A stretch of 64,000 nucleotides of DNA from Bordetella genomosp. 7 (GTDB taxonomy: Bacteria; Pseudomonadota; Gammaproteobacteria; Burkholderiales; Burkholderiaceae_B): assembly GCF_002261265.1 (NCBI RefSeq), contig NZ_NEVK01000008.1, positions 186,001-250,000 on the forward strand. The letters run 5' to 3'. The notes under the pieces were generated by a model. The model was not told the origin of the DNA. It searched no databases and saw only the letters and a program-made list of their open reading frames with translations. The position numbers were made by a program, and so were the translations under genes. Shown in pieces: positions 1-64,000 of the stretch. Each line of letters opens with the position of its first letter. Position 1 is the stretch's first letter.

Positions 1-504
1 AAACTCGTCCTCCAGCACCGGCGTTGTCTGGAACATGCGGCCCGGCGCGGGCAACGTCACCAGGCCGATGTCCAGCGTGTTGGCTTCGATGCCGCGCAGC
101 ACATCGGCGGTATTGCCGGTGCTGGCCACGATTTCCAGCGCAGGGAAGCGGCGCCGCAGGTCGGCCAGCAGCCGCGGCAGCAGATAAGCGCACGCCGTGG
201 CGCCCGTGCCCAGGCGCACGCGCCCGACGATCTGGGTGCTGTGGGCCTGCATGCTGCGCTCGGCCTGCTCGACCTCGGCATCGATGGCACGGATATGCGC
301 CAGCAAGTCGGCGCCGGCCGCAGTGGGCGCCACGCGGCGCCCCACCCGCTCGGCCAGCCTCAAGCCGTACCGGCGTTCAAGCTGGCGAATCTGCAGGCTG
401 ACCGCAGGCTGGGTCAGCCCGTGCTTCTGGGCCGCAGCCGAGAAGCTGCCCAGCTCGATCACGTCGAGAAAAATGCGCAGGTGATCCAGGTTCAGGCCGC
501 GCAT
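1..504 (-). CDS. LysR-family transcriptional regulator, N-terminal part (cut by window edge)
   Basis: The reverse strand from 504 is open to the window edge (168 codons, no stop). The first 60 residues form a typical LysR winged helix-turn-helix (start MRGLNLDHLRIFLDVIELGS, then the AAAQKHGLTQPAVSLQIRQLE recognition region). The beginning of the periplasmic-binding-protein-like effector domain follows. The C-terminal part lies outside the window. It is divergent from the acetyltransferase/MFS pair at 613, so it may control them through the AT-rich gap 505-612. Effector unknown. Confidence 0.9.
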   Translation of the reverse strand, partial: MRGLNLDHLRIFLDVIELGSFSAAAQKHGLTQPAVSLQIRQLERRYGLRLAERVGRRVAPTAAGADLLAHIRAIDAEVEQAERSMQAHSTQIVGRVRLGTGATACAYLLPRLLADLRRRFPALEIVASTGNTADVLRGIEANTLDIGLVTLPAPGRMFQTTPVLEDEF

Positions 505-612
505 GACGGGGCAGTCCCAAAGAATTTCTTATGCATTGAATAATAAACCAAAGCTTTATTAATGCGGTGCCGGGGCGCAAACTTGCCGGGTTCGACACTG
601 CGCCCTTTTGCC
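505..612. promoter_or_regulatory. Divergent intergenic region between LysR and GNAT genes
   Basis: This gap holds an AT-rich stretch (about 526-562) in an otherwise GC-rich neighbourhood, between two divergent genes. That is the usual place for LysR binding sites and promoters. I could not define hexamers or a T-N11-A site with confidence. Confidence 0.4.
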
Positions 613-1155
613 ATGCCCAATCCCGATCCCGTGATCGTGCGCGACAGCACCGACGCCGACCTGGACGCCATCCAGGCGATCTACAGCTATCACGTGCTGC
701 ACGGCACGGCTTCATTCGAACTGGACCCGCCTTCCCTGGACGACATGCGCGCCCGGCGCGCGGCCGTGCTGGCGCAAGGGATGCCATACCTGGTGGCCGA
801 GCAGGCTGGCGAGGTGGTGGGATATGCGTACGTCACGCCCTACCGGCCGCGCCCGGCCTATCGGCACACCGTGGAAGACTCGGTGTACGTCAAGCCCGCC
901 AGGGCAGGACGCGGGATAGGCGGCCGGCTGCTGGCCGAGCTGATCCAGCGCTGCACCACGGCGGGCTGGCGCCAGATGCTGGCCGTGGTGGGCGACAGCC
1001 GCAACGCCGCATCGCTGGCCCTGCACGCCAGCCAGGGATTCCACCCGGCCGGCACGCTGCGGTCGGTGGGCCACAAGTTTGGCCAATGGCGCGACACCGT
1101 GCTGATGCAACGGGCGTTGGGCGACGGCGACTGCAGCGCGCCGTCGCGCCCCTGA
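613..1155 (+). CDS. GNAT N-acetyltransferase, phosphinothricin/methionine-sulfone type
   Basis: A 180-residue protein of the GNAT fold. The N-terminus reads IVRDSTDADLDAIQAIYSYH, which is characteristic of the Pat/bar/MddA subgroup that acetylates phosphinothricin, methionine sulfoximine or related amino-acid analogues with acetyl-CoA. The acetyl-CoA pyrophosphate loop ARAGRGIGGRLL spans about 97-107, and GWRQMLAVVGDSRNAAS follows as motif B. I chose ATG 613 over an upstream in-frame start at 562 because family homology begins here. The MFS gene starts 12 bp after the stop, so the two are probably co-transcribed. The substrate is inferred from family only. Confidence 0.85.
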   Translation: MPNPDPVIVRDSTDADLDAIQAIYSYHVLHGTASFELDPPSLDDMRARRAAVLAQGMPYLVAEQAGEVVGYAYVTPYRPRPAYRHTVEDSVYVKPARAGRGIGGRLLAELIQRCTTAGWRQMLAVVGDSRNAASLALHASQGFHPAGTLRSVGHKFGQWRDTVLMQRALGDGDCSAPSRP

Positions 1156-1167
1156 ACGGCGCCAGCC

Positions 1168-2403
1168 ATGGCAGCCGCCATCCCCGCACGAGCCGTCGTC
1201 TGCCTGGGGCTGACCCAACTGGTGAGCTGGGGCATTTCGTTCTACTTGATCAGCAACTTCGGCCCCGCCATGCAGGGCGAGCTGGGATGGAGCGGCGCGC
1301 AGATCTATGCGGGGTTCTCGCTGGCGATTGTGGTGATGGCCTTTGCATCCCCCGCGGCAGGCCGCGCCATCGACCGGTGGGGCGGACAACGCGTGATGCC
1401 CGCGGGCGCGGTACTGCTCGCCATAGGGTGTGCGTTGCTGGCGGTGGCACATGCGCCCATCCCCTACTACGCGGCCTGGATAGTGCTGGGGCTGGGGATG
1501 CGGCTGACCCTGTACGACGCGGCGTTCGCCACACTGGCGCGCATCGGCGGTCCGCAGGCGCGGCGCGCAATGTCGCAGATCACGTTGTTCGGCGGGCTGG
1601 CCTCGACCGTGATGTGGCCAACCGGGCAGTTGCTGGCGCAGTGGCTGGGGTGGCGCGGCGCCGTGCTGGCCTATGCCGGCTTTGCGTTGCTGACGCTGCC
1701 CCTGTACCTGACACTGCCGCGGGCGCGCTACGCAAGCGGCGCGCACCAGGCGGCGCACCGGCCCGGCCTGGCACGCACGCCGGCCGACCAGAAACTGGCG
1801 CAAGGCCTGTACGCGCTGATCGCCATGCTGACCAATTTCCTGGCGGCGGCCAACGCCACGCACCTGATCGCCATGCTGACCGGACTGGGCCTGGCGGCGT
1901 CTGCGGCGGTAGGCATTTCGGCGCTGTGGGGGATAGGCCAGGTTGGCGCGCGGCTGCTGGAATTGCTGTTTGGTGCGCGCCTGCATCCCCTTACCCTGAA
2001 CCTGGCCACCACGGTGGCAATGCCGTTGTGCTTCCTGGCGGGAGCACTGGCGGAATACCCGGTGGCGGCAGCCCTGTACGCGGGCCTGTATGGCGCCTGC
2101 AACGGGTTGCTGACGATTACGCGCGGCACGCTGCCGCTCGCGCTGTTCGACTATCGGGTGTATGGCGCCCTGGTGGGCCGGCTGCTGGTGCCGGGCTTTT
2201 TGCTGACCGCCGTCGCGCCGGTGGCCTATGCGGAATTGATTGACTGGCAAGGCCCGCGCGCGGCGATGCTGACGTCGATGTGCCTGGCCGCCGTGATCCT
2301 GTGGGCATCGGCGTGGCTGTACTGGCGGTTCCGGCCAGCGGCGCCGGGCCACGCCGACGCCATCGCAAGCCCGGCAACCGGCCCATCAGAAGACGGGCCG
2401 TGA
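1168..2403 (+). CDS. MFS transporter
   Basis: A 411-residue inner-membrane protein with about 12 hydrophobic segments. It begins with a membrane helix (LGLTQLVSWGISFYLISNF) and carries the MFS loop 2-3 signature-like stretch GRAIDRWGGQRVMPAG near residues 68-83. A polar central loop around residues 185-215 separates the two six-helix halves. It follows the acetyltransferase by 12 bp and could export or import the same compound. Substrate unknown. The gene ends 3 bp before the hairpin-repeat array. Confidence 0.85.
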   Translation: MAAAIPARAVVCLGLTQLVSWGISFYLISNFGPAMQGELGWSGAQIYAGFSLAIVVMAFASPAAGRAIDRWGGQRVMPAGAVLLAIGCALLAVAHAPIPYYAAWIVLGLGMRLTLYDAAFATLARIGGPQARRAMSQITLFGGLASTVMWPTGQLLAQWLGWRGAVLAYAGFALLTLPLYLTLPRARYASGAHQAAHRPGLARTPADQKLAQGLYALIAMLTNFLAAANATHLIAMLTGLGLAASAAVGISALWGIGQVGARLLELLFGARLHPLTLNLATTVAMPLCFLAGALAEYPVAAALYAGLYGACNGLLTITRGTLPLALFDYRVYGALVGRLLVPGFLLTAVAPVAYAELIDWQGPRAAMLTSMCLAAVILWASAWLYWRFRPAAPGHADAIASPATGPSEDGP

Positions 2404-2405
2404 TG

Positions 2406-2796
2406 GGTGTCTGACACCCGCAGGGTGTCTGACACCTTCGGAGTCAGACACCTGTGCACCCTTGCATACTCGGCGACAACGGCAGCGCGTCCGGTGTCTG
2501 ACTCCCGCAGGGTGTCTGACACCTTCGGAGTCAGACACCTATGCACCCTTGCATACTCGGTGATAACGGCAGCGTCCGGTGTCTGACTCCCGCAGGGTGT
2601 CTGACACCTTCGGAATCAGACACCTGTGCACCCTTGCATACTCGGTGATAACGGCAGCGTCCGGTGTCTGACTCCCGCAGGGTGTCTGACACCTTCGGAA
2701 TCAGACACCTGTGCACCCTTGCATACTCGGCGACAACGGCAGCGCGTCCGGTGTCTGACTCCCGCAGGGTGTCTGACACCACCGGAATCAGGCACC
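2406..2796. repeat. Tandem array of hairpin repeats, locus 1 (4.5 units of 85-87 bp)
   Basis: Units start at 2406, 2493, 2578, 2663 and 2750 (the last partial). Each contains a GGTGTCTGAC(A/T)CC motif, a second copy, and the inverted form GGAGTCAGACACC or a close variant. Copies two and three form a stem of about 13 bp with a three-base loop. A conserved linker holds GTGCACCCTTGCATACTCGG. The array fills the gap between two convergent genes (MFS and queC). Related hairpins occur at 30551-30960 and 35322-35403. Open frames running through the array are translations of the repeat, not genes. Confidence 0.95.
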
Positions 2797-2825
2797 TGCC
2801 CAGGGCAGCGCACCTTGCACCGCCA

Positions 2826-3539
2826 TCACGCCTTGGCGCGGTTGCGCCAGCGTTCCCACCCCGCCTTGCGCAGCGCGCATGCCGGGCATGTTCCGCACCC
2901 GTAACCCCAGCCGTGCCGCGCGCCGCGTTCGCCCAGGTAGCAGGTGTGGCTATGTTCCACGACGATGTCCACCAGCGCCTGGCCGCCCAGCTGCCGGGCC
3001 AGGTCCCAGGTGTCGGCCTTGTCTATCCACATCAGCGGCGTTTCGATCGTGACGCGCGTGCCCAGGCCCAGCCCCAACGCCACCTGTTGCGCCTTGATCG
3101 TGTCGTCCCGGCAATCGGGATAACCCGAAAAATCCGTTTCACACATGCCGCCGACAAGCACGTCCAGCTGTCGCCGGTAGCCCAGCGCGGCGGCCAGGGT
3201 CAAGAACAGCAGGTTGCGACCGGGCACGAATGTGTTTGGCAGGCCATTGGCCTGCATTTCGATGGCGCGTTCGCTCGTCATGGCGGTATCGCCAACCTGG
3301 CCCAGCACGCGCAGATCAAGCACATGGTCGGCCCCGAGCTTTTCGGACCAGTGCGGAAACGCCGCCCGCAGCTGGTTCAGCACATTGATGCGCGCGTCGA
3401 GCTCGATGCGGTGGCGCTGGCCGTAGTCAAACGCCACGGTTTCCACGTGCGCGTAACGGGCCAGCGCCCAGGCCAGGCAAGTGGTGGAGTCCTGCCCGCC
3501 GGAGAACAGCACCAGGGCGCGTCGTTGATGGTTTGGCAT
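2826..3539 (-). CDS. queC: 7-cyano-7-deazaguanine synthase QueC
   Basis: A 237-residue protein that converts 7-carboxy-7-deazaguanine to preQ0 with ATP and ammonia, in queuosine tRNA modification. The PP-loop ATP pyrophosphatase motif SGGQDST is at 13-19. The C-terminal zinc cluster is visible as TCYLG followed by CGTCPAC. Length fits the family (about 220-240). I chose ATG 3539 over 3617 because the motif then sits at the usual distance from the N-terminus. It faces the repeat array at its 3' end and is divergent from ppc. No other que gene is in the window. Confidence 0.97.
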
Positions 3540-3698
3540 AAAGAATTCAACCGGATTAATAGACAAGGCACTATCGAAATGTACCGCAGGCGTGTTTGCG
3601 CCGCCGCATGCGTACAATGGCCGCCGTCAACTGTTTTTGCTGCTGTTTCGTATCGCCGAAGAATCGATTGTCAACCTTCTCTTCCTGACGGATTTTCC

Positions 3699-6554
3699 AT
3701 GAAAGCCATCCGCCCGCAGTCTGCCACTGCCGAACCCTTGCGCCACGACATCCGGCTACTGGGCCGATTATTGGGACAAGTCATTCAGGAATGCGAAGGC
3801 GAACGCGTTTTCGACACCATCGAAACCTTGCGGCGCACCGCGGTGCGATTTCGTCGCCAGGGCAACGAGGCCGACAGCAAACTGCTGGAGCAGCGTGTCA
3901 AGCGGCTGCGCAACAGCGACCCCAACTCGGTGGCGCGCGCGTTCAGCTATTTTCTGCACTTGTACAACCTTGCCGAAGACCGCGACCAGAACCGCGAACA
4001 GCGCAAGCGCGCCCTGACCGACGACGCCCCTGCGCGCGGCAGCCTGCGCGATGCCTTTGCGCAACTGAAAGAACAGGGCGTGAGCACGGCGCGCATCCGG
4101 CGCATGCTGGCCGAGGCCTTCGTGTCGCCCGTGCTTACCGCACACCCCACCGAGGTGCAACGCAAGAGCACGCTGGACGTGCACCGCGAAATCGCCGCCC
4201 TGCTGCTGCAGCGCGACGGCGAGCTCACCACCGAAGAAGCCGCCGACATCGACATGGCCCTGCTGGGCCGCGTGGCCACACTATGGCAGACCCGCATGTT
4301 GCGCTACACGCGCCTGACGGTGGCCGACGAGATCGAGAACGCGCTGTCGTACTACCGCAGTACGTTCCTTAACGTGATCCCGCGCGTCTATGCCGAACTT
4401 TCGCGCCTGCTGGGGCGGGATTCAAGCAAACCGTTTGCCGCGCCGCCCCCGCCGCTCGAGCCCTTTCTGCGCATGGGAAGCTGGATCGGCGGCGACCGGG
4501 ACGGCAACCCCAACGTCGACGCCCGCACGCTGGAATTGGCCTTGCTGCGGCAGGCCACCGTGCTGTTTGAATACTACCTGCAAGAAGTACACGCGCTGGG
4601 CGCGGAACTTTCGATCACCACCTTGCTGATCGAGGCAGACCCTGCCCTGCACGCGCTGGCCGACAGCGGCGGCGACGACTCGCCGCACCGCCGCGATGAA
4701 CCCTACCGGCGGGCTCTGGTGGGGGTCTATGCCCGCCTGGCCGCCACCGCGCAGCGGCTGACCGACCGCGACCTGGCGCGCCGCGTCACGCACCCCGCGC
4801 CGCCGTATGACGCGCCCGAAGAACTGGCCGCCGACCTGGCCGTCATTGCGGCCTCGCTGGCCGCGCATCACGCTGCGCCCATTGCGCGCCTGCGCCTGGC
4901 CGGCCTGCAACAGGCCGTTGAAGTGTTTGGCTTTCACCTGGCCACCGTCGACCTGCGGCAGAGTTCGGACGTGCACGAGCGCGTGCTTGCCGAACTGTTC
5001 GAACGCGCCGGCGCCCAGCACGACGGCAAGCCGGTGGACTACGCCAGGCTCGATGAAGACTCGCGTATCGCCGTGCTGCGCGCCGAGCTGGCGCTGGCCC
5101 GCCCGCTGGTATCGCCTTGGATCACCTACAGCGAAGAAACCCGGCGAGAGCTGGCCGTACTGCGCGCGGCGGCAGAAGGGCGCGCCCGCTACGGCAAGCT
5201 CGCCGTGCAGCAGACCATCGTGTCGCACACCGAAACCCTGAGCGATTTGCTCGAAGTGCTGGTGCTGCAAAAGGAAACCGGTCTGATCGTCGACCCGGCG
5301 CCCGGCGAATCCGTCGCCGCCGGCGACGGCCTGATGGTGGTGCCCTTGTTCGAGACCATACCCGACCTGCAGCGCGGCCCCGGCATCATGGCCGCGTGGC
5401 TCGATCTTCCCGAAGTCCGCCAGCGCGTCAAGCTTGCACAGGGCGGCACGCAGGAAGTCATGCTGGGGTATTCCGACAGCAATAAAGACGGCGGCTTTCT
5501 TACGTCGAACTGGACGCTGTACCAGGCCGAACGTGAACTGGTGGACGTATTCAGCGCGCGTGGCGTGCGGCTACGCCTGTTCCACGGCCGCGGCGGTTCG
5601 GTGGGCCGTGGCGGGGGTTCGAGTTTCGACGCTATCCTGGCGCAGCCGCCGGGCACGGTGGCCGGGCAGCTGCGTCTGACCGAACAGGGCGAAGTCATCC
5701 AGAGCAAATACAAGGACGCGGAAGTCGGCCGCTGGCACCTGGAACTGCTGGTTGCCGCCACGCTGGAATCGACCCTGGCGCCGCGCGCGGCCGCCACCAG
5801 CGCCGAAGATGCGCACATGGCGCATTACGGCCCGGCAATGTCTTTCATGTCCGACACCGCGCAACGCTGCTACCGCGGCCTGGTGTACGACACCCCGGGG
5901 TTCGCGGAGTACTTCTTTGCGGCCACCCCCATTACCGAAATTGCCGGACTGAACATCGGCTCGCGGCCGGCGGCGCGCAAGCAAGGCCAGCGCATTGATG
6001 ACCTGCGCGCCATTCCGTGGGGCTTTTCATGGGCGCAATGCCGCCTGATGCTGACGGGTTGGTACGGCGTGGGTTCTGCCATCGAGACCTATCTGGAAAG
6101 CGGCGCACCCGGCGCACCGCGTTCGCGCCGCGCCCGCCTGGTCCAGCTGCGCGAAATGGCACGCGAATGGCCCGGGTTCCGTACATTGCTTTCGAACATG
6201 GAAATGGTGCTGGCCAAGTCCGACCTGGCCATCGCGGCGCGCTACGCACAACTGGTGCCCGGGCGCTCGCTGCGCGAGCGCATCTTCGGGCAGATCAGCG
6301 CAGAACACGCGCGCACCGTATCCATGTTGCGCCTGTTGACGCAGCGCGACCTGCTGGCGGACAACCCCGTGCTGCTTACCTCGCTGCGCGAGCGCTTTGC
6401 CTACATCGACCCGCTGAACTACCTGCAGATCGAACTGATCCGCCGTTGGCGCGCCGCGCAGCGCGACGGCAGCGGCGAGCCCGACCCGCGCGTACGCAGC
6501 GCCATTCACCTGACCATCAACGGAATCGCGGCGGGGCTGCGCAACACCGGCTAA
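3699..6554 (+). CDS. ppc: Phosphoenolpyruvate carboxylase
   Basis: A 951-residue cytoplasmic enzyme that carboxylates PEP with bicarbonate to oxaloacetate, the anaplerotic feed of the TCA cycle. The catalytic histidine lies in [13 protein letters not shown] (His149). The arginine/glycine-rich active-site loop [11 protein letters not shown] is at 629-639. [10 protein letters not shown] and the conserved C-terminus ending in [11 protein letters not shown] are also present. Length is close to the usual 880-950. The frame is open far upstream through the repeats, but ATG 3699 is the first start that fits family homology. It stands alone, with a strong hairpin just downstream. Confidence 0.98.
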
Positions 6555-6578
6555 GCGCCCACGCGCACGCCACGCGAC

Positions 6579-6607
6579 GCCGGTGCCGGATACCTTCCGG
6601 CACCGGC
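6579..6607 (+). terminator. Hairpin terminator after ppc
   Basis: A perfect 12-bp GC-rich stem (6579-6590 with 6596-6607) and a 5-base loop lie 25 bp after the ppc stop codon. The T-rich tail is poor (GATTTGCTTTC), so termination efficiency is uncertain. Confidence 0.6.
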
Positions 6608-6784
6608 GATTTGCTTTCTGGCTGCCGCCTTAAAGTCCACATTTCGATCTTTTAATTTTGTTGTCGGCCCCTCTTTCGCCCCATATCTGGAGTCAATCTC
6701 ACACTGCGGACTATTTTTCATTGCCTCGGGTAGCGGGTACTGCATACGATTCGCCTGAATCGATCGATACACACAGGAGACAAC

Positions 6785-7762
6785 ATGCGATCCCCTACCT
6801 TCGTCCGTAAATTGCTGCTTGCGTCAACGATGGCCCTGGCTGCCTGCGGCGTCAGTGTCGCCAGCGACTTCCCCACCGGGCCCATGAAGCTGGTGGTGCC
6901 CTATGCCGCCGGCGCCAGTACCGACACGCTCGCCCGCCTGGTGGGCCAGTCGGTGGCCGAAGACCTGAAGCAGTCGGTCATCGTGGAAAACCGCGCAGGG
7001 GCAGGCGGCACCATCGCATCGGACTATGTCAAACGCCAGAAGCCCGACGGCTACACCTGGATGTTGACCACCGACGGCATGCTTTCGGTAAACCCGTCGA
7101 TCTACAAGACGCTGAACTACGACTCGCTGCAGGACTTCTCGCCGCTGTCCATCGCAGTCGCTGCGCCGCTGGTGCTGGCCGTAACCGTGAACTCGCCTTT
7201 CCAGACCATGGAAGCTGTCATCGAGCACGCAAAGGCCCACCCGAGCGAACTCACGTACGGTTCCGCCGGCGTGGGCAGTTCGCAGCACATGGCGGGCGAA
7301 CTGATGAAGCAGATGGCCGGCGTGCAGATCACCCACGTGCCCTACCGTGGCGGCGCGCCCGCCATGGCCGACCTGCTGGGCGGCCACATCGACATGATGT
7401 TCGTGCAGAGCGCGTCGGCGAAAGACCTCGCCGACCAGGGCAAGCTGCGGCTGCTGGCCATCGGCAGCCCGGCCCGCAGCCCCGCCCTGCCCGAACTGCG
7501 CACCTTCGAAGAAGTGGGCCTGAAAGGCTATGACTCGGACACCTGGTACGGCTTCAACATGCCGGCCAATGCCGACCCGGCCGTCGTAAAGACCCTGAAC
7601 ACGTCCATCGTGAAAGCGCTGCAGGCGCATCGTGCGGAACTGGAACGCCAGGGCTACACCGTGATCGCCAGCACGCCAGACGAAATGCGCGCCAGTATCG
7701 AAAAGAACATCGTCAAGTGGCGCGACCTGGCCAAGCAGGCGGGCATCTACCAGATGCAATAG
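6785..7762 (+). CDS. Bug-family (TctC-like) periplasmic tricarboxylate/organic acid receptor
   Basis: A 325-residue secreted binding protein. An N-terminal signal sequence (residues 1 to about 27, LLLASTMALAACGVSVAS) is followed by the family start DFPTGPMKLVVPYAAGASTD. The Bug hallmarks ENRAGAGGTIASDYV and THVPYRGGAPAMADLLGG are present. The LAAC stretch could also be a lipobox. Its RBS AGGAGA is 7 bp before ATG. It heads a run of seven catabolic genes with gaps of 20-60 bp, so it probably captures their substrate. No TctA/TctB membrane genes are nearby, as is common for orphan Bug proteins. Confidence 0.92.
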   Translation: MRSPTFVRKLLLASTMALAACGVSVASDFPTGPMKLVVPYAAGASTDTLARLVGQSVAEDLKQSVIVENRAGAGGTIASDYVKRQKPDGYTWMLTTDGMLSVNPSIYKTLNYDSLQDFSPLSIAVAAPLVLAVTVNSPFQTMEAVIEHAKAHPSELTYGSAGVGSSQHMAGELMKQMAGVQITHVPYRGGAPAMADLLGGHIDMMFVQSASAKDLADQGKLRLLAIGSPARSPALPELRTFEEVGLKGYDSDTWYGFNMPANADPAVVKTLNTSIVKALQAHRAELERQGYTVIASTPDEMRASIEKNIVKWRDLAKQAGIYQMQ

Positions 7763-7817
7763 CACCGGCCCACGCCGCGCCCATTCCTTGCAATTCGAGT
7801 ATCAACCGGCAGTACAG

Positions 7818-10265
7818 ATGCAAAAATCCACGAACGCCCCGGCCCGCGCCCTGGAGGGAATTACCGTCATAGACCTTGCCGGACCACTGGGCAACTATTG
7901 CGGCAAGCTCTACGCAGACATGGGCGCCGACGTCATACTGGTAGAGCCTCCGGGTGGCGCCGCCACCCGGCACCTCGGACCGTACATCCAGGGAGACCCC
8001 AGCCTCGAGGCCAGCCTCCGGTTCCAGTACGAAAACACCAACAAGCGCAGCATCGTGCTGGACCTGGACCAGGCGTCGGATCGCGAGACGTTCCTGCAAC
8101 TGGCGCGTCGCGCGCACATTGTGATCGAGAGCGATGCGCCAGGGGTAATGCAACGACGCGGCCTCGGTTACGAGGCGCTGCGCGAGGCCAATCCGGCGAT
8201 CGTGCTGACCAGCATCACGCCATTCGGCCAGGAAGGCCCTTATGCCGATTGGCTGGCCACCGACCTGACGGCCATGGCGATGGGCGGCATGATGTACCTG
8301 GCCGGCTATCCGGACACCGCCCCCATGGTGGCCTGCGGCGAACAGGCGGTAGCTGCTGCCAACCTGTTCGCCGCGGTCGCCAGCCTGGCCGCCTGCTACG
8401 CGGCGGAGGCATCCGGCCAGGGTCAGCACGTTGACGTTTCGATGCAGGAATGCGTAGTCATGGGCCTCGAGAATGCCGTGCAGTTCTACGACCTCGAAGG
8501 CACGATACGCAAGCGCAACGCCGGCACGCAGCGCCTGGCCGGCACCGGTGCGTTCCCTTGCCGGGACGGCTATGTCTATCTGATGGCCGGCGGCATCGGC
8601 AGCAATCGGTTCTGGGGCATCACCACGGAATGGCTGATCAGCGAAGGGCTGCAAGGCGCCATGCAGTTCAGGGAACCCTGCTGGAGCGACCAGGCGTTCC
8701 TCGCGACCGACGAGGCCAAACACCGCTTCCATGAAGTATTCGCGCCGTTCGCGCTGAAATACACCAAGGCAGAGCTGCAGGCCAAGGGCCGCCAGCAACG
8801 CATACCCATCGCCCCCATCTGCGATGCGGGCGACATTGCGCGCGACCCACAGCGCGAACACCGCGGCTACTTTGTGGAAGTGACGCAACCCGGCGGCACG
8901 GTGCTGCGCATGCCGGGCGCTCCCTACCGCATGGGCGCCACGCCATGGCGCCTGGAACGCGGGGCGCCCAGGCTGGACCAGCATGGCGCGGAGATCAGGA
9001 CCGCACTGTCCGCCGAAGAACAGCCCGCTCGCATAGCGCGGGGAACTGCTGCAGGCGGCAAGCGGCTGTTGGCCGGGCTTCGGGTCATCGACTTTTCGTG
9101 GATCGGCGCGGGCTCGTATACCACCAAGATCCTGGCCGATCTGGGCGCGGAAGTGATCAAGATCGAAAGCTCGCAGCGCATGGATACGCTGCGCGTGACC
9201 AAGCCGTTCAAGGATGGCGTGGCCGGTGTGAATCGCAGCGGATACTTTGCCGACCGAAATTCCAGCAAGCGCAGCGCCACGATCAACGTCAAGGATGAGC
9301 GCGGCCTGCGCCTGGTGAAGCGACTGATCGCCGACGCACACCTGGTATCGAACAACTTCACGCCGGGGGTAATGGACAAGCTGGGCCTGGGCTATGGCGT
9401 CCTGCGCGAACTACGACCCGGCCTGGTATTCGCATCGATGTCGATGCAGGGCGCGAGCGGCCCCGCGGCCAAAGATCTAGGCTACGGCCTTACCATCGCC
9501 GCACTTACCGGTTTCATGCATCTTACGGGCCTGCCTGACCGCGAGCCCGCAGGAACAGGCACGAACTACCCCGACCATATTCCCAATCCCGGGCACGCGG
9601 CATTCGCCATCCTGGCGGCGCTGCGCCACCAGCGTCGTTCGGGCCAAGGGCAACTGATAGACCTGGCCCAGATGGAACCTACGCTGGCGATGCTGGGGCC
9701 CACTCTGATGAACTATTTCGTTAATGGCGTCATAGAGCAACGGGCCGGCAACACGCATCCGGAGCGCGCGCCGCATGGAGTGTACCGGTGCGCCGGCGAC
9801 GACCGATGGATCGCGATCGCGGTATGCACCGACGAACAATGGCAGGCACTGGCCGCGACGCTGGCCCTGGATGACAAGGCAGAGTGGACCAGCCAGGCCG
9901 GCCGGCTGGCCGACCGCGCAACCATCGACGCAGCCATCAGTCTGGCCACCGCACAGCGCGATTCCCTTGAACTGGCGCGCGCGCTACAGGCAGCGAAAGT
10001 GCCTTGCGGCCCGGTGCAGGATGCGCGCGACGTGCTCGACCACGATCCGCAGCTCGCGGCGCGCGGCCACTGGGTCACCCTGGATCACCCCGAAATGGGG
10101 CCCAGCACCTACAACAGTGCGCCGTATCGCTACTCGCACGCCGAATCCGCGCCTTCTTCACCCGCGCCGTTACTGGGCCAACACACGCGCGAGGTGTGCA
10201 GCGATCTGCTGGGCCTGGACGACGACGAAATCAACCAACTCGAGCAAGACGGCGTCCTGTCGTGA
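7818..10265 (+). CDS. Two-domain CaiB/BaiF family (class III) CoA-transferase
   Basis: An 815-residue protein made of two complete class III CoA-transferase modules in tandem. The first spans about residues 12-395 (ALEGITVIDLAGPLGNYCG; later QGQHVDVSMQE). The second spans about 410-800 (LLAGLRVIDFSWIGAGSYT; later GQGQLIDLAQMEP). A normal family member is about 400 residues. Module 1 keeps an aspartate at the expected catalytic position (ATDLTAMAMGG). Module 2 reads GYGLTIAALTG and appears to lack it. ATG 7818 was preferred to TTG 7788. It probably activates the imported acid with CoA, followed by the hydratase and dehydrogenase downstream. Confidence 0.88.
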   Translation: MQKSTNAPARALEGITVIDLAGPLGNYCGKLYADMGADVILVEPPGGAATRHLGPYIQGDPSLEASLRFQYENTNKRSIVLDLDQASDRETFLQLARRAHIVIESDAPGVMQRRGLGYEALREANPAIVLTSITPFGQEGPYADWLATDLTAMAMGGMMYLAGYPDTAPMVACGEQAVAAANLFAAVASLAACYAAEASGQGQHVDVSMQECVVMGLENAVQFYDLEGTIRKRNAGTQRLAGTGAFPCRDGYVYLMAGGIGSNRFWGITTEWLISEGLQGAMQFREPCWSDQAFLATDEAKHRFHEVFAPFALKYTKAELQAKGRQQRIPIAPICDAGDIARDPQREHRGYFVEVTQPGGTVLRMPGAPYRMGATPWRLERGAPRLDQHGAEIRTALSAEEQPARIARGTAAGGKRLLAGLRVIDFSWIGAGSYTTKILADLGAEVIKIESSQRMDTLRVTKPFKDGVAGVNRSGYFADRNSSKRSATINVKDERGLRLVKRLIADAHLVSNNFTPGVMDKLGLGYGVLRELRPGLVFASMSMQGASGPAAKDLGYGLTIAALTGFMHLTGLPDREPAGTGTNYPDHIPNPGHAAFAILAALRHQRRSGQGQLIDLAQMEPTLAMLGPTLMNYFVNGVIEQRAGNTHPERAPHGVYRCAGDDRWIAIAVCTDEQWQALAATLALDDKAEWTSQAGRLADRATIDAAISLATAQRDSLELARALQAAKVPCGPVQDARDVLDHDPQLAARGHWVTLDHPEMGPSTYNSAPYRYSHAESAPSSPAPLLGQHTREVCSDLLGLDDDEINQLEQDGVLS

Positions 10266-10295
10266 CCCGCCGTACAACCTGCCAGGGAGCCCATC

Positions 10296-11072
10296 ATGCC
10301 GCTGCTGTTTGAAGTGCAAGACTATATCGCCACCATTACGCTGAACCGCCCGGAAGCGATGAACAGCATCGACCCAGAAACCCGCGCCGAGCTGCACGAT
10401 GCCTGGCAACGCATCAAGCACGACGATGACATCCGGGTCGCCATCCTGACCGGGGCCGGAGAAAAGGCGTTCTGTACAGGCTCTGACCTGAAAAAGACGA
10501 TGCCTCCGAAGGAGAGCTTTGCCGAGCTGACCTTCGGCCGGTCGGAATCGGATCATCTGCTTGCCGGGCTTGATACCGATAAACCGCTGATCTGCGCCGT
10601 AAACGGCTATGCCATGGGCGGCGGCATGGAGCTCGCCCTGGCCTGCGACATCCGCATCGCATCCGACAATGCCGTGTTCGCTTTGTCCGAAGTACGCATC
10701 GGCAGCATTCCCGGCGCGGGGGGCACGCAGCGCCTGCCGCGTGCCATCGGCGCTTCCAATGCCCTGCTCATGCTGCTGACCGGCGATCGCATCGATGCCC
10801 AGGAGGCGTTGCGCACCGGCCTGGTCAGCAAGGTAGTCAGCCAAGGCCAGCTGCTGGCCTCGGCCCGCCAGATCGCCGAACGCATCGCCGGCAACGCGCC
10901 GCTGTCGGTGCGCGCCATCAAACGGCTGGTGTACAGCGGCATGGACATGCCTCTGCCGGCCGCTATCGACACCGAACGCTATGTGTTCGGGGTGCTGCGC
11001 GACACCGAAGACCGCATCGAAGGCCGCAAGGCGTTCCAGGAAAAACGCAGCCCCGTCTACCGCGGCCGCTGA
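10296..11072 (+). CDS. Enoyl-CoA hydratase/isomerase family protein
   Basis: A 258-residue crotonase-fold protein, the usual family length. The oxyanion-hole and catalytic regions are clear: NGYAMGGGMELALACDIRIA carries the first glutamate, and FALSEVRIGSIPGAGGTQRL carries the second. With both acidic residues present, hydration of a 2-enoyl-CoA is the likely reaction. It follows the CoA-transferase by 30 bp and precedes the acyl-CoA dehydrogenase by 52 bp, consistent with a beta-oxidation-like route. Substrate not determined. Confidence 0.93.
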   Translation: MPLLFEVQDYIATITLNRPEAMNSIDPETRAELHDAWQRIKHDDDIRVAILTGAGEKAFCTGSDLKKTMPPKESFAELTFGRSESDHLLAGLDTDKPLICAVNGYAMGGGMELALACDIRIASDNAVFALSEVRIGSIPGAGGTQRLPRAIGASNALLMLLTGDRIDAQEALRTGLVSKVVSQGQLLASARQIAERIAGNAPLSVRAIKRLVYSGMDMPLPAAIDTERYVFGVLRDTEDRIEGRKAFQEKRSPVYRGR

Positions 11073-11124
11073 TCGCCCGTCAACACAACGCTGCTCGCCC
11101 CGGCGCTGCAGTACAGGAAGCCAC

Positions 11125-12312
11125 ATGGATTTCGAACTACCCGAGTCGTCGCGCATGGTGCGCGACACCGTCGCACGCTTTGTCCAGCAAGAGCTGGTGG
11201 GGCTGGAGCCGCTCATCATCCGGCGCGAGGCCGAACGCGGTTACGAAGACACGCCGCTCATTCCGCCTGACGTCGAGGCGCAGCTGCAGCAGAAGGCGCG
11301 TGATATCGGCCTGTGGGGCATCGATGTGCCCGAAGAGTTCGGCGGGCAGGACCTCGGCATGCTCAATAAATGCCTGGTCGTCGAACAACTCAAGCACAGC
11401 ATTGTTCCGTTTGTGCTGCCGCCAGAAAGCCCCAATCTGTTTCTGCTGAAAGAACTATGCAAGGGCAGCCAGGTCGACCGCTATCTGTTGCCCTACTCGC
11501 GTGGCGAAAAAAAGAGTTGCCTGGCGCTATCGGAACCGGGCGCCGGCTCGGACGCAGCCGCCATCAAGACCCGTGCCGAGCGCAAGAACGGCAAGTGGGT
11601 GCTCAATGGCACCAAACTGTGGATCAGCAATGCGAGGCGCTCGGATTTCATGATCGTCATGGCGGTGACCGATCCCTCGGCCGACAAGCGTTCGGCCTAT
11701 ACGGCCTTTCTGGTCGACAAGGGCACCCCGGGCCTGACGATTCCCACCTCTTTCCCCATGATCGGCGAATACCATCCGTACGAGGTGGTGCTGGACAACG
11801 TTGAACTGGACGACGACCAGGTGCTGGGCGAAGTGGGGGGCGGCTTTGCGCCGATCTCCAAGCGCCTGGGCGTGCGCCGCCTGGAAATCGCATCGCGCTG
11901 CCTGGGCCTGGCCACGCGCTGCCTGACGATGATGATCGAGCAGGCCAATACCCGCAAAACCTTCGGCGCTCCCCTTGCCGATCGCCAGGCGGTCCAATGG
12001 TGGATCGCCGACAGTTACCAGGAAATCGAAATGCTGCGCTGGGTGGTCTATCAGATGGCGTGGAAGATGGACAACGGGCGCAGCGACGTGCGCCTGGACG
12101 GATCCATGGTCAAGCTGCAGGGCACCGAAATGATCGCACGTGTCGTCGATCGCGCCATCCAGCTGTTCGGGGGCATGGGCGTGTCGAAGGAGATGCCGCT
12201 GGAATACATCTCGCGCATGTGCCGCGTCATGCGTATCGTCGAAGGCCCCAGCGAAGTCCACCGCTGGGTCATCGCGCGCGATCTGCTCAAGAACGGCCTG
12301 CCCGCCGTCTGA
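11125..12312 (+). CDS. Acyl-CoA dehydrogenase
   Basis: A 395-residue FAD-dependent dehydrogenase that should oxidise an acyl-CoA to the 2-enoyl-CoA and pass electrons to ETF. The N-terminal helical domain is followed by the FAD/substrate motif CLALSEPGAGSDAAAIKTRA. The C-terminal domain ends with the conserved IVEGPSEVHRWVIARDLLK. I chose ATG 11125 because homology (MDFELPESSRMVRDTVARF) begins there; an open frame extends upstream over the hydratase end. It belongs to the same transcription unit as its neighbours. Confidence 0.93.
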   Translation: MDFELPESSRMVRDTVARFVQQELVGLEPLIIRREAERGYEDTPLIPPDVEAQLQQKARDIGLWGIDVPEEFGGQDLGMLNKCLVVEQLKHSIVPFVLPPESPNLFLLKELCKGSQVDRYLLPYSRGEKKSCLALSEPGAGSDAAAIKTRAERKNGKWVLNGTKLWISNARRSDFMIVMAVTDPSADKRSAYTAFLVDKGTPGLTIPTSFPMIGEYHPYEVVLDNVELDDDQVLGEVGGGFAPISKRLGVRRLEIASRCLGLATRCLTMMIEQANTRKTFGAPLADRQAVQWWIADSYQEIEMLRWVVYQMAWKMDNGRSDVRLDGSMVKLQGTEMIARVVDRAIQLFGGMGVSKEMPLEYISRMCRVMRIVEGPSEVHRWVIARDLLKNGLPAV

Positions 12313-12333
12313 AGCGCGACAGCAGAGGCGCCC

Positions 12334-13533
12334 ATGAGACCCTTCAGCTCCGTGACACCGTCGGTGCGCATCCATGCCGGCCCGCAGGCCCTGGAGCGCC
12401 TGCCCCGCGAACTGGACCGCCTGAATCTTCGCCACGCCTTTGTGCTGTGCGGCCGCAGCGTGGCCACACGCACGCCGCTGCTACGGCGGGTACAGGCCCT
12501 GGCCGGGCCGCGCTATGCGGGCGCCTACACCCTGCTTGGCAAGGACGCGCCGCTGGACGACGTCTTGGAAGCCACTGCCCAAGCCCGCGCCGCCGGCGCC
12601 GATGCGCTGATTGCCATCGGCGCGGGCAGCGTGCTGAAAGCGGCCCGTGTGGTAGCAATATTTCTGGCCGAATCAGGCGACCCCGCCAGCCTGGCGACAC
12701 AGTATCCGCCAGACGGCCCCCCGGTCAGCCCCAGGCTGCGCGCGCCCAAAGCGCCGATTTTCAACGTGCTGACGGCGGCCACTTCGTCGCAACACCGCGG
12801 CGGGGCGGCCCTGAAGAACCCCGCAGGCGGCCCGCGCCTGGAGTACTTCGACCCCAAGACTCGGCCCGTCGCCATATTCTGGGACGCCGACGCACTGTTG
12901 ACCGCGCCGACTTCGCTCGCTCGATCCACCGGATTAGGCGTGTTCTGGCGCGCCCTGATGAACGTCGGCGCGGTGCGCGAGGCCAACCCGCTGGTGCAGG
13001 CGTCACGCCTGCACGCGTTGATCCTGTCGCTGGCGGCACTGCCCCGGATGGCGGATCCCCATGACGTCGACGCGCGCATAGATATGTGTGCGGCGGCGAT
13101 GCTGCAGAATCGCGACGAAGACGACGGCGGACGCCCCATGGATGCGCACTGGGTCGCGCGCGCCGTGTATGCGCTGGGGGCTGCGCTGTTCAACCAGGCT
13201 GCGCAGCTCGACCAGGGAACCACGCATGCCCTGCTCACCGGCCCCGCCATCCGCTACTTTGGCGAACTGTGTCCGGACGCGGTACGCGACATGGCACGAG
13301 CCCTGTCGATTCCGGACGCAGCCACTTCAGGCAACATGGCCGCCATCGGCGATGCGGTCGGACAATGGTTCGCTCAATGGGGGATACCGATGCGGCTGCG
13401 CGACTTCGACATATCGAAAGACCTCCTGGCGTCGGCCACCCAGCACGCCATGCAGAACTTCAATGCCGACCGCAATCGCGAGCTGTCCCAGCACCGCGGG
13501 CGGCTGGAGGCGGTGCTGGCGCACGCCTGGTGA
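12334..13533 (+). CDS. Iron-containing alcohol dehydrogenase-like protein with altered metal site
   Basis: A 399-residue protein with the overall layout of the iron-dependent dehydrogenase/maleylacetate reductase family. An N-terminal Rossmann-like domain has LIAIGAGSVLKAARV in place of the usual GGGSxxDxAK. The helical C-terminal domain reads TGLGVFWRALMNV where the family has TGxDALxHAxE. A later His is kept (GTTHALLTG), but the second PHG-type His is not evident. Most metal ligands therefore seem substituted. It could be metal-free, use a different cofactor, or be non-catalytic. It starts 21 bp after the acyl-CoA dehydrogenase. Confidence 0.75.
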   Translation: MRPFSSVTPSVRIHAGPQALERLPRELDRLNLRHAFVLCGRSVATRTPLLRRVQALAGPRYAGAYTLLGKDAPLDDVLEATAQARAAGADALIAIGAGSVLKAARVVAIFLAESGDPASLATQYPPDGPPVSPRLRAPKAPIFNVLTAATSSQHRGGAALKNPAGGPRLEYFDPKTRPVAIFWDADALLTAPTSLARSTGLGVFWRALMNVGAVREANPLVQASRLHALILSLAALPRMADPHDVDARIDMCAAAMLQNRDEDDGGRPMDAHWVARAVYALGAALFNQAAQLDQGTTHALLTGPAIRYFGELCPDAVRDMARALSIPDAATSGNMAAIGDAVGQWFAQWGIPMRLRDFDISKDLLASATQHAMQNFNADRNRELSQHRGRLEAVLAHAW

Positions 13534-13591
13534 GCTCGCCATGCATCGCCGCCGGATATCGTGACCTGCCCTAGACCTACGGGAAACATCC

Positions 13592-14980
13592 ATGAGCCAG
13601 CAGTCATCCATTCTGGATACCGCCTCGATGCGCATTGCGCGCTTTGCTACTGACTTCGACCCGTCCGACCTGCCGCAGGCGGCATACCGCAGCGTGGGAC
13701 GCGCCGTTGTCGATACGGTGGGAATCGCGCTGGCGGCCGCCGATGATGGCGCGTGCGCCATTGCATTGAACCTTGCACGCGCCGAAGGCGCCTCCGCTGC
13801 GGCGCGCATTTGGACCCACGCCGACTCGGCTTCGTTGACCAGCGCGGCCTTCTACAACGGCGTGGCCGCGCACGTGCTCGACTTTGATGACGTCAATTCG
13901 CCCTTGCGCGGACACCCCAGCGTGGTGATGCTTCCCGCGCTGCTGGCGTTGGCGCAGCATCGCGATATTCCCGGCCGACGGCTCGCGTCGGCCTACGCGG
14001 TGGGCCTTGAAGTCATGGTGAAGATTGCGCGCGCCATGGTGTCGGACCATTATGCAAAAGGCTGGCACGCCACCACCACCATCGGCGTGCTGGGGGCGGC
14101 CACGGCCTGCAGCCACCTGCTGGGGCTGTCTGCGGGCCAGACGGCCAACGCCATCGGGCTGGCCTTCGCGCAAAGCTCGGGGAGCCGGGCCAACTTCGGC
14201 ACCATGGCCAAGCCGTTCCAGGCCGGGCATTGCAATGCCTCGGCCCTGCGCGCGGCATTGCTGGCAGAAGCCGGCATGGACGCGGCACCCGATGCCCTGG
14301 ACGGCCCCCAGGGTTTCACCACGCTGTATGGCAACCGCGAAAGCCTGGATGCGGAGCTGGCCAGCCTCGGCCAGGCGCCGCTGGAACTGCTGGCCAGCGG
14401 ATTGGAAATCAAGAAATACCCGATGTGCTACGCGGCCCACCGGTCGATAGACGGCTTGCTGGACCTGCGCCGCGAACATGGATTGCAGGCCGAGCAGGTG
14501 GTGGCTATTCATGTGGAATCGAACCGGCGCGCCATGGTGCCCTTGATCCACCCGCGCCCGCAAACCGGATTGGAAGCGAAGTTCAGCATGCCGTATGCCA
14601 TGGCGGCCGCCGCGCTGGACGGCCACGTGCGCCTTGCCAGTTTCACCGACCAGGCGGTACAGCGGCCGGCCGTGCGCGCCTTGATGCAACGAGTGACCAC
14701 CGAAGAAGCCGACGGGCCGGTAACCCCGCGCTGGAATATCGTGACCGTCACGCTCCACGACGGGACGAAGCTGCGCAAGGAAATCCGCACGTTGCGCGGT
14801 TCACACGACTGCCCGTTGTCGGACGACGAACTGGCAGACAAGTGGGACGATTGCCTGGCGTTTGGCGGCTATCGGGATCGCGGCAGGCAGTTCTTTGACG
14901 CCGCCCTGGATATCGCATCGGCTTCGATTCCGGAACTGCTCAAGCGCATGCCCCAGCGCGCCGTGGCCTCATCAGGATAA
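13592..14980 (+). CDS. MmgE/PrpD family protein
   Basis: A 462-residue member of the family that includes 2-methylcitrate dehydratase PrpD and cis-aconitate decarboxylase. Family marks are HVLDFDDVNSPLRGHPSVV, KGWHATTTIGVLGAATA and the glycine-rich FAQSSGSRANFGTMAKPFQA. Members dehydrate, isomerise or decarboxylate polycarboxylic acids without a metal cluster. It is followed by prpF-like 15035, a pairing seen in tricarboxylate routes, which hints that the operon handles a branched or unsaturated polycarboxylate. The exact reaction cannot be assigned. Confidence 0.9.
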   Translation: MSQQSSILDTASMRIARFATDFDPSDLPQAAYRSVGRAVVDTVGIALAAADDGACAIALNLARAEGASAAARIWTHADSASLTSAAFYNGVAAHVLDFDDVNSPLRGHPSVVMLPALLALAQHRDIPGRRLASAYAVGLEVMVKIARAMVSDHYAKGWHATTTIGVLGAATACSHLLGLSAGQTANAIGLAFAQSSGSRANFGTMAKPFQAGHCNASALRAALLAEAGMDAAPDALDGPQGFTTLYGNRESLDAELASLGQAPLELLASGLEIKKYPMCYAAHRSIDGLLDLRREHGLQAEQVVAIHVESNRRAMVPLIHPRPQTGLEAKFSMPYAMAAAALDGHVRLASFTDQAVQRPAVRALMQRVTTEEADGPVTPRWNIVTVTLHDGTKLRKEIRTLRGSHDCPLSDDELADKWDDCLAFGGYRDRGRQFFDAALDIASASIPELLKRMPQRAVASSG

Positions 14981-15034
14981 AGCACTGGCCGGCGCAACTC
15001 GCCACGCGACCTCATTCAAGGGGGAAATTTACCA

Positions 15035-16177
15035 ATGTCCCAGACGCCCGGAGTTCCTTTTCATCTGCTGCGCGGCGGTACGAGCAAAGGCGTGTTCTTC
15101 GACCGCGCCGCCGTGCCTTCGGACCGCGACGAACTCGCGGCATTCCTGCTCAACGTGTTTGGCAGCCCCGACCCACGACAGATCGACGGCCTGGGCGGCG
15201 GCGACAAGTTGACCAGCAAAGCAGCAGTGCTGGGGCCCCCTACCCATCCGCACGCCGACGTGGATTACCTGTTCGCCCAGGTCGGGATCCGCCACGCGGA
15301 AGTCGACTACAAACTCAACTGCGGCAATCTATCCGCGGCGGTGGCTGCCCACGCCATCGAACAATGCTACGTGCCTGCCACCGAAGGGCAGACCGCCGTG
15401 CGCATCCATAACCTGAACACGCGCCGCGTCATCCACGCACGCGTGCCGGTTCGCGACGGCAAGGTGGTGTACACGGGCGATCTGGCCATCGACGGCGTAC
15501 CCGGCACGGGCGCCCCTATCGAACTGGATTTCCGCGAGGCCACCGGGTCTATTACCGGCACGCTGCTTCCGCTGGGCGACGTGCGAAACCGGATGGAAAT
15601 CGCCGGCGTGGGGCCTGTGGACATCACCGTCATCGATGGCGCGAACCTGGTGGTGCTCGTTGCAGCGCACGACCTTGGCATGCTGGGTATCGAATCGCCG
15701 CAGCAGATCGACAATGATGCGGCGCTGGTAACCAGGATGCAGGCCATACGTGCCCAGGTGGCCGAACACCTGGGGCTGGGCGATTACTGGCGCAGCCGCG
15801 CCGCGCCATCGAACCCCATGTTGGTCGCCGTGCAGGCGCCACGGTCATATGCAGCGCTCAACGGCGAGACCGTACTTGCCGATACGCTGGACCTGGTCTG
15901 CCGCCAATACTCCACGGGCGCAACCAGCAAGGCGCTGGCGGCCACAGTGACGGCAACCATCGGCATGGCCTGCCGGATTCCGGGTTCGATTGCCGCGCGC
16001 CATCTACGTCCGGGCGGCGGTACATCTGAACCACTGCGTATCGGCCACCCCGCCGGCCGCATCATGGTGCGCGCGCGTGTGCGCGCCAACGCGGCCCTGC
16101 AGGTAGAGCAGGCGGCCATCTATCGCACCGCCCGCACCATCGCCAGGGGCGAAGTGATGCCGCGCGAGACGGCATAA
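15035..16177 (+). CDS. PrpF-family isomerase/tautomerase
   Basis: A 380-residue protein beginning with the family signature LLRGGTSKGVFFDRAAVP and containing DYKLNCGNLSAAVAAHAIE, which carries the catalytic cysteine region. The family (diaminopimelate-epimerase fold) includes PrpF aconitate isomerase and the 4-oxalomesaconate tautomerase GalD, which shift double bonds in tricarboxylates. RBS AAGGGGGAAA precedes the ATG. It is the last gene of the operon; the reverse-strand IclR gene ends 32 bp further on. A companion AcnD-type aconitase is not in the window, so a methylcitrate cycle is not supported. Confidence 0.88.
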   Translation: MSQTPGVPFHLLRGGTSKGVFFDRAAVPSDRDELAAFLLNVFGSPDPRQIDGLGGGDKLTSKAAVLGPPTHPHADVDYLFAQVGIRHAEVDYKLNCGNLSAAVAAHAIEQCYVPATEGQTAVRIHNLNTRRVIHARVPVRDGKVVYTGDLAIDGVPGTGAPIELDFREATGSITGTLLPLGDVRNRMEIAGVGPVDITVIDGANLVVLVAAHDLGMLGIESPQQIDNDAALVTRMQAIRAQVAEHLGLGDYWRSRAAPSNPMLVAVQAPRSYAALNGETVLADTLDLVCRQYSTGATSKALAATVTATIGMACRIPGSIAARHLRPGGGTSEPLRIGHPAGRIMVRARVRANAALQVEQAAIYRTARTIARGEVMPRETA

Positions 16178-16209
16178 GGCCGGTGCGCAGCAGGCGCGCC
16201 GCTACGGTG

Positions 16210-17016
16210 TCAGTCGTCGGTGGCGTGTATGCGCAGCTTCTCTTCAATGGCGTGCACCGCCGACTGAAGATTCTTGACTTTGTCGGCCAGCGCCGGGCCT
16301 TTCAGGCGGCTGCTCAACGCCGAAATGCTGACCGCGCCGATAGGGCGGCCATGCGGGTCGAGAATGGGCACCGCGATGGACCGCACGGACTCGACCTCGA
16401 GCACTTCGTTTTCCAGGTAGCCCTGCTCGCGGGCGCGCGCAATGCGCTGGCGCAGGTCGTCCCAGCTGAAACGGGGATAGCCGCGCTCGGTGCGTTCTTT
16501 GTTGGCCAGGCATATACGCTGGATTTCGTCGTCGGGCAGCGCCGACAGCAGTGCAGTTGCTCCCGCCCCTACATTCAGCGGCCGCCGCCTGCCCACGTCC
16601 AGTACGAATACCTTGATGGGAAACGCGCCCTCGGCTCTGGCGATGCACACGCCATCCAACCCGGAGCGCACTGTGAGGAACACGGTATCGCCGGTGGCGT
16701 CCGCCACCTGCCGCAAGTACGGCACACAGGTATCGCGCAAGTCGTAGGTGTAGGGCGCCGCCGCGGCGACACCCATTTCGTAAGTCAACGAGCCCAGGAA
16801 ATAGCGCTTGCTGCGATCGTCCTGCCTTACGAATCCTTCGGCCACAAGGGCTTGCAGCAAGCGGTGGGCGGTAGGCCGCGTCAGGTTGGCACTGTTATGC
16901 AGGTCGACCAGGCGCATGCCGGTGCGGTTGTAGGTGGTGATCAGCCGCAGCAGTGCGGCACACCGTTGAATCGCCTGGGTGCCTGTCCTGTCTTTGCGTG
17001 CATCGGTTGTAGCCAT
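16210..17016 (-). CDS. IclR-family transcriptional regulator
   Basis: A 268-residue regulator with an N-terminal winged helix (TGTQAIQRCAALLRLITTYN, then ANLTRPTAHRLLQALVAEGF at about 46-65). The C-terminal GAF-like effector domain contains VGRRRPLNVGAGATALLSAL and a cysteine near IQRICLANK. It lies between the 6785-16177 operon (convergent) and the thiolase/DUF35 genes (divergent, 84 bp away). Control of the divergent pair is most likely, and control of the operon is possible. The shared gap contains the small inverted repeat TTGGC-N8-GCCAA (17039-17056). Confidence 0.92.
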   Translation of the reverse strand: MATTDARKDRTGTQAIQRCAALLRLITTYNRTGMRLVDLHNSANLTRPTAHRLLQALVAEGFVRQDDRSKRYFLGSLTYEMGVAAAAPYTYDLRDTCVPYLRQVADATGDTVFLTVRSGLDGVCIARAEGAFPIKVFVLDVGRRRPLNVGAGATALLSALPDDEIQRICLANKERTERGYPRFSWDDLRQRIARAREQGYLENEVLEVESVRSIAVPILDPHGRPIGAVSISALSSRLKGPALADKVKNLQSAVHAIEEKLRIHATDD

Positions 17017-17038
17017 GAAATATCACAATGTGGTCGTT

Positions 17039-17056
17039 TTGGCGCATTTTTGCCAA
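17039..17056. promoter_or_regulatory. Inverted repeat between divergent IclR and thiolase genes
   Basis: TTGGC, an 8-base spacer and GCCAA lie in the 84-bp gap between two divergent genes. Short inverted repeats of this size are typical IclR-type operators, but this arm is only 5 bp, so the call is tentative. Confidence 0.35.
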
Positions 17057-17100
17057 GTTTCGGCCACTACAATACCGTGAATCCGGGGAGTTAGTCCACT

Positions 17101-18297
17101 ATGAGGGAGTTTGCTGTGAGCGGATCTACAGAAGAGCGCTACAAGCGCACATCGGGAATCTCGGCGGTCGCGGGAGTCGGCCATACCGACTGGGCCGAAG
17201 ACTACCGCCGAGTCCGCAACGGCGAGAAGCCGTTCGATTCCTACGGATACGCCGCGCTGGCATTCAGCCGCGCGTTGGAGGATGCAGGCATCAGCCGCTC
17301 CGATGTAGACGGCCTGATCGTCGGCCCCACCACCGCCTACGAGCGCATGGGCGAAATACTGAATATCGACCCGCGGTGGGGCGGGCAGGCCGACGCCGTC
17401 CAGGCGGTGTTTCAGGCCGTGCTGGCCATTCACTCGGGTATGGCCGAGGTGGTGGCGCTGGTGTACGGCAATGACCAGCGCTCGGCCGCGGTGCAGTATG
17501 GGGGGCCCGAAGCGATGGGGGGCGGCGCGTTCCTGTCATACGTGTATCACAGCCCCTGGGGCCTGACTTCGCAGGGCGCTCTGTATGCGCTGATGTTCCA
17601 GCGCTACAAAGAAATGTGGGGGGTCACCGACCACGACCTGGGCCAGGTGGCAGTGGGCCAGCGGCAATGGGCCAGCCTGAACCCGCACGCCATCATGCGC
17701 AAGCCGCTAACCATCGAAGACTACCTGGCGGCCAAGTACATCGCCGAGCCGCTGCGTCTGAATGACTATTGCCTGATCAACGACGGCGGCGTCGCGCTCA
17801 TCATCATGGAAGCCGAACGTGCGCGCAAAACCTGCCGCAACCCTGTGTTCATCAAGGGGTTGGGCCGCTCGGACCTGAATCATCAAGCGACCAGCCTGGG
17901 TCCGCGCCTGATCGACTTCTACCGCCCGGCCCAGATGCGCGCGGCCGAACAGGTCTACGGCGCGGCGGGCATAGGCCCCAATGACGTGGACGCGCTGCTG
18001 GTATACGACAGCTTCAGCCCGCACATCTTCTTTGCACTGGAAGGCTTCGGCTTCTGCGGCCAGGGCGAAGGCGCGCGCTTCATTGCCGAGAACGGCATAG
18101 GCGTGGGCGGCCGCCTGCCGGTCAACACGCACGGCGGACACTTGTCGGAATCGTATATGCAGGGCTGGAACCACCAGATCGAGGCCGTGCGCCAACTGCG
18201 TGGCGGCCAGGGCGAACGCCAGGTGGCTGATTGCCAACACGTGCAGTACGTGTCGGACGTGGCAGGCAAGGCCATGTCGATCATCTACGGCAAATAA
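17101..18297 (+). CDS. Thiolase-like (SCP-x/Ltp2-type) protein, probable acyl-CoA aldolase or lyase subunit
   Basis: A 398-residue thiolase-fold protein. The position of the nucleophilic cysteine of true thiolases (CASG-type motif near residue 90-100) reads GGQADAVQAVFQAV, so no acylatable cysteine is seen. The regions VYDSFSPHIFFALEGFGFCG and VNTHGGHLSESYMQG match the pattern of SCP-x/Ltp2 proteins. Those pair with a DUF35 partner and cleave C-C bonds by retro-aldol chemistry. A DUF35 gene follows 20 bp later. I infer a two-subunit CoA-thioester lyase. Alternatively it is a non-catalytic lipid-transfer-like protein. Confidence 0.82.
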   Translation: MREFAVSGSTEERYKRTSGISAVAGVGHTDWAEDYRRVRNGEKPFDSYGYAALAFSRALEDAGISRSDVDGLIVGPTTAYERMGEILNIDPRWGGQADAVQAVFQAVLAIHSGMAEVVALVYGNDQRSAAVQYGGPEAMGGGAFLSYVYHSPWGLTSQGALYALMFQRYKEMWGVTDHDLGQVAVGQRQWASLNPHAIMRKPLTIEDYLAAKYIAEPLRLNDYCLINDGGVALIIMEAERARKTCRNPVFIKGLGRSDLNHQATSLGPRLIDFYRPAQMRAAEQVYGAAGIGPNDVDALLVYDSFSPHIFFALEGFGFCGQGEGARFIAENGIGVGGRLPVNTHGGHLSESYMQGWNHQIEAVRQLRGGQGERQVADCQHVQYVSDVAGKAMSIIYGK

Positions 18298-18317
18298 TCA
18301 CGGGGACGAACCACATC

Positions 18318-18710
18318 ATGAGCAAGACACCACGCCTTTATTCGCCTTACGATGCGCCCCTGTGGGAAAGTATCCAAGAGGGCCAGATGAAGCTGCAGCG
18401 TTGCCGCAAGACCGGCGCCTTCTACTATCCGCCCGGCCCGGTCTGCCCGCAATCCCTGAGCTTCGATGTGGAATGGGCGCCGGTTTCCGGGCGCGGCACG
18501 ATCCTGTCATGGACTGTGTTTCATCGCCAGTACCTGCCGGCCTATCCGGCGCCCCACCTGGTGGTGGCGGTGGCACTGGAAGAAGGCCCCATCATGATCG
18601 GCTACATGGACCACGCCAGCCTGCCCGACCTGAAGCTGGACAAGCCGGTGGCGATGGAATATGTGGAGCATCCCGACGGCTATCGCATTCCGAAGTTCAC
18701 CCTGCAATGA
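18318..18710 (+). CDS. DUF35 OB-fold acyl-CoA-binding partner protein
   Basis: A 130-residue OB-fold protein of the DUF35 family. The N-terminal rubredoxin-like zinc ribbon is reduced. QRCRKTGAFYYPPGPVCP has only one cysteine on each side instead of two CxxC pairs, so zinc may not bind. The OB domain follows (GRGTILSWTVFHRQYLPAY, then IMIGYMDH). DUF35 proteins bind the acyl-CoA and complete the active site of thiolase-like partners, which agrees with its position directly behind the thiolase-like gene. ATG 18318 was chosen to match the family start. A strong terminator follows. Confidence 0.88.
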   Translation: MSKTPRLYSPYDAPLWESIQEGQMKLQRCRKTGAFYYPPGPVCPQSLSFDVEWAPVSGRGTILSWTVFHRQYLPAYPAPHLVVAVALEEGPIMIGYMDHASLPDLKLDKPVAMEYVEHPDGYRIPKFTLQ

Positions 18711-18720
18711 CTGCCTCTCG

Positions 18721-18766
18721 CGCAGCGAGCGTCCGCCCGCCCCCACGGGCGGGGACTCGCTGCGTT
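18721..18766 (+). terminator. Rho-independent terminator after DUF35 gene
   Basis: A 9-bp outer stem (18721-18729 with 18756-18764) encloses a C-rich arm facing a G-rich arm. The tail is TTTAG. It closes the thiolase/DUF35 unit 10 bp after the stop codon and separates it from the dehydrogenase at 18890. Confidence 0.75.
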
Positions 18767-18889
18767 TAGTATTGGCATGCCGCTTTCGGGGCTGCCACTT
18801 GATGTCGGCACCGCCCCCCTTGCGCTATCCTGCTGCTTTTTGCATGGCCCGGTGCGCCGCCGCACCCTGGGCATATCAAGAGCAACATC

Positions 18890-19837
18890 ATGAATCTACC
18901 CATCCAGAATGTGGCCGTCGTGGGCGCCGGCGCCATGGGCAGCGGCATTGCCGCGCTGTTTGCCGCCAGGGGGCTCGACGTCGTGCTGATCGACCCCGCA
19001 CCCGGCGCGCTCGACCGCGCCGCCGCCATCATTGATCGGCAGTTGGGCGTGCTCGCGCCCGACACCGTCGATGCATCGCGCCGCCGCATCCGCATGGAAA
19101 GCGGCCTGGAAGCGGCGGCCCCATGCAGCCTGGTGATCGAAGCGGTTCCGGAAAAACTGGAACTCAAGCGCGACGTATTCGCCAGGCTGGACATCGCGTG
19201 CCGGCCGGATGCGATTTTCGCTACCAACACCTCGGGCCTGTCCATCAATGCCATCGCCCAGGCCGTGACGCGCCGCGACCGTTTCGTGGGCACCCATTTC
19301 TTTACGCCGGCCGACGTCATCCCGCTGGTAGAAGTGGTGCGCAACGACGAGACCAGCACAGCCACCGTCGACGCTGTCATGGCAGCCCTGCGCACGGCGG
19401 GCAAGCGGCCGGTGCTGGTCAAGCGTGACATTCCGGGCTTTATCGCCAACCGCATCCAGCATGCGCTGGCGCGCGAGGCCATCTCGCTGCTGGAACACGG
19501 CGTCGCCAGCGCAGAAGACATCGACGAAGTGGTCAAGTGGAGCCTGGGCATCCGGCTGGCGCTGTCGGGCCCGCTGGAACAGCGCGACATGAACGGCATC
19601 GACGTGCATCACGCCATTGCCACCTATCTGTACCCCGATCTGGAAAACCGTACGACGCCTTCGCCCCTGCTGGCCCAAAAGGTCGCCAGCGGCCAGATCG
19701 GGGCCAAGGCGGGCCAGGGGTTCTATGAATGGCCGGCCGACAAGCGCGAACAGGTGCTGCGCGACAAGAGCGCGGCACTGGCCGAACTGGTGGCCTGGCT
19801 GAACGGCCGGCAGGCGGGCCAAGGCCCGCTCGATTAA
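18890..19837 (+). CDS. 3-hydroxyacyl-CoA dehydrogenase
   Basis: A 315-residue NAD-dependent dehydrogenase. The Rossmann motif VAVVGAGAMGSGIA lies at 8-21. The catalytic region FVGTHFFTPADVIPLVEVV carries the His, and PGFIANRIQHALAREAI marks the C-terminal dimerisation domain. The reaction is 3-hydroxyacyl-CoA to 3-ketoacyl-CoA. It has its own gap behind a terminator and stands alone between the thiolase-like unit and the ABC importer. A role in the neighbouring CoA-ester route is inferred from position. Confidence 0.93.
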   Translation: MNLPIQNVAVVGAGAMGSGIAALFAARGLDVVLIDPAPGALDRAAAIIDRQLGVLAPDTVDASRRRIRMESGLEAAAPCSLVIEAVPEKLELKRDVFARLDIACRPDAIFATNTSGLSINAIAQAVTRRDRFVGTHFFTPADVIPLVEVVRNDETSTATVDAVMAALRTAGKRPVLVKRDIPGFIANRIQHALAREAISLLEHGVASAEDIDEVVKWSLGIRLALSGPLEQRDMNGIDVHHAIATYLYPDLENRTTPSPLLAQKVASGQIGAKAGQGFYEWPADKREQVLRDKSAALAELVAWLNGRQAGQGPLD

Positions 19838-19922
19838 TAACCCGCATCAAAATTTGTGATTGGACGCGCGGCGGGCGGCTGGCTACCTTGGGCAGACATT
19901 CCAACCATAATGGAGACAAATC

Positions 19923-21245
19923 ATGCCCATGATGCGCGCTGCCCTCGCGGGGGCCTTGCTGGCGGCCTGCGCGCCGGCCCTGGCCGGCACCGTCACGGTG
20001 ATCACGTCGTTTCCCAAAGACTTGACCCAGGCGTATAAAACCGCCTTCGAAAAAACCCATCCCGGCATCACGCTGGAAATCCTGAACAAAAACACGGTGT
20101 CGGGCATCGCGTTCGTACGCGAAACGCCAGAGGGCCAGCGGCCCGAGGTGTTCTGGGCCAGCGCGCCCGACGCGTTCGAGGTACTGGGCCGCGAAAAACT
20201 GCTGAGCCCGGCCGCTGACATGGCCAACCCGCAGGTGCCGGACAAGATCGGCAGCTATCCCATCAACGACCCCGGAGGCATGTACCTGGGCCAGGCGCTG
20301 GCGGGCTACGGCATCATGTACAACACCCGCTACACCAAGGCGCACAAGCTGACGCCGCCGGCCGAATGGAAAGACCTGCTGGATCCGCAGTGGTTCGGCC
20401 ACCTGGGCATGACGGCGCCTTCCCGCTCGGGCACGATGCACCTGACGGTCGAGACCATTCTGCAGGGCGAAGGCTGGGAAGATGGCTGGCGCACCCTGTT
20501 GCGCATGTCCGGCAACGCCAGGCAGATGACCGAGCGCTCGTTCGGCGTGCCCGATGGCGTCAACAACGGGCAGTTCGGCGCAGGCCCGGTCATCGATTTC
20601 TTCGGCCTGTCGAGCAAGTACTCCAAGTTCCCGGTGGAATTCGTCTATCCCACCGAAACCGCGGTGGTGCCCGCCAACATCGCACTCATCGCGGGCGCGA
20701 AGAATACCGAGGAAGGCAAGAAATTCGTGGCGTTCACCCTCAGCCAGGCGGGCCAGGAACTGCTGCTGGAGCCGAAGATTTCGCGCCTGCCGGTGCTGCC
20801 CTATAAAGATCTGGCCGGCAAGATTCCCGAAGGTTATCCCGACCCGGCCCAGATCGCGCAGCGCAGCAAGGTGCATTTCGATGCCGACCTTTCGCAAAAG
20901 CGCTATTACGTTGTGCAGGCCTTGTTCGACCAGACCATCACGTTCCGCCTGGCCGATCTGCAGGCGGCCAACAAAGCCATCTACGATGCCGAGAAGACAT
21001 TGGGCGACAAGGCCAGGTCCGGCAAGGCCGCCGAACTGCTCTCGCAGGCGCGCGCGCTTGCGTGGTCTCCCCTGATCGACGCCAGGACCGCCGCAGACCC
21101 CGAGTTCCTGGCCGTGTTCCTGCGCGACAAGAAAGACGCTTCGACCAGCAAGCAGATCACGCAGCTCGAAGGCGAATGGAGCAGCAAGGCCCGCGCCAAC
21201 TACGAACAGGCGGTGAAACTGGCTCGCGAGGCCGCGGCGTTGTAG
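19923..21245 (+). CDS. ABC transporter substrate-binding protein, iron(III)/organophosphate class
   Basis: A 440-residue secreted binding protein with signal peptide MPMMRAALAGALLAACAPALA (alternatively a lipoprotein at LAAC). The mature part starts GTVTVITSFPKDLTQAYKTA, typical of family 1 binding proteins in Fbp/Afu/Pgt-type systems. The protein is about 100 residues longer than FbpA (roughly 340 residues); the extra C-terminal segment (about 340-440) is lysine/alanine rich. No clear double-tyrosine iron motif was found. A strong RBS (GGAGACAAAT) precedes it. It forms an importer with 21390 and 23096. Confidence 0.9.
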   Translation: MPMMRAALAGALLAACAPALAGTVTVITSFPKDLTQAYKTAFEKTHPGITLEILNKNTVSGIAFVRETPEGQRPEVFWASAPDAFEVLGREKLLSPAADMANPQVPDKIGSYPINDPGGMYLGQALAGYGIMYNTRYTKAHKLTPPAEWKDLLDPQWFGHLGMTAPSRSGTMHLTVETILQGEGWEDGWRTLLRMSGNARQMTERSFGVPDGVNNGQFGAGPVIDFFGLSSKYSKFPVEFVYPTETAVVPANIALIAGAKNTEEGKKFVAFTLSQAGQELLLEPKISRLPVLPYKDLAGKIPEGYPDPAQIAQRSKVHFDADLSQKRYYVVQALFDQTITFRLADLQAANKAIYDAEKTLGDKARSGKAAELLSQARALAWSPLIDARTAADPEFLAVFLRDKKDASTSKQITQLEGEWSSKARANYEQAVKLAREAAAL

Positions 21246-21285
21246 CCCCGCCGGCCCATTGCCGGCCCCAACCCGGATGAAGCAT

Positions 21286-21320
21286 GGCCGGCCCGCAGTC
21301 GCGCACGCCGCGGGCCGGCC
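21286..21320 (+). other. Intercistronic hairpin between binding protein and permease
   Basis: A perfect 11-bp GC-only stem (21286-21296 with 21310-21320) and a 13-base loop sit in the 144-bp gap. There is no T-run. Such hairpins commonly protect the upstream mRNA so that the binding protein is made in excess over the permease. That role is inferred here. Confidence 0.55.
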
Positions 21321-21389
21321 GCCACACCCGCCTGCCCGCGCGCGGGCCCGCCCCTGCCGCGCCCGCGGCGCCACGACTGGAGTTTCTTG

Positions 21390-23099
21390 ATGACGTTTGC
21401 GAACGGCCCGCGCCTGCCTGCCGGTCCGCTCTTGACAGCGCTATTGGTGCTGGGCTTCCTGGGACTGTTCCTGGCAGTCCCGGTGGGCACCGTGTTCTAT
21501 AGCGCGTTCGTCAATGCCGACGGCAGTTTCACCCTGGGGCACTTCGGCGCCTTCTTCGGCCTGCCCCTGATGCAGGAAGCGTTTTTCAACAGCCTGTATG
21601 TCGCGGGCTGGTCGGCCCTGCTCGCGTCGCTGATCGCCATCCCGCTGGCGTACTTCACGGTGCGATTCGAGTTCCGCGGCGCGCTGATCATCCAGACACT
21701 GGGCGTGCTGCCGCTCATCATGCCGCCGTTTGTCGGGGCGGTGGCCATGCAGCTGATCTTCGGACGATCGGGCACGGTCAACCTGCTGCTGGACGAATGG
21801 TTCGGATTCACCCTGCCCTTCATGGAAGGGCTCAACGGCGTGATTTTTGTCGAGTCCATCCACTACTTTCCGTTCATCCTCATGAACCTGGTGGTGGCGC
21901 TGCGCAACATCGACGGTTCCATGGAAGAGGCCGCCTTCAACCTGGGATCGCGCGGGTTCCGCCTGTTTCGGCGCATCATCTTTCCGCTGGCACTGCCCGG
22001 CTATATTGCCGGCACGTCGCTGGTGTTCGTGAAGGTGTTCGACGATCTGGGCACACCGCTGGTGCTGGGCACCACCAACATGCTGGCGCCGCAAGCCTAT
22101 CTGCGCATCACGCAGGTAGGGCTCGAAGACCCGCTGGGTTACGTGATCAGCGTCATCATGATCGGCTTTTCCATCCTGGCCCTGTGGCTGTCGGCGCGGG
22201 TCATGAAGGGCAAGGACTACTCCACCCTGCAGAAGGGCGGCAACTCCATCCAGAAACGCCGGCTCAAGCCGGCGGAAAGCGTGCTGGCGTATGGATGGAT
22301 CACGCTGGTGCTGCTGCTGGTGCTGTCCCCGCACATCGGCGTGCTGCTGCTGTCGCTGGCCACGGTGTGGAGCTACGCGCCCTTGCCCGACGGCTATACG
22401 CTGGAACACTATGCCGCGGTCTTCAGCGATTCGCACGGCATGATCACCAATACGCTGCTGTATTGCGGGCTGGCGGCGGGCATCGATGTGGTGCTTGGCA
22501 CCGCCATCGCGTACCTGATGCTGCGCACGCGCCTGCCGGCGCGCCAATGGCTGGACTTCCTGGCTTCGGCCGCGCTGGCCATCCCCGGCCTGGTGCTGGC
22601 CATCGGCTTGCTGCGCACCTTCCGCGGCTGGGAAATTCCGCTGACCGGAACGCTGCTGACATCCTCCTGGGTGTTGATCATGATCGCCTATTCGGTGCGC
22701 CGCCTGCCCTATGCATTGCGCTCGTGCGTGGCCGCGCTGCAGCAGATCAACGTGTCGCTCGAAGAAGCGGCGCAGTCGCTGGGCGCCGGCCGCCTGCGTA
22801 CGATCCGCCGGGTGGTGGTGCCGCTGATGGCCGGGGGCATGCTGGCCGGCTTTGTCACCAGCTTCGTGACCGCTGCCGTGGAGCTGTCCGCCACCATCAT
22901 GCTGGTCACGCGCGACAGCCAGGCTCCCATGAGCTACGGCATTTATCTGTACATGCAAAGCGCCGCCGGCCGCGGGCCCGGCGCGGCGCTTGGCGTGCTG
23001 GCCGTGGTTGCCGTCGGCATCGGAACGTACATCTCGCACTTGCTGGTCGAACGTGCATCCGCGCGCCAGCAGCCCGCGCGCAATGGGGAATCAGAATGA
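21390..23099 (+). CDS. ABC transporter permease, fused two-domain (Fbp/Afu type)
   Basis: A 569-residue inner-membrane permease with about 12 helices in two homologous halves. Each half carries an EAA loop for contact with the ATPase. The first is EEAAFNLGSRGFRLFRRIIF near residue 180. The second is EEAAQSLGAGRLRTIRRVVV near residue 460. The fused layout is standard for the iron(III)/phosphorylated-solute class. ATG 21390 was chosen over TTG 21387. Its stop overlaps the start of the ATPase gene (ATGA at 23096-23099), indicating translational coupling. Confidence 0.94.
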   Translation: MTFANGPRLPAGPLLTALLVLGFLGLFLAVPVGTVFYSAFVNADGSFTLGHFGAFFGLPLMQEAFFNSLYVAGWSALLASLIAIPLAYFTVRFEFRGALIIQTLGVLPLIMPPFVGAVAMQLIFGRSGTVNLLLDEWFGFTLPFMEGLNGVIFVESIHYFPFILMNLVVALRNIDGSMEEAAFNLGSRGFRLFRRIIFPLALPGYIAGTSLVFVKVFDDLGTPLVLGTTNMLAPQAYLRITQVGLEDPLGYVISVIMIGFSILALWLSARVMKGKDYSTLQKGGNSIQKRRLKPAESVLAYGWITLVLLLVLSPHIGVLLLSLATVWSYAPLPDGYTLEHYAAVFSDSHGMITNTLLYCGLAAGIDVVLGTAIAYLMLRTRLPARQWLDFLASAALAIPGLVLAIGLLRTFRGWEIPLTGTLLTSSWVLIMIAYSVRRLPYALRSCVAALQQINVSLEEAAQSLGAGRLRTIRRVVVPLMAGGMLAGFVTSFVTAAVELSATIMLVTRDSQAPMSYGIYLYMQSAAGRGPGAALGVLAVVAVGIGTYISHLLVERASARQQPARNGESE

Positions 23100-24181
23100 A
23101 GAAAGTCAGCGTCGAATGTCGCAATATCCGGCTTTCCTATGGAAAGACCGAAGTCCTGAAAGACATCAGCATCTACATAGAGCCCGGCGAATTCTTTGCA
23201 CTGCTGGGCCCTTCCGGCTCGGGCAAGTCCACTCTGCTGCGGCTGATCGCCGGCTTTAACCAGCACAGTCATGGGCAGCTGCTGATCGACGGCAAAGACA
23301 TCGGGGGCACGCCGCCATGGGGCCGCAACATTGGCATGGTGTTTCAGAACTACGCGCTGTGGCCCCACATGACCGTATGGGACAACGTTGCATTCGGCCT
23401 GGTAGAGCGCCGCCTGCCGCGCGCAGAGATCCGCCACAAAGTCGAGGCGGCGCTGGAACTCGTAGGCCTGGCGCAATACGCCAATCGCCGGCCCAACCAG
23501 CTGTCCGGCGGCCAGCAACAGCGCGTGGCCCTGGCGCGCACCATCGTCATCGAGCCGCAAGTGCTGCTGCTGGACGAGCCGCTGTCGAACCTGGACAAGA
23601 AGCTGCGCGTGCAGATGCGGCAGGACCTGCTCAGCCTGCAACGCCGCCTGGGCATCACCACGATATTCGTCACCCACGACCAGGAAGAGGCCATGACCAC
23701 CGCCGACCGGATGGCGGTGCTGGACCACGGCGTGGTGCAGCAGGTCGGCTCGCCCACCACCCTGTTCGACTATCCGGTGAACCGGTTCGTGGCGAACTTC
23801 GTGGGGACGATGAACGTACTGGAAGGAACGGTGCGTGAACGCAGCCGCAACAGTCTCGTGCTGAAGGTGGCCGGCGTGGGCGACCTGCAGCTGCCGCTGG
23901 CCAGCGAAGCTCCCGAAAGCGACCGCCTGGCCGCCAGCTTCCGGCCCCATACGGTGCAGATCGACATGGCCGACGGGCTGGGCGACGCGCGCTACGTGTG
24001 GTTGCCGGGCGTGGTGGAAACCAGCGAGTTCCTGGGCGAGTTCACCCGCTACCAGGTGCAGGTGGGCGAACACCGGATCACCGCCGACCAGCCGCACCTG
24101 GCCGGGCTTTCGCCATTTCCGGTCGGCGCCCCCGTATCGGTAGGGCTGGAGCCGTCGCAAATACGACTGCTGGCGGCATAA
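23096..24181 (+). CDS. ABC transporter ATP-binding protein
   Basis: A 361-residue ATPase. The Walker A motif GPSGSGKST is at 38-46, followed by the signature LSGGQQQRVALAR, Walker B VLLLDEPLSNLD and the switch histidine in FVTHDQEEAM. The C-terminal 120 residues form the TOBE/OB regulatory domain seen in the FbpC/PotA/MalK group. It energises the permease at 21390. The next gene (LysR) starts 8 bp after the stop. Confidence 0.96.
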   Translation: MKKVSVECRNIRLSYGKTEVLKDISIYIEPGEFFALLGPSGSGKSTLLRLIAGFNQHSHGQLLIDGKDIGGTPPWGRNIGMVFQNYALWPHMTVWDNVAFGLVERRLPRAEIRHKVEAALELVGLAQYANRRPNQLSGGQQQRVALARTIVIEPQVLLLDEPLSNLDKKLRVQMRQDLLSLQRRLGITTIFVTHDQEEAMTTADRMAVLDHGVVQQVGSPTTLFDYPVNRFVANFVGTMNVLEGTVRERSRNSLVLKVAGVGDLQLPLASEAPESDRLAASFRPHTVQIDMADGLGDARYVWLPGVVETSEFLGEFTRYQVQVGEHRITADQPHLAGLSPFPVGAPVSVGLEPSQIRLLAA

Positions 24182-24189
24182 TTGCCGCC

Positions 24190-25089
24190 ATGGAAATCTA
24201 TCAGATCCGCGCCTTTGTCACGGTCGCCCGGCTGGGCAACCTGACCAAGGCCGCGGATGCGTTGTCGCTGACGCAACCCGCCGTGACCGCGCAGATCAAG
24301 GCGCTGGAACAGAGCCTGGGCGTAGCGCTGTTCGAGCGCGCCGCCGGCCGGCTGACGCTGGCCAAGGCGGGCGAAGCGCTGCTGCCCACCGCCGAATCGC
24401 TGCTGGTGCTCGGCGCCCAGCTCAAATCCGAAGCCCAGCAACTGCAAGGCAGCCTGCACGGCGCCGTGGAGCTTGGCATCCCCAGCGAGCAGCCGGATTT
24501 CCTCAGGCTGGGCGAGCTTGCCTCGGCCGTGCGCGACCAGCTGCCCCTGATCGAACTGAAAACGCTCACCCTGTCCACTGTACAGTTGGACGAGTACGTC
24601 AATACAGGCAGGCTGCATGCCGCGCTGACGCTGGTGGTCAATCCGCCGCGCGGCACCTGCTGGCAGCCCCTGCGCAGCGTACGGTATCGCATTGCCATGC
24701 CTGCCGCGCTGGCGGGCACGGTCAAGCGCGGAGGCTGGCGCGACGTGGCGCAGCTTCCCTGGCTCGACGGCCCCGCGGGCAGCCATACCCACTTGCTGCT
24801 GCGCGATATGTTCGAACGCCATGGCCTGGCGCCGCGCGTCGTGATGCAGCACGACGACCAGGCCAACCTGGACGCGCTGGTGCGCGCGGGCGCAGGCTGC
24901 GCGCTGCTGCGCGAAGAAATCGCCCTGGCCGGCGCCGAATCCGGCGATTTCATGGTGTGGGGGCAGGCCCGGGCCGACGCCACACTGGGTTTCATGATAT
25001 CCAACGAGCGCGCCAGCGAACCCATGCTGGTCGCGTTAAGCTCCCTGATGCAGAAAATCTGGCTGCCCAGCGCGTCGCGCCGCCCCTGA
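24190..25089 (+). CDS. LysR-family transcriptional regulator
   Basis: A 299-residue regulator with an N-terminal helix-turn-helix (MEIYQIRAFVTVARLGNLTK, ADALSLTQPAVTAQIKALEQ) and a full effector-binding domain. It is in the same direction as the ABC genes and 8 bp behind them, which is unusual for LysR genes that mostly diverge from their targets. It is probably co-expressed with the importer and may respond to its solute. The effector is unknown. Confidence 0.92.
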   Translation: MEIYQIRAFVTVARLGNLTKAADALSLTQPAVTAQIKALEQSLGVALFERAAGRLTLAKAGEALLPTAESLLVLGAQLKSEAQQLQGSLHGAVELGIPSEQPDFLRLGELASAVRDQLPLIELKTLTLSTVQLDEYVNTGRLHAALTLVVNPPRGTCWQPLRSVRYRIAMPAALAGTVKRGGWRDVAQLPWLDGPAGSHTHLLLRDMFERHGLAPRVVMQHDDQANLDALVRAGAGCALLREEIALAGAESGDFMVWGQARADATLGFMISNERASEPMLVALSSLMQKIWLPSASRRP

Positions 25090-25107
25090 CCCCTTATCTA
25101 CCTGCTC

Positions 25108-25746
25108 ATGACTGAAATCTGGTTCATCCGCCACGGCGAAACCGCGTGGAACCGAGAAGGCCGCCTGCAAGGCTGGCAAGACATCGCGCTCAATCCGGCC
25201 GGGCGATCCCAGGCCGCCCAGCTTGCCGCGCGCATCGGGGCCATGGACGCCCCCTTTCAGGCGCTGTACAGCAGCGACCTGCAGCGTGCATACACCACGG
25301 CCGAGCCGTTGTCCGATGCGCTGGGCCTGCGCATCCGCAGCGAGCCCGGGCTGCGCGAACGCTGCTATGGCGTGCTCGAAGGGCTGGATCCGCGCCGCAT
25401 CGACGAGCTTGCGCCGCAAGCCGCCGCAGCGCGCCGCAGCCGCGACCCCGACCTGCCTATCGAGGGAGGCGAATCGCTGGGCCAGTTCCAGGCGCGTATT
25501 CTCGCCACAGTGGACGATATCGCGCAACGCCACGCTGGCGAGCGCGTACTGGCCGTCACGCATGGCGGGGTGATGGACATCATCTGGCGTCGCGCCAGCG
25601 GCGCCGCCCTGGACGCGGTCCGTCCGGTGCCGCTGCTCAATGCCAGCATCAACCGCGTCGGCATCGAAGGCCGCGCGTGGCAAGTCCTGGAATGGGGCGA
25701 TATCGCGCACCTGGACGCCGAATCCGCGACCGACATCGTGCCGTAG
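25108..25746 (+). CDS. Histidine phosphatase family protein (phosphoglycerate mutase-like)
   Basis: A 212-residue protein of the histidine phosphatase superfamily. The catalytic loop IWFIRHGETAWNREGRLQGW gives the phospho-accepting His at about residue 9, and VLAVTHGGVMDII carries the second His. Cofactor-dependent mutases are longer and have other insertions, so a broad phosphatase (CobC/GpmB-like) is more likely. It follows the LysR gene by 18 bp. Clustering with an Afu/Pgt-type importer suggests it may dephosphorylate an imported organophosphate; that is an inference. Confidence 0.88.
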   Translation: MTEIWFIRHGETAWNREGRLQGWQDIALNPAGRSQAAQLAARIGAMDAPFQALYSSDLQRAYTTAEPLSDALGLRIRSEPGLRERCYGVLEGLDPRRIDELAPQAAAARRSRDPDLPIEGGESLGQFQARILATVDDIAQRHAGERVLAVTHGGVMDIIWRRASGAALDAVRPVPLLNASINRVGIEGRAWQVLEWGDIAHLDAESATDIVP

Positions 25747-25763
25747 CCGGCGCGGCGCGAGCC

Positions 25764-26552
25764 TCAGCGGCTGAGCAGCGCCTGGTTGATGTGCCCCGCG
25801 GCGCGCCGCAGAACCGGCAGGAATGCCTGGACCATGGCCTGGCGTGAATACCGGCTGGCATGGCTGCTGACGTTCATGGCGCCAATGACCCGGCCCGCGC
25901 GGTCCTGGATGGGCACCGCCACCGACTGCAGGCCCGGCTCGAGTTCCTGCACAACGCATGCGTAGCCATCGGCGCGCACCTGGCCAAGAATGCGCCTGAT
26001 GACCGCCCGGTCAGTCACCGTATGAGGCGTCAGGGCGCGGATATCGCTGGCGTCGAGCACGCGGTCCTGTTCGGCGGGCGGCAAGCCCGCCAGCAGCACG
26101 CGGCCCATGGACGTGACCCAGGCGGGCAGCCGACTGCCCACCGACAGGTTGATGCTCATTACCCGGTGGGATGACAGCCGCAATATGTACACCACGTCCG
26201 TGCCATCCAGCACGGACACCGAGCAGGACTCGCGCGTGGCCTCGGCCACTTCTTCCATATAGGGCAACGCCAGATCCCACAGCGGCGTCGCCGACAGGTA
26301 CGAGTATCCCAGTTCGAGAATCCGCGGGGTCAAGGCAAACTGGCGGCCGTCCACAGACACATAGCCCAGGCTGGCCAGCGTCAGCAGGATGCGGCGCGCG
26401 CCGGCCCGCGTCAGCCCGCACGCCGCCGCCACTTCGGACAGGGTCATTTGCGGGCGCTGCGGGCCAAAGGCGCGGATTACCGCCAGCCCGCGCGCGAAAG
26501 ACTGGACGTAGGTATCGCTGGGCTGCGGGGGTTCGTGCGTGTCATGGGCCAT
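25764..26552 (-). CDS. IclR-family regulator of the beta-ketoadipate operon (PcaR/PobR-like)
   Basis: A 262-residue IclR protein. The winged helix is at about 30-75 (QMTLSEVAAACGLTRAGARR). The effector domain has GSRLPAWVTSMGRVLLAGLP and ends in SSHASRYSRQAMVQ, close to the PcaR/PobR/CatR branch that senses aromatic intermediates such as beta-ketoadipate. It is divergent from pcaI with 145 bp between, where two inverted repeats lie. ATG 26552 was chosen over 26606, since residues before it do not resemble the family. Regulation of the pca operon is a position-based inference. Confidence 0.92.
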   Translation of the reverse strand: MAHDTHEPPQPSDTYVQSFARGLAVIRAFGPQRPQMTLSEVAAACGLTRAGARRILLTLASLGYVSVDGRQFALTPRILELGYSYLSATPLWDLALPYMEEVAEATRESCSVSVLDGTDVVYILRLSSHRVMSINLSVGSRLPAWVTSMGRVLLAGLPPAEQDRVLDASDIRALTPHTVTDRAVIRRILGQVRADGYACVVQELEPGLQSVAVPIQDRAGRVIGAMNVSSHASRYSRQAMVQAFLPVLRRAAGHINQALLSR

Positions 26553-26628
26553 GAGGCCATCCGTAATGTCCGGCCAGCAGACGCTTGGGCGAGTGAGCCT
26601 TGACACTGCCTGGCCAGCGTGGAACGAT

Positions 26629-26663
26629 GTTCTTAGATAGAACGAATGTTCGAATATAGAACA
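26629..26663. promoter_or_regulatory. Paired inverted repeats upstream of pcaI (probable IclR operator)
   Basis: GTTCT-N5-AGAAC (26629-26643) and TGTTC-N7-GAACA (26647-26663) share the half-site GTTC/GAAC and lie 18 bp apart centre to centre, in an AT-rich patch between the divergent IclR and pcaI genes. A possible -35 TTGACA is at 26600-26605. Paired, partly repeated half-sites fit PcaR/PobR-type operators. Confidence 0.6.
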
Positions 26664-26697
26664 AAATTATGACACGCCTTCACCTTCCGGGACCCTT

Positions 26698-27384
26698 ATG
26701 ATTTCCAAGATTGTTGAAAACGCGGCGGCCGCCCTGGCGGACGTTCCTGATGGCGCAACCGTTTTGATCGGCGGTTTCGGCACGGCGGGCCAGCCCATGG
26801 AGCTCATCGACGCCTTGCTCGAGCAGGGCGCCAGAGACCTCACCATCATCAACAACAACGCCGGCAATGGCACCACCGGCCTGGCCGCGCTGTTGGGCGC
26901 GGGACGAGTGCGCAAGATCATCTGCTCGTTCCCCCGCCAGACCGATTCGCAGATATTCGACGGCCTGTACCGCAGCGGCAAAATCGAGCTTGAGCTGGTG
27001 CCCCAGGGCAACCTGGCCGAGCGCATCCGCGCCGCTGGCGCCGGCATTGGCGCGTTCTTCACGCCCACGAGCTACGGCACGCCGCTGGCCGAAGGCAAGG
27101 AAATGCGCGAAATCAACGGCCGGCACTATGTGCTGGAATACCCCCTGCACGCCGACTACGCCCTGATCAAGGCCGATCGCGGCGACCGCTGGGGCAACCT
27201 GGTGTACCGCAAGACCGCGCGCAACTTCGGCCCCATCATGGCCAGCGCCGCCCGGGTGGCCGTGGCGCAAGTGCGCGAAATCGTCGAACTGGGCGAACTC
27301 GACCCCGAAAACATCGTTACCCCGGGCATTTTCGTCAAGCGCGTCGTGCAGATCGACGCCCCGGCCGCCAAGGAGCAGCAATGA
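26698..27384 (+). CDS. pcaI: 3-oxoadipate CoA-transferase subunit A
   Basis: A 228-residue alpha subunit of a class I CoA-transferase, which moves CoA from succinyl-CoA to 3-oxoadipate, the penultimate step of aromatic degradation. GATVLIGGFGTAGQPMELID holds the glycine-rich CoA loop, and NNAGNGTTGLAALLGAGRVR is typical. The stop overlaps the next start (ATGA at 27381), so the two subunits are translationally coupled. With catC and pcaD in the same operon, 3-oxoadipate rather than acetoacetate is the likely acceptor. Confidence 0.93.
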   Translation: MISKIVENAAAALADVPDGATVLIGGFGTAGQPMELIDALLEQGARDLTIINNNAGNGTTGLAALLGAGRVRKIICSFPRQTDSQIFDGLYRSGKIELELVPQGNLAERIRAAGAGIGAFFTPTSYGTPLAEGKEMREINGRHYVLEYPLHADYALIKADRGDRWGNLVYRKTARNFGPIMASAARVAVAQVREIVELGELDPENIVTPGIFVKRVVQIDAPAAKEQQ

Positions 27385-28025
27385 GCAGCAAACTGACCCG
27401 CGACCAGATCGCCGCCCGCGTCGCGCAAGACATCCCCGAGGGCGCCTATGTCAACCTGGGCATCGGCCTGCCCACGCTGGTGGCCAACCACCTGCCCGCC
27501 GAGCGTGAAATCATTCTGCATACCGAAAACGGCATGCTGGGCATGGGCCCTGCGCCGGCCAAGGGGCAGGAAGACTACGACCTGATCAACGCCGGCAAGC
27601 AGCCCGTTACCGAGCAGCCCGGCTGCTCGTTCTTTCACCATGCCGATTCGTTCGCCATGATGCGCGGCGGCCATCTCGATATCTGCGTGCTGGGCGCCTT
27701 CCAGGTGTCGCAGCGCGGCGACCTGGCCAACTGGCATACCGGCGCGCCCGACGCCATTCCCGCGGTGGGCGGCGCAATGGACCTGGCCATCGGCGCCAAA
27801 GATGTCTACGTCATGATGGAGCTGCTGACCCGCGAAGGCGCAAGCAAGCTGGTGGCCGAATGCACCTACCCCCTTACGGGCGTGCAATGCGTGTCGCGCG
27901 TTTATACCGATGTCGCGGTGTTTGATATCGGCGCCAATGGGGTTACCGTCATCGACATGTTTGGCGACATGACTGCCGACGAACTGCTGCGCCTGACCGG
28001 CCTTCCCCTACAGTTTGCCCGCTGA
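27381..28025 (+). CDS. pcaJ: 3-oxoadipate CoA-transferase subunit B
   Basis: A 214-residue beta subunit. The catalytic glutamate, which forms the CoA thioester, is Glu49 in ILHTENGMLGMGP. YVNLGIGLPTLVANHLP precedes it. It partners pcaI, with which it overlaps by 4 bp. The product 3-oxoadipyl-CoA needs a thiolase (pcaF) that is not in the window, so that step must be encoded elsewhere. Confidence 0.94.
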   Translation: MSSKLTRDQIAARVAQDIPEGAYVNLGIGLPTLVANHLPAEREIILHTENGMLGMGPAPAKGQEDYDLINAGKQPVTEQPGCSFFHHADSFAMMRGGHLDICVLGAFQVSQRGDLANWHTGAPDAIPAVGGAMDLAIGAKDVYVMMELLTREGASKLVAECTYPLTGVQCVSRVYTDVAVFDIGANGVTVIDMFGDMTADELLRLTGLPLQFAR

Positions 28026-28046
28026 ATCCCCACCGGAGGTTTTGCC

Positions 28047-28322
28047 ATGCTGTTCCTGGTCCAGATGCAAGTGAACCTGCCGGCCGACATGCCGGCCGAG
28101 CGGGCCGACAAGCTCAAGGCCGATGAAAAGGCCCTGGCCCAGCAACTGCAGCGCGACGGCAAATGGCGCCATCTGTGGCGCGTGGCGGGCCGCTACGCCA
28201 ACGTCAGTGTCTTCGATGTAGAAAGCAACGATGAGCTGCACCAGTTGCTATCGTCGCTGCCGCTGTTCCCGTACATGGACATCCAGGTCACTGCCCTGGC
28301 CCGCCACCCTTCCGCCATCTGA
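28047..28322 (+). CDS. catC: Muconolactone delta-isomerase
   Basis: A 91-residue protein matching CatC (usually 92-96 residues): MLFLVQMQVNLPADMP at the start, then LWRVAGRYANVSVFDVES and LPLFPYMDIQVTALARHPS. It converts muconolactone to the 3-oxoadipate enol-lactone in the catechol branch. It has a strong RBS (GGAGGT) 8 bp before ATG. It sits between pcaIJ and pcaD, so its product is the substrate of pcaD. catA and catB are not in the window. Confidence 0.95.
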   Translation: MLFLVQMQVNLPADMPAERADKLKADEKALAQQLQRDGKWRHLWRVAGRYANVSVFDVESNDELHQLLSSLPLFPYMDIQVTALARHPSAI

Positions 28323-28336
28323 CCCGCACGCTCGCC

Positions 28337-28633
28337 ATGCCCTACATCATCGAGACCTTCGACAAGCCGGGCCATCAGGCCGTCCGGCAACAAGAACGCC
28401 CCGCGCATCTCGAGTTCCTGGAATCCAACAAGCACCTGCTGCTGGCCTGCGGCGCCAAGCTGCATGATGACGGCCAGGACGCGGGCGGCGGGCTGTACGT
28501 GGTAGATGTCGACACCCGCGACGCCGCCGAAGCCTTTATCGCGGCAGACCCTTTCAGCAAGGCGGGCCTGTTCGAGCGTGTCACCATAACGCGCTGGCGC
28601 AAGGCCTATGTCAACGGCCAGCGCATGCTGTAG
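28337..28633 (+). CDS. YciI-family protein
   Basis: A 98-residue ferredoxin-like alpha-beta barrel protein of the YciI/YCII family (MPYIIETFDKPGHQAVRQQE, then FIAADPFSKAGLFERVTITR). The fold is close to muconolactone isomerase, and conserved His/Asp residues suggest a small isomerase or dehalogenase-type enzyme, but no reaction is established. It is placed between catC and pcaD in the same operon, so a helper role in lactone handling is possible. Confidence 0.85.
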   Translation: MPYIIETFDKPGHQAVRQQERPAHLEFLESNKHLLLACGAKLHDDGQDAGGGLYVVDVDTRDAAEAFIAADPFSKAGLFERVTITRWRKAYVNGQRML

Positions 28634-28662
28634 CGCACGCCGCCCCGCACAGGAAATCGTCT

Positions 28663-29442
28663 ATGTCTTATGCTGATCTGAGCCAGGCCCGCCTGTATTA
28701 CGTTGTCGACGGCCCCACCGATGCGCCGGTACTGGTGCTGTCCAATTCGCTGGGCACCTGCGCCGACATGTGGGCGCAACAGGTTCCCGCTCTGTCGCAG
28801 CACTTTCGCGTGTTGCGCTACGACACACGCGGGCACGGCAAGTCGTCGGTGCCCGAAGGGGCATACTGCTTCAGCCAGCTGGCCGGCGACGTGTGCGAAC
28901 TGCTCGACCACCTGGATATCGGCCAGGTGCATTTCTGCGGCCTGTCGATGGGCGGCCCCACCGGCCTGCAACTGGCGCTGGATCATCCCCGGCGCGTGCA
29001 GAAGCTGGTGCTGTGCAACACCGCCGCCCGCATCGGCACCCCCGAAAACTGGTCTGCCCGCATCGCCGCCGTTTCGCAGAACGGCCTGGAAGCCATGGCG
29101 CCTGCCCTGGTCGAACGCTGGCTGACCCCTGCTTTCCGCACCGCGCAACCGGGCATGACGCAGGTATTGGTCGATATGTTGCGTCGCACGCCCAACGACG
29201 GCTACAACGGCAATTGCGCGGCCTTGCGCGATGCCGACCTGCGCGCGCGGCTTGGCGAGATCAAGAGCCCGACCCTGGTGATCGCGGGCACGCAAGACCC
29301 GGCCACCACGCCGCAAGACGGTCGCGACCTCGCGGCGGGCATAGCAGGCGCACGCTACCTGGAGCTGGACACCTCGCACCTGTCCAACTGGGAACAACCC
29401 CAGGCCTTTACCCGCGCGTTGCTGGACTTTCTTATGGAGTAG
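28663..29442 (+). CDS. pcaD: 3-oxoadipate enol-lactonase
   Basis: A 259-residue alpha/beta hydrolase that opens 3-oxoadipate enol-lactone to 3-oxoadipate. The nucleophile Ser95 is in FCGLSMGGPTG. The oxyanion region LSNSLGTCADMW, the RYDTRGHGKSSVP strand and a late His (DTSHLSNWEQP) complete the triad and are typical of PcaD. It is the step between catC and pcaIJ of the same operon. The next gene begins 3 bp after the stop. Confidence 0.95.
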   Translation: MSYADLSQARLYYVVDGPTDAPVLVLSNSLGTCADMWAQQVPALSQHFRVLRYDTRGHGKSSVPEGAYCFSQLAGDVCELLDHLDIGQVHFCGLSMGGPTGLQLALDHPRRVQKLVLCNTAARIGTPENWSARIAAVSQNGLEAMAPALVERWLTPAFRTAQPGMTQVLVDMLRRTPNDGYNGNCAALRDADLRARLGEIKSPTLVIAGTQDPATTPQDGRDLAAGIAGARYLELDTSHLSNWEQPQAFTRALLDFLME

Positions 29443-29445
29443 CGC

Positions 29446-30486
29446 ATGGCACGCTGGAAGCAACGTCCCGAGGGCTCGAACTGGGGCGATTACGGCCCCG
29501 ACGACCAGCTCGGCCGGCTTAACCTGCTGACCGAAGCCCAGGTACTGAAGGGCGCGCGCGAAATCCGCGCGGGCAAGACCTTCTGCCTGTCGCTGCCCCT
29601 GGACCTGCCCGGCGGCAATGTGCTGAACCCGCGTCGCCATCCTCCGCAGCTCAGCCCTACAAGGCTGCAAGACACGCCGTACCTGAACTTTCCGATGCGC
29701 AACCTGAACCCGGATGCGGTCGATGTGCTCAGCGACGACCAGGTGCTGCTGTCCATGCAGTACTCCACCCAGTGGGATTCGCTGGCGCACGTGGGCGCCT
29801 TGTTTGACGCCGATGGCGACGGCCGAGCCGAGCTTTGCTACTACAACGGCTATCGCGCCGGCGTCGACATCATCGGCCCTGCCGATGCCGACCATGCCGG
29901 CTGCGCATGCAACAGCGGCGGCCCGTCCGCCGCGCTGAAGCTGGGCGTCGAAAACCTGGCCTCGCATGGCATACAGGGGCGCGGCGTCTTGCTGGACCTG
30001 GCGCGCCACTTCGGCACGGGGCGCACCCTGGTGGGGCACGCCGAATTGACGCACGCGCTGCAGGCCGAGCGCATCACGGTCGAGCCAGGCGATATGCTGG
30101 TGCTGCGCACCGGTTTTGCCGAAAAAATCGTCGAGATGGCCGGCCAGCCGGATTCCGACGTCCTGCATCGCTACGGCGCGGCACTGGACGGCACCGACAA
30201 CGCCTTGCTGCAATGGATTACCGATAGCGGCATTGTGGCCATCTGCGCCGACAACTATGCGGTAGAAGCCTACCCGGCGCGCGAACGCCAGGGCCCGCGC
30301 GCCATGCTGCCGCTGCATCACCATTGCCTCTTCAAGCTGGGCCTGCCCCTGGCCGAACTCTGGTATCTCAAAGACCTGGCCGACTGGCTGCACGCCAACG
30401 GCCGCCACCATTTCATGCTGACCGCCCCGCCGCTGCGCATGCCCCACGCCATCGGCTCCCCGGTCACGCCCATCGCCACGGTATAG
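29446..30486 (+). CDS. Cyclase family protein (kynurenine formamidase-like fold)
   Basis: A 346-residue protein of the metal-dependent cyclase/amidase family. WGDYGPDDQLGRLNLLTEAQ starts the domain. The metal-site region reads STQWDSLAHVG, where small members of the family have HxGTHxDxP, as in the long subgroup. A later HHHCLFKLGLPLAELWYL is conserved. It is 3 bp behind pcaD and therefore part of the pca transcript. A hydrolytic or lactonase-like reaction on a ring-cleavage product is plausible but unproven. Confidence 0.85.
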   Translation: MARWKQRPEGSNWGDYGPDDQLGRLNLLTEAQVLKGAREIRAGKTFCLSLPLDLPGGNVLNPRRHPPQLSPTRLQDTPYLNFPMRNLNPDAVDVLSDDQVLLSMQYSTQWDSLAHVGALFDADGDGRAELCYYNGYRAGVDIIGPADADHAGCACNSGGPSAALKLGVENLASHGIQGRGVLLDLARHFGTGRTLVGHAELTHALQAERITVEPGDMLVLRTGFAEKIVEMAGQPDSDVLHRYGAALDGTDNALLQWITDSGIVAICADNYAVEAYPARERQGPRAMLPLHHHCLFKLGLPLAELWYLKDLADWLHANGRHHFMLTAPPLRMPHAIGSPVTPIATV

Positions 30487-30550
30487 GCTGGAGGCCCCGG
30501 CCCCGGGCGGCATCACCACAGCCGCCGGACCCGCCCGGGGGGTGTCCGGG

Positions 30551-30960
30551 GGGTGTCTGACACCCAAGGGTGTCAGACACCGAGCTGCAAGCCCCCGACA
30601 CCTCCCGCGCATGCGCCCGGGGGGTGTCTGACACCCAAGGGTGTCAGACACCGAACCGCAAGCTCCTGACGCCACCCGCGCCGGCGCCGGGGGGTGTCTG
30701 ACACCCAAAGGGTGTCAGACACCGAACCGCAAGCCCCCGACACCACCCGCTCCGGCGCCGGGGGGTGTCTGACACCCAAAGGGTGTCAGACACCGAGCCG
30801 CAAGCTCCTGACACGACCCGCGCTGGCGCCGGGGGGTGTCTGACACCCAAGGGTGTCAGACACCGAGCCGCAAGCTCCTGACGCCACCCGCGCTGGCGCC
30901 GGGGGGTGTCTGACACCCAAAGGGTGTCAGACACCGAGCCGCAAGCGCCTGATGCCACCC
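30551..30960. repeat. Tandem array of hairpin repeats, locus 2 (six units of 70-71 bp)
   Basis: Units begin at 30551, 30622, 30692, 30763, 30834 and 30904. Each starts with GGGTGTCTGACACCC, a two- or three-A loop, and GGGTGTCAGACACC, a near-perfect stem of about 14 bp. A GC-rich linker (CCGCAAGCTCCTGAC-like, then CCACCCGCGC) follows. The hairpin core matches locus 1, but the linker is unrelated, so the hairpin is the conserved part. The array fills most of the 577-bp gap between the cyclase gene and 31064. The rest of that gap shows nothing else I can name. Confidence 0.95.
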
Positions 30961-31063
30961 AGCGAAGCATCTGCCAACCATCCGACACCATCCGTTTCGC
31001 CCGGCCGCCGGCGGCGAATTATGGTGGAGCCTATAGGTTCGACCCACCCTGCAGGAGACCGTC

Positions 31064-31396
31064 ATGAAACAGCTGTTCGCCTGTGTGTTGCTGGCAGCCG
31101 CCTCGGCCCTGGCCGGGGCCCAGAGCCTGCCCTATGGCGTTTCTATCGATAACCTGGCCGCGACGCGGCAGGCGGACGGCACATCGTCCATATCCGGCAC
31201 CGTGGTCAACCACGGCGACAAGCCGTTGAACCGCCTGTCGGTCACTTTCGTGCTGTTCGACGACCAGGGCCGCGAGATCGGCCGCACCGGCGCCACGCGG
31301 GACATGCCCCTCGCGCCCGGAGAAACCTGGCAGCTGGTGGCCACCACGCCACACACCTTCAGCCGCTTTACCGCCCTGGACATCCAGGCACAGTAG
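31064..31396 (+). CDS. FxLYD domain-containing secreted protein
   Basis: A 110-residue protein with signal peptide MKQLFACVLLAAASALAGA and a small beta-sandwich domain. The pattern SISGTVVNHGDKPLNRLSVT, FVLFDDQGREIG and LAPGETWQLVATT fits FxLYD domains, which occur in exported proteins of unknown binding function. A good RBS (CAGGAGA) is 8 bp before ATG. It stands alone between the repeat array and the carbonic anhydrase gene. Confidence 0.85.
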   Translation: MKQLFACVLLAAASALAGAQSLPYGVSIDNLAATRQADGTSSISGTVVNHGDKPLNRLSVTFVLFDDQGREIGRTGATRDMPLAPGETWQLVATTPHTFSRFTALDIQAQ

Positions 31397-31481
31397 CGCC
31401 GCAGCCGTGCCGCAGCCCGCCGTCCGAATGCTGTAAGGGTGCTGTGGGAAAATACGGGGGCAAGAACAATAGGACACCCCC

Positions 31482-32126
31482 ATGTTTCCAAAACGACTTT
31501 CCGACGGTTACCAGGCCTTCCTGGATGGCCGCTTCCACAACGAACGCAAGCGCTACGAAGAGCTGGGCGAATCCGGCCAACACCCCGAAATCCTGTTGAT
31601 CGGCTGCTGCGACTCCCGGGTATCGCCCGAAGTGATCTTCGACGCCGGCCCCGGCGAGATGTTCGTCATACGCAACGTCGCCAATCTGGTACCCCCCTAT
31701 GAGGGCGATGCCAAGGCCTCGTCATATCACGGCACCAGCGCCGCCATCGAATTCGCCGTCAGCGCGCTCGAAGTCAAGCACATCGTCGTGCTGGGCCACG
31801 CATCCTGCGGGGGCGTGCGCGCGGTGTTCGACTGCGCCGAACCCCTGACCCGCACCGACTTCATCGGCAAATGGATGTCGCAGATCACCCCTGTGGCCAG
31901 CGCCATCCCGCGCACCGGCGACAGGGCCACCGACGTCCGACGGCTAGAATGGGCAGTCGTCGAGCACAGCCTGAAGAACCTCATGACCTTCCCGTCCATC
32001 CGTGACCGGGTCGAGCAAGGAAAACTCGAGCTGCACGGCACCTACTTCGGCGTGGCGACGGGGTTGCTGTTCCTGCGCGACCCGGTTACCGGCGAGTTCA
32101 CCGCCTGCACGTCGCAGCCGGCCTGA
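31482..32126 (+). CDS. Beta-class carbonic anhydrase
   Basis: A 214-residue enzyme that interconverts CO2 and bicarbonate. The zinc ligands and the Asp/Arg dyad are in LIGCCDSRVSPE (Cys42, Asp44, Arg46) and VLGHASCGG (His106, Cys109). The length fits proteobacterial beta-CAs. Bicarbonate would supply PEP carboxylase and other carboxylases. It is monocistronic by spacing. Confidence 0.95.
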   Translation: MFPKRLSDGYQAFLDGRFHNERKRYEELGESGQHPEILLIGCCDSRVSPEVIFDAGPGEMFVIRNVANLVPPYEGDAKASSYHGTSAAIEFAVSALEVKHIVVLGHASCGGVRAVFDCAEPLTRTDFIGKWMSQITPVASAIPRTGDRATDVRRLEWAVVEHSLKNLMTFPSIRDRVEQGKLELHGTYFGVATGLLFLRDPVTGEFTACTSQPA

Positions 32127-32201
32127 ATCCCACCACAATAATCAGAACAGCGCGGCAGCCCTATGCAGCCGCCGCGCCAGCATTACCCACAGGAGGAGTC
32201 C

Positions 32202-32813
32202 ATGAAGCTGTTTTATTCGCCCACCTCGCCCTTCGTGCGCAAATGCATGGTGGTCGCACACGAAACGGGGCTGATCGAACGCATCGAGCCGCAACGCTGC
32301 GCCGCGCACCCGGTCAACCGGGACCAGTCTATCGTTGCCGCCAACCCGCTGGGCCAGGTGCCCACGTTGGTCACCGACGACGGCCAGACGCTGCACGACA
32401 GCCGCGTCATTTGCGAATATCTGAATCAGCTGGGCGGCGGGGCGCTGGTTCCGCCAGACGGGCCGGCTCGCTGGCAAGCCCTGACCGACCAATCCCTGGC
32501 CGACGGGCTGGTAACCGCTGCCATCCAGGCACGCTACGAGACGACTGTGCGCCCCGAATCCGCCATCTGGCAGGGCTGGGTAGACGCCCAGATGAGCAAG
32601 GTCGCCGATGCCCTGGCCCGGTTCGAAGAGCAGGCCGGCTCGCTCGCCGGCCGCTGGGACATCGGCACCATTGCACTGGCCTGTGCGCTAGGCTATCTGG
32701 ACTTCCGCTACGCTTCGTACGATTGGCGCGCCCGGCACCCATCGCTGGCGCGTTGGCATGCCGCGGTCAGCGAGCGCCCGTCGCTCATCGAAACGGCTCC
32801 TTCCGCGCCGTAG
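32202..32813 (+). CDS. Glutathione S-transferase family protein
   Basis: A 203-residue GST. The thioredoxin-like N-terminal domain starts MKLFYSPTSPFVRKCMVVAH, with Ser/Cys near the glutathione site. It continues LGQVPTLVTDDGQTLHDSRV with the cis-proline and the glutathione-contacting DS. The helical C-terminal domain includes IGTIALACALGYLDFRYASY. A strong RBS (AGGAGGAG) precedes ATG 32202. The substrate is unknown; the pattern resembles the YibF-like bacterial GSTs. Confidence 0.9.
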   Translation: MKLFYSPTSPFVRKCMVVAHETGLIERIEPQRCAAHPVNRDQSIVAANPLGQVPTLVTDDGQTLHDSRVICEYLNQLGGGALVPPDGPARWQALTDQSLADGLVTAAIQARYETTVRPESAIWQGWVDAQMSKVADALARFEEQAGSLAGRWDIGTIALACALGYLDFRYASYDWRARHPSLARWHAAVSERPSLIETAPSAP

Positions 32814-33006
32814 ATCCGTGGGCCGCGGGCTTCTTTTCTTATAACGAAAATGACTTAGACAGTGCGATCTATCGCCTGCTACGGTTGTAAGAATTGAACC
32901 CTGCGGCACCGGCCGGCGGCGTCTTGCCACGCCGCCGCGCTTCTTATCGAAGCAGCCCGCAGGTTGTTCCCTTGCGCCTCACGGCGCCTCCCGAAGGGCA
33001 ACCGCC

Positions 33007-34755
33007 ATGTATGTGTATGACCCCGTCGATCAACGGCTCGTGGAACAGCGCGTCGCGCAGTTCACCGACCAGACGCAACGCTTTCTTGCCGGCGAACTGA
33101 GCGAAGACGACTTCCGCACACTGCGGCTTCAGAACGGCCTTTATATCCAGCGCCATGCGCCCATGCTGCGCATTGCCATTCCCTATGGGTTGCTGGCGGC
33201 GCGCCAGTTGCGCACGCTGGCCCACATTGCCCGCACCTGGGATCGCGGCTATGGCCACTTCAGCACGCGGCAGAACATGCAGTTCAACTGGCCCAAGCTG
33301 GAAGATGTGCCCACCATCCTGGCCGAACTGGCCAAGGTGCAGATGCATTCCATCCAGACCAGCGGCAACTGTATCCGCAACACCACCAGCGATCATTTCG
33401 CAGGCGTGGCGCCCGATGAACTGGTGAACCCGCTGGTGTGGTGCGAAATCATCCGGCAATGGTCCACCCTGCATCCCGAATTTGCGTTCCTGCCGCGCAA
33501 GTTCAAGATCGCAGTCAGCGGTGCGGAAGAAGATCGCGCCGCCGTGGGCATTCATGACATCGGCCTGCAGGCCGTGCAGCGCGACGGCGTGCTGGGGTTC
33601 CGCGTGTGGGTGGGCGGCGGCCTGGGCCGCACCCCCATGGTGGGCCACCTGATCAACCCGTTCGTCGAATGGCAGCATCTGCTGACCTACCTGCAGGCCG
33701 CGCTGCGGGTTTACAACCTGCATGGCCGCCGCGACAACAAATTCAAGGCGCGCATCAAGATCCTGGTGAAGGACCTGACGCCCGAGGTGTATGCCCGGCA
33801 AGTCGACGAGCAATGGCAGCTGATCAAGGGCGGCCCGGACACGCTGACGCAAGAATACGTAGACACCATTGCCAGCCGTTTCACGTGGCCTGATTACGAC
33901 CCCGCCGTCGCCAATGAGCCCGACCCCACCAGCACGCATGCCGCCGCGAATCCGGCCTTTGCGCAATGGCTGCGTAGAAACGTGCACCCGCACAAGGTGC
34001 CCGGCTACGCCGCCGTGACCCTGTCGCTCAAACCCACCGGCGTGCCGCCCGGCGACATCACCGCAGAACAAATGGAAGCCGTGGCGGATCTGTCGGAGCG
34101 CTACGGCTACGGCGAAGTGCGCGTATCGCACGAACAGAACCTGGTGCTGGCCGACGTGCGCCGGCCGCAGCTGTTCGAGCTGTGGCAGGAATTGCGCGCC
34201 CTGAACATGGCCACGGCCAACATCGGGCTGCTGACCAACATCATCTCGTGCCCCGGCGGCGACTTTTGCGCGCTGGCCAATGCCGTATCCATTCCGGTGG
34301 CCCAGGCCATCCAGAGCCGTTTCGACAACCTGGACTACCTTTTCGAAGTCGGCGAGCTCGACCTGAACATCTCGGGCTGCATCAACGCCTGTGGGCACCA
34401 TCACGTAGGCCACATCGGCATCCTGGGCGTCGACAAGAACGGCGAGGAGTGGTACCAAGTTACCATTGGCGGCCGCCAGAACGGCGCGGCCAAGCCGCTG
34501 TCGGACCTGCAGTCGGTGCGCGGCGGCGGCGCGGCTATCGGCCGCATTATCGGGCCGTCATTTGCGCGCGACCAGGTGCCCGACGTGGTCGAACGCCTGG
34601 TGCGCACTTACCTGCGCCTGCGCGACAGCGACGCCGAACGCTTTATCGACGTCGTCGACCGCGTGGGCATCGCGCCTTTCAAAGAAGATGTGTATGCCGA
34701 TCCGGGTGTGGCCAAATCCGCCCCGGCACCGCAACGCGAGGTTGCCCATGTCTGA
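33007..34755 (+). CDS. cysI: Siroheme-dependent nitrite/sulfite reductase (assimilatory sulfite reductase-like)
   Basis: A 582-residue enzyme that reduces sulfite to sulfide by six electrons. Two ferredoxin-like half domains alternate with two siroheme/4Fe-4S domains. The coupled cluster ligands are visible as CPGGDFC (Cys415, Cys421) and GCINACGHH (Cys458, Cys462). FSTRQNMQFNWPKLEDVP and QTSGNCIRN match the N-terminal siroheme-binding part. In many betaproteobacteria this gene is followed by DUF934, as here, and serves cysteine synthesis. Nitrite reduction cannot be fully excluded. The next gene overlaps its end by 8 bp. Confidence 0.9.
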   Translation: MYVYDPVDQRLVEQRVAQFTDQTQRFLAGELSEDDFRTLRLQNGLYIQRHAPMLRIAIPYGLLAARQLRTLAHIARTWDRGYGHFSTRQNMQFNWPKLEDVPTILAELAKVQMHSIQTSGNCIRNTTSDHFAGVAPDELVNPLVWCEIIRQWSTLHPEFAFLPRKFKIAVSGAEEDRAAVGIHDIGLQAVQRDGVLGFRVWVGGGLGRTPMVGHLINPFVEWQHLLTYLQAALRVYNLHGRRDNKFKARIKILVKDLTPEVYARQVDEQWQLIKGGPDTLTQEYVDTIASRFTWPDYDPAVANEPDPTSTHAAANPAFAQWLRRNVHPHKVPGYAAVTLSLKPTGVPPGDITAEQMEAVADLSERYGYGEVRVSHEQNLVLADVRRPQLFELWQELRALNMATANIGLLTNIISCPGGDFCALANAVSIPVAQAIQSRFDNLDYLFEVGELDLNISGCINACGHHHVGHIGILGVDKNGEEWYQVTIGGRQNGAAKPLSDLQSVRGGGAAIGRIIGPSFARDQVPDVVERLVRTYLRLRDSDAERFIDVVDRVGIAPFKEDVYADPGVAKSAPAPQREVAHV

Positions 34756-35290
34756 CACGATTCATCCTGCCGAACCACGCCTGATCCGCCACGGCCGCCT
34801 GCAAGCCAACGACGCGCGCGTCTTCGCGTCCGAGCCCGACGCCGAGCCAGGCGCGCAACTGCCTGCCGACGAACCCGGCTGGATCGTGCCCCTGCCGGTG
34901 TGGGCCGCCGCCCGCGATACCCTGCGCCAGCGGCAGCATCCCGTGGCGGTGCTGCTGGGGCCGGCCGCCAAGCTCGACGAACTGGTCGACGACCAAGGCC
35001 GCGTCGATCCGTCCGGCCTGGCATTTATTGCCATCGACTTTCCCATCTATACCGACGGACGCGGTTATTCACTGGCCCAGTTGCTGCGTACGCGGCATGG
35101 CTGGCAAGGAGAACTGCGAGCGCTGGGCGATGTCATGATCGACACCATTCATTACCAGGCGCGCGTGGGCTTCGACAGCTTCCTGGTCAAAGAAGGGCAC
35201 GACCCGCACAAGGCGCTGGCCGCCTTCAAGACTTTCACGGTGCACTACCAGCAGACATACCCCAAACCGCCGGAATTGCTGGCAGCCTGA
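34748..35290 (+). CDS. DUF934 domain-containing protein
   Basis: A 180-residue protein of unknown biochemical role, found almost only behind sulfite reductase genes. Conserved elements are LIAVDFP-like AFIAIDFPIYTDGRGYSLAQ, LRTRHGWQGELRALGDVMID and the tail VGFDSFLVKEG. Its start overlaps the reductase gene by 8 bp, so the two are translationally coupled. A function as an accessory or electron-transfer partner in sulfite reduction is inferred from context only. Confidence 0.9.
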   Translation: MSDTIHPAEPRLIRHGRLQANDARVFASEPDAEPGAQLPADEPGWIVPLPVWAAARDTLRQRQHPVAVLLGPAAKLDELVDDQGRVDPSGLAFIAIDFPIYTDGRGYSLAQLLRTRHGWQGELRALGDVMIDTIHYQARVGFDSFLVKEGHDPHKALAAFKTFTVHYQQTYPKPPELLAA

Positions 35291-35321
35291 ACGTTTGGAA
35301 TGTGTGAATTGGCAGTGGGGT

Positions 35322-35403
35322 GGTGTCTGACACCCTTCGGGAGTCAGACACCTGGGGCCTGGGGCGATTTTGGGTGTCAGGCTCCCGAAGGGCGCCTGAC
35401 ACC
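35322..35403. repeat. Pair of dispersed hairpin repeats, locus 3
   Basis: Two hairpins of the same family as loci 1 and 2: GGTGTCTGACACCC-TTC-GGGAGTCAGACACC (35322-35352) and GGGTGTCAGGCTCCC-GAA-followed by GGGCGCCTGACACC (35372-35403). In the second hairpin, changes in one arm are matched in the other (AGGC with GCCT). They lie between the convergent DUF934 and ubiX genes, where they may act as a bidirectional terminator. Confidence 0.9.
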
Positions 35404-35467
35404 GTCCGATTAGTTACCTGGCCGCCACTGCGCGATACCGTCCCGATCAGTCACCTGGCCACCACCG
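35401..35467. repeat. Imperfect direct duplication downstream of locus 3
   Basis: A stretch of about 30 bp (35401-35430) recurs with several substitutions at 35437-35467; both contain ACCGTCC, AGT-ACCTGGCC and CCAC-GC. It fills the rest of the gap before ubiX. No coding potential is seen. Confidence 0.6.
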
Positions 35468-35491
35468 CCCCCACCCGCCGCCGATTGACCG

Positions 35492-36061
35492 TCACGTGCC
35501 TTCCCAGTGCGGGCCAGGCACGTTGATATCGAACAGTTCCAGCACGCGCGCAACGGTGTGGTCGACCATCTGCTCGATGGACGCAGGGCGGTGATAAAAC
35601 GCAGGCAGCGGCGGAAAAACAATGCCGCCCATCTCGGTGACGGCGGTCATGTTGCGCAGGTGCGCCAGGTTGAACGGCGTTTCGCGCACCATCAGCACCA
35701 GGCGGCGGCGTTCTTTCAGGGTGACGTCGGCCGCCCGCGTGATGAGGTTATCGGACAACCCGTGCGCCACGGCCGCCAGCGTGCGCATCGAGCACGGCAC
35801 GATCACCATGCCGGCCGTCTGAAAAGCCCCGCTGGCAAGGGTGGCGCCCACATCGCGCACGCTGTACACGTGGTCGGCCAGCGCAGTGACATCGTGGCGG
35901 CCGAGGTCGAGCTCGTGCTTGATGTTGAGCACGCCCGAGGCCGACACCACCAGGTGCGATTCGACGTCGTCGACCCCGCGCAGCGCCTGCAGCAGGCGTA
36001 CTGCATATAGGGCGCCCGTGGCGCCCGTAATACCTACTACCAGTCGCCGGGGCGAACTCAT
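35492..36061 (-). CDS. ubiX: Flavin prenyltransferase UbiX
   Basis: A 189-residue flavoprotein that prenylates FMN to make the cofactor of UbiD-type decarboxylases, needed for ubiquinone synthesis. [20 protein letters not shown] holds the flavin loop. [20 protein letters not shown] and [20 protein letters not shown] are diagnostic. It overlaps the upstream grxD stop by 4 bp (36058-36061) and is the last gene of a reverse-strand run. ubiD is not in the window. Confidence 0.96.
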
Positions 36062-36387
36062 GCAGCGGTTGCGCCGGAGTTGTCCAGCAGCGTCTTGAGT
36101 TCGCCGTTTTCGTTCATCTCGGTCATGATGTCAGACCCGCCGATGAATTCGCCGCTGACGTAAAGCTGGGGAATGGTGGGCCAGTTGGAAAATTCTTTGA
36201 TGCCCTGGCGAACTTCTTCGTCTTCGAGCACGTTGACGGTGACCAGCTTCTTCACGCCACACGACTTCAGGATCTGGATGGCGCGCCCCGAAAAACCACA
36301 TTGGGGAAACTGGGCGGTGCCTTTCATGAACAGCACTACGGGGTGCTGCGTGACGGTTTCGCGGATGAATTCTTGCACGTCGCTCAT
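36058..36387 (-). CDS. grxD: Grx4-family monothiol glutaredoxin
   Basis: A 109-residue monothiol glutaredoxin with the CGFS active site at 30-33 ([11 protein letters not shown]), followed by [20 protein letters not shown]. Such proteins carry a glutathione-ligated 2Fe-2S cluster and serve iron-sulfur assembly and iron sensing. It lies between prmC (45 bp upstream) and ubiX (4-bp overlap) in a reverse-strand operon. Confidence 0.97.
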
Positions 36388-36432
36388 GGTGGTCTCACAA
36401 ACAGGTAAAGCAGTGGTGGCGGAATAGACCCA

Positions 36433-37263
36433 TTATAGGGACCCGCCGGAAATCCGTTCGATGCCGGCCAGGTCCCGGCGGCTGGTTATTTGACGGAACC
36501 CCGCCTGCGCCAGCAACCGCCGTACCGCTTCGGCCTGGTCCCAGCCGTGTTCTACCCACAGTGCGCCGCCCGGCCGCAGGCGTGCGGGCGCGCCGGCAAT
36601 GATGGCGCACAGGTCACGCAGGCCGTCGGCACCGTCGGTCAGGGCGCATGGCGGCTCGTAACGCAGGTCGCCACGCCGCAGGTGGTCGTCGTCATGCGCG
36701 ATATAGGGGGGGTTGGATACGATCAAGTCGTAGCGGGCGCGCGCCGGCAGCGCGTCGTACCAGCTGCCCTGCGCGAAGTCCACCCGCGCCCCCAGGCGCG
36801 CGGCGTTGCGCACGGCCACCTGCAACGCGGACGCGCTGGCGTCGGTGGCCGTTACCGACGCGTGCGGCGCATCCAGCGCGATCGACACGGCAATCACGCC
36901 GCTGCCCGTGCCCAGGTCCAGCACGGCGGCCTCGTGATGGTCTTGCAGCCATTGCAGCGCGGTTTCCACCAGCAGCTCGGTATCGGGCCGTGGAATCAGG
37001 ACATCCGGAGTTACCGCGAAATCGCGGCCCATGAACTCGCGTCGGCCCACCAAGTAGGCCATGGGCTCGCCCGCCAGGCGGCGCGAAGCCAGCACCTGGT
37101 ATTGCTGCGCCTGCCACGATTCGATGGGGTCGGTGTCGTGCGCCAGCATCCAGGCGCGCGGCTTCTGCAGCACGTGTTCGAGCAGCATGCGCGCTTCCAG
37201 CCGCGGCAGGCGCGGATCGTGCAGAAACGCGTGCAGAATCGGGCGGTCCACGTCAGATGTCAT
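36433..37263 (-). CDS. prmC: Peptide chain release factor N5-glutamine methyltransferase
   Basis: A 276-residue SAM-dependent methyltransferase that methylates the glutamine of the GGQ motif in release factors. The SAM site DLGTGSG is at 116-122 and the catalytic NPPY at 184-187. ATG 37263 lies inside the last codons of prfA (prfA stops at 37253), so the enzyme is coupled to its own substrate gene. The overlap also argues against the more upstream in-frame start at 37326. Confidence 0.96.
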
Positions 37264-38335
37264 CCCCCAGCGCCGCCAACTGTTCGGCCTGGTGTTCGGC
37301 GATAAGGGCGCCAGTAAGTTCTTCAAGATCGCCTTCCATGATTTGCGGCAGCTTGTACAGCGTCAGGTTGATGCGATGGTCCGTCACGCGCCCCTGCGGA
37401 TAGTTGTAGGTGCGGATACGTTCGGACCGGTCTCCCGTGCCCACCAGACTCTTGCGTTCGGCCGCCTCTTTGCTTTGGCGCTCGCGCACCTCGCGGTCTT
37501 TCAGGCGCGCGGCCAGCACCTGCATGGCCTTGTCTTTGTTGCGATGCTGCGACCGGTCATCCTGGCATTCCACCACCAGGCCCGTGGGCAAGTGAGTAAT
37601 GCGCACGGCCGAATCGGTCTTGTTGATGTGCTGCCCGCCCGCGCCGCTGGCGCGGAAGGTGTCGATGCGCAGGTCGGCAGGGTTGATGACAATGTCGTTC
37701 ATGGCATCGGCTTCGGGCAGCACCGCCACGGTGCAGGTCGAGGTATGTATACGCCCCTGCGCCTCGGTGGCGGGCACGCGTTGCACGCGGTGCGCTCCGG
37801 ACTCGAACTTGAGCCTGCCGTAGGCGCCGTCCCCGTCGATGCGGGCGATGACTTCTTTGTAGCCGCCCAGTTCGGACGGGCTTTCGGACATGAGTTCGAC
37901 GCGCCAGCCGCGTTGCTCGGCATAGCGGCTATACATGCGCAGCAGATCGCCCGAGAACAACGCGCTTTCGTCGCCGCCAGTGCCCGCGCGGATTTCCAGG
38001 AACAGGCTGCGGCCATCGTTGGGGGCGCGCGGCAACAGCAGCACCTGCAGCTCGGCTTCCAGCGCCTCGATGCGTTGGCGCCCGGTCTTGATCTCGTCTT
38101 CGGCCATCGCCTTCATGTCGGGGTCGGCCAGCATTTCCTGCGCCGTGTTCAGGTCGTCTTCGGTACGCGTGAACTGCGCAAAAGCCTGCACCACCGGCTC
38201 GAGCTCGGCGCGCTCGCGCGACAGCTTGCGAAAGCGTTCCATGTCGGCCGCAATTTCGGGCTCTGCCAATAATGCATCAAGCTCGATCAAACGGTGGGAC
38301 AGCTGCTCCAGCCGGCTGCGCATGGAAGATTTCAT
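37253..38335 (-). CDS. prfA: Peptide chain release factor 1
   Basis: A 360-residue class 1 release factor reading UAA and UAG. The tripeptide anticodon PAT is at 188-190 ([14 protein letters not shown]), and the peptidyl-hydrolysis GGQ is at 233-235 ([10 protein letters not shown]). A second in-frame start at residue 5 is possible. It overlaps prmC by 11 bp and lies 93 bp behind hemA, separated by a hairpin. Confidence 0.98.
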
Positions 38336-38394
38336 AGGAAGAACCAGGAAGGCGTATAGCGGATTAGCGAACAGCGGGCGCCCGAAAAGCGAAC

Positions 38395-38413
38395 GCCCGC
38401 CAGGGTGGCGGGC
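38395..38413 (-). terminator. Hairpin between hemA and prfA
   Basis: A 7-bp perfect stem (38395-38401 with 38407-38413) and 5-base loop lie 16 bp after the hemA stop; read on the reverse strand it is followed by GTTCGCTTTTCGG. It could be a partial terminator that lowers prfA-prmC transcription from the hemA promoter. Confidence 0.5.
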
Positions 38414-38428
38414 ATTGCGGCAGCAGCG

Positions 38429-39703
38429 CTAACGGCGCGAATCGCGGCCCGGGAACAGGCGCGGCATCCAGGCGAGCAATTGCTTGCGCTCGTCGCCTTC
38501 GCTGCGGTTCAACGCCGCCAGCGGGCCGTGCAGATACTTCTGGGTGAGCCCGTGCGCCAGCTGTTCGAGCACGGCCTCGGGGGATTCGCCCCGCGCCAGC
38601 AGGCGGCGGGCGCGTTCGAGTTCGGCGGCGCGCACGTCTTCGGCGGCCTGGTGCAGGTCGCGGATGACGGGCACCACTTCACGCGATTGCATCCAGTGCA
38701 TAAAGCCCTGGACGCGCGTTTCGATGATGGCTTCGGCCTGCACCACGGCGGCCCGCCGCGCATCAGTGCCGCTTTGCACCAGGCGGCCCAGATCGTCGAC
38801 CGAGTACAGGTAGACGTCGTCCAGGCGGCCGACTTCGGGTTCGATATCGCGCGGCACGGCCAGGTCGATCATGACCATGGGGCGGTGCCGGCGCAGGCGC
38901 GTGGCGCGCTCGACCAGGCCCAGGCCCAGAATGGGCAGCGAACTGGCCGTACAGGACACCACCACGTCGAATTCGGCCAGGCGCTCGGGCAGATCGGCCA
39001 GCTTCATGGTGCTGGCCGAGAACCGGCCCGCCAGCGTTTCGGCGCGCTCGGCCGTGCGGTTGGCCACCACCATGCTGCGCGGACGCTGGGCCGCGAAGTG
39101 CGTGGCACAGAGTTCGATCATTTCGCCCGCGCCGATGAACAGCGTGTGCGCCTGGTCAAGGTTGCCGAACACGCGCTCGGCCAGCCGCACCGCGGCAGCC
39201 GCCATCGACACCGAATGCGCGCCGATGGCCGTTTGCGAGCGGACTTCCTTGGCCACGGAAAACGTGCGCTGGAACAGTTGGTGCAACAGCGTGCCCAGCG
39301 AACCGGCTTCGCCCGCGGCGCGCACCGCGTCTTTCATCTGCCCCAGTATCTGCGGTTCGCCCAACACCATGGAATCGAGCCCGCTGGCCACGCGGAACGC
39401 ATGGCGCACTGCGTCGTCGTGCACGTGGCGATACAGATGGGGGCTGAGCGTGCCGGCCTCGATACGATTGTGGTCGGCCAGCCATACCGGCAGGTGTTCG
39501 GCCACCTGCGCCTCGGCGGCACAGTAGATCTCGGTGCGATTACAGGTGGACAGAATGGCTGCTTCGCGCACTGCGCCGCCAAACGCGGAGCGCAGCCCTT
39601 CCAGCGCCGGCCGCATCAGATCGACGGGCATGGACACACGCTCGCGCACCGACACGGGGGCGGAGGTGTGATTCAGACCGAAGGCGAGGACAGCGACGGA
39701 CAT
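38429..39703 (-). CDS. hemA: Glutamyl-tRNA reductase
   Basis: A 424-residue NADPH enzyme that reduces glutamyl-tRNA to glutamate-1-semialdehyde, the first step of C5 haem synthesis. The catalytic Cys54 is in [29 protein letters not shown] starts the catalytic domain, and [16 protein letters not shown] marks the NADPH domain. The length is normal. hemA followed by prfA and prmC is the standard order in proteobacteria. Haem also leads to siroheme, used by the sulfite reductase at 33007. Confidence 0.97.
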
Positions 39704-39849
39704 TGGGCGTGAGGCAAGCGCCGTACGGACGGAGCACGGCGCATTTGTAACACTGAGTTGGTCAAAATTATACCTCTAAGGGTATTCCCGGGGGTAGCAA
39801 AACTTTTGATCGAATCGATAGCCCGCCTGCACGAATCGAAAAAATTGTG

Positions 39850-39855
39850 TATAGT
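39850..39855 (+). promoter_or_regulatory. Probable -10 element of tRNA-Phe
   Basis: TATAGT lies 13 bp before the first base of the tRNA, in an AT-rich stretch between the divergent hemA gene and the tRNA. A matching -35 is weak (CTGCAC at 39827-39832, 17 bp upstream). Confidence 0.5.
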
Positions 39856-39868
39856 GGCGGACTTCGTT

Positions 39869-39944
39869 GGCCTGGTAGCTCAGTTGGTAGAGCAGCGGAT
39901 TGAAAATCCGCGTGTCGGTGGTTCGATTCCGCCCCAGGCCACCA
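39869..39944 (+). tRNA. tRNA-Phe (anticodon GAA)
   Basis: A 76-nt cloverleaf. The acceptor stem GGCCTGG pairs with CCAGGCC. The D arm contains GCTCAGTTGGTAGAGC. The anticodon stem GCGGA/TCCGC encloses TTGAAAA with GAA at 39902-39904. The T arm is GGTGG-TTCGATT-CCGCC, and ACCA is encoded at the end. A strong terminator follows. The 3' side carries a lower-GC island, as is common at tRNA genes. Confidence 0.98.
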
Positions 39945-39945
39945 A

Positions 39946-39956
39946 GAATTCAATGC
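39946..39956. repeat. Left copy of 11-bp direct repeat flanking the AbiE island
   Basis: GAATTCAATGC begins 1 bp after the tRNA CCA end and recurs exactly at 42231-42241. In both copies GGCC stands 5 bases upstream. Position and spacing suggest an integration duplication, but 11 bp alone is short. Confidence 0.5.
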
Positions 39957-39983
39957 CCAGCCGGATGGCTGGGCATTTTTTAT
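39953..39983 (+). terminator. Rho-independent terminator of tRNA-Phe
   Basis: ATGCCCAGCC pairs perfectly with GGCTGGGCAT (10 bp) across the loop GGAT and is followed by a run of six T. It starts 8 bp after the tRNA. Confidence 0.92.
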
Positions 39984-40038
39984 TTGTGCGCTGGGGTCTG
40001 CGGCCCTACCCGATAAACGTGGGGTGGGCATTCATCAG

Positions 40039-40058
40039 ACGCGGTTAATCAACCGCGT
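40039..40058. repeat. Small inverted repeat upstream of the toxin gene
   Basis: ACGCGGTT and AACCGCGT form a perfect 8-bp stem with loop AATC, in the 200-bp gap between the tRNA terminator and the toxin gene. It may be a leftover terminator or a regulator site; no T-run follows. Confidence 0.4.
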
Positions 40059-40186
40059 TGGGCAAGCTGCGGAATAGAATCGATCACGTACCCCAGCATT
40101 GCTTTTTATGGATTGGTTCTCGCCAACATGAGTCTAGTGCATGCTGGTGGCCATCAGTTATGAGGAACCGCCGCCTGCAGTGACTT

Positions 40187-41071
40187 ATGCGCGAGCCGCT
40201 TACCCTGTCCATAGACCAAATCAAACGATCTGTCGTCAAGGCCATCCTATCCGACGACACGCTATTCGAAAATCTGGTACTCAAGGGTGGCAATGCGATC
40301 GACCTGATCCATCAGATCGCCGCGCGGGCATCGGTTGACATCGACTTTTCGATGCCGGGCGATTTCCCTGGCGGCGCCGACGAACTGCGTCGACGTGTCG
40401 ACAGCGTTTTGACGCGAACATTCAGCATGGACGGCTATCGAGTCTTCGACCTCAAAATGCTTGAAAAACCCGAGCATTTGAGCGAAGGCATGGCCGCCTT
40501 TTGGGGTGGCTACAGCGTTGAATTCAAATTAATCAGCGAGCCTTTATACAAGCAGCACGGCCCTGACATAGACGTAATGCGGAAGTACGCGCTCAATCTC
40601 GGGCAGGGCAAGAAGTTCTTGATCGATATCAGTCGCCACGAGTATGTCGATCATAAGCAAAGCATGGAATTCGAGGGATACATCATCTATGTGTATTCCC
40701 CCGAAATGATCGTCTGCGAAAAGTTGCGGGCGATCTGTCAGCAGATGCCTGAGTATGGCCCCGTAATCCGCAGGGGGCGTCCCGGTAGCGCACGCGCGCG
40801 AGACTTCGTAGATATCTACTACTTAGTCACGATGTTGAACTTGAACGTCACCTCGGACGAATACCGGACGGTCATTGCAGAGATGTTCGCTCGCAAGCGT
40901 GTTCCGCTTTCCCTACTCGGACGTGTCCGGCACTATCGTGAGTTTCACCGCGCAGACTTCGCAGCCGTGCAGGCAACTATGAGCCCAAATTTTGTACTCA
41001 AGGATTTTGACACTTACTTCGAGTTCACCCTTGATCTCGTTGCGCAGCTACATTCCCTTTGGGACGTATAG
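40187..41071 (+). CDS. abiEii: AbiEii/AbiGii-type nucleotidyltransferase toxin
   Basis: A 294-residue protein of the AbiEii family, DNA polymerase-beta-like nucleotidyltransferases that act as toxins of type IV systems and in phage abortive infection; relatives modify tRNA acceptor ends. Family motifs are VLKGGNAIDL (33-40) and the metal-binding pair in SVDIDFSM (Asp51, Asp53). Conserved YSPEMIVCEKLRAICQQ and ARARDFVDIYYLV follow. Codon use is visibly less GC-rich than neighbours, suggesting transfer. It runs tail to tail with the antitoxin-like gene, with a 24-bp overlap, instead of following it in an operon. Confidence 0.88.
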   Translation: MREPLTLSIDQIKRSVVKAILSDDTLFENLVLKGGNAIDLIHQIAARASVDIDFSMPGDFPGGADELRRRVDSVLTRTFSMDGYRVFDLKMLEKPEHLSEGMAAFWGGYSVEFKLISEPLYKQHGPDIDVMRKYALNLGQGKKFLIDISRHEYVDHKQSMEFEGYIIYVYSPEMIVCEKLRAICQQMPEYGPVIRRGRPGSARARDFVDIYYLVTMLNLNVTSDEYRTVIAEMFARKRVPLSLLGRVRHYREFHRADFAAVQATMSPNFVLKDFDTYFEFTLDLVAQLHSLWDV

Positions 41072-41935
41072 ACGCCACGCTTTCACATAGTCCATGTCGC
41101 CCATATCGTGTGCCAAGTAGAAATCGTAGTTCATCGGAAACCGCTTGATCAGGTCCAGCAAGTTTTGCCGATAGCCCGCCCGCTCAAGATAGAACCCAAT
41201 GGCCTGATGGTAAGGATATGTGTGGTCTATCTTCTTTAGCATGGCGGCCAAAGCATTGACCGACAGTTGATCTTTAGCCAACCGGAAAGCCTTGAGTACC
41301 TCAAAGACTCCGCCGGCATAGGCCGGGCGAACCGTGATGTCGATAAGCGTGCGCTCCAGGTTGGTCAGGCGGACGGTGACCGGCGTTTCGCTGTCATAGG
41401 TTACGGACTCCGTGATCACGCCGAGTTCGTCCGTGTTCTTGCCATTGATGAGATAGATCCTGGCGCCTTCAAAATCAATAGCGTTGTTCGACTCGCGCGC
41501 CTTGCGCTTGAATGCGGCGTCGATGCGCTCCTGAGCCAATCCGCCCGTGGACTGGCTCTTGAGATGCTGCTCATGGTTCAGGTAGATCGTTTTGGGAATT
41601 TGCTCGGTCAAGCCGTGCATACGGACAGCGGTGTAATGGCTGTAGTAACAGCTTGGCTTGAGAGTGAGCAAGACCTCCAGCAACGGCACGGAGCCCCACA
41701 CGAAGCGTGTTTCCGCCCGGTGAGGAAAAGGAAAGCGCAGGGTCTTGAGCTTGCCTTGCTTTTCCAGGAAGGTGATGAACTCTTGCGTGGTGGTGCGTTG
41801 AGCCAGGCGCCACCCCCGCCGCTGTTCGGCCAGAATCCGCTGTAGATCCGTCAGCTTGAAAACGGGCGACGACTGCCCAGCCAGATACTCAAAGATGTCA
41901 GGCTTGGCGATCTGAATGCGTGAAAAACCAACCAT
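41048..41935 (-). CDS. AbiEi-like antitoxin/transcriptional regulator
   Basis: A 295-residue protein resembling the long COG5340/AbiEi group. An N-terminal winged-helix region (KPDIFEYLAGQSSPVFKLTD, TTTQEFITFLEKQGKLKTLR) is followed by LKPSCYYSHYTAVRMHGLTE and a C-terminal domain with TNLERTLIDITVRPAYAGG. Known AbiEi proteins repress their own promoter by binding inverted repeats and neutralise AbiEii. Three palindromes lie directly upstream of this start. The 3' end overlaps the toxin gene by 24 bp in antisense. No good Shine-Dalgarno is visible before ATG 41935. Confidence 0.8.
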   Translation of the reverse strand: MVGFSRIQIAKPDIFEYLAGQSSPVFKLTDLQRILAEQRRGWRLAQRTTTQEFITFLEKQGKLKTLRFPFPHRAETRFVWGSVPLLEVLLTLKPSCYYSHYTAVRMHGLTEQIPKTIYLNHEQHLKSQSTGGLAQERIDAAFKRKARESNNAIDFEGARIYLINGKNTDELGVITESVTYDSETPVTVRLTNLERTLIDITVRPAYAGGVFEVLKAFRLAKDQLSVNALAAMLKKIDHTYPYHQAIGFYLERAGYRQNLLDLIKRFPMNYDFYLAHDMGDMDYVKAWRLYVPKGM

Positions 41936-41947
41936 CTTCGTGTCGTG

Positions 41948-41971
41948 CTGTGAAGTATATATACTTCACAG
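41948..41971. promoter_or_regulatory. Palindrome 1 (24 bp, perfect)
   Basis: Core TGAAGTATATATACTTCA flanked by CTG and CAG. It lies 13 bp before the antitoxin start and would sit in its leader. A half-copy (CAGTATATGTGA) overlaps its right edge (41969-41980). Centre 41959.5. Confidence 0.9.
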
Positions 41972-42043
41972 TATATGTGATTTTTCGCTCCCGGATGACG
42001 AAGTTCCGGCCCGAACCGGCTGATTGTTAGGCAGAACCAGGCG

Positions 42044-42069
42044 GCGCTGAAGTATATATACTTCAGCGC
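42044..42069. promoter_or_regulatory. Palindrome 2 (26 bp, perfect)
   Basis: Same 18-bp core, flanked by GCGC on both sides (self-complementary). Centre 42056.5, exactly 97 bp from palindrome 1. Confidence 0.9.
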
Positions 42070-42138
42070 TGCCTGTCGGAAAATACCTGTTTCTGCCGCT
42101 TGGGCTTCTGGTGCCATCTTCAGAGCAAGAATATGCAT

Positions 42139-42168
42139 GTCCAATGAAGTATATATACTTCATTGGAC
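42139..42168. promoter_or_regulatory. Palindrome 3 (30 bp, perfect)
   Basis: Same 18-bp core, flanked by GTCCAA and TTGGAC. Centre 42153.5, again exactly 97 bp from palindrome 2. The three arms (3, 4 and 6 bp) share no sequence, yet all pair perfectly. The gap 41936-42327 holds nothing else that looks coding. Confidence 0.9.
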
Positions 42169-42230
42169 TACGCACGCCATACTCCGTGCAGAACTCGAAC
42201 TCCCTGTAGCTTTTCTCGTACGGCCTGGTC

Positions 42231-42241
42231 GAATTCAATGC
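42231..42241. repeat. Right copy of 11-bp direct repeat flanking the AbiE island
   Basis: GAATTCAATGC, identical to 39946-39956 just behind tRNA-Phe, with GGCC at the same distance upstream. It marks the probable right end of the inserted segment (about 2.3 kb). Confidence 0.5.
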
Positions 42242-42327
42242 AGTAACCCCTCGCTACAATCCCTACCCACAAGTCATGTCATCACGAGGGCCGCCGCCAC
42301 GGCGGCAGGCAAAGGGACTACCGATCA

Positions 42328-42672
42328 ATGGGTACACGCTACGGCCGCCGTCGCTCGGACGGCACTTATGAGTACCACGACAGTGAAGCCTCTTTAAAGG
42401 CTGCAAAGCGCCAAGAGAACCAACGGGCGCGAGCGGGCTTTTTCGGCCTGGTCGGCTTGGCGGTGGGCGGGTGGCTGGCCTATCTGGGGTTGCAGTACGC
42501 CGGCGCGGCCGACTGGCCGAAATGGACGCGCTTTGCAGGCGTGCTGGCAGGCGCGGGCTTTTGCGCCGTGCTGTTCTCGATGCTTGCAGAGGTGATCTGG
42601 AAGTTGATGGCCGGGCTGTTGGTGCTCGCCATTCTGACGGTGATCGGCACGTCAATCTGGCAGGCGGTGTAG
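42328..42672 (+). CDS. Small inner-membrane protein of unknown function
   Basis: A 114-residue protein with a charged N-terminus (about 35 residues, rich in Arg, Lys, Glu) and three hydrophobic segments: AGFFGLVGLAVGGWLAYLGL, FAGVLAGAGFCAVLFSMLA and a C-terminal LMAGLLVLAILTVIGTSIW. I do not recognise a family. It lies just outside the right direct repeat and is convergent with the TPP-enzyme gene, whose stop is 2 bp away. Base composition returns to the chromosomal level here, so it may be a resident gene. Confidence 0.7.
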   Translation: MGTRYGRRRSDGTYEYHDSEASLKAAKRQENQRARAGFFGLVGLAVGGWLAYLGLQYAGAADWPKWTRFAGVLAGAGFCAVLFSMLAEVIWKLMAGLLVLAILTVIGTSIWQAV

Positions 42673-42673
42673 C

Positions 42674-44308
42674 TCATTGACTTGATGGCAAGCTCACCCC
42701 AAGGTCGGTACGCACTTCGATAAACACCGGTCCATCCATGGCCATCGCCCGTTCCACCGTGGAATCGACCTGTGCCGCGTCCTCGATGCGAAAGGCCGGC
42801 ATGCCGAAGGCCTGGGCGATCTGGACGAAATCGGGGTTGAACAACGATGTTCCGCTGACGCGGCCCGGGTATTCGCGCTCCTGGTTGATGCGGATCGAGG
42901 CGTAGGCGTCGTTGTTGGAAAGGATGAACAGCACAGGCAGCCGGCGGTGCGCGGCCAGGATCATTTCGTTGCCGGTCATCATGAAGCCGCCGTCGCCCAC
43001 CATGCAGATGGTCCTGGTGTCGGGGCGCCGCAGCGCGTTGGCGATGGCGGCCGGTGTGCCGTAGCCCATGGCGCCTGCCAGCGGAGACAGCAGCCGTTGC
43101 GGCGGGCGGAAGCGGAAATGTCGATACACCGGCGCGGCGAACGTGCCCGCGTCCAGGCAGATGACCGTGTGGTCGGGCGCGCGGTCGGACACGCTGCGCA
43201 CCACGTTCTCGAACGGCACGCCCCGCTCGGGCCTGCGGTCGGGCCAGGCCACGTGCTGCCTGATGTTATCGGCCAGCCGGGACAGCCATTGCGCATCGCG
43301 GTGCGCGCCGGCGTCGCTGTCGGGCGGCAGCGCATTGACCAGCAGGATGGGATCGCACACCAGGCCGAAGTCGGCCTGGAAGGTCTGGCCGATGACGCCG
43401 TTGTCAGGATAGCAGTGGACAAAGGCCTGTTGCGGGCGGGGCAGGTCGGGAAACGTGTAGCCCTGCGTGGGAATGTCGCCCATGCGGGTGCCCAGCGCCA
43501 GGATCAGGTCGCTTTCGCGAAAGGCCTGCATCTGTGCTGCAGAGGGCGCCAGGCCGAGTTCGCCCGCATACAGGGGATGGGTGGGCGGAAAAACATCGTG
43601 GCGGCGAAAGGAGATGGCCACGGGAATGTTCCAGCCGCGCGCGAACTGTTCGAGCGCCTCGCGCCCGCCTGGCCTTTCGAACCAGCCGCCGGCGATGATC
43701 AACGGCCTTTGTGCGCGCTTCAATGTCGCGCGCAGTTCGGCCAGGGTGCCGGCATCGGGCTGGCCGGCGCGCGGTTCCGTGCAGGTCCAGCGATGCTGCT
43801 CTACTACTTGCTGCTGCACGTTCTCGGGCAGCACGAGCACCACGGGCCCCGGCGTGCCGGATGTTGCCACGCGTATCGCCTTGAATGCGGCCTCGGCCAG
43901 CTGGCCGGGATCGGTGGCCTCGAACACCCACTTGGCGATGGAGCCGAACATCTTCTGATAGTCGATTTCCTGGAAGGCGCCCCGCCGCAGGTCCTGTTTG
44001 GGGATCTGGCCGACAAGCAGGATCATGGGCACGGCGTCTTGCTGCGCAGTGTGCACGGCGATGGCCGCATTGCTTGCGCCGGGGCCTCGGCTGACCATCG
44101 CGACGCCGGGGCGGCCCGTGATGCGGCCATCGGCCACCGCCATGAACCCGGCGCCGCTTTCGTGCCGACACACGACGGTGTCGATGTCGGGAAAGTCGAT
44201 CAGCGCGTCGAGCACGCCCAGATAGCTTTCGCCGGGCACCAGGAAGACGCGGTCGATCTGGTTGGCGCGAAAGACGTTCAACAGGGCGTGCGAGGAAGTT
44301 GCGTTCAT
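42674..44308 (-). CDS. Thiamine pyrophosphate-dependent enzyme (acetolactate synthase-like)
   Basis: A 544-residue TPP enzyme of the POX/ALS superfamily. The N-terminal PYR domain has VFLVPGESYLGVLDALIDFP and the catalytic Glu50 in CRHESGAGFMA. The middle domain follows. The C-terminal PP domain has the metal/TPP motif MVGDGGFMMTGNE ending at the NN of FILSNNDAYASI. The real substrate (2-oxo acid carboligase or decarboxylase) cannot be told; it is not flanked by an ilvN-type subunit. ATG 44308 was chosen over 44386 from family alignment. It is divergent from a LysR gene, its likely regulator. Confidence 0.9.
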   Translation of the reverse strand: MNATSSHALLNVFRANQIDRVFLVPGESYLGVLDALIDFPDIDTVVCRHESGAGFMAVADGRITGRPGVAMVSRGPGASNAAIAVHTAQQDAVPMILLVGQIPKQDLRRGAFQEIDYQKMFGSIAKWVFEATDPGQLAEAAFKAIRVATSGTPGPVVLVLPENVQQQVVEQHRWTCTEPRAGQPDAGTLAELRATLKRAQRPLIIAGGWFERPGGREALEQFARGWNIPVAISFRRHDVFPPTHPLYAGELGLAPSAAQMQAFRESDLILALGTRMGDIPTQGYTFPDLPRPQQAFVHCYPDNGVIGQTFQADFGLVCDPILLVNALPPDSDAGAHRDAQWLSRLADNIRQHVAWPDRRPERGVPFENVVRSVSDRAPDHTVICLDAGTFAAPVYRHFRFRPPQRLLSPLAGAMGYGTPAAIANALRRPDTRTICMVGDGGFMMTGNEMILAAHRRLPVLFILSNNDAYASIRINQEREYPGRVSGTSLFNPDFVQIAQAFGMPAFRIEDAAQVDSTVERAMAMDGPVFIEVRTDLGVSLPSSQ

Positions 44309-44492
44309 ATACGGCCGTGGAGCGGGTTCGAGTGCCGCGCGGGGGCGCGGATCCGGCAAACATTGTCCGGAATACGAACCCGCCATGACAATGCGCGGCG
44401 GGGCATAGCAGCTATACCTTTCTGGCCTGGCAATTCACGGGCATAAACTATTCCGGCATATTATTGGCAGTTCATTGAACCGGTGGGCTTCC

Positions 44493-45437
44493 ATGGATTT
44501 GACGCGGTTGGAGTACTTTCTGCTGGTGGCCGACCACGGCAGTTTCTCGCGGGCATCGAGTGTCATCGGGATTGCGCAGCCGGCGCTGGGCCGCCAGGTG
44601 CAGCGGCTGGAAAGCGAATGCGGGGTGCGGCTGTTCTACCGCCACGGCCGCGGGGTGACGCTGACGCCCGAAGGCCGGCTGTATGCGGAACGCGTCAGGC
44701 CGCTGCTGCAGCAGCTGGCGCAGGCGAGCGAGGGGCTGGGGTCGGCGCAGCAACCGGTCACGGGCTCTATCACGCTGGGCCTGACCCCCACGATGATGGT
44801 GCTGTTGGGGCTGCCGCTGATCCAGGCGGTGCGCGACGCAGCGCCCGGCGTCAAGCTCAATTTCCTGACCGGCTATAGCGGCTACGTGCATGAATGGCTA
44901 TCCGATGGGCGGCTGGACATCGCCATCCTGCACGAGGCGCGGCGGTCCCAGCATATCGCGGTCGACCCTTTGCTGGACGCCCGGCTGTTCCTGGTTTCGT
45001 CCGCAGGCCGCAGCCCGAAGACCGGGCGCGCCCGGCCCCGCAGCTTCCCGGTGCGCTCGCTGGCGGGCCTGCCGTTGGCCCTGCCCAGCCAGACGCACGG
45101 ATTGCGCCGGGTGCTGGATGCGGCCGCGGCGAAACAGGGCATCCGGCTGGATGTGGCGTACGAGCTGGACACGCTCAGCCTGATGAAAGAGGTAACCGTG
45201 GCGGGCATTGCGCATACGGTGCTGGCGATGCCGGCCGTAATGCGCGAGGTGGTCGCGGGCCAGCTCGAGGCGATTCCCCTTTGCACGCCGGACCTGAGCA
45301 CGCGCCTGTCGATTGCCACCTCGCTCAATCGGCCATTGACCAGGGCGGGCCGGCTGGTGATCGACCGGCTGCGGCCGGCGCTGCAACAAGCCATCAAGGC
45401 GGCGCCTGTCGCCCTGCACTTGCGGGGCTTGCCGTAG
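44493..45437 (+). CDS. LysR-family transcriptional regulator
   Basis: A 314-residue LysR protein (MDLTRLEYFLLVADHGSFSR, then GIAQPALGRQVQRLESECGV). The effector domain starts near residue 90 (GSITLGLTPTMMVLLGLPLI). It is divergent from the TPP-enzyme gene across 184 bp and upstream of a Bug receptor gene. Either or both may be targets. ATG 44493 was chosen over 44475 because the motif starts there. Confidence 0.93.
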   Translation: MDLTRLEYFLLVADHGSFSRASSVIGIAQPALGRQVQRLESECGVRLFYRHGRGVTLTPEGRLYAERVRPLLQQLAQASEGLGSAQQPVTGSITLGLTPTMMVLLGLPLIQAVRDAAPGVKLNFLTGYSGYVHEWLSDGRLDIAILHEARRSQHIAVDPLLDARLFLVSSAGRSPKTGRARPRSFPVRSLAGLPLALPSQTHGLRRVLDAAAAKQGIRLDVAYELDTLSLMKEVTVAGIAHTVLAMPAVMREVVAGQLEAIPLCTPDLSTRLSIATSLNRPLTRAGRLVIDRLRPALQQAIKAAPVALHLRGLP

Positions 45438-45570
45438 CCGCAAGCTAGGCCGGGCAGGCATAGCTGCTAAACGTGCTGGAACATAGGCCGCCAGGCCATG
45501 GCTATGCATAATCTCCCAAGCGTCGGCCAGCGGCAGGCCGCGATGCCGAAAAGATCAACGGGAGACAAGC

Positions 45571-46545
45571 ATGCTGCAGAAGATGATGCGGATTTTGGCG
45601 GTATCGGCAGGGCTGGTGGCGATATCGACGGCGACCGCCGCCAGCGATTACCCGAACCGGCCGATTACCCTGCTCATTCCGGTTGCGGCGGGCGGCACCA
45701 CGGACATTGCAGGCCGGGCCCTTGCCAAGCAATTGACCGACGAGCTCGGACAGACGGTTGTAGTCGAGAATCGGCCGGGCGCGAGCGGGGGCATCGCCAA
45801 TGCCCAGGTTGCACGCGCGGCGCCGGATGGCTATACGCTGGTGCTGTCGTATGAGGGATTCCATACCGGCAACCCGGTGCTGACCAAGCAACTGACGTGG
45901 GATCCGGTCAAGGACTTCACGCCGATTGCGGAAGTGATACGCGGGCCCCACTTGATTTTGGTTCCGGCCAATTCGCCCGCCAAGTCGCTTCAGGACCTTA
46001 TCGACCTGGCCAAGAAGAACCCGGGCAAGCTCAACTTCGCATCGTCGGGCGTGGGCTCGATCCAGCACCTGGGCGGCGAGCTTTTCCAGATCACCACCGG
46101 CACGGATATGGTGCACGTGCCCTACGGCGGCGCGGCGCCTGCCATGCAGGACTTGATTGCATCGCGCATCGAAGTGTTCATCACCACGCCCCCCACGGCA
46201 ATGGGGCACCTGCAGGCAGGCACGCTGCGCGCCTTGGCGATCACCAGTGCGCAGCGTCATCCTCAATTGCCCGATATTCCCACCACGGCCGAGGCCGGCC
46301 TGCCCGATTTCCAGCTTGAAGCGTGGTTCTCGGTGTTCGGGCCAGCGGGCATGCCCGACGAGGTCGTGCAGAAACTCTCTGGCGCGATGGAGAAGGTCAT
46401 CACATCAGACACCTTTATCTCGGCCATGCGCGAGCAAGGCTCTAATGCCAGCTACCGCTCGCCGCAGGAATTGGGGCAGATCGTGAAAGATGACCTGGCC
46501 AAGTGGACCAAGGTGGTGCAGACCGCAGGTATTGCGGCCAACTGA
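45571..46545 (+). CDS. Bug-family periplasmic receptor
   Basis: A 324-residue secreted protein with signal peptide MLQKMMRILAVSAGLVAIST ending at TAA|S. The family start DYPNRPITLLIPVAAGGTTD, ENRPGASGGIANAQVA and VHVPYGGAAPAMQDLIASR are present. RBS GGGAGACAAGC is well placed. It follows the LysR gene by 133 bp and may supply the 2-oxo acid substrate of the TPP enzyme. It ends 1 bp before the convergent thioesterase gene ends. Confidence 0.93.
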   Translation: MLQKMMRILAVSAGLVAISTATAASDYPNRPITLLIPVAAGGTTDIAGRALAKQLTDELGQTVVVENRPGASGGIANAQVARAAPDGYTLVLSYEGFHTGNPVLTKQLTWDPVKDFTPIAEVIRGPHLILVPANSPAKSLQDLIDLAKKNPGKLNFASSGVGSIQHLGGELFQITTGTDMVHVPYGGAAPAMQDLIASRIEVFITTPPTAMGHLQAGTLRALAITSAQRHPQLPDIPTTAEAGLPDFQLEAWFSVFGPAGMPDEVVQKLSGAMEKVITSDTFISAMREQGSNASYRSPQELGQIVKDDLAKWTKVVQTAGIAAN

Positions 46546-46546
46546 A

Positions 46547-46975
46547 TCATCCGGGGGAGCCTGTCCGCTTGAGCATCGCCTGCGCGCTGGCGATGATTTC
46601 GCCATCGGCCTGCAGTTCCCCCTGCATGAACACCAGGCTGGACGTCTTGCGCATGACGCGTCCGCGCACGGCCAGAAATTGCCCGGGGCGGGCAGCGGCA
46701 AGATAGTGGGTGTCGAGCTGCACCGTCACGCAGGGCTGGCGTGCCATGGCGTCCCAGGCAATGGTGCTGAGTGCATGGTCGAGCAATGTCGCGATCAGGC
46801 CGCCATGCACGAGCCCGGCGGGGTTGGCGTGCGCGTCGCTGGCAAGCAGCCCGTATGCCCAGCCGTCGGCTTCGCGCCGCGTCCATAACGGGCCGACGAG
46901 CTGCGAAAACCCCTTGCCGGTACGCGGGGCCCAGCCCTCGGATTGCAACCATGCTTCTGTGTCTGCCCCGGCCAT
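46547..46975 (-). CDS. PaaI-family hotdog thioesterase
   Basis: A 142-residue hotdog-fold protein. The active-site helix region reads NPAGLVHGGLIATLLDHALS, the typical HGG followed by an acidic residue. VTVQLDTHYLAAARPGQFLA and a later GEIIASAQAMLK follow. Members hydrolyse aromatic or short acyl-CoAs and often rescue CoA from dead-end esters in aromatic degradation. ATG 46975 was chosen over 47005. It is reverse-strand, 40 bp downstream of the IclR gene and probably co-transcribed with it. Confidence 0.88.
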   Translation of the reverse strand: MAGADTEAWLQSEGWAPRTGKGFSQLVGPLWTRREADGWAYGLLASDAHANPAGLVHGGLIATLLDHALSTIAWDAMARQPCVTVQLDTHYLAAARPGQFLAVRGRVMRKTSSLVFMQGELQADGEIIASAQAMLKRTGSPG

Positions 46976-47015
46976 TTTTCGCTCCCTGGATATGTGCGGC
47001 GCCAAATACGTTGCT

Positions 47016-47804
47016 TTACCTGGCCATCATCTGCGACAGCGCCTCGGCCTCGGCCTGCATGCGCTTGGCCAGGTCCAGCGCCCGCGCGGCGCTCATGTGG
47101 TTGGCCAGCGCCGCGCCCACCAATGAATGGCTGAGACGGCCGCGTGCATCGAAGACCGGCACGGCCACCAGCGCCACGCCGTCGATGTAGTTGCCGCGAT
47201 CGATACTGAAACCCTTGCGACGCACAGTGTCGACTTCTTTGCGCCAGGCTTCCATGTCGGGCGGCTGATCCCAGCGCAGTGACTTGAAGCGGCGTTCGAG
47301 TTCGGCGTCGTCGATGTCTGCGTAGGCGGCAACCAGCCGCCCCGTGGCGCTGAGCAGCGCGGGAAACCGGCTGCCCACGTCGACGTGCAGGCGAAACGGC
47401 GCGCGCGAACGCGACAAGGCCAGCACCACCATGTGGTCCAGGCCCGTGATCTCGACGCCTATGGCCGTGATGTTGTCTTCTTGCGCCAGCTTGTCCAGCA
47501 CCGGCTGGACCAGGCTGGGGAAAGGGCTGGTTTCCAGGACGTTGCGCGCCAGCGCAAGCATGCCGACGCCCAGGCTGTAGCGCTTGCTGCTGCCATCGAC
47601 CTTGACGAGCCCTTCGCTGACCAACACCCGCAAGATGTGCAGGCAGGTGCTGGTGACCATGCCCAGTTCTTCGGCAATGGCCTTCAGGGTCATGGGCCCC
47701 TGCCCGCGGCCCAGCAGGCGCAGGATGGCAATGGCGCGCGATACGGCGGGCACCTCGCGGATGCGCGGGCCTGACGGGGCTTTCGCCGGTTTGGTTTCGC
47801 TCAT
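47016..47804 (-). CDS. IclR-family transcriptional regulator
   Basis: A 262-residue IclR regulator with winged helix PMTLKAIAEELGMVTSTCLH (about 38-57) and an effector domain with LHVDVGSRFPALLSATGRLV and FSIDRGNYIDGVALVAVPVF. It is divergent from the ligase operon at 47981 with a good inverted repeat between them. It likely controls the ligase-dehydratase-CoA-transferase-Bug set and the thioesterase. ATG 47804 was chosen over an in-frame start at 47825. Confidence 0.93.
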   Translation of the reverse strand: MSETKPAKAPSGPRIREVPAVSRAIAILRLLGRGQGPMTLKAIAEELGMVTSTCLHILRVLVSEGLVKVDGSSKRYSLGVGMLALARNVLETSPFPSLVQPVLDKLAQEDNITAIGVEITGLDHMVVLALSRSRAPFRLHVDVGSRFPALLSATGRLVAAYADIDDAELERRFKSLRWDQPPDMEAWRKEVDTVRRKGFSIDRGNYIDGVALVAVPVFDARGRLSHSLVGAALANHMSAARALDLAKRMQAEAEALSQMMAR

Positions 47805-47891
47805 GCGGATTCTGTCTCCGTACAAAACTTTGGCAAGGATACGCCGGCCGCGCGAGATCAGGAATTCCGGGACGCATGCTGCATTTCCTAT

Positions 47892-47909
47892 AATTGTACA
47901 TATACAATT
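47892..47909. promoter_or_regulatory. Inverted repeat operator between IclR and ligase genes
   Basis: AATTGTA-CATA-TACAATT, 7-bp perfect arms in an AT-rich patch. A TTGACA at 47921-47926 with a weak -10 (CAAAGT at 47944-47949) just downstream would serve the ligase gene. Size and place fit an IclR operator. Confidence 0.65.
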
Positions 47910-47980
47910 TTAGAACGCTATTGACAATTTTATTCGGGCGGCGCAAAGTTTGCCCGACACGATTGAGGAGACAAGGCGCC

Positions 47981-49546
47981 ATGGCAAAGTTGACGGACTA
48001 CCTTTCGTATGCCGATGCGCAAACCCACTGCACGCCGTCCGGGCTGTGGGAATTGTTCGATGGCGACCGCGAGCGCCTGAACATCGCGCATGAATGCATC
48101 GACCGCCACGCAGGCAGCGGCCGGCCGGCCGTGATCCTGGTGCGTGCGTCAGGCAATGACGAAGTGCTGGGCTTTGACGAACTTGCGCGCGAATCGTCGC
48201 GCTTTGCTCATGCACTGGTGGCGCGCGGCATCCAGCCGGGCGACCGCGTGGCCGTGATGCTGGAGCCGTCGCGGGAGTTCTACGTAGCCCTGTTCGGCGC
48301 AATCAAGATGGGCGCCATCGCCGTTCCCTTGTTCACGCTGTTCGGGCCGGACGGCATCCGCCTGCGCATCGAAGACTGCCGCCCCCGCCTGTTGATCACC
48401 AACGCCGAAAAGGCCGGGCAAGTACCGTCGCTGCCGAACCTGGAGGTGGTGGTCGCGGACCAGGACCTGATTCCGCCGCCCGGGCAGTATCCCGATCACT
48501 TCCAGACGCAAAGCCGTGCGGACGACCTGGCCATCTTCCAGTACACGTCAGGCACGACGCGCGAGCTTCCGGACGCCGTCAGGCACAGCCACCGCGCCAT
48601 CGTCACTTTGATGCTGGCCGCGCTGTACGGCACGGGCATACGGCCGGGCGACCGCTATATGTGCCCGTCGTCTCCGGCATGGGGGCACGGGCTGTGGCAT
48701 GGCACGCTGGCGCCGTTGGCGCTGGGCGTGACCATAGGCGCCTATTCGGGCAAGTACAACGCCGAACGCCTGCTGCAGGCTTTGCAGGACCACCGCTTCA
48801 ACAATCTGTCGGCGGCGGCCACGCATTACCGCATGATGCGCAACTCGGGCGCGGCCGGCCAATACCAGTATTACCTGCAGAAATTGTCCTTCACGGGCGA
48901 GCCCATCGATAGTGAAACGGCGGAATTCGTGCAGGCCACCTTCGGCCGGCCGGCCTGCAGCATGTACGGCACTACCGAAATCGGCGTGTGCCTGGTCAGC
49001 TACCCCGGCGCGCCGGACTTCAAGGTCAAGCCGGGTTCGCTGGGCAAGGCGGTGCCGGGCCTGCGCGTGCAAGTGCAGGATCCCAGCGGCGCCCCCTGCC
49101 CGCCCGGCGTAACGGGCGAACTGAAGGTTTGGCGGCGCGGCGAATGGGTGCCCACCAAAGACCTGGGACGCACGGATGAAGACGGCTACTTCTGGCATGG
49201 CGGCCGTGCCGATGACGTGATTATCTCGGCCGGCTGGACCATGAGCGCCGTCGAGATCGAAGACGCCATTCTGAAACACCCCGACGTGGCAGAGGCCGCC
49301 GCCATCGGCGTGCCCGACGCCGTGCGCGGCCAGGTCGTGAAGGCCTTCGTAGTCGCACGCAGGCCAGGCGACGAGGCCTTTATCCGCGAAATCCAGGACG
49401 GCGTACGCACGCAGCTGAGCCAGCACGAGTATCCCCGCCAGGTGGTGTTCGTGGCGGAACTGCCCAAGACCCCGGCAGGAAAGATTCACCGCAAGAAATT
49501 GCGCGACCAGGAAGCGGCGCAGCGCGCGGCCGTTGCCGAACATTAA
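47981..49546 (+). CDS. AMP-binding acyl-CoA ligase (benzoate-CoA ligase-like)
   Basis: A 521-residue adenylate-forming ligase that should activate a carboxylic acid with ATP and CoA. The phosphate loop reads YTSGTTRELPDAVRHSHRA, where most members have TSGTTGxPKG; the Lys is replaced, as in one subgroup. Later motifs are SMYGTTEIGVCL, DGYFWHGGRADDVIISAGW and the catalytic lysine in LPKTPAGKIHRKKLR. ATG 47981 was chosen because the frame upstream runs into the promoter. It is the first gene of a four-gene set controlled by the divergent IclR. Confidence 0.92.
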   Translation: MAKLTDYLSYADAQTHCTPSGLWELFDGDRERLNIAHECIDRHAGSGRPAVILVRASGNDEVLGFDELARESSRFAHALVARGIQPGDRVAVMLEPSREFYVALFGAIKMGAIAVPLFTLFGPDGIRLRIEDCRPRLLITNAEKAGQVPSLPNLEVVVADQDLIPPPGQYPDHFQTQSRADDLAIFQYTSGTTRELPDAVRHSHRAIVTLMLAALYGTGIRPGDRYMCPSSPAWGHGLWHGTLAPLALGVTIGAYSGKYNAERLLQALQDHRFNNLSAAATHYRMMRNSGAAGQYQYYLQKLSFTGEPIDSETAEFVQATFGRPACSMYGTTEIGVCLVSYPGAPDFKVKPGSLGKAVPGLRVQVQDPSGAPCPPGVTGELKVWRRGEWVPTKDLGRTDEDGYFWHGGRADDVIISAGWTMSAVEIEDAILKHPDVAEAAAIGVPDAVRGQVVKAFVVARRPGDEAFIREIQDGVRTQLSQHEYPRQVVFVAELPKTPAGKIHRKKLRDQEAAQRAAVAEH

Positions 49547-49570
49547 TTCGAGAGAGGACACGGAGACACC

Positions 49571-50716
49571 ATGTTGACCAAGACCGAAACCGCACGCAGT
49601 TTTCCCAAGATCACCGAACGCGGCCTGGACGAGCTGCGCGCCCGCATCGGCGTAAAGATCGGCGCCACGGCCGAACCCTGGTGCTACGAGGCCACGCGCG
49701 ACAACATCCGCCACTATGCGCACGGCATTGGCGACGACAACCCGTTGTGGTGCGACCCGCAATACGCGCAGAACACCCGCTATGGCGGCATCATCGCCCT
49801 GCCCAGCTTTCTGTTTGCCACCAGCCGCATCGTTTCCGGATACGTGGGCGGCCTGCCCGGCGTGCACGCCATGTGGTCGGGGGCCGACTGGACCTGGCAC
49901 AAGCCCGTACGCCGCAACGACGAAATCCGCACCGAAGCCTATCTTAAAGACCTGATCGAGCACGAAACGCGCTTTGCGGGCCGCGCGGTCCAGCAGATCT
50001 ACCATGTGGATTTCTTCAACCAGGAAGGCGACAAGGTTGCCGAAGCCGACAGCTGGTGCTTCCGCACCGAGCGCGACCACGCCCGCGAACAGGGCAGCAA
50101 GTACAAAGAAGTGCGCGCCCGCGAGCCGCGCCGCTACACCGAAGAAGAGATCCGCGCCGCCTATCAGCTGTATGCGCAGGAAGAAGTGCGCGGCGCCAAC
50201 ACCCGCTACTGGGACGACGTGCAAGAAGGCGAAGAACTCCCGGTGCTTTTCAAGGGCCCCATGACGGTGACCGGCTTCATCGCCTACGCACAGGGCTGGG
50301 GCGGCCTGTACATCCGCGCCAACAAGCTGGCATGGCAACTGATCGACGCGCACCCCGGCGTGGGCATCACCAACCGGTTCGGCATCCCCGACGTGCCGGA
50401 GCGGGTGCACTGGGAAGAAGATTTCGCCCTGGAAGTGGGCGCGCCGGGCGCGTACGACTACGGCCCCGAGCGCAATTCCTGGCTGACGCACCAGCTGACC
50501 AACTGGATGGGCGACGACGGGTTCCTGCGCAAGTCGTACTGCAAGATCCGCCGCCACAACCCCGAGGGCGACATGCTGTTCTTCAAGGCACGCGTCAAGC
50601 GCAAGTACGTAGAAGACGGCAAGCACCTGGTGGAAATCGAGCAAGAGGCGCGCAACCAGGATAACGAGTTGTCCGTGCTGGGCACCGGCGTCGTAGAGCT
50701 GCCCGCGCGCGGTTGA
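49571..50716 (+). CDS. MaoC-like acyl dehydratase, double-hotdog
   Basis: A 381-residue protein built of two hotdog domains, an N-terminal FAS1-like dehydratase domain (about 20-170; NIRHYAHGIGDDNPLWCDPQ carries the D/H active site pattern) and a C-terminal one (about 200-375). Such proteins hydrate enoyl-CoAs or dehydrate hydroxyacyl-CoAs. It follows the ligase by 24 bp with its own GGAGA RBS. A strong hairpin follows before the CoA-transferase gene. Confidence 0.88.
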   Translation: MLTKTETARSFPKITERGLDELRARIGVKIGATAEPWCYEATRDNIRHYAHGIGDDNPLWCDPQYAQNTRYGGIIALPSFLFATSRIVSGYVGGLPGVHAMWSGADWTWHKPVRRNDEIRTEAYLKDLIEHETRFAGRAVQQIYHVDFFNQEGDKVAEADSWCFRTERDHAREQGSKYKEVRAREPRRYTEEEIRAAYQLYAQEEVRGANTRYWDDVQEGEELPVLFKGPMTVTGFIAYAQGWGGLYIRANKLAWQLIDAHPGVGITNRFGIPDVPERVHWEEDFALEVGAPGAYDYGPERNSWLTHQLTNWMGDDGFLRKSYCKIRRHNPEGDMLFFKARVKRKYVEDGKHLVEIEQEARNQDNELSVLGTGVVELPARG

Positions 50717-50733
50717 ACCACGGCCCCTTTTCT

Positions 50734-50760
50734 CCCCGGCCAGGGCTGGCCGGGGTCTTA
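50734..50760 (+). terminator. Hairpin after the dehydratase gene
   Basis: A 9-bp perfect stem (50734-50742 with 50747-50755), loop GGGC and tail TCTTA. It sits between the dehydratase and CoA-transferase genes and may reduce read-through into the latter. Confidence 0.65.
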
Positions 50761-50779
50761 CGTTTGTGAGGGTGCGATC

Positions 50780-52045
50780 ATGTTCGACGCTTCCGAACAC
50801 CATGGCGGCGCGCTTGCAGGGCTGAAAGTCATCGACCTGTCGCGCGTTCTGGCCGGGCCGTTGTGCACGCAGATGCTGGCCGACAACGGGGCGGATGTCA
50901 TCAAGGTTGAGCCTCCGCTGGGCGACGAGACCCGCACGCTGGGGCCGCCGTTCGCCGACGACGGCAATGCCGCCTACTTCGGCTCTGTGAACCGTGGCAA
51001 GCGGGCCATTACGCTGGACCTTACCCAACCCGGCGCGCACGATGTCTTGTTTGCGCTGCTGCAGGATGCCGACGTGCTGGTCGAGAATTTCCTGCCCGGC
51101 ACCATGCGCCGCTGGGGGCTGGACTACGACACGATACTGGCGCCCCGCTTTCCCGGCCTGGTGTACTGCACCATCAGCGGCTTCGGCGAAGACGGGCCGT
51201 TGGGCGGCCTTCCCGGCTACGACGCCATTCTGCAGGCGATGTGCGGGTTGATGAGCATCAACGGCGAGAACACCAGCGGACCCACGCGCATCGGCATTCC
51301 CATCGTCGATCACCTGACCGGCTACACGGCCATGACGGCCATTCTGATGGCGATCGTCGAGCGCAGCCGCAGCGGACGAGGCCAGCGCGTAGAGGCGACG
51401 CTGTTCAATACCGCCCTGAGCTTGCTGGTGCCGCATGCCGCCAACTGGCTCGCTTCGGGGCAGGCGCCACGCCAGATGGGCAGTGCGCATCCCAATATCG
51501 CGCCGTATGACAAGTTCAATTGCCGGGACGGGCAGATTTTCCTGGGCATTCTGAACGACCGACAGTTCGGCCGCTTCTGTGAACACCTGGGCCTGCACGA
51601 CGTGCTTGCGGACCCCCGATACGCGCACAATGCCGACCGCCTGGCCCACCGCGACGCCCTGCGCGTGGCCATCGAAGCGGCGCTGGCAGGGCGCAGCCGC
51701 CAGACGCTGTGCAAGGAACTGATGGCGCTGGGCGTGCCTGCGGGCCCCGTCAACAGCGTGCCCGAAGCGTTCGAGCAGCCACATGCGGCCGGCATGCTGG
51801 TGCAGCGCGACGGCTACCGCGGCGTGGGTTTGCCCAACCGCCTGTATCGCACGCCGGGCCAACCGGGCGGCAATCCACCCGGCTTTGCCCAGCATACCGA
51901 TGAAGTCTTGCAGCAAGCGGGCCTGTCCGCCGTAGCCATCGCGCACCTGCGCGAAAGCGGCGTGCTGCCCGGCAGTACCCAGTCGTGTGACGCAGTCGTT
52001 TCAGATCTACAACAAGCCAATAATTCCACCGGGAGACGTTCATGA
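50780..52045 (+). CDS. CaiB/BaiF family (class III) CoA-transferase
   Basis: A 421-residue single-domain class III CoA-transferase. It begins LAGLKVIDLSRVLAGPLCTQ. The catalytic aspartate is expected in LPGYDAILQAMCG, and RGQRVEATLFNTALSL follows. It moves CoA between acyl groups, here probably to the acid imported by the Bug protein whose gene overlaps its end by 4 bp (52042). It lies downstream of a hairpin but in the same direction as the ligase set. Confidence 0.93.
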   Translation: MFDASEHHGGALAGLKVIDLSRVLAGPLCTQMLADNGADVIKVEPPLGDETRTLGPPFADDGNAAYFGSVNRGKRAITLDLTQPGAHDVLFALLQDADVLVENFLPGTMRRWGLDYDTILAPRFPGLVYCTISGFGEDGPLGGLPGYDAILQAMCGLMSINGENTSGPTRIGIPIVDHLTGYTAMTAILMAIVERSRSGRGQRVEATLFNTALSLLVPHAANWLASGQAPRQMGSAHPNIAPYDKFNCRDGQIFLGILNDRQFGRFCEHLGLHDVLADPRYAHNADRLAHRDALRVAIEAALAGRSRQTLCKELMALGVPAGPVNSVPEAFEQPHAAGMLVQRDGYRGVGLPNRLYRTPGQPGGNPPGFAQHTDEVLQQAGLSAVAIAHLRESGVLPGSTQSCDAVVSDLQQANNSTGRRS

Positions 52046-53001
52046 AACAGAGATTGAGTGCCTTGTTCATCGCAGCGGTTTCTTTTTGTTCAACGGCATG
52101 GGCCGATACCTATCCCACCAAGCCCGTGCGCGTGATCGTGCCGTACCAGGCCGGGCAAGGCACGGACGTGGCCACGCGCTTTTTGTCCGAGCGCCTGGCC
52201 AAGGAACTGGGCCAGCCGTTTGTCGTCGAGAACCGCCCGGGCGCCGGCGGCAACATCGGCACGGCCGAGGTCGCGCGCGCCGAGCCCGACGGATACACCT
52301 TGTTGATGGGCACGAACGGGACGCACGTGCTCAACCAGTATCTGTTCAGCACGCTGAACTTCGACCCGGCCAAGAACTTCGATCCGGTCATGCTGGTCAG
52401 CACGTTCCCCATGGTGATCGTCACGCGTCCGGAGTCTCCGTACAAATCGCTGGACGACGTACTGAAGGCGGCCAAGAGCAAGCCGGACGGCGTGGACGTG
52501 GGCCTGCCCAGCACCACGGCCCGCCTGGTGCTGGAACTGCTGGAAAAGCAGACGGAAACCAAGATCGTCGGCATTCCCTATAAGGGTTCGGCGACGGCGA
52601 TGACCGACCTGATCGGCGGCCGGGTAAGTCTGGGCGTGGATACGATCAGCGCAGTGTCGGCGCAGATCGACGGCGGCAAGCTCAAGCCGCTGGCAGTGAC
52701 GTCGCTGAAGACGTCGCCCTTGCTGCCCGGCGTGCCCTCGGTCGCCGAAGAAGGCGTCAAGGGATTCGAGGTCGTTGCCTGGAACGGCATGTATGCGCCC
52801 CACGGCACGCCGGCGCAAGCCATCCAGTCATTGAACCAAGCGCTTGCAAAGATCCTGAAGGATCCCGAAGTGCAAAAGCGCCTGCTGGCGCTGGGCCACG
52901 TGCCCGCGGGCGGCACGCCGAAGGATCTGGGCGACTTTGCGCAGAATGAACGCCAGAAGTGGGCGCCCGTGATCGCCGAGGCCGGCCTGAAGGCCAACTG
53001 A
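52042..53001 (+). CDS. Bug-family periplasmic receptor
   Basis: A 319-residue secreted protein with signal peptide MKQRLSALFIAAVSFCSTAWA. DTYPTKPVRVIVPYQAGQGT, ENRPGAGGNIGTAEVARAEP and GIPYKGSATAMTDLIGGRV are the family pattern. The start overlaps the CoA-transferase stop (ATGA), showing tight coupling of uptake and CoA activation. It is the third Bug protein in the window, each tied to a different regulator. Confidence 0.94.
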   Translation: MKQRLSALFIAAVSFCSTAWADTYPTKPVRVIVPYQAGQGTDVATRFLSERLAKELGQPFVVENRPGAGGNIGTAEVARAEPDGYTLLMGTNGTHVLNQYLFSTLNFDPAKNFDPVMLVSTFPMVIVTRPESPYKSLDDVLKAAKSKPDGVDVGLPSTTARLVLELLEKQTETKIVGIPYKGSATAMTDLIGGRVSLGVDTISAVSAQIDGGKLKPLAVTSLKTSPLLPGVPSVAEEGVKGFEVVAWNGMYAPHGTPAQAIQSLNQALAKILKDPEVQKRLLALGHVPAGGTPKDLGDFAQNERQKWAPVIAEAGLKAN

Positions 53002-53026
53002 GCAGGCCGCGCAAGGCGGAGCCGCC

Positions 53027-54217
53027 TCAGGTTCCGCCCTGCAGGGCCGCGGCCACGCCGCGCCCGGAAACATCCAGCACCTGCGCCATGACCTGCGCCT
53101 GCCAATCGAAGTAGGGGTTGAATGTCAGGCGCGCGTGGGTTTTGCCTTCTTCGCGGTATCCCCAATCCGAAAACCATACGGGCGCGCCTTGTTCGCACGC
53201 GGCACGCTCGGCTTCGGCCTGCCCGTTCCAGCATATGCGCAGGCTGCCGGCATCGCCATAGAGCGCATTTGCTGGTGAAAACAGCGGCCCCATATGGGAA
53301 AACTGGCTGATTCGCCGTTCGGGCAGGTAGTCGGGGCGAACCAGGATACGCTGGTCGCGCGCGAATTCCGCGCGCTCGCGGCCATACCACACCAGCCGGC
53401 TGGCGGGGTGGGTGAACCGCGTCCGGAACACCTCTGCAAGGTAGACGCTGTCGAGCACGGAGTCATGCTCGGCCACGATCATCAGCACGGGCTTGCCGTA
53501 GGGCGCGCGGCCAAGCGCCTGGCGCGCCGCCTGGCTGCTGCGGTAGAACTGGGCGAAACCATTAGTGGGCACCGTCAGGTATCGCACGGTGTTCTGCATG
53601 GGCCGCACACCATCGGGCTCGCGCAGCCAGGGACGCGCCCAGCCTATCCAGGGGGCCAGCCAATCGTATGCACTATTTGAGCGCAATGCCGGCGAAAACA
53701 GCAGCAGGCCGGCGACGTCCGGGTGCGCATAGGCATAGTCCACCACCAGGTTGGCGCCGGTGGAAAACCCGCCCAGGTAGACCTGGGCGGCTTCCTTGCG
53801 CAGCGCCTGCGCCTGTTCGGCCAGCACCTGCCGCCAGTCTTCGAGAGTGACGTCAAGCAGGTCGGCGGGATGGGTGCCGTGACCGGGCAGCAAAACCGTG
53901 CGCACCAGGAACCCGCGCGCCGCAAGCTGTTCGCCGATATCGTGGAACGACCACGGCGAATCGCCCAGGCCGTGCACCAGCAATATGCCTTTATCCGCGG
54001 GCCGGGCGGAACGCCATTCGCGAGGCGCATTCCAGGCCAGCTCGGCGGCGCGATCGTTGCTTTGGAAGTGGCGCCGCTGCTGCAGCGCCCGCAGGGCATC
54101 CTGGCGGTGGGCCTCGAACGTAACCTGCCGGACGGCATCGTAGCGACCCGCCGGTGACGTGCAGGCGATAGTGAGCAGCGACGCGCCCACGGCCAGCGCG
54201 AATCTCGCGAAGATCAT
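53027..54217 (-). CDS. Alpha/beta hydrolase, probable lipoprotein
   Basis: A 396-residue hydrolase. The N-terminus MIFARFALAVGASLLTIACT looks like a lipoprotein signal, although the lipobox (TIAC) is imperfect at -3. The hydrolase core has ILLVHGLGDSPWSFHDIGEQ, nucleophile elbow YLGGFSTGANL (GxSxG) and VLMIVAEHDSVLD. It is probably a serine esterase or lipase of the cell envelope. ATG 54217 was chosen; upstream frame is the DoxX gene in another phase. The DoxX gene precedes it with a 4-bp overlap. Confidence 0.85.
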   Translation of the reverse strand: MIFARFALAVGASLLTIACTSPAGRYDAVRQVTFEAHRQDALRALQQRRHFQSNDRAAELAWNAPREWRSARPADKGILLVHGLGDSPWSFHDIGEQLAARGFLVRTVLLPGHGTHPADLLDVTLEDWRQVLAEQAQALRKEAAQVYLGGFSTGANLVVDYAYAHPDVAGLLLFSPALRSNSAYDWLAPWIGWARPWLREPDGVRPMQNTVRYLTVPTNGFAQFYRSSQAARQALGRAPYGKPVLMIVAEHDSVLDSVYLAEVFRTRFTHPASRLVWYGRERAEFARDQRILVRPDYLPERRISQFSHMGPLFSPANALYGDAGSLRICWNGQAEAERAACEQGAPVWFSDWGYREEGKTHARLTFNPYFDWQAQVMAQVLDVSGRGVAAALQGGT

Positions 54218-54726
54218 AGGGAATACTTGATTTTCCGGTCCACAGCATAGCGGCCGCCCCCGCGCGCCGCAATATACAGCGCCAGGAACAGCATCAGCAC
54301 GGGGAACTCGATGCCGCGGTCGATCCATGGCCAAGTGGGGCCGAGCGCATAACAGATGCCCGCCATCTGCACGGCAATGGCCAGCGCGACCGGACGAGTC
54401 CACAGGCCGATGGCCAACATGACCGCGCCCAGCGTTTCGAGCAGCATGACCAGCAACGCCAGCTGCGGCGCAAACGGCAGCCCCATGACGTTGCGGATCA
54501 GGTTGATGGACCCTGCCATCGGGTCGGCCATGGACCCGTGCGGGATGCCCAATGCCTTGGGCAGGCCATGGGTAAGCATGATGATGCCGAAGGCCAGGCG
54601 CAGCAACGCGTACAGGCAGGGTTCGGCGCGGTGATAAAGGCGCTCCAGCCCCGGAAACAGCAAGCGCGCGCCAGTTGGCGCCTGGGCGTCGGCGTCGGTG
54701 TGCCGGGCCGGCGTAGAAGTCGTCAT
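54214..54726 (-). CDS. DoxX-family membrane protein
   Basis: A 170-residue membrane protein of the DoxX/YphA type with four hydrophobic helices. PCLYALLRLAFGIIMLTHGL and GLPFAPQLALLVMLLETLGA are the typical first half; ALAIAVQMAGICYALGP and VLMLFLALYIAARG are the rest. It is probably involved in membrane redox or stress, but no reaction is known. It overlaps the following lipoprotein gene by 4 bp. ATG 54726 was chosen over 54792. Confidence 0.88.
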   Translation of the reverse strand: MTTSTPARHTDADAQAPTGARLLFPGLERLYHRAEPCLYALLRLAFGIIMLTHGLPKALGIPHGSMADPMAGSINLIRNVMGLPFAPQLALLVMLLETLGAVMLAIGLWTRPVALAIAVQMAGICYALGPTWPWIDRGIEFPVLMLFLALYIAARGGGRYAVDRKIKYSL

Positions 54727-55006
54727 GTCTGTCGCCTCTTGAAGATGAATAACCGGACAGGCGCGCCTTCGATGCCACGCCATGGGCGGCATGGTGGCAC
54801 GCGGGCGTCATCGGATAAATGCCGCGCGTCCGGCTTGTGAATTCAACGGCACTCAACAATGCGTCGACGCGGGAAATGCCGGCAATCCTGGCCAGAAAGC
54901 AAACAAAGTTCACGACATGAAATTCCCGCGCCGCGCAGGCATTCCCGCAAGCGCGAGGCGGCGCTATGGTGCCAGAACCCACATCACACGCGGCCCTGCA
55001 TCGACC

Positions 55007-55888
55007 ATGACATTGACTTCTCCGTCCGTTGCGCTACCGCCGGGCGCTTGCGACAGCCACACCCACGTGTTCCTGGATCCCCATGACTATCCGTGGGCTG
55101 AGGTGCGGCGCTATACGCCGCCGCCCGCCTCGATAGCGCAACTGATCGAGCTGCACGACGCCCTGGGCATAGACCGCGTGGTTATCGTGCAGCCCAGCGT
55201 CTACGGCGCGGATAATGCCGCGACACTGCATGGGCTGCGCGTGCTGGGGCCGGGACGCGCGCGCGGGGTGGCGGTGATCGACGAAAACGTGACCGATTCC
55301 GAACTGGATGCCATGCACACACTGGGTGTGCGCGGCGTGCGCGTCAATCTGGAAATCGACCAGGCCAGCAATGCCGACACGGCGACGGCGCAGCTGCGCG
55401 CGACGGCGGCGCGCGTGGCGCGGCTGGGCTGGCACGTGCAGATCTACGCGAACCTGCCGTTGCTGGCCGCCTGTGCGCCCGTGTTGAGCGCCCTGCCGGT
55501 ACCCGTGGTGCTGGATCACTATGCGGGCGCGACCGCCCGCGGCGGCCTGCAGCAGCCGGGCCTGCAAGACGTGCTTGCGCTGGTGGCCGAGGGCAATGCC
55601 TACGTCAAACTGTCGGCCCCGTATCGCCTGTCGCAGGCGCCGGGCTACAGCGACATGGAACCGCTGGCGTGCGAGTTCATACGCACCCGCGCCGACCGCA
55701 TGGTATGGGGCAGCGACTGGCCGCATCCGCAGCCCGGTGTGCGCGCCGACCCCCGCGACATCAGCCCGCCTTTCGACGTGGATTCTGCCGCCGTGCTGGA
55801 TGCGCTGCGCAGGTGGGCGGGCGATGCTGCCACGTTCTACCGCATTCTCGTGGAGAACCCGGCCATGCTCTACCAATTCGACGGCTAA
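55007..55888 (+). CDS. Amidohydrolase family protein (2-pyrone-4,6-dicarboxylate lactonase-like)
   Basis: A 293-residue TIM-barrel hydrolase. The metal motif HTH lies near the start (PPGACDSHTHVFLDPHDYPW). VVLDHYAGATARGG and MVWGSDWPHPQPGV (barrel-end Asp) follow the pattern of LigI and related lactonases, which often act without metal on ring-cleavage products. It is upstream of a TRAP transporter by 44 bp, so its substrate may be the imported acid. ATG 55007 was chosen over 54782 because the domain starts there. Confidence 0.88.
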   Translation: MTLTSPSVALPPGACDSHTHVFLDPHDYPWAEVRRYTPPPASIAQLIELHDALGIDRVVIVQPSVYGADNAATLHGLRVLGPGRARGVAVIDENVTDSELDAMHTLGVRGVRVNLEIDQASNADTATAQLRATAARVARLGWHVQIYANLPLLAACAPVLSALPVPVVLDHYAGATARGGLQQPGLQDVLALVAEGNAYVKLSAPYRLSQAPGYSDMEPLACEFIRTRADRMVWGSDWPHPQPGVRADPRDISPPFDVDSAAVLDALRRWAGDAATFYRILVENPAMLYQFDG

Positions 55889-55932
55889 GGCGACGCACCT
55901 GCCGCGACCTCATACCAACAAAGGAGACAACC

Positions 55933-56934
55933 ATGCTGAAAACACCCCTGATCCGGGCCGCCGCGCTTGCCCTGCTGTGTGCCGCCCTGGGCGGCGCCCA
56001 CGCACAGTCGCCCCAGGTCATCAAACTGGGCTGGCCCACGTCGGACAGCGCCACCGACCCCCTGGCCATGAGCGCGCGGGCCTTCAAGGAAGCCCTGGAG
56101 CGCCAGTCGGGGGGCACGATGCAGGTGCAGCTTTATCCCAACCGCCAGCTGGGCGATGACAAGCAACTGGTCGAAGGCACACGCTTTGGCACCGTGGACG
56201 CGGCGGTGGTCACCAATGCCGTCACGGCGCAGACCGAGCCCGCATTCGGCGTGCTGGACCTGCCCTTCCTGTTCGAGAATGAAGCCCATGTGCACAAAGT
56301 GCTGGACGGCGCCGTGGGCGACGAGCTGGCCAAGCGCATGGCTGCCAAGGGAGTGGTCGTGCTGGGATACTTCGAGGGCGGCTTTCGCAGCATGATCAAC
56401 AACACGCGCCCCGTGTCGCAGCCCGCCGACCTGCAGGGCGTCAAGGTGCGGGTGATGCAGAACCCCATCTACATCGACCTGGTCAATTCGCTGGGCGGCG
56501 CCGCCGTGCCCATGGCCTGGGGCGAGACCATCACGGCTATCCAGCAAGGCACCATTGACGGGCTGGAACTGCCTGTGGCCCTGATCGAGCCGTTGAAGGT
56601 CAGCGAGTTCGCCAAGTACCTGTCGCTTACCAACCATACGTTTACCGCCTACGAACTGCTGATGAACAAGCGGCTGCTGGACAAGATGACGCCCCAACAG
56701 CAAGAGTGGGTGCGCGCCGCCGCCAAAGAAGCCGTCAGGGAACAGCGCCAGGCCATGGCCGGGCAGACGCCCAAGGCGCTGGCCAGCCTGCAGAAAACCT
56801 CGATGCAAGTGAACCCGATTGCGGAAGTCGCCAGCTTCCGCAGCGCGGTCGCGCCCATATACGACAAGGCCCGCAAGGCGGGCCAGGGCGACCTGATTGA
56901 CGCAATACTGGCCGCCGCGCCCGGCGCCAAATGA
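55933..56934 (+). CDS. TRAP transporter substrate-binding protein (DctP type)
   Basis: A 333-residue secreted protein with signal MLKTPLIRAAALALLCAALG ending at AHA|Q. The TRAP pattern is clear: LYPNRQLGDDKQLVEGTRFG, AVVTNAVTAQTEPAFGVLDL and the arginine contact region LQGVKVRVMQNPIYIDLVNS with the specificity helix AWGETITAIQQGTIDGLE. RBS AAGGAGA. It delivers an organic acid to the DctQ/DctM pair. The stop overlaps the next start (56931). Confidence 0.95.
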   Translation: MLKTPLIRAAALALLCAALGGAHAQSPQVIKLGWPTSDSATDPLAMSARAFKEALERQSGGTMQVQLYPNRQLGDDKQLVEGTRFGTVDAAVVTNAVTAQTEPAFGVLDLPFLFENEAHVHKVLDGAVGDELAKRMAAKGVVVLGYFEGGFRSMINNTRPVSQPADLQGVKVRVMQNPIYIDLVNSLGGAAVPMAWGETITAIQQGTIDGLELPVALIEPLKVSEFAKYLSLTNHTFTAYELLMNKRLLDKMTPQQQEWVRAAAKEAVREQRQAMAGQTPKALASLQKTSMQVNPIAEVASFRSAVAPIYDKARKAGQGDLIDAILAAAPGAK

Positions 56935-57425
56935 GGAAACTGATGCAGGGGCTGGCGGCAGCCACCAAGGTTGCCGTGCGGGTGCTGACGGTTGTCATGC
57001 TGGGGGCGTTGGCGGTGCAGGTCATTATGCGCACGGCGTTCAATGCACCGCCTTCCTGGACCGAGGAAATCGCCCTGCTGGCCTTCAGCTGGACGGTGTT
57101 GCTGGGCATGGCTTACGGGGTACGCGAAGGGGTGCACGTGCGCATGGATCTGCTGCTGGATGTGCTTCCCCGCGCGCTGCGCCGCTTGACGGAACGCCTG
57201 GTGCTGAGCGCGATCGTGGCGGTGGGTGTGTACCTGGTGGTGGCCGGATGGCAGTACACCGAAAGCGCGTTCGGCATCACGTCTGCGGCCACCGGTTATC
57301 CGATGCCGCTGCTGTACGCGAGCTGTGTCGTCAGCGGCGCGCTGGTTGCTGCCTTTGCGCTTGAGCGGCTGCTGGCGGGCGCGGCCGCCAGCGACGATCC
57401 GGACCCTGCCGAGGCATTGCAATGA
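56931..57425 (+). CDS. TRAP transporter small permease (DctQ type)
   Basis: A 164-residue membrane protein with four predicted helices. WTEEIALLAFSWTVLLGMAY and EGVHVRMDLLLDVLPR are family hallmarks. It joins the large permease for Na+-driven uptake. It is coupled by 4-bp overlaps to both neighbours. Confidence 0.93.
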   Translation: MRKLMQGLAAATKVAVRVLTVVMLGALAVQVIMRTAFNAPPSWTEEIALLAFSWTVLLGMAYGVREGVHVRMDLLLDVLPRALRRLTERLVLSAIVAVGVYLVVAGWQYTESAFGITSAATGYPMPLLYASCVVSGALVAAFALERLLAGAAASDDPDPAEALQ

Positions 57426-58699
57426 GCGCAGTTGCGGCGATTCTTTCCCTGGGGTTCGCGGGGCTGGTGCTGCTGGGCGTGCCATTCGCGTTTGCGCTGG
57501 CGATCTGCATCATTGCGTCGATCACCATCAGCGGCATCGATCCCATGCTGTTGCCGCAGACGCTGGTGGCGGGCACACAGAGTTTCAGCCTGCTGGCGAT
57601 TCCGTTCTTCATGCTGGCCGGCGAAATCATGTCGGCAGGCGGCCTGTCCAAGCGGCTGGTCAACGTGGCCGACGTATTCGTGCGCCATCTGCCGGGCGGC
57701 CTGGGCCTGGTGGCCATTCTGGCGGCGGTCGTGTTCGCGGCGATAAGCGGCTCGGCCCCGGCCACGACGGCAGCCATCGGCGCGGTCATGATTCCGGCCA
57801 TGGCCGAACGCGGCTATTCGAAAGCGTACGCCACCGCGCTGTGCGTGGCGGCCGGCGTGCTGGCGCCGCTGATTCCGCCGTCGATCGCCTTCGTGATCTG
57901 GGGCGTGATCGCCGAGCAATCCATCGTGAAGCTGTTTTTGTCCGGCGTGCTGCCGGGGCTGCTCATGGCCGGGGGCATGGCGCTACTGGTGCTGCTGCAC
58001 GCGCGCCGGCACCATGTAGCCTGCCGCCCGCGCGCCACGCTTGCCGAGATCGCCACCGCGCTGCGCCAGGGGGTATGGGTATTGTTGGCGCCCCTGCTCG
58101 TGCTTGGCGGCATCTACCTGGGCCTGTTCACACCCACCGAGGCGGCCGTGGTGGCTTGCCTGTATGCCTTGCTGGTTACGCTGTTTATCGAACGCACGCT
58201 GAAAGTGACGCAGCTGGGCGCCATCATTACGCGGGCCATCTCGACCACCGCCCTGGTGCTGGCCATTGTGGGTTTCTCGCAAGGGTTCGGCGTGCTGGTC
58301 GCGCAAGAGCAGCTGGCATCGACGCTGACCACCTGGCTGGCCGACCACGTGCATACCAAATGGGTGATGCTGGCCGTGCTGAATATCGGCTTTTTCTTGC
58401 TGGCCGCGGTAATGGATGAAGTGGCGATCATGGTCATCCTGGGGCCCATGCTGATTGCCATCGGGCGGCAATACGGCGTGGACCCCATCCATTTCGGCAG
58501 CATGATCGTCACCAACGTGGCTATCGGCATGGCGGCGCCGCCCATCGGCTATTGCCTGTTCATCGGCATGGCCATCAGCAAGCTCAAGCTCTGGGACGTG
58601 GGCCGCGCCATCATTCCGTTTGTGCTGGTGATGCTGGTGGTGTTGTTCCTGGTGACCTACGTGCCGGCATTTTCGCTGGCGCTGCCGGCGAGCTGGTAG
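57422..58699 (+). CDS. TRAP transporter large permease (DctM type)
   Basis: A 425-residue membrane protein with about 12 helices and the repeated TRAP patterns AISGSAPATTAAIGAVMIPA and LAPLIPPSIAFVIWGV, later ILGPMLIAIGRQYGVDPIHF and NVAIGMAAPPIGYCLF. It forms the ion-coupled channel of the importer. The last 43 bp overlap the end of the convergent UdgX-fusion gene (58657-58699), so both C-termini share DNA. Confidence 0.95.
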   Translation: MSAVAAILSLGFAGLVLLGVPFAFALAICIIASITISGIDPMLLPQTLVAGTQSFSLLAIPFFMLAGEIMSAGGLSKRLVNVADVFVRHLPGGLGLVAILAAVVFAAISGSAPATTAAIGAVMIPAMAERGYSKAYATALCVAAGVLAPLIPPSIAFVIWGVIAEQSIVKLFLSGVLPGLLMAGGMALLVLLHARRHHVACRPRATLAEIATALRQGVWVLLAPLLVLGGIYLGLFTPTEAAVVACLYALLVTLFIERTLKVTQLGAIITRAISTTALVLAIVGFSQGFGVLVAQEQLASTLTTWLADHVHTKWVMLAVLNIGFFLLAAVMDEVAIMVILGPMLIAIGRQYGVDPIHFGSMIVTNVAIGMAAPPIGYCLFIGMAISKLKLWDVGRAIIPFVLVMLVVLFLVTYVPAFSLALPASW

Positions 58700-60150
58700 C
58701 CCTGCGCGACGGCGTCGGCGATGCCCGCCACCACCCGCCCGCGGGCGTCGTCGCCGCCCGCCCGCAGCGCATACGAAGGATGCCAGGTGGCCAACAGCCA
58801 TGCGCGGCCCAGGCGCATGGGCCGTCCCATGCATTCTTGCAGGCGGGCCCCGGGCCCCGCGATGGCTCGCAGCGCCGTGGCGCCCAGGGCAACGATGACC
58901 TCGGGACGCACGCGTTCGAGTTCTTCTTGCAGCCAGAGCGAGCATGCATCGATTTCGCGTTGGGCCGGCGTCTTGTGGATGCGCCGTTTGCCGCGAGCCA
59001 CCCATTTGAAATGCTTGACGGCGTTGGTAAGGTACAGCGCATCGCGCGGCACGCCGGCGCATTTCAGGGCTTCGTCGAGCACCTGGCCGGCCGGCCCGAT
59101 GAAAACCTGCCCGGCCAGGTCTTCGTGGTCGCCCGGTTGTTCGCCCACCAGCATGACGCGCGCCGCATCGCGGCCCTGCCCCGGCACCGCCTGCGTGGCG
59201 TGGCGCCACAGTTCACAGCGGCGGCACGCGTCGAGCGCGGCGGGCACGGGCCGCTGCGGCTGCGCGCGCTGCGCGTCTACCGCCACCGGCTTGCCCGGCA
59301 TGTCGCCCACGCCCTGTGCCTGGGCGTGCCGGCGCGCGCCATGGCGCGCCTGGGCGATCATGGAGGGAATCAGCGCCGCTTCGGGCAGGCCCTTCCAGAA
59401 ACGCACGGGCATGCGCTGGTGCAGCGCCGCTTCGTTCAGGCGCGCCGGGTTGAAGGTGCTTTGGTAATACAGCCGCCACAGCGCCTCGGCCGGATCGGCT
59501 GCAGCGTCGGCCCGCAACGCCTGCGCGTCGGCGGGCGCGTCGGTAATGCGCAGGGCGCTGCCATCCCAGTGGGCCAGGCCGTGCGGCGTGCCTATGCACC
59601 ACGTCGCATGGCCCATGCGGCGTGCGAAGTGATCGGCGGCGTCGGCCAGCACATCGTGCCGGGGCTCATACCAGGCCACGTACTGCGGCATGCCGGGGCG
59701 ATCGCTGCGACGAAAGCGGACATAGGCGATCATGTCATGGTGGTCGCGGCGTACGGCCTTGGCCATGGCATGCAGCCGCGCGCCGTCTTCATCGGCCGCC
59801 GATACGCCGGCCCGGTCGCCGTGCGTATAGCGCCACAGAACGCGATACAGCAAAGCCCACGGCCGTGGCGACCGATACTGCGCGGCCTCGCGCAGCAGTT
59901 GCGCGAACTCTCTGGAAACACGCACCTGCGGCGGCGCCGGAGGCAAGCCCGGGCAAGGCGCTTCGGCGTGGGGCTCATCGCCAGGCGCGGCATAGTCCAG
60001 CGCAATCTGCGCGGCCTGTGGCTGATGCGGCGCGTCTTCCCAGGCAAGGGTTTCAGGGGGCCATTGCGCCGCGAGCGCGATCAGGGCCTGTTTGCGCCAG
60101 CCGGCGTAGGTGGGCGTCACGACAAGCCTGCGTTGAACGGCGTGGCTCAT
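58657..60150 (-). CDS. Fusion of a TIGR03915-type repair domain with UdgX-type uracil-DNA glycosylase
   Basis: A 497-residue fusion. The first 280 or so residues match the putative DNA-repair domain that accompanies the radical SAM partner (ALLYRVLWRYTHGDR, MIAYVRFRR, WCIGTPHGLAHWDG, YYQSTFNPARLN). The rest is a UdgX glycosylase. It has motif A GEQPGDHEDLAG (336-347), the UdgX-specific loop KRRIH with His392, which in UdgX forms a covalent bond to the abasic DNA, and HPSYALR (His457). Cys309, Cys312 and Cys403 are where iron-sulfur ligands may lie. It starts 4 bp inside the radical SAM gene end. Confidence 0.9.
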   Translation of the reverse strand: MSHAVQRRLVVTPTYAGWRKQALIALAAQWPPETLAWEDAPHQPQAAQIALDYAAPGDEPHAEAPCPGLPPAPPQVRVSREFAQLLREAAQYRSPRPWALLYRVLWRYTHGDRAGVSAADEDGARLHAMAKAVRRDHHDMIAYVRFRRSDRPGMPQYVAWYEPRHDVLADAADHFARRMGHATWCIGTPHGLAHWDGSALRITDAPADAQALRADAAADPAEALWRLYYQSTFNPARLNEAALHQRMPVRFWKGLPEAALIPSMIAQARHGARRHAQAQGVGDMPGKPVAVDAQRAQPQRPVPAALDACRRCELWRHATQAVPGQGRDAARVMLVGEQPGDHEDLAGQVFIGPAGQVLDEALKCAGVPRDALYLTNAVKHFKWVARGKRRIHKTPAQREIDACSLWLQEELERVRPEVIVALGATALRAIAGPGARLQECMGRPMRLGRAWLLATWHPSYALRAGGDDARGRVVAGIADAVAQGYQLAGSASENAGT

Positions 60151-61352
60151 AGCAGGGACAACTGTGCCGGGGCGGGGCTGAGCGCCCGGCGCAGTTGTTC
60201 AGAGGTGGGGTCGGCCAGCGGCGGCCGGTAATCTTGCACCACGACGAAGGGCCGCAGTTTTTGCATGGGGCAACGCAGGCGCACCAGGTCTTGGTAGCGC
60301 ACGGCTCGCAGGCGGCGCAATTCGACCAGGCGCTGGGCGTTGCGTATGCCTATGCCGGGCACGCGCGCCACCAGCCGTAGCGGCGCGCGGTTAAGGTCCA
60401 CCGGAAACAGGTCGCGGTGCGCCAATGCCCACGCCAGCTTGGGATCGATGTCCAGCGGCAGGTCGCCCGAGCCCTGGAACAATTCTTCGGCGCGATAGCC
60501 GTAGCCGCGCAACAGGAAATCGGCCTGGTACAGGCGATGCTCGCGCAACAGGGGCGGCGCCTGCGCGGGCAGGCCGGAGGGGCTGTCGGGGATGGGGCTG
60601 AAGGCGGAGTAATACACGCGCTTGAGCTTGTACGCGCCATACAGCGCCTGCGCGGTATTCAGGATGGCGCGGTCGTCCGCGTCGTCGGCGCCGACGATCA
60701 TCTGCGTGCTTTGCCCCGCCGGCGCGTTGCGGCGTTTTTCTTCGCGCGCGGTTTCCTGCGCCAGGCGGATCGAGCCCATGGCCCGCTTGATGGTGCCGGC
60801 GTTCTTCTCGGGCGCCAGGCGGTACAGGCCCTTGTCGGTGGGCAGTTCGATATTGACGCTGAGCCGGTCGGCATACTGGCCGGCAAGCGTAATAAGGCGC
60901 GGGTCGGCGTCGGGGATGGTTTTCAGGTGGATGTAGCCGCGAAACTGGTGGGTTTCGCGCAGCGACCGGGCCACCTGCACCAGTTGTTCCATGGTGTAGT
61001 CGGCATTGCGGATGATGCCCGAGCTCAGGAACAGCCCGTCGATGTAGTTGCGCCGGTAGAAGTCGAGCGTGAGATCGACCACTTCGCGCGGCAGGAAGCG
61101 CGCGCGCGGCACGTTGCTGGATCGCCTGTTGACGCAGTACTGGCAGTCGTACTGGCAGAAATTGGTAAGCAGTATCTTCAGTAACGAGACGCACCGGCCG
61201 TCGGGCGTGAAGCTGTGGCAGATGCCCGCGCCCGTGCTGGCGCCCAGCCCCGCGCGCCCTTTGGAGTCGCGGCGCGGCGCGCCGCTGCTGGCGCATGACG
61301 CGTCGTATTTGGCGGCGTCAGCCAGAATTTCGAGCTTGGTGGCGATTTCCAT
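60147..61352 (-). CDS. Putative DNA modification/repair radical SAM protein (TIGR03916 type)
   Basis: A 401-residue radical SAM protein. The 4Fe-4S ligands are NFCQYDCQYC (Cys66, Cys70, Cys73). A C-terminal helix-hairpin-helix (ARVPGIGIRNAQRLVELR) suggests DNA binding. The start KLEILADAAKYDASCASSG is typical. The pair with the UdgX fusion is a conserved two-gene unit of unknown chemistry. ATG 61352 was chosen; ATG 61361 (three residues more) lies inside a LexA-like box. No Shine-Dalgarno is visible, so a leaderless message is possible. Confidence 0.9.
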   Translation of the reverse strand: MEIATKLEILADAAKYDASCASSGAPRRDSKGRAGLGASTGAGICHSFTPDGRCVSLLKILLTNFCQYDCQYCVNRRSSNVPRARFLPREVVDLTLDFYRRNYIDGLFLSSGIIRNADYTMEQLVQVARSLRETHQFRGYIHLKTIPDADPRLITLAGQYADRLSVNIELPTDKGLYRLAPEKNAGTIKRAMGSIRLAQETAREEKRRNAPAGQSTQMIVGADDADDRAILNTAQALYGAYKLKRVYYSAFSPIPDSPSGLPAQAPPLLREHRLYQADFLLRGYGYRAEELFQGSGDLPLDIDPKLAWALAHRDLFPVDLNRAPLRLVARVPGIGIRNAQRLVELRRLRAVRYQDLVRLRCPMQKLRPFVVVQDYRPPLADPTSEQLRRALSPAPAQLSLL

Positions 61353-61355
61353 ATA

Positions 61356-61371
61356 CTGCATATTTATACAG
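61356..61371. promoter_or_regulatory. LexA (SOS) box-like palindrome at the radical SAM gene start
   Basis: Read on the reverse strand the site is CTGTATAAATATGCAG, against the LexA consensus CTGT-N8-ACAG (one mismatch in the eight key bases, AT-rich centre kept). It ends 4 bp before ATG 61352 and contains a -10-like TATAAA. Repression by LexA would silence the two repair genes until DNA damage. Confidence 0.6.
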
Positions 61372-61461
61372 CAAAATTGCCTGCCGCCTGGTGTTGCAAT
61401 GCCCTGCATGCCGGGTAAATTGTGGGGCACGTCCCGCCGCCACTCCACGGAGCCAGCCGTC

Positions 61462-62289
61462 ATGACCGCCACTTTCACTCCCGCCTGCACAACCTTCCGT
61501 GCCCTGCACGAAAACGGCTGCTTTATCCTGCCCAACCCCTGGGACGCGGGCAGCGCCAGGTTTCTGCAAAGCCTGGGTTTCAAGGCGCTGGCCACCACCA
61601 GCTCGGGCATGGCCTGGTCTCGCGCCCGACCAGATGGCGGCGCAAGCCTGGACACGGTGCTGGCGCACCTGCGCACCATGGTGGCGGCTACGCCGCTGCC
61701 GCTGAACGCCGACTTCGAAAACGGCTATGCCGACGACGCCGAAGGCGTGGCGCGCAACGTGCGGCTGGCCGTCGAAACCGGCGTGGCGGGGCTATCCATC
61801 GAAGACGCCACCGGCGACGCCGCCCAGCCACAATATTCACTTGGCGTCGCAGTGCAGCGCCTGCAGGCAGCGCGCAGCGCCATCGACGCGGCGGGCACCG
61901 GCACATTGCTGGTGGGGCGCGCCGAAAATTTCATCGCGGGCAACCCCGACCTGCACGACACCATCGCCCGCCTGCAGGCGTACGCCGAGGCGGGGGCCGA
62001 TTGTCTGTACGCGCCGGGCATACACACGCGCGAACAGATCCGTGCGGTGGTCGCCGCGGTCGCGCCCAAGCCAGTCAACTTGCTGGTAGGCTCGACCACC
62101 GAACTCAGCCTGGACGACATCGCGTCGCTGGGCGTGCGGCGCATCAGCGTAGGCGGCGCGCTGGCGCGCTCGGCATGGGCAGGGTTTATGCGCGCCGCGC
62201 AATTGCTGGCACAGGGCCACCTGGACACCGCGTTTGCCGACGCGGCCCAGGGCAGCCAGCTCAATGCCTTGTTCGGCGCCCGCCCATGA
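61462..62289 (+). CDS. Isocitrate lyase/PEP mutase superfamily protein
   Basis: A 275-residue TIM-barrel protein. It has ENGCFILPNPWDAGSARFLQ, the metal-binding strand LPLNADFENGYADDAEGVAR and GLSIEDATGD. The isocitrate-lyase KKCGH signature is absent, so it belongs to the PEP mutase/oxaloacetate hydrolase/carboxyvinyl-phosphonate group, which forms or breaks C-C or P-C bonds next to a carboxylate. ATG 61462 was chosen. It lies between the repair genes without obvious link to them. Confidence 0.88.
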   Translation: MTATFTPACTTFRALHENGCFILPNPWDAGSARFLQSLGFKALATTSSGMAWSRARPDGGASLDTVLAHLRTMVAATPLPLNADFENGYADDAEGVARNVRLAVETGVAGLSIEDATGDAAQPQYSLGVAVQRLQAARSAIDAAGTGTLLVGRAENFIAGNPDLHDTIARLQAYAEAGADCLYAPGIHTREQIRAVVAAVAPKPVNLLVGSTTELSLDDIASLGVRRISVGGALARSAWAGFMRAAQLLAQGHLDTAFADAAQGSQLNALFGARP

Positions 62290-62404
62290 CCGGAAACATC
62301 CAGCGCAAGAAGGCGAGTGTGCGCCATGACGGCGACGCCTACACTGACATGACCACGCTTGCCTGCGCCCCCACGCGCAGGCAGCGCCCGCAAGGAGCCT
62401 GATC

Positions 62405-62905
62405 ATGTCATACACCTGCAAGACCATCGCCACGCCCGTAGGGCAGCTTACGCTGGTGGCGCGCCAGATGAAGCTGGTGGCCGTTCTCTGGGAAAACGAC
62501 CGGCCCGGCCGGGTCCCGCTGGGCCCCCTGAATCACGATCCGCACGATCCCGTGTTGTGCGAAGCCGAACGCCAGCTCGGCGAATACTTCTCCGGGCATC
62601 GCGATACGTTCGATCTGCCGCTGGACTTCCACTACGGCACCGAATTTCAAAAACAGGTCTGGAACGCGTTGCTGACCATCCCGTACGGCCAGACCCGCAG
62701 CTATCGCGACATCGCCGCGCAGATCGGCCGCGACAAGGCGGTGCGCGCCGTGGGCGCGGCCAATGGTCGCAACCCCTTGTCGATCGTGGCGCCTTGCCAC
62801 CGCGTGGTCGGCGCCACCGGGCAGCTCACCGGCTTTGCAGGAGGCCTGCGCGCCAAGGCCCTGCTGCTGGCATTGGAAACCAAACAAGGAGAACTCGCGG
62901 CATGA
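62405..62905 (+). CDS. ogt: Methylated-DNA-[protein]-cysteine S-methyltransferase
   Basis: A 166-residue suicide enzyme that removes methyl from O6-methylguanine onto its own cysteine. The acceptor Cys131 is in IVAPCHRVVGATGQLTGFAG. The helix-turn-helix with YGQTRSYRDIAAQIG and the arginine finger (AVRAVGAANGRNP) are present. Length and lack of an Ada domain indicate the Ogt type. The stop overlaps the start of the tag gene (ATGA at 62902). Confidence 0.95.
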   Translation: MSYTCKTIATPVGQLTLVARQMKLVAVLWENDRPGRVPLGPLNHDPHDPVLCEAERQLGEYFSGHRDTFDLPLDFHYGTEFQKQVWNALLTIPYGQTRSYRDIAAQIGRDKAVRAVGAANGRNPLSIVAPCHRVVGATGQLTGFAGGLRAKALLLALETKQGELAA

Positions 62906-63504
62906 ACACGCAGCGCAGCGTCATCATCGGACAGGACGGGCTTGCCCGGCCGCCCTGGGCAGCGCACGATCCGATGCTGCAGCACTATTACGACACCGAA
63001 TGGGGCATGCCGGTGCGCGACGAACAGGGGCTGTTTGAACGGCTCAGCCTCGAATGCTTCCAGTCGGGGCTGTCGTGGGCCACCATCCTGCGCAAGCGCG
63101 AGGCCTTTCGCAAGGCATTCCGCCATTTCGACCCCGATGCGGTGGCGGCCTTCAACGCCAGCGATATCGACCGCCTGATGGCCGACGCGGGCATCGTGCG
63201 CAACCGTGCCAAGATCCTGGCAACCATCAACAATGCGGCGGCCACCATCACGCTGCGCGCCGACGGCGGCCTGGCGGAATTCATCTGGTCGTTCAAGCCC
63301 CCCGCCACGCCCGAGCCGCGCACGCTGGACGAAATCCCCACGGTGTCCGAAGCATCCACCGCACTGAGCAAGGCCTTGCGCAAGCGGGGGTTCTCGTTTG
63401 TGGGGCCCACCACGATGCATGCACTGATGGAAGCCGTGGGCATCGTCGACACGCACCTGCTCGACAGCCATCGGCGGGGCAGTTCGGGGGTTTGGCCGCG
63501 CTGA
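62902..63504 (+). CDS. tag: DNA-3-methyladenine glycosylase I, variant lacking zinc ligands
   Basis: A 200-residue Tag-type glycosylase. Homology to Escherichia coli Tag runs throughout: YDTEWGMPVRDEQGLFERLS, LECFQSGLSWATILRKREAF (catalytic-site Glu51) and ALRKRGFSFVGPTTMHALME. The four zinc-snap residues of E. coli Tag (Cys4, His17, His175, Cys179) correspond here to Pro17, Tyr30, His185 and Ser189, so three are replaced. It is translationally coupled to ogt, so two alkylation-repair activities are made together. Confidence 0.93.
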   Translation: MNTQRSVIIGQDGLARPPWAAHDPMLQHYYDTEWGMPVRDEQGLFERLSLECFQSGLSWATILRKREAFRKAFRHFDPDAVAAFNASDIDRLMADAGIVRNRAKILATINNAAATITLRADGGLAEFIWSFKPPATPEPRTLDEIPTVSEASTALSKALRKRGFSFVGPTTMHALMEAVGIVDTHLLDSHRRGSSGVWPR

Positions 63505-63603
63505 CGTTGCCGCGCGCACAAACGCCCGTGCATGGCGCACGGCGCGGAAGTCGCGCCATAATCAAGGAGTCGGCCTCTCTGCAGGCAGCTACCGGGAAAG
63601 CCC

Positions 63604-64000
63604 ATGTATCGTTCACTGTGCCGCTTCTTCCTCATCAGCGCCGCGGGCATGCTGGCCGCGTGCGCCACCAGCCCGTCGTCCGATTCCGCGCCAGCCGCGC
63701 TGTCGGCCTATCACTGGGACCTTGCCCAGGCCCATGACGGCAATGGCGCGCCGCAGCCTGATTGGGCGCCCCCCGCCACCCGCCAGGGGCAGCCCCTGCG
63801 CCTGAGTTTCGCCGACGGCCGCTTGTCGGTGTCGGGCCTGTGCAATCGCCTGGGCGCCAGCTATACCCTGCAGGGCAGCAGAATCAGCATTTCGCCTGTG
63901 GTGGGCACCATGATGGCCTGCCCGGAAGCCGCCGTCATGCAATACGAACAGGCGTTGGGCCAGCGCCTGCCGCAGGCCGCCGCCTGGCGCATCGACCAGG
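63604..64000 (+). CDS. META-domain (HslJ-like) lipoprotein, cut by window edge
   Basis: The visible 132 residues begin with a lipoprotein signal (MYRSLCRFFLISAAGMLAAC, lipobox LAAC, Cys20), followed by a linker and a META domain (LSAYHWDLAQAHDGNGAP, LRLSFADGRLSVSGLCNRLG, VVGTMMACPEAAVMQYEQAL). META proteins sit in the envelope and are linked to stress or antibiotic resistance without a known reaction. The frame remains open at the window end. Confidence 0.88.
   Translation, partial: MYRSLCRFFLISAAGMLAACATSPSSDSAPAALSAYHWDLAQAHDGNGAPQPDWAPPATRQGQPLRLSFADGRLSVSGLCNRLGASYTLQGSRISISPVVGTMMACPEAAVMQYEQALGQRLPQAAAWRIDQ

What the first reader, a model, noticed from the sequence alone, without database searches (positions are those of the whole stretch)
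41948..42168. Three perfect palindromes at exact 97-bp spacing, with arms that covary
Seen directly: three palindromes of 24, 26 and 30 bp share the 18-bp core TGAAGTATATATACTTCA. Their centres (41959.5, 42056.5, 42153.5) are exactly 97 bp apart. Outside the core the flanking arms differ completely (CTG/CAG, GCGC/GCGC, GTCCAA/TTGGAC), yet each pairs perfectly. Thirteen independent complementary pairs are very unlikely by chance. Selection therefore seems to act on dyad structure (cruciform, RNA hairpin or dimer contacts), not only on sequence. The spacers between them are not similar to each other. Known AbiEi proteins bind inverted repeats at their promoter, but a phased three-copy array with covarying arms is not something I know from that system.
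Basis: partly seen in the sequence, partly recalled or inferred. Interest (0 to 1): 0.8.

Follow-up and report, generated by a model that had tools for sequence, protein, structure and literature searches.

The report
Self-pairing DNA operators of an antitoxin
The three palindromes belong to a widespread kind of probable control site in front of an AbiE-type antitoxin gene, in which the outer letters are almost free to change as long as the two arms still pair, suggesting that the cell may read a folded DNA hairpin and not only a sequence.

Summary
In detail: three perfect palindromes (24, 26, 30 bp) with core TGAAGTATATATACTTCA and centres 97 bp apart lie just upstream of an AbiEi-like antitoxin gene, which converges on an AbiEii-like toxin gene. 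The exact 97-bp phase is not conserved in relatives. The arm covariation is: 73 of 80 related loci from several phyla carry such palindromes upstream of AbiEi, against 1 of 30 classical AbiEi loci. Among sites chosen by a 10-bp core alone, positions 9-13 from the centre pair in 88-97% of sites, although the bases there differ almost as much between sites of one locus as between loci. Positions 6-8 are locus-specific, as expected if the locus's own AbiEi reads them. G-T mismatches are only slightly commoner than A-C, so an RNA stem is unlikely. A minority of sites (32 hits in 214) show TTGAC 28-37 bp upstream on the sense strand, eight times the background. Best reading: AbiEi autoregulatory operators at promoter starts, often in tandem, whose outer arms are kept by selection for DNA self-pairing, most simply because the working form is an extruded hairpin or cruciform. 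No binding, transcript or structure data were available; the hairpin step is inferred.

The parts
41948..41971 (-). Proximal palindrome (24 bp), centre about 24 bp upstream of the AbiEi start; on the sense strand TATACT lies in the core and again ending 10 nt upstream of the centre. Read on the + strand it also scores as a terminator-like hairpin
42044..42069 (-). Middle palindrome (26 bp perfect; 38 bp, 42038-42075, with one G-T mismatch)
42139..42168 (-). Distal palindrome (30 bp)
41048..41935 (-). AbiEi-like antitoxin / probable autoregulator, 295 aa; presumed reader of the palindromes
   Evidence: PADLOC AbiEi 1.1e-22; no Pfam family at 0.001, PF09407 17.1 bits, below its 22.2 cut-off; hhalign of the family with a Pfam-recognised AbiEi, L057, 97.7%
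40187..41071 (+). AbiEii-like nucleotidyltransferase toxin, 294 aa, convergent with AbiEi and overlapping it by 24 bp
   Evidence: PF08843 2.3e-28, 100 bits against cut-off 22.5
41936..42327 (-). Intergenic control region of AbiEi with two promoter-like matches on the AbiEi sense strand, whose -10-like TATACT is part of the cores of palindromes 1 and 2
   Evidence: 2 found, 0.4 expected in shuffles

Best explanation
The palindromes are the operators of an AbiEi-type antitoxin that regulates its own, often tandem, promoters. Each site has an inner 16 bp (positions 1-8 from the dyad, GTATATATAC plus locus-specific flanks) read as sequence by the AbiEi of the same locus, and outer arms (positions 9-13 or more) in which only self-complementarity matters. 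The simplest physical cause of the second rule is that the working form is a DNA hairpin or cruciform of about 13-bp arms extruded at the promoter start, held or read by AbiEi, which blocks RNA polymerase and would be lost when the DNA is relaxed or broken. Shown here by sequence: the sites, their link to this AbiEi clade, the two zones, the lack of a clear RNA wobble signal, and, for a minority of sites, the position on sense promoters. Inferred: that AbiEi binds them, that it represses, that a hairpin or cruciform forms, and the link to supercoiling.
For: 73 of 80 related loci have sites within 600 bp upstream (184 sites); the same scan finds 20 sites in 419,392 bases elsewhere in those loci and a site in 1 of 30 classical AbiEi loci. 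GTATATATAC chosen without any arm requirement: 134 upstream, 3 elsewhere in the 80 loci. In 20 whole genomes 41 of 55 places lie upstream of AbiEi (assigned by me from the contig ranges; the reversed control pattern has 26 places). AAGTATATATACTT in 399 genomes of the order: 5 places, all upstream of AbiEi-family genes; reversed control 2. One site per each of 59 non-redundant loci: positions 9-13 pair at 92-97% against shuffled means of 25-38% and maxima of 42-58%. Within-locus base identity is 61-72% at positions 6-8 (between loci 35-45%) but 32-45% at 9-13 (between loci 26-39%): locus-specific inside, pairing outside. 462 of 1040 within-locus cells at positions 6-13 are paired in both sites with different pairs. 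Among three close relatives stems vary in 8 of 132 columns, spacers in 63 of 216; two of five variable pairs changed on both sides. Sense-strand TTGACN at 28-37 bp from the centre: 32 hits in 10 distances against 21 in 51 other distances; antisense 5 and 12. Two of those five antisense hits, L008 and L109, are at 31 bp on the side of a divergent gene; in L109 that gene is annotated hipA, in L008 I only judged it HipA-like by eye. Known AbiEi proteins autorepress through inverted repeats over their promoter (PMC3985639, PMC7319586: passages only).
Against: No binding, transcript or structure data; the structure job failed and could not be repeated. In plasmid loci of lactobacilli, streptococci, lactococci and a staphylococcus the arms are alike within a locus and similar between loci (such as AAGCTATGGTATA), like an ordinary 26-bp operator. 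Position 2, which would lie in a hairpin loop, is always paired, but the scan required it. Promoter register differs between clades (31, 33, 36 bp), and most of the 214 sites have no TTGAC there; in the window itself promoter evidence is weak. Five loci with enough upstream sequence lack a site by the rule (L046, L072, L077, L084, L088; L077 has a shorter 16-bp palindrome), as do plasmid loci L117 and L125. A 13-bp half-site could also be a plain protein footprint. Within-locus identity at positions 9-13 is slightly above the between-locus value, so some sequence preference may remain there.
Confidence: 0.5

Rival explanations
1. Ordinary B-form AbiEi operators. Only positions 1-8 are selected; the outer arms stay complementary passively, because hairpins in replicating DNA make template switches that copy one arm onto the other (quasi-palindrome correction).
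For: Positions 6-8 are locus-specific; the lactobacillus-type loci look like ordinary operators; template switching at palindromes is established (recalled).
Against: Pairing stays at 88-97% to position 13 and falls after it (77% at 14, 58% at 15), which looks like a length requirement; stems have about a fifth of the share of variable columns of the spacers (three sequences only); only 20 such sites occur in 419 kb elsewhere in these loci.
Confidence: 0.25
2. RNA hairpins: the palindromes act in a transcript, as a leader, terminator, small RNA or RNA antitoxin.
For: Perfect stems, tandem array, 5' position; transcripts from distal promoters could run through proximal sites; palindrome 1 scores as terminator-like on the + strand (1 found, 0.2 expected); in the unfiltered core set G-T mismatches (17) slightly outnumber A-C (10).
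Against: No clear wobble excess in any count: G-T against A-C mismatches 8 to 9, 17 to 10, 11 to 7 in 1296 cells; visible sense promoters put the start inside the palindrome; only sub-threshold Rfam models in the window region and in six relatives.
Confidence: 0.1
3. A feature for RNA polymerase: self-pairing of the strands in the promoter bubble, or mirrored -10 boxes that fire in both directions.
For: In several loci -10-like boxes lie in the left arm or in the core and are mirrored in the right arm.
Against: The register to TTGAC differs between clades (31, 33, 36); pairing extends over positions with little base preference; no reason for a tie to AbiEi.
Confidence: 0.08
4. A recombination or replication hairpin (attC-like, rolling-circle-origin-like, transposon end).
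For: Such elements have variable but pairing stems (recalled); relatives were found on 39 plasmid records; integrase or recombinase genes are annotated near some of them (L103, L104, L105, L107, L119, L125).
Against: Sites cluster upstream of AbiEi and, where visible, on its promoters; several plasmid stretches show no recombinase (for example L110, L113). A shared recombinase was not tested systematically.
Confidence: 0.03

Closest known systems
AbiE type IV toxin-antitoxin, AbiEi autoregulation in Streptococcus agalactiae (PMC3985639) and Rv2827c of Mycobacterium tuberculosis (PMC7319586); passages read only
   Same: AbiEi-family antitoxin with AbiEii-family toxin; inverted repeats over the antitoxin promoter; multiple sites
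   Different: There: bicistronic operon, two 23-bp repeats spaced 3 bp with 4 mismatches, or four 23-bp repeats. Here: convergent overlapping genes, separate and often perfect palindromes (24-30 bp here, up to 64 bp in relatives), arms free but complementary
AbiEi of Streptococcus suis ICESsuHN105 (PMC11062541); passages read only
   Same: AbiEi binds two palindromic sequences in its promoter and represses; also binds oriT
   Different: No mention of arm covariation or of an array in the passages read
Promoters controlled by cruciform extrusion; ColE1 cruciform with 13-bp arms (both recalled, no call)
   Same: Palindrome of about 26 bp or more, AT-rich centre
   Different: Not known to me as a natural, protein-linked, family-wide operator type
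Integron attC sites and rolling-circle origins (recalled, no call)
   Same: Stem sequence free but pairing kept; conserved tip
   Different: Here the sites lie upstream of an antitoxin gene, in part on its promoters, with no constant recombinase or Rep seen

Membership tests
AbiE type IV toxin-antitoxin system | AbiEii / DUF1814 nucleotidyltransferase toxin | tested here: met
   PF08843 100 bits, cut-off 22.5
AbiE type IV toxin-antitoxin system | AbiEi (COG5340-like) antitoxin | tested here: met
   PADLOC AbiEi 1.1e-22; hhalign 97.7% to an AbiEi over Pfam cut-offs. Pfam AbiEi_1 is below its cut-off for this protein (20 of 39 members match at E 0.01); no PDB sequence match
AbiE type IV toxin-antitoxin system | Bicistronic antitoxin-toxin operon | tested here: not met
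   Convergent, overlapping by 24 bp; 76 of 78 related loci with a toxin hit are convergent within 300 bp (L087 at 378 bp, L106 divergent)
AbiE type IV toxin-antitoxin system | Antitoxin binds promoter inverted repeats and autorepresses | not testable with these tools
   Sites present; binding not tested
AbiE type IV toxin-antitoxin system | Toxin inhibits growth, antitoxin neutralises without complex | not testable with these tools
   -
Cruciform- or hairpin-controlled promoter | Self-complementarity conserved while sequence changes | tested here: met
Cruciform- or hairpin-controlled promoter | Extruded structure detected in supercoiled DNA | not testable with these tools
   Only single-strand folding done
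Structured RNA (type III antitoxin, leader, riboswitch) | G-U wobble pairs tolerated on the transcribed strand | tested here: not met
   G-T against A-C mismatches: 8 to 9, 17 to 10, 11 to 7; no clear excess
Structured RNA (type III antitoxin, leader, riboswitch) | Match to a known RNA family | tested here: not met
   Only matches below the gathering scores (window 41000-42400, six of the 80 loci)

The most novel reading that the evidence does not exclude
A natural, phylum-spanning class of structure-read operators: a toxin-antitoxin repressor recognises an extruded DNA hairpin (sequence-specific tip, pairing-only stem) at promoter starts, so that antitoxin expression is gated by DNA supercoiling or integrity and senses relaxation, breakage or single-stranded entry of DNA, for example during phage attack or transfer.
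Probability: 0.35. Interest if true: 0.92.

Novelty: new variant of a known kind. Interest (0 to 1): 0.77.

Why it matters
DNA operators normally keep letters, not pairing. Here the same covariation logic that reveals RNA helices points to a DNA helix, in front of antitoxin genes in many phyla, with several sites per locus as internal controls. If the hairpin reading holds, it gives a direct way to ask whether bacteria use cruciforms as regulated control elements, and a possible trigger for AbiE-type systems. Even if it fails, the sites mark a convergent AbiE clade whose antitoxin is mostly annotated as hypothetical protein in the plasmid records seen, and predict its operators.

Tried and rejected
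Exact 97-bp phasing: rejected by the relatives and by the broad spacings. RNA structure: disfavoured. tRNA-Phe as an integration site: the longest shared repeat between the tRNA side and the far side is 11 bp. A scan of genome contigs with the protein alone found nothing. An AbiEi search of viral contigs and of phages gave no relative; AbiEii was searched in phages only, no match. Palindromes in viral contigs looked striking, but the three wider scans stopped at 120 rows each, the control weakens them (25 of 365 core palindromes extend to arm 12 or more against 12 of 376 other palindromes), and some lie inside long reading frames; kept only as a lead. Literature: ten searches (two found no paper; only 20 of 39 and 10 of 42 papers were listed) showed no title or abstract start that reports covarying arms in AbiEi operators. 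Only passages of PMC7319586, PMC11062541, PMC3985639 and PMC7725324 were seen, no whole text and no supplement, and the library lacks most subscription papers. An idea that polymerase scrunching lets both arms pair was dropped because the register differs by clade. The cruciform energy estimate (16-19 kcal/mol relieved by 26 bp at sigma -0.05 to -0.06) uses constants from memory and is only a plausibility check. Promoter consensus motifs (TTGACA, TATAAT, the Bacteroidota TAnnTTTG box) are recalled.

Full report
What is there. The window holds an AbiE-like pair of low G+C (52-57% against 62-70% around it) between a tRNA-Phe gene (39869-39944) and a small unknown gene followed by a thiamine-diphosphate enzyme gene. 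AbiEii (40187-41071, +) and AbiEi (41048-41935, -) converge and overlap by 24 bp. Their 18-bp core is found nowhere else in the genome, even with three mismatches.

Relatives. A protein search of the order gave matches in 16 of 399 genomes, own included. L005 and L006 (about 50% identity) and L007 and L008 (about 23%) had perfect palindromes upstream of AbiEi; L009, whose contig begins 108 bp before the frame, and L010, a 37-residue fragment, had none. An alignment of five of these proteins brought 80 loci, the best of 130 found. Perfect palindromes of 16 to 64 bp crowd the upstream region. With a tolerant stem scan there are 197 stems in the 600 bp upstream of 80 loci, against 11 in a stretch downstream, 2 inside the gene, and 7 far upstream in 61 loci. 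By a fixed rule (positions 2-12, at most one mismatch) there are 184 sites in 73 of 80 loci; of the seven without, L080 and L094 have no upstream sequence. The same rule gives 20 sites in 419,392 bases elsewhere in the loci. Of 25 plasmid loci opened from 39 hits, 23 have at least one site: 10 of 10 by the tolerant scan, and by the fixed rule L111 and L112, with a different core, and 11 of 13 further ones.

Controls. Classical AbiEi loci (PF13338) show a site in 1 of 30. Of ten distant AbiEi loci (L011-L020) none has one within 700 bp upstream of the match, though L014 has only 84 bp there. In the reverse direction AAGTATATATACTT occurs at five places in 399 genomes of the order, three here and two at L007 and L008; the reversed control pattern has two. 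In 20 whole genomes GTATATATAC occurs at 55 places and the reversed control at 26; comparing places with the contig ranges, 41 of the 55 lie upstream of AbiEi. Three of these genomes have none because their sites use other cores (L024, L033, L061).

Two zones. Taking GTATATATAC alone as the criterion, with no demand on the arms, positions 6-13 pair at 90-96% in 134 sites of 59 loci while base entropy rises to 1.99 bits; pairing is 78% at 14, 51% at 16 and 26% at 21. With one site from each of 59 loci made non-redundant by shared 16-mers, positions 9-13 pair at 92-97%; 2000 shuffles of the right arms never exceeded 58% there. With five common cores (179 sites, 81 loci), two sites of one locus share a base at positions 6-8 in 61-72% of cases (35-45% between loci), but at positions 9-13 only in 32-45% (26-39% between loci), while pairing there is 88-97%. 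So positions 1-5 are general, 6-8 go with the locus, as expected if its own protein reads them, and 9-13 are held mainly by pairing. In three close relatives stems vary in 8 of 132 columns and spacers in 63 of 216; of five variable pairs two changed on both sides and three pass through or contain a mismatch.

DNA or RNA. Mismatch counts, G-T or T-G against A-C or C-A on the sense strand: 8 to 9 in all upstream stems; 17 to 10 among 85 mismatches in the unfiltered core set at positions 6-13; 11 to 7 among 57 mismatches in 1296 cells of the 162 of 170 sites that keep at least six of eight pairs. An RNA stem should tolerate G-U on the transcribed strand; the small G-T lead in two of three counts is not a clear signal. 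Unexplained: 25 of those 57 are T-T or A-A. Rfam gives only matches below the gathering scores. Against this, palindrome 1 read on the + strand looks like a terminator.

Promoters. In 214 sites of 87 loci, TTGACN on the AbiEi sense strand peaks at 31, 33 and 36 bp from the palindrome centre: 32 hits at 28-37 bp, 21 in 51 other distances; on the other strand 5 and 12. Two of those five are at 31 bp on the side of the divergent genes of L008 and L109. Bacteroidota sites often follow TAACTTTG-like boxes (by eye). Some distal sites have such a promoter too, so the region can be a tandem array of promoter starts; 86 of 111 spacings are 60-141 bp. Most sites, however, show no recognisable TTGAC. In the window itself the evidence is weak: two matches on the sense strand using TATACT in the cores of palindromes 1 and 2.

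Gene order. Of 90 loci 78 have an AbiEii hit, 76 convergent within 300 bp. In Firmicute plasmids L106, L116 and L118-L124 AbiEii is divergent, and palindromes lie between the genes; there the arms are alike within a locus and similar between loci, with one paired change on both sides in L118. In L109, L111 and L112 the divergent neighbour is a HipA-family gene or, in L111, lies next to pieces of one, and palindromes lie between it and the AbiEi-like gene; the L109 protein matches the family at 99.9%. This pattern fits AbiEi-family proteins as the readers.

Mechanism. Known AbiEi proteins repress their promoter through inverted repeats (passages of PMC3985639 and PMC7319586). The inner zone fits that. 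The outer zone does not: a protein on B-form DNA should not ask for complementarity without asking for letters. A hairpin or cruciform can. Arms of 13 bp are also about where, with constants from memory, supercoiling at sigma -0.05 to -0.06 would pay for a cruciform. The rivals are a passive copying of arms by template switching, and a plain 26-bp footprint as in the lactobacillus-type loci. I hold the operator role as likely (about 0.75 to 0.8) and the DNA hairpin as the working form as roughly even against its rivals combined.

Limits. All of this is sequence evidence. No protein structure could be predicted, and the family profile finds no sequence in the PDB at E 0.1. The place counts were assigned by hand from coordinates.

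Noticed in passing
L131 10453, L132 4199, L134 4232, L135 7857 and other viral contigs: Palindromes of 24 to 34 bp with the same core in viral contigs whose fetched stretches show no AbiEi homologue (25 loci); the four named ones lie in or beside short gaps between phage genes, and in L132 a TTGACA ends 31 bp from the centre. The control shows only about twofold excess over other palindromes.
   Followed up: partly
window 30552-30863: Three copies of one hairpin-like sequence, GTGTCTGACACCC..GGGTGTCAGACAC (centres near 30566, 30637, 30849).
   Followed up: no
L008, L109, L111, L112 (and a HipA_C gene near L076): AbiEi-like proteins next to divergent HipA-family genes (annotated or Pfam for L109, L111, L112, L076; by eye for L008), with palindromes between them in L008, L109, L111 and L112; suggests an AbiEi-like antitoxin linked to a HipA toxin.
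   Followed up: partly
L006, about 1374-2262: AbiEi relative whose coding sequence lies in two frames; looks broken.
   Followed up: no
L091, 1780 and 1901 bp after the AbiEi start: Two GGTATATATACC cores without long arms on the far side of the AbiEii gene, perhaps weak sites at the toxin promoter.
   Followed up: no
sites: Mismatches inside the stems are often T-T and A-A (25 of 57; 31 of 85), not mainly the transitions expected from ordinary mutation.
   Followed up: no
L057 1052-2722, L093 635-2599: A second AbiEii-type gene with an AbiEi (L057) or DUF6577 (L093) partner lies divergent next to the palindrome-bearing AbiEi.
   Followed up: no
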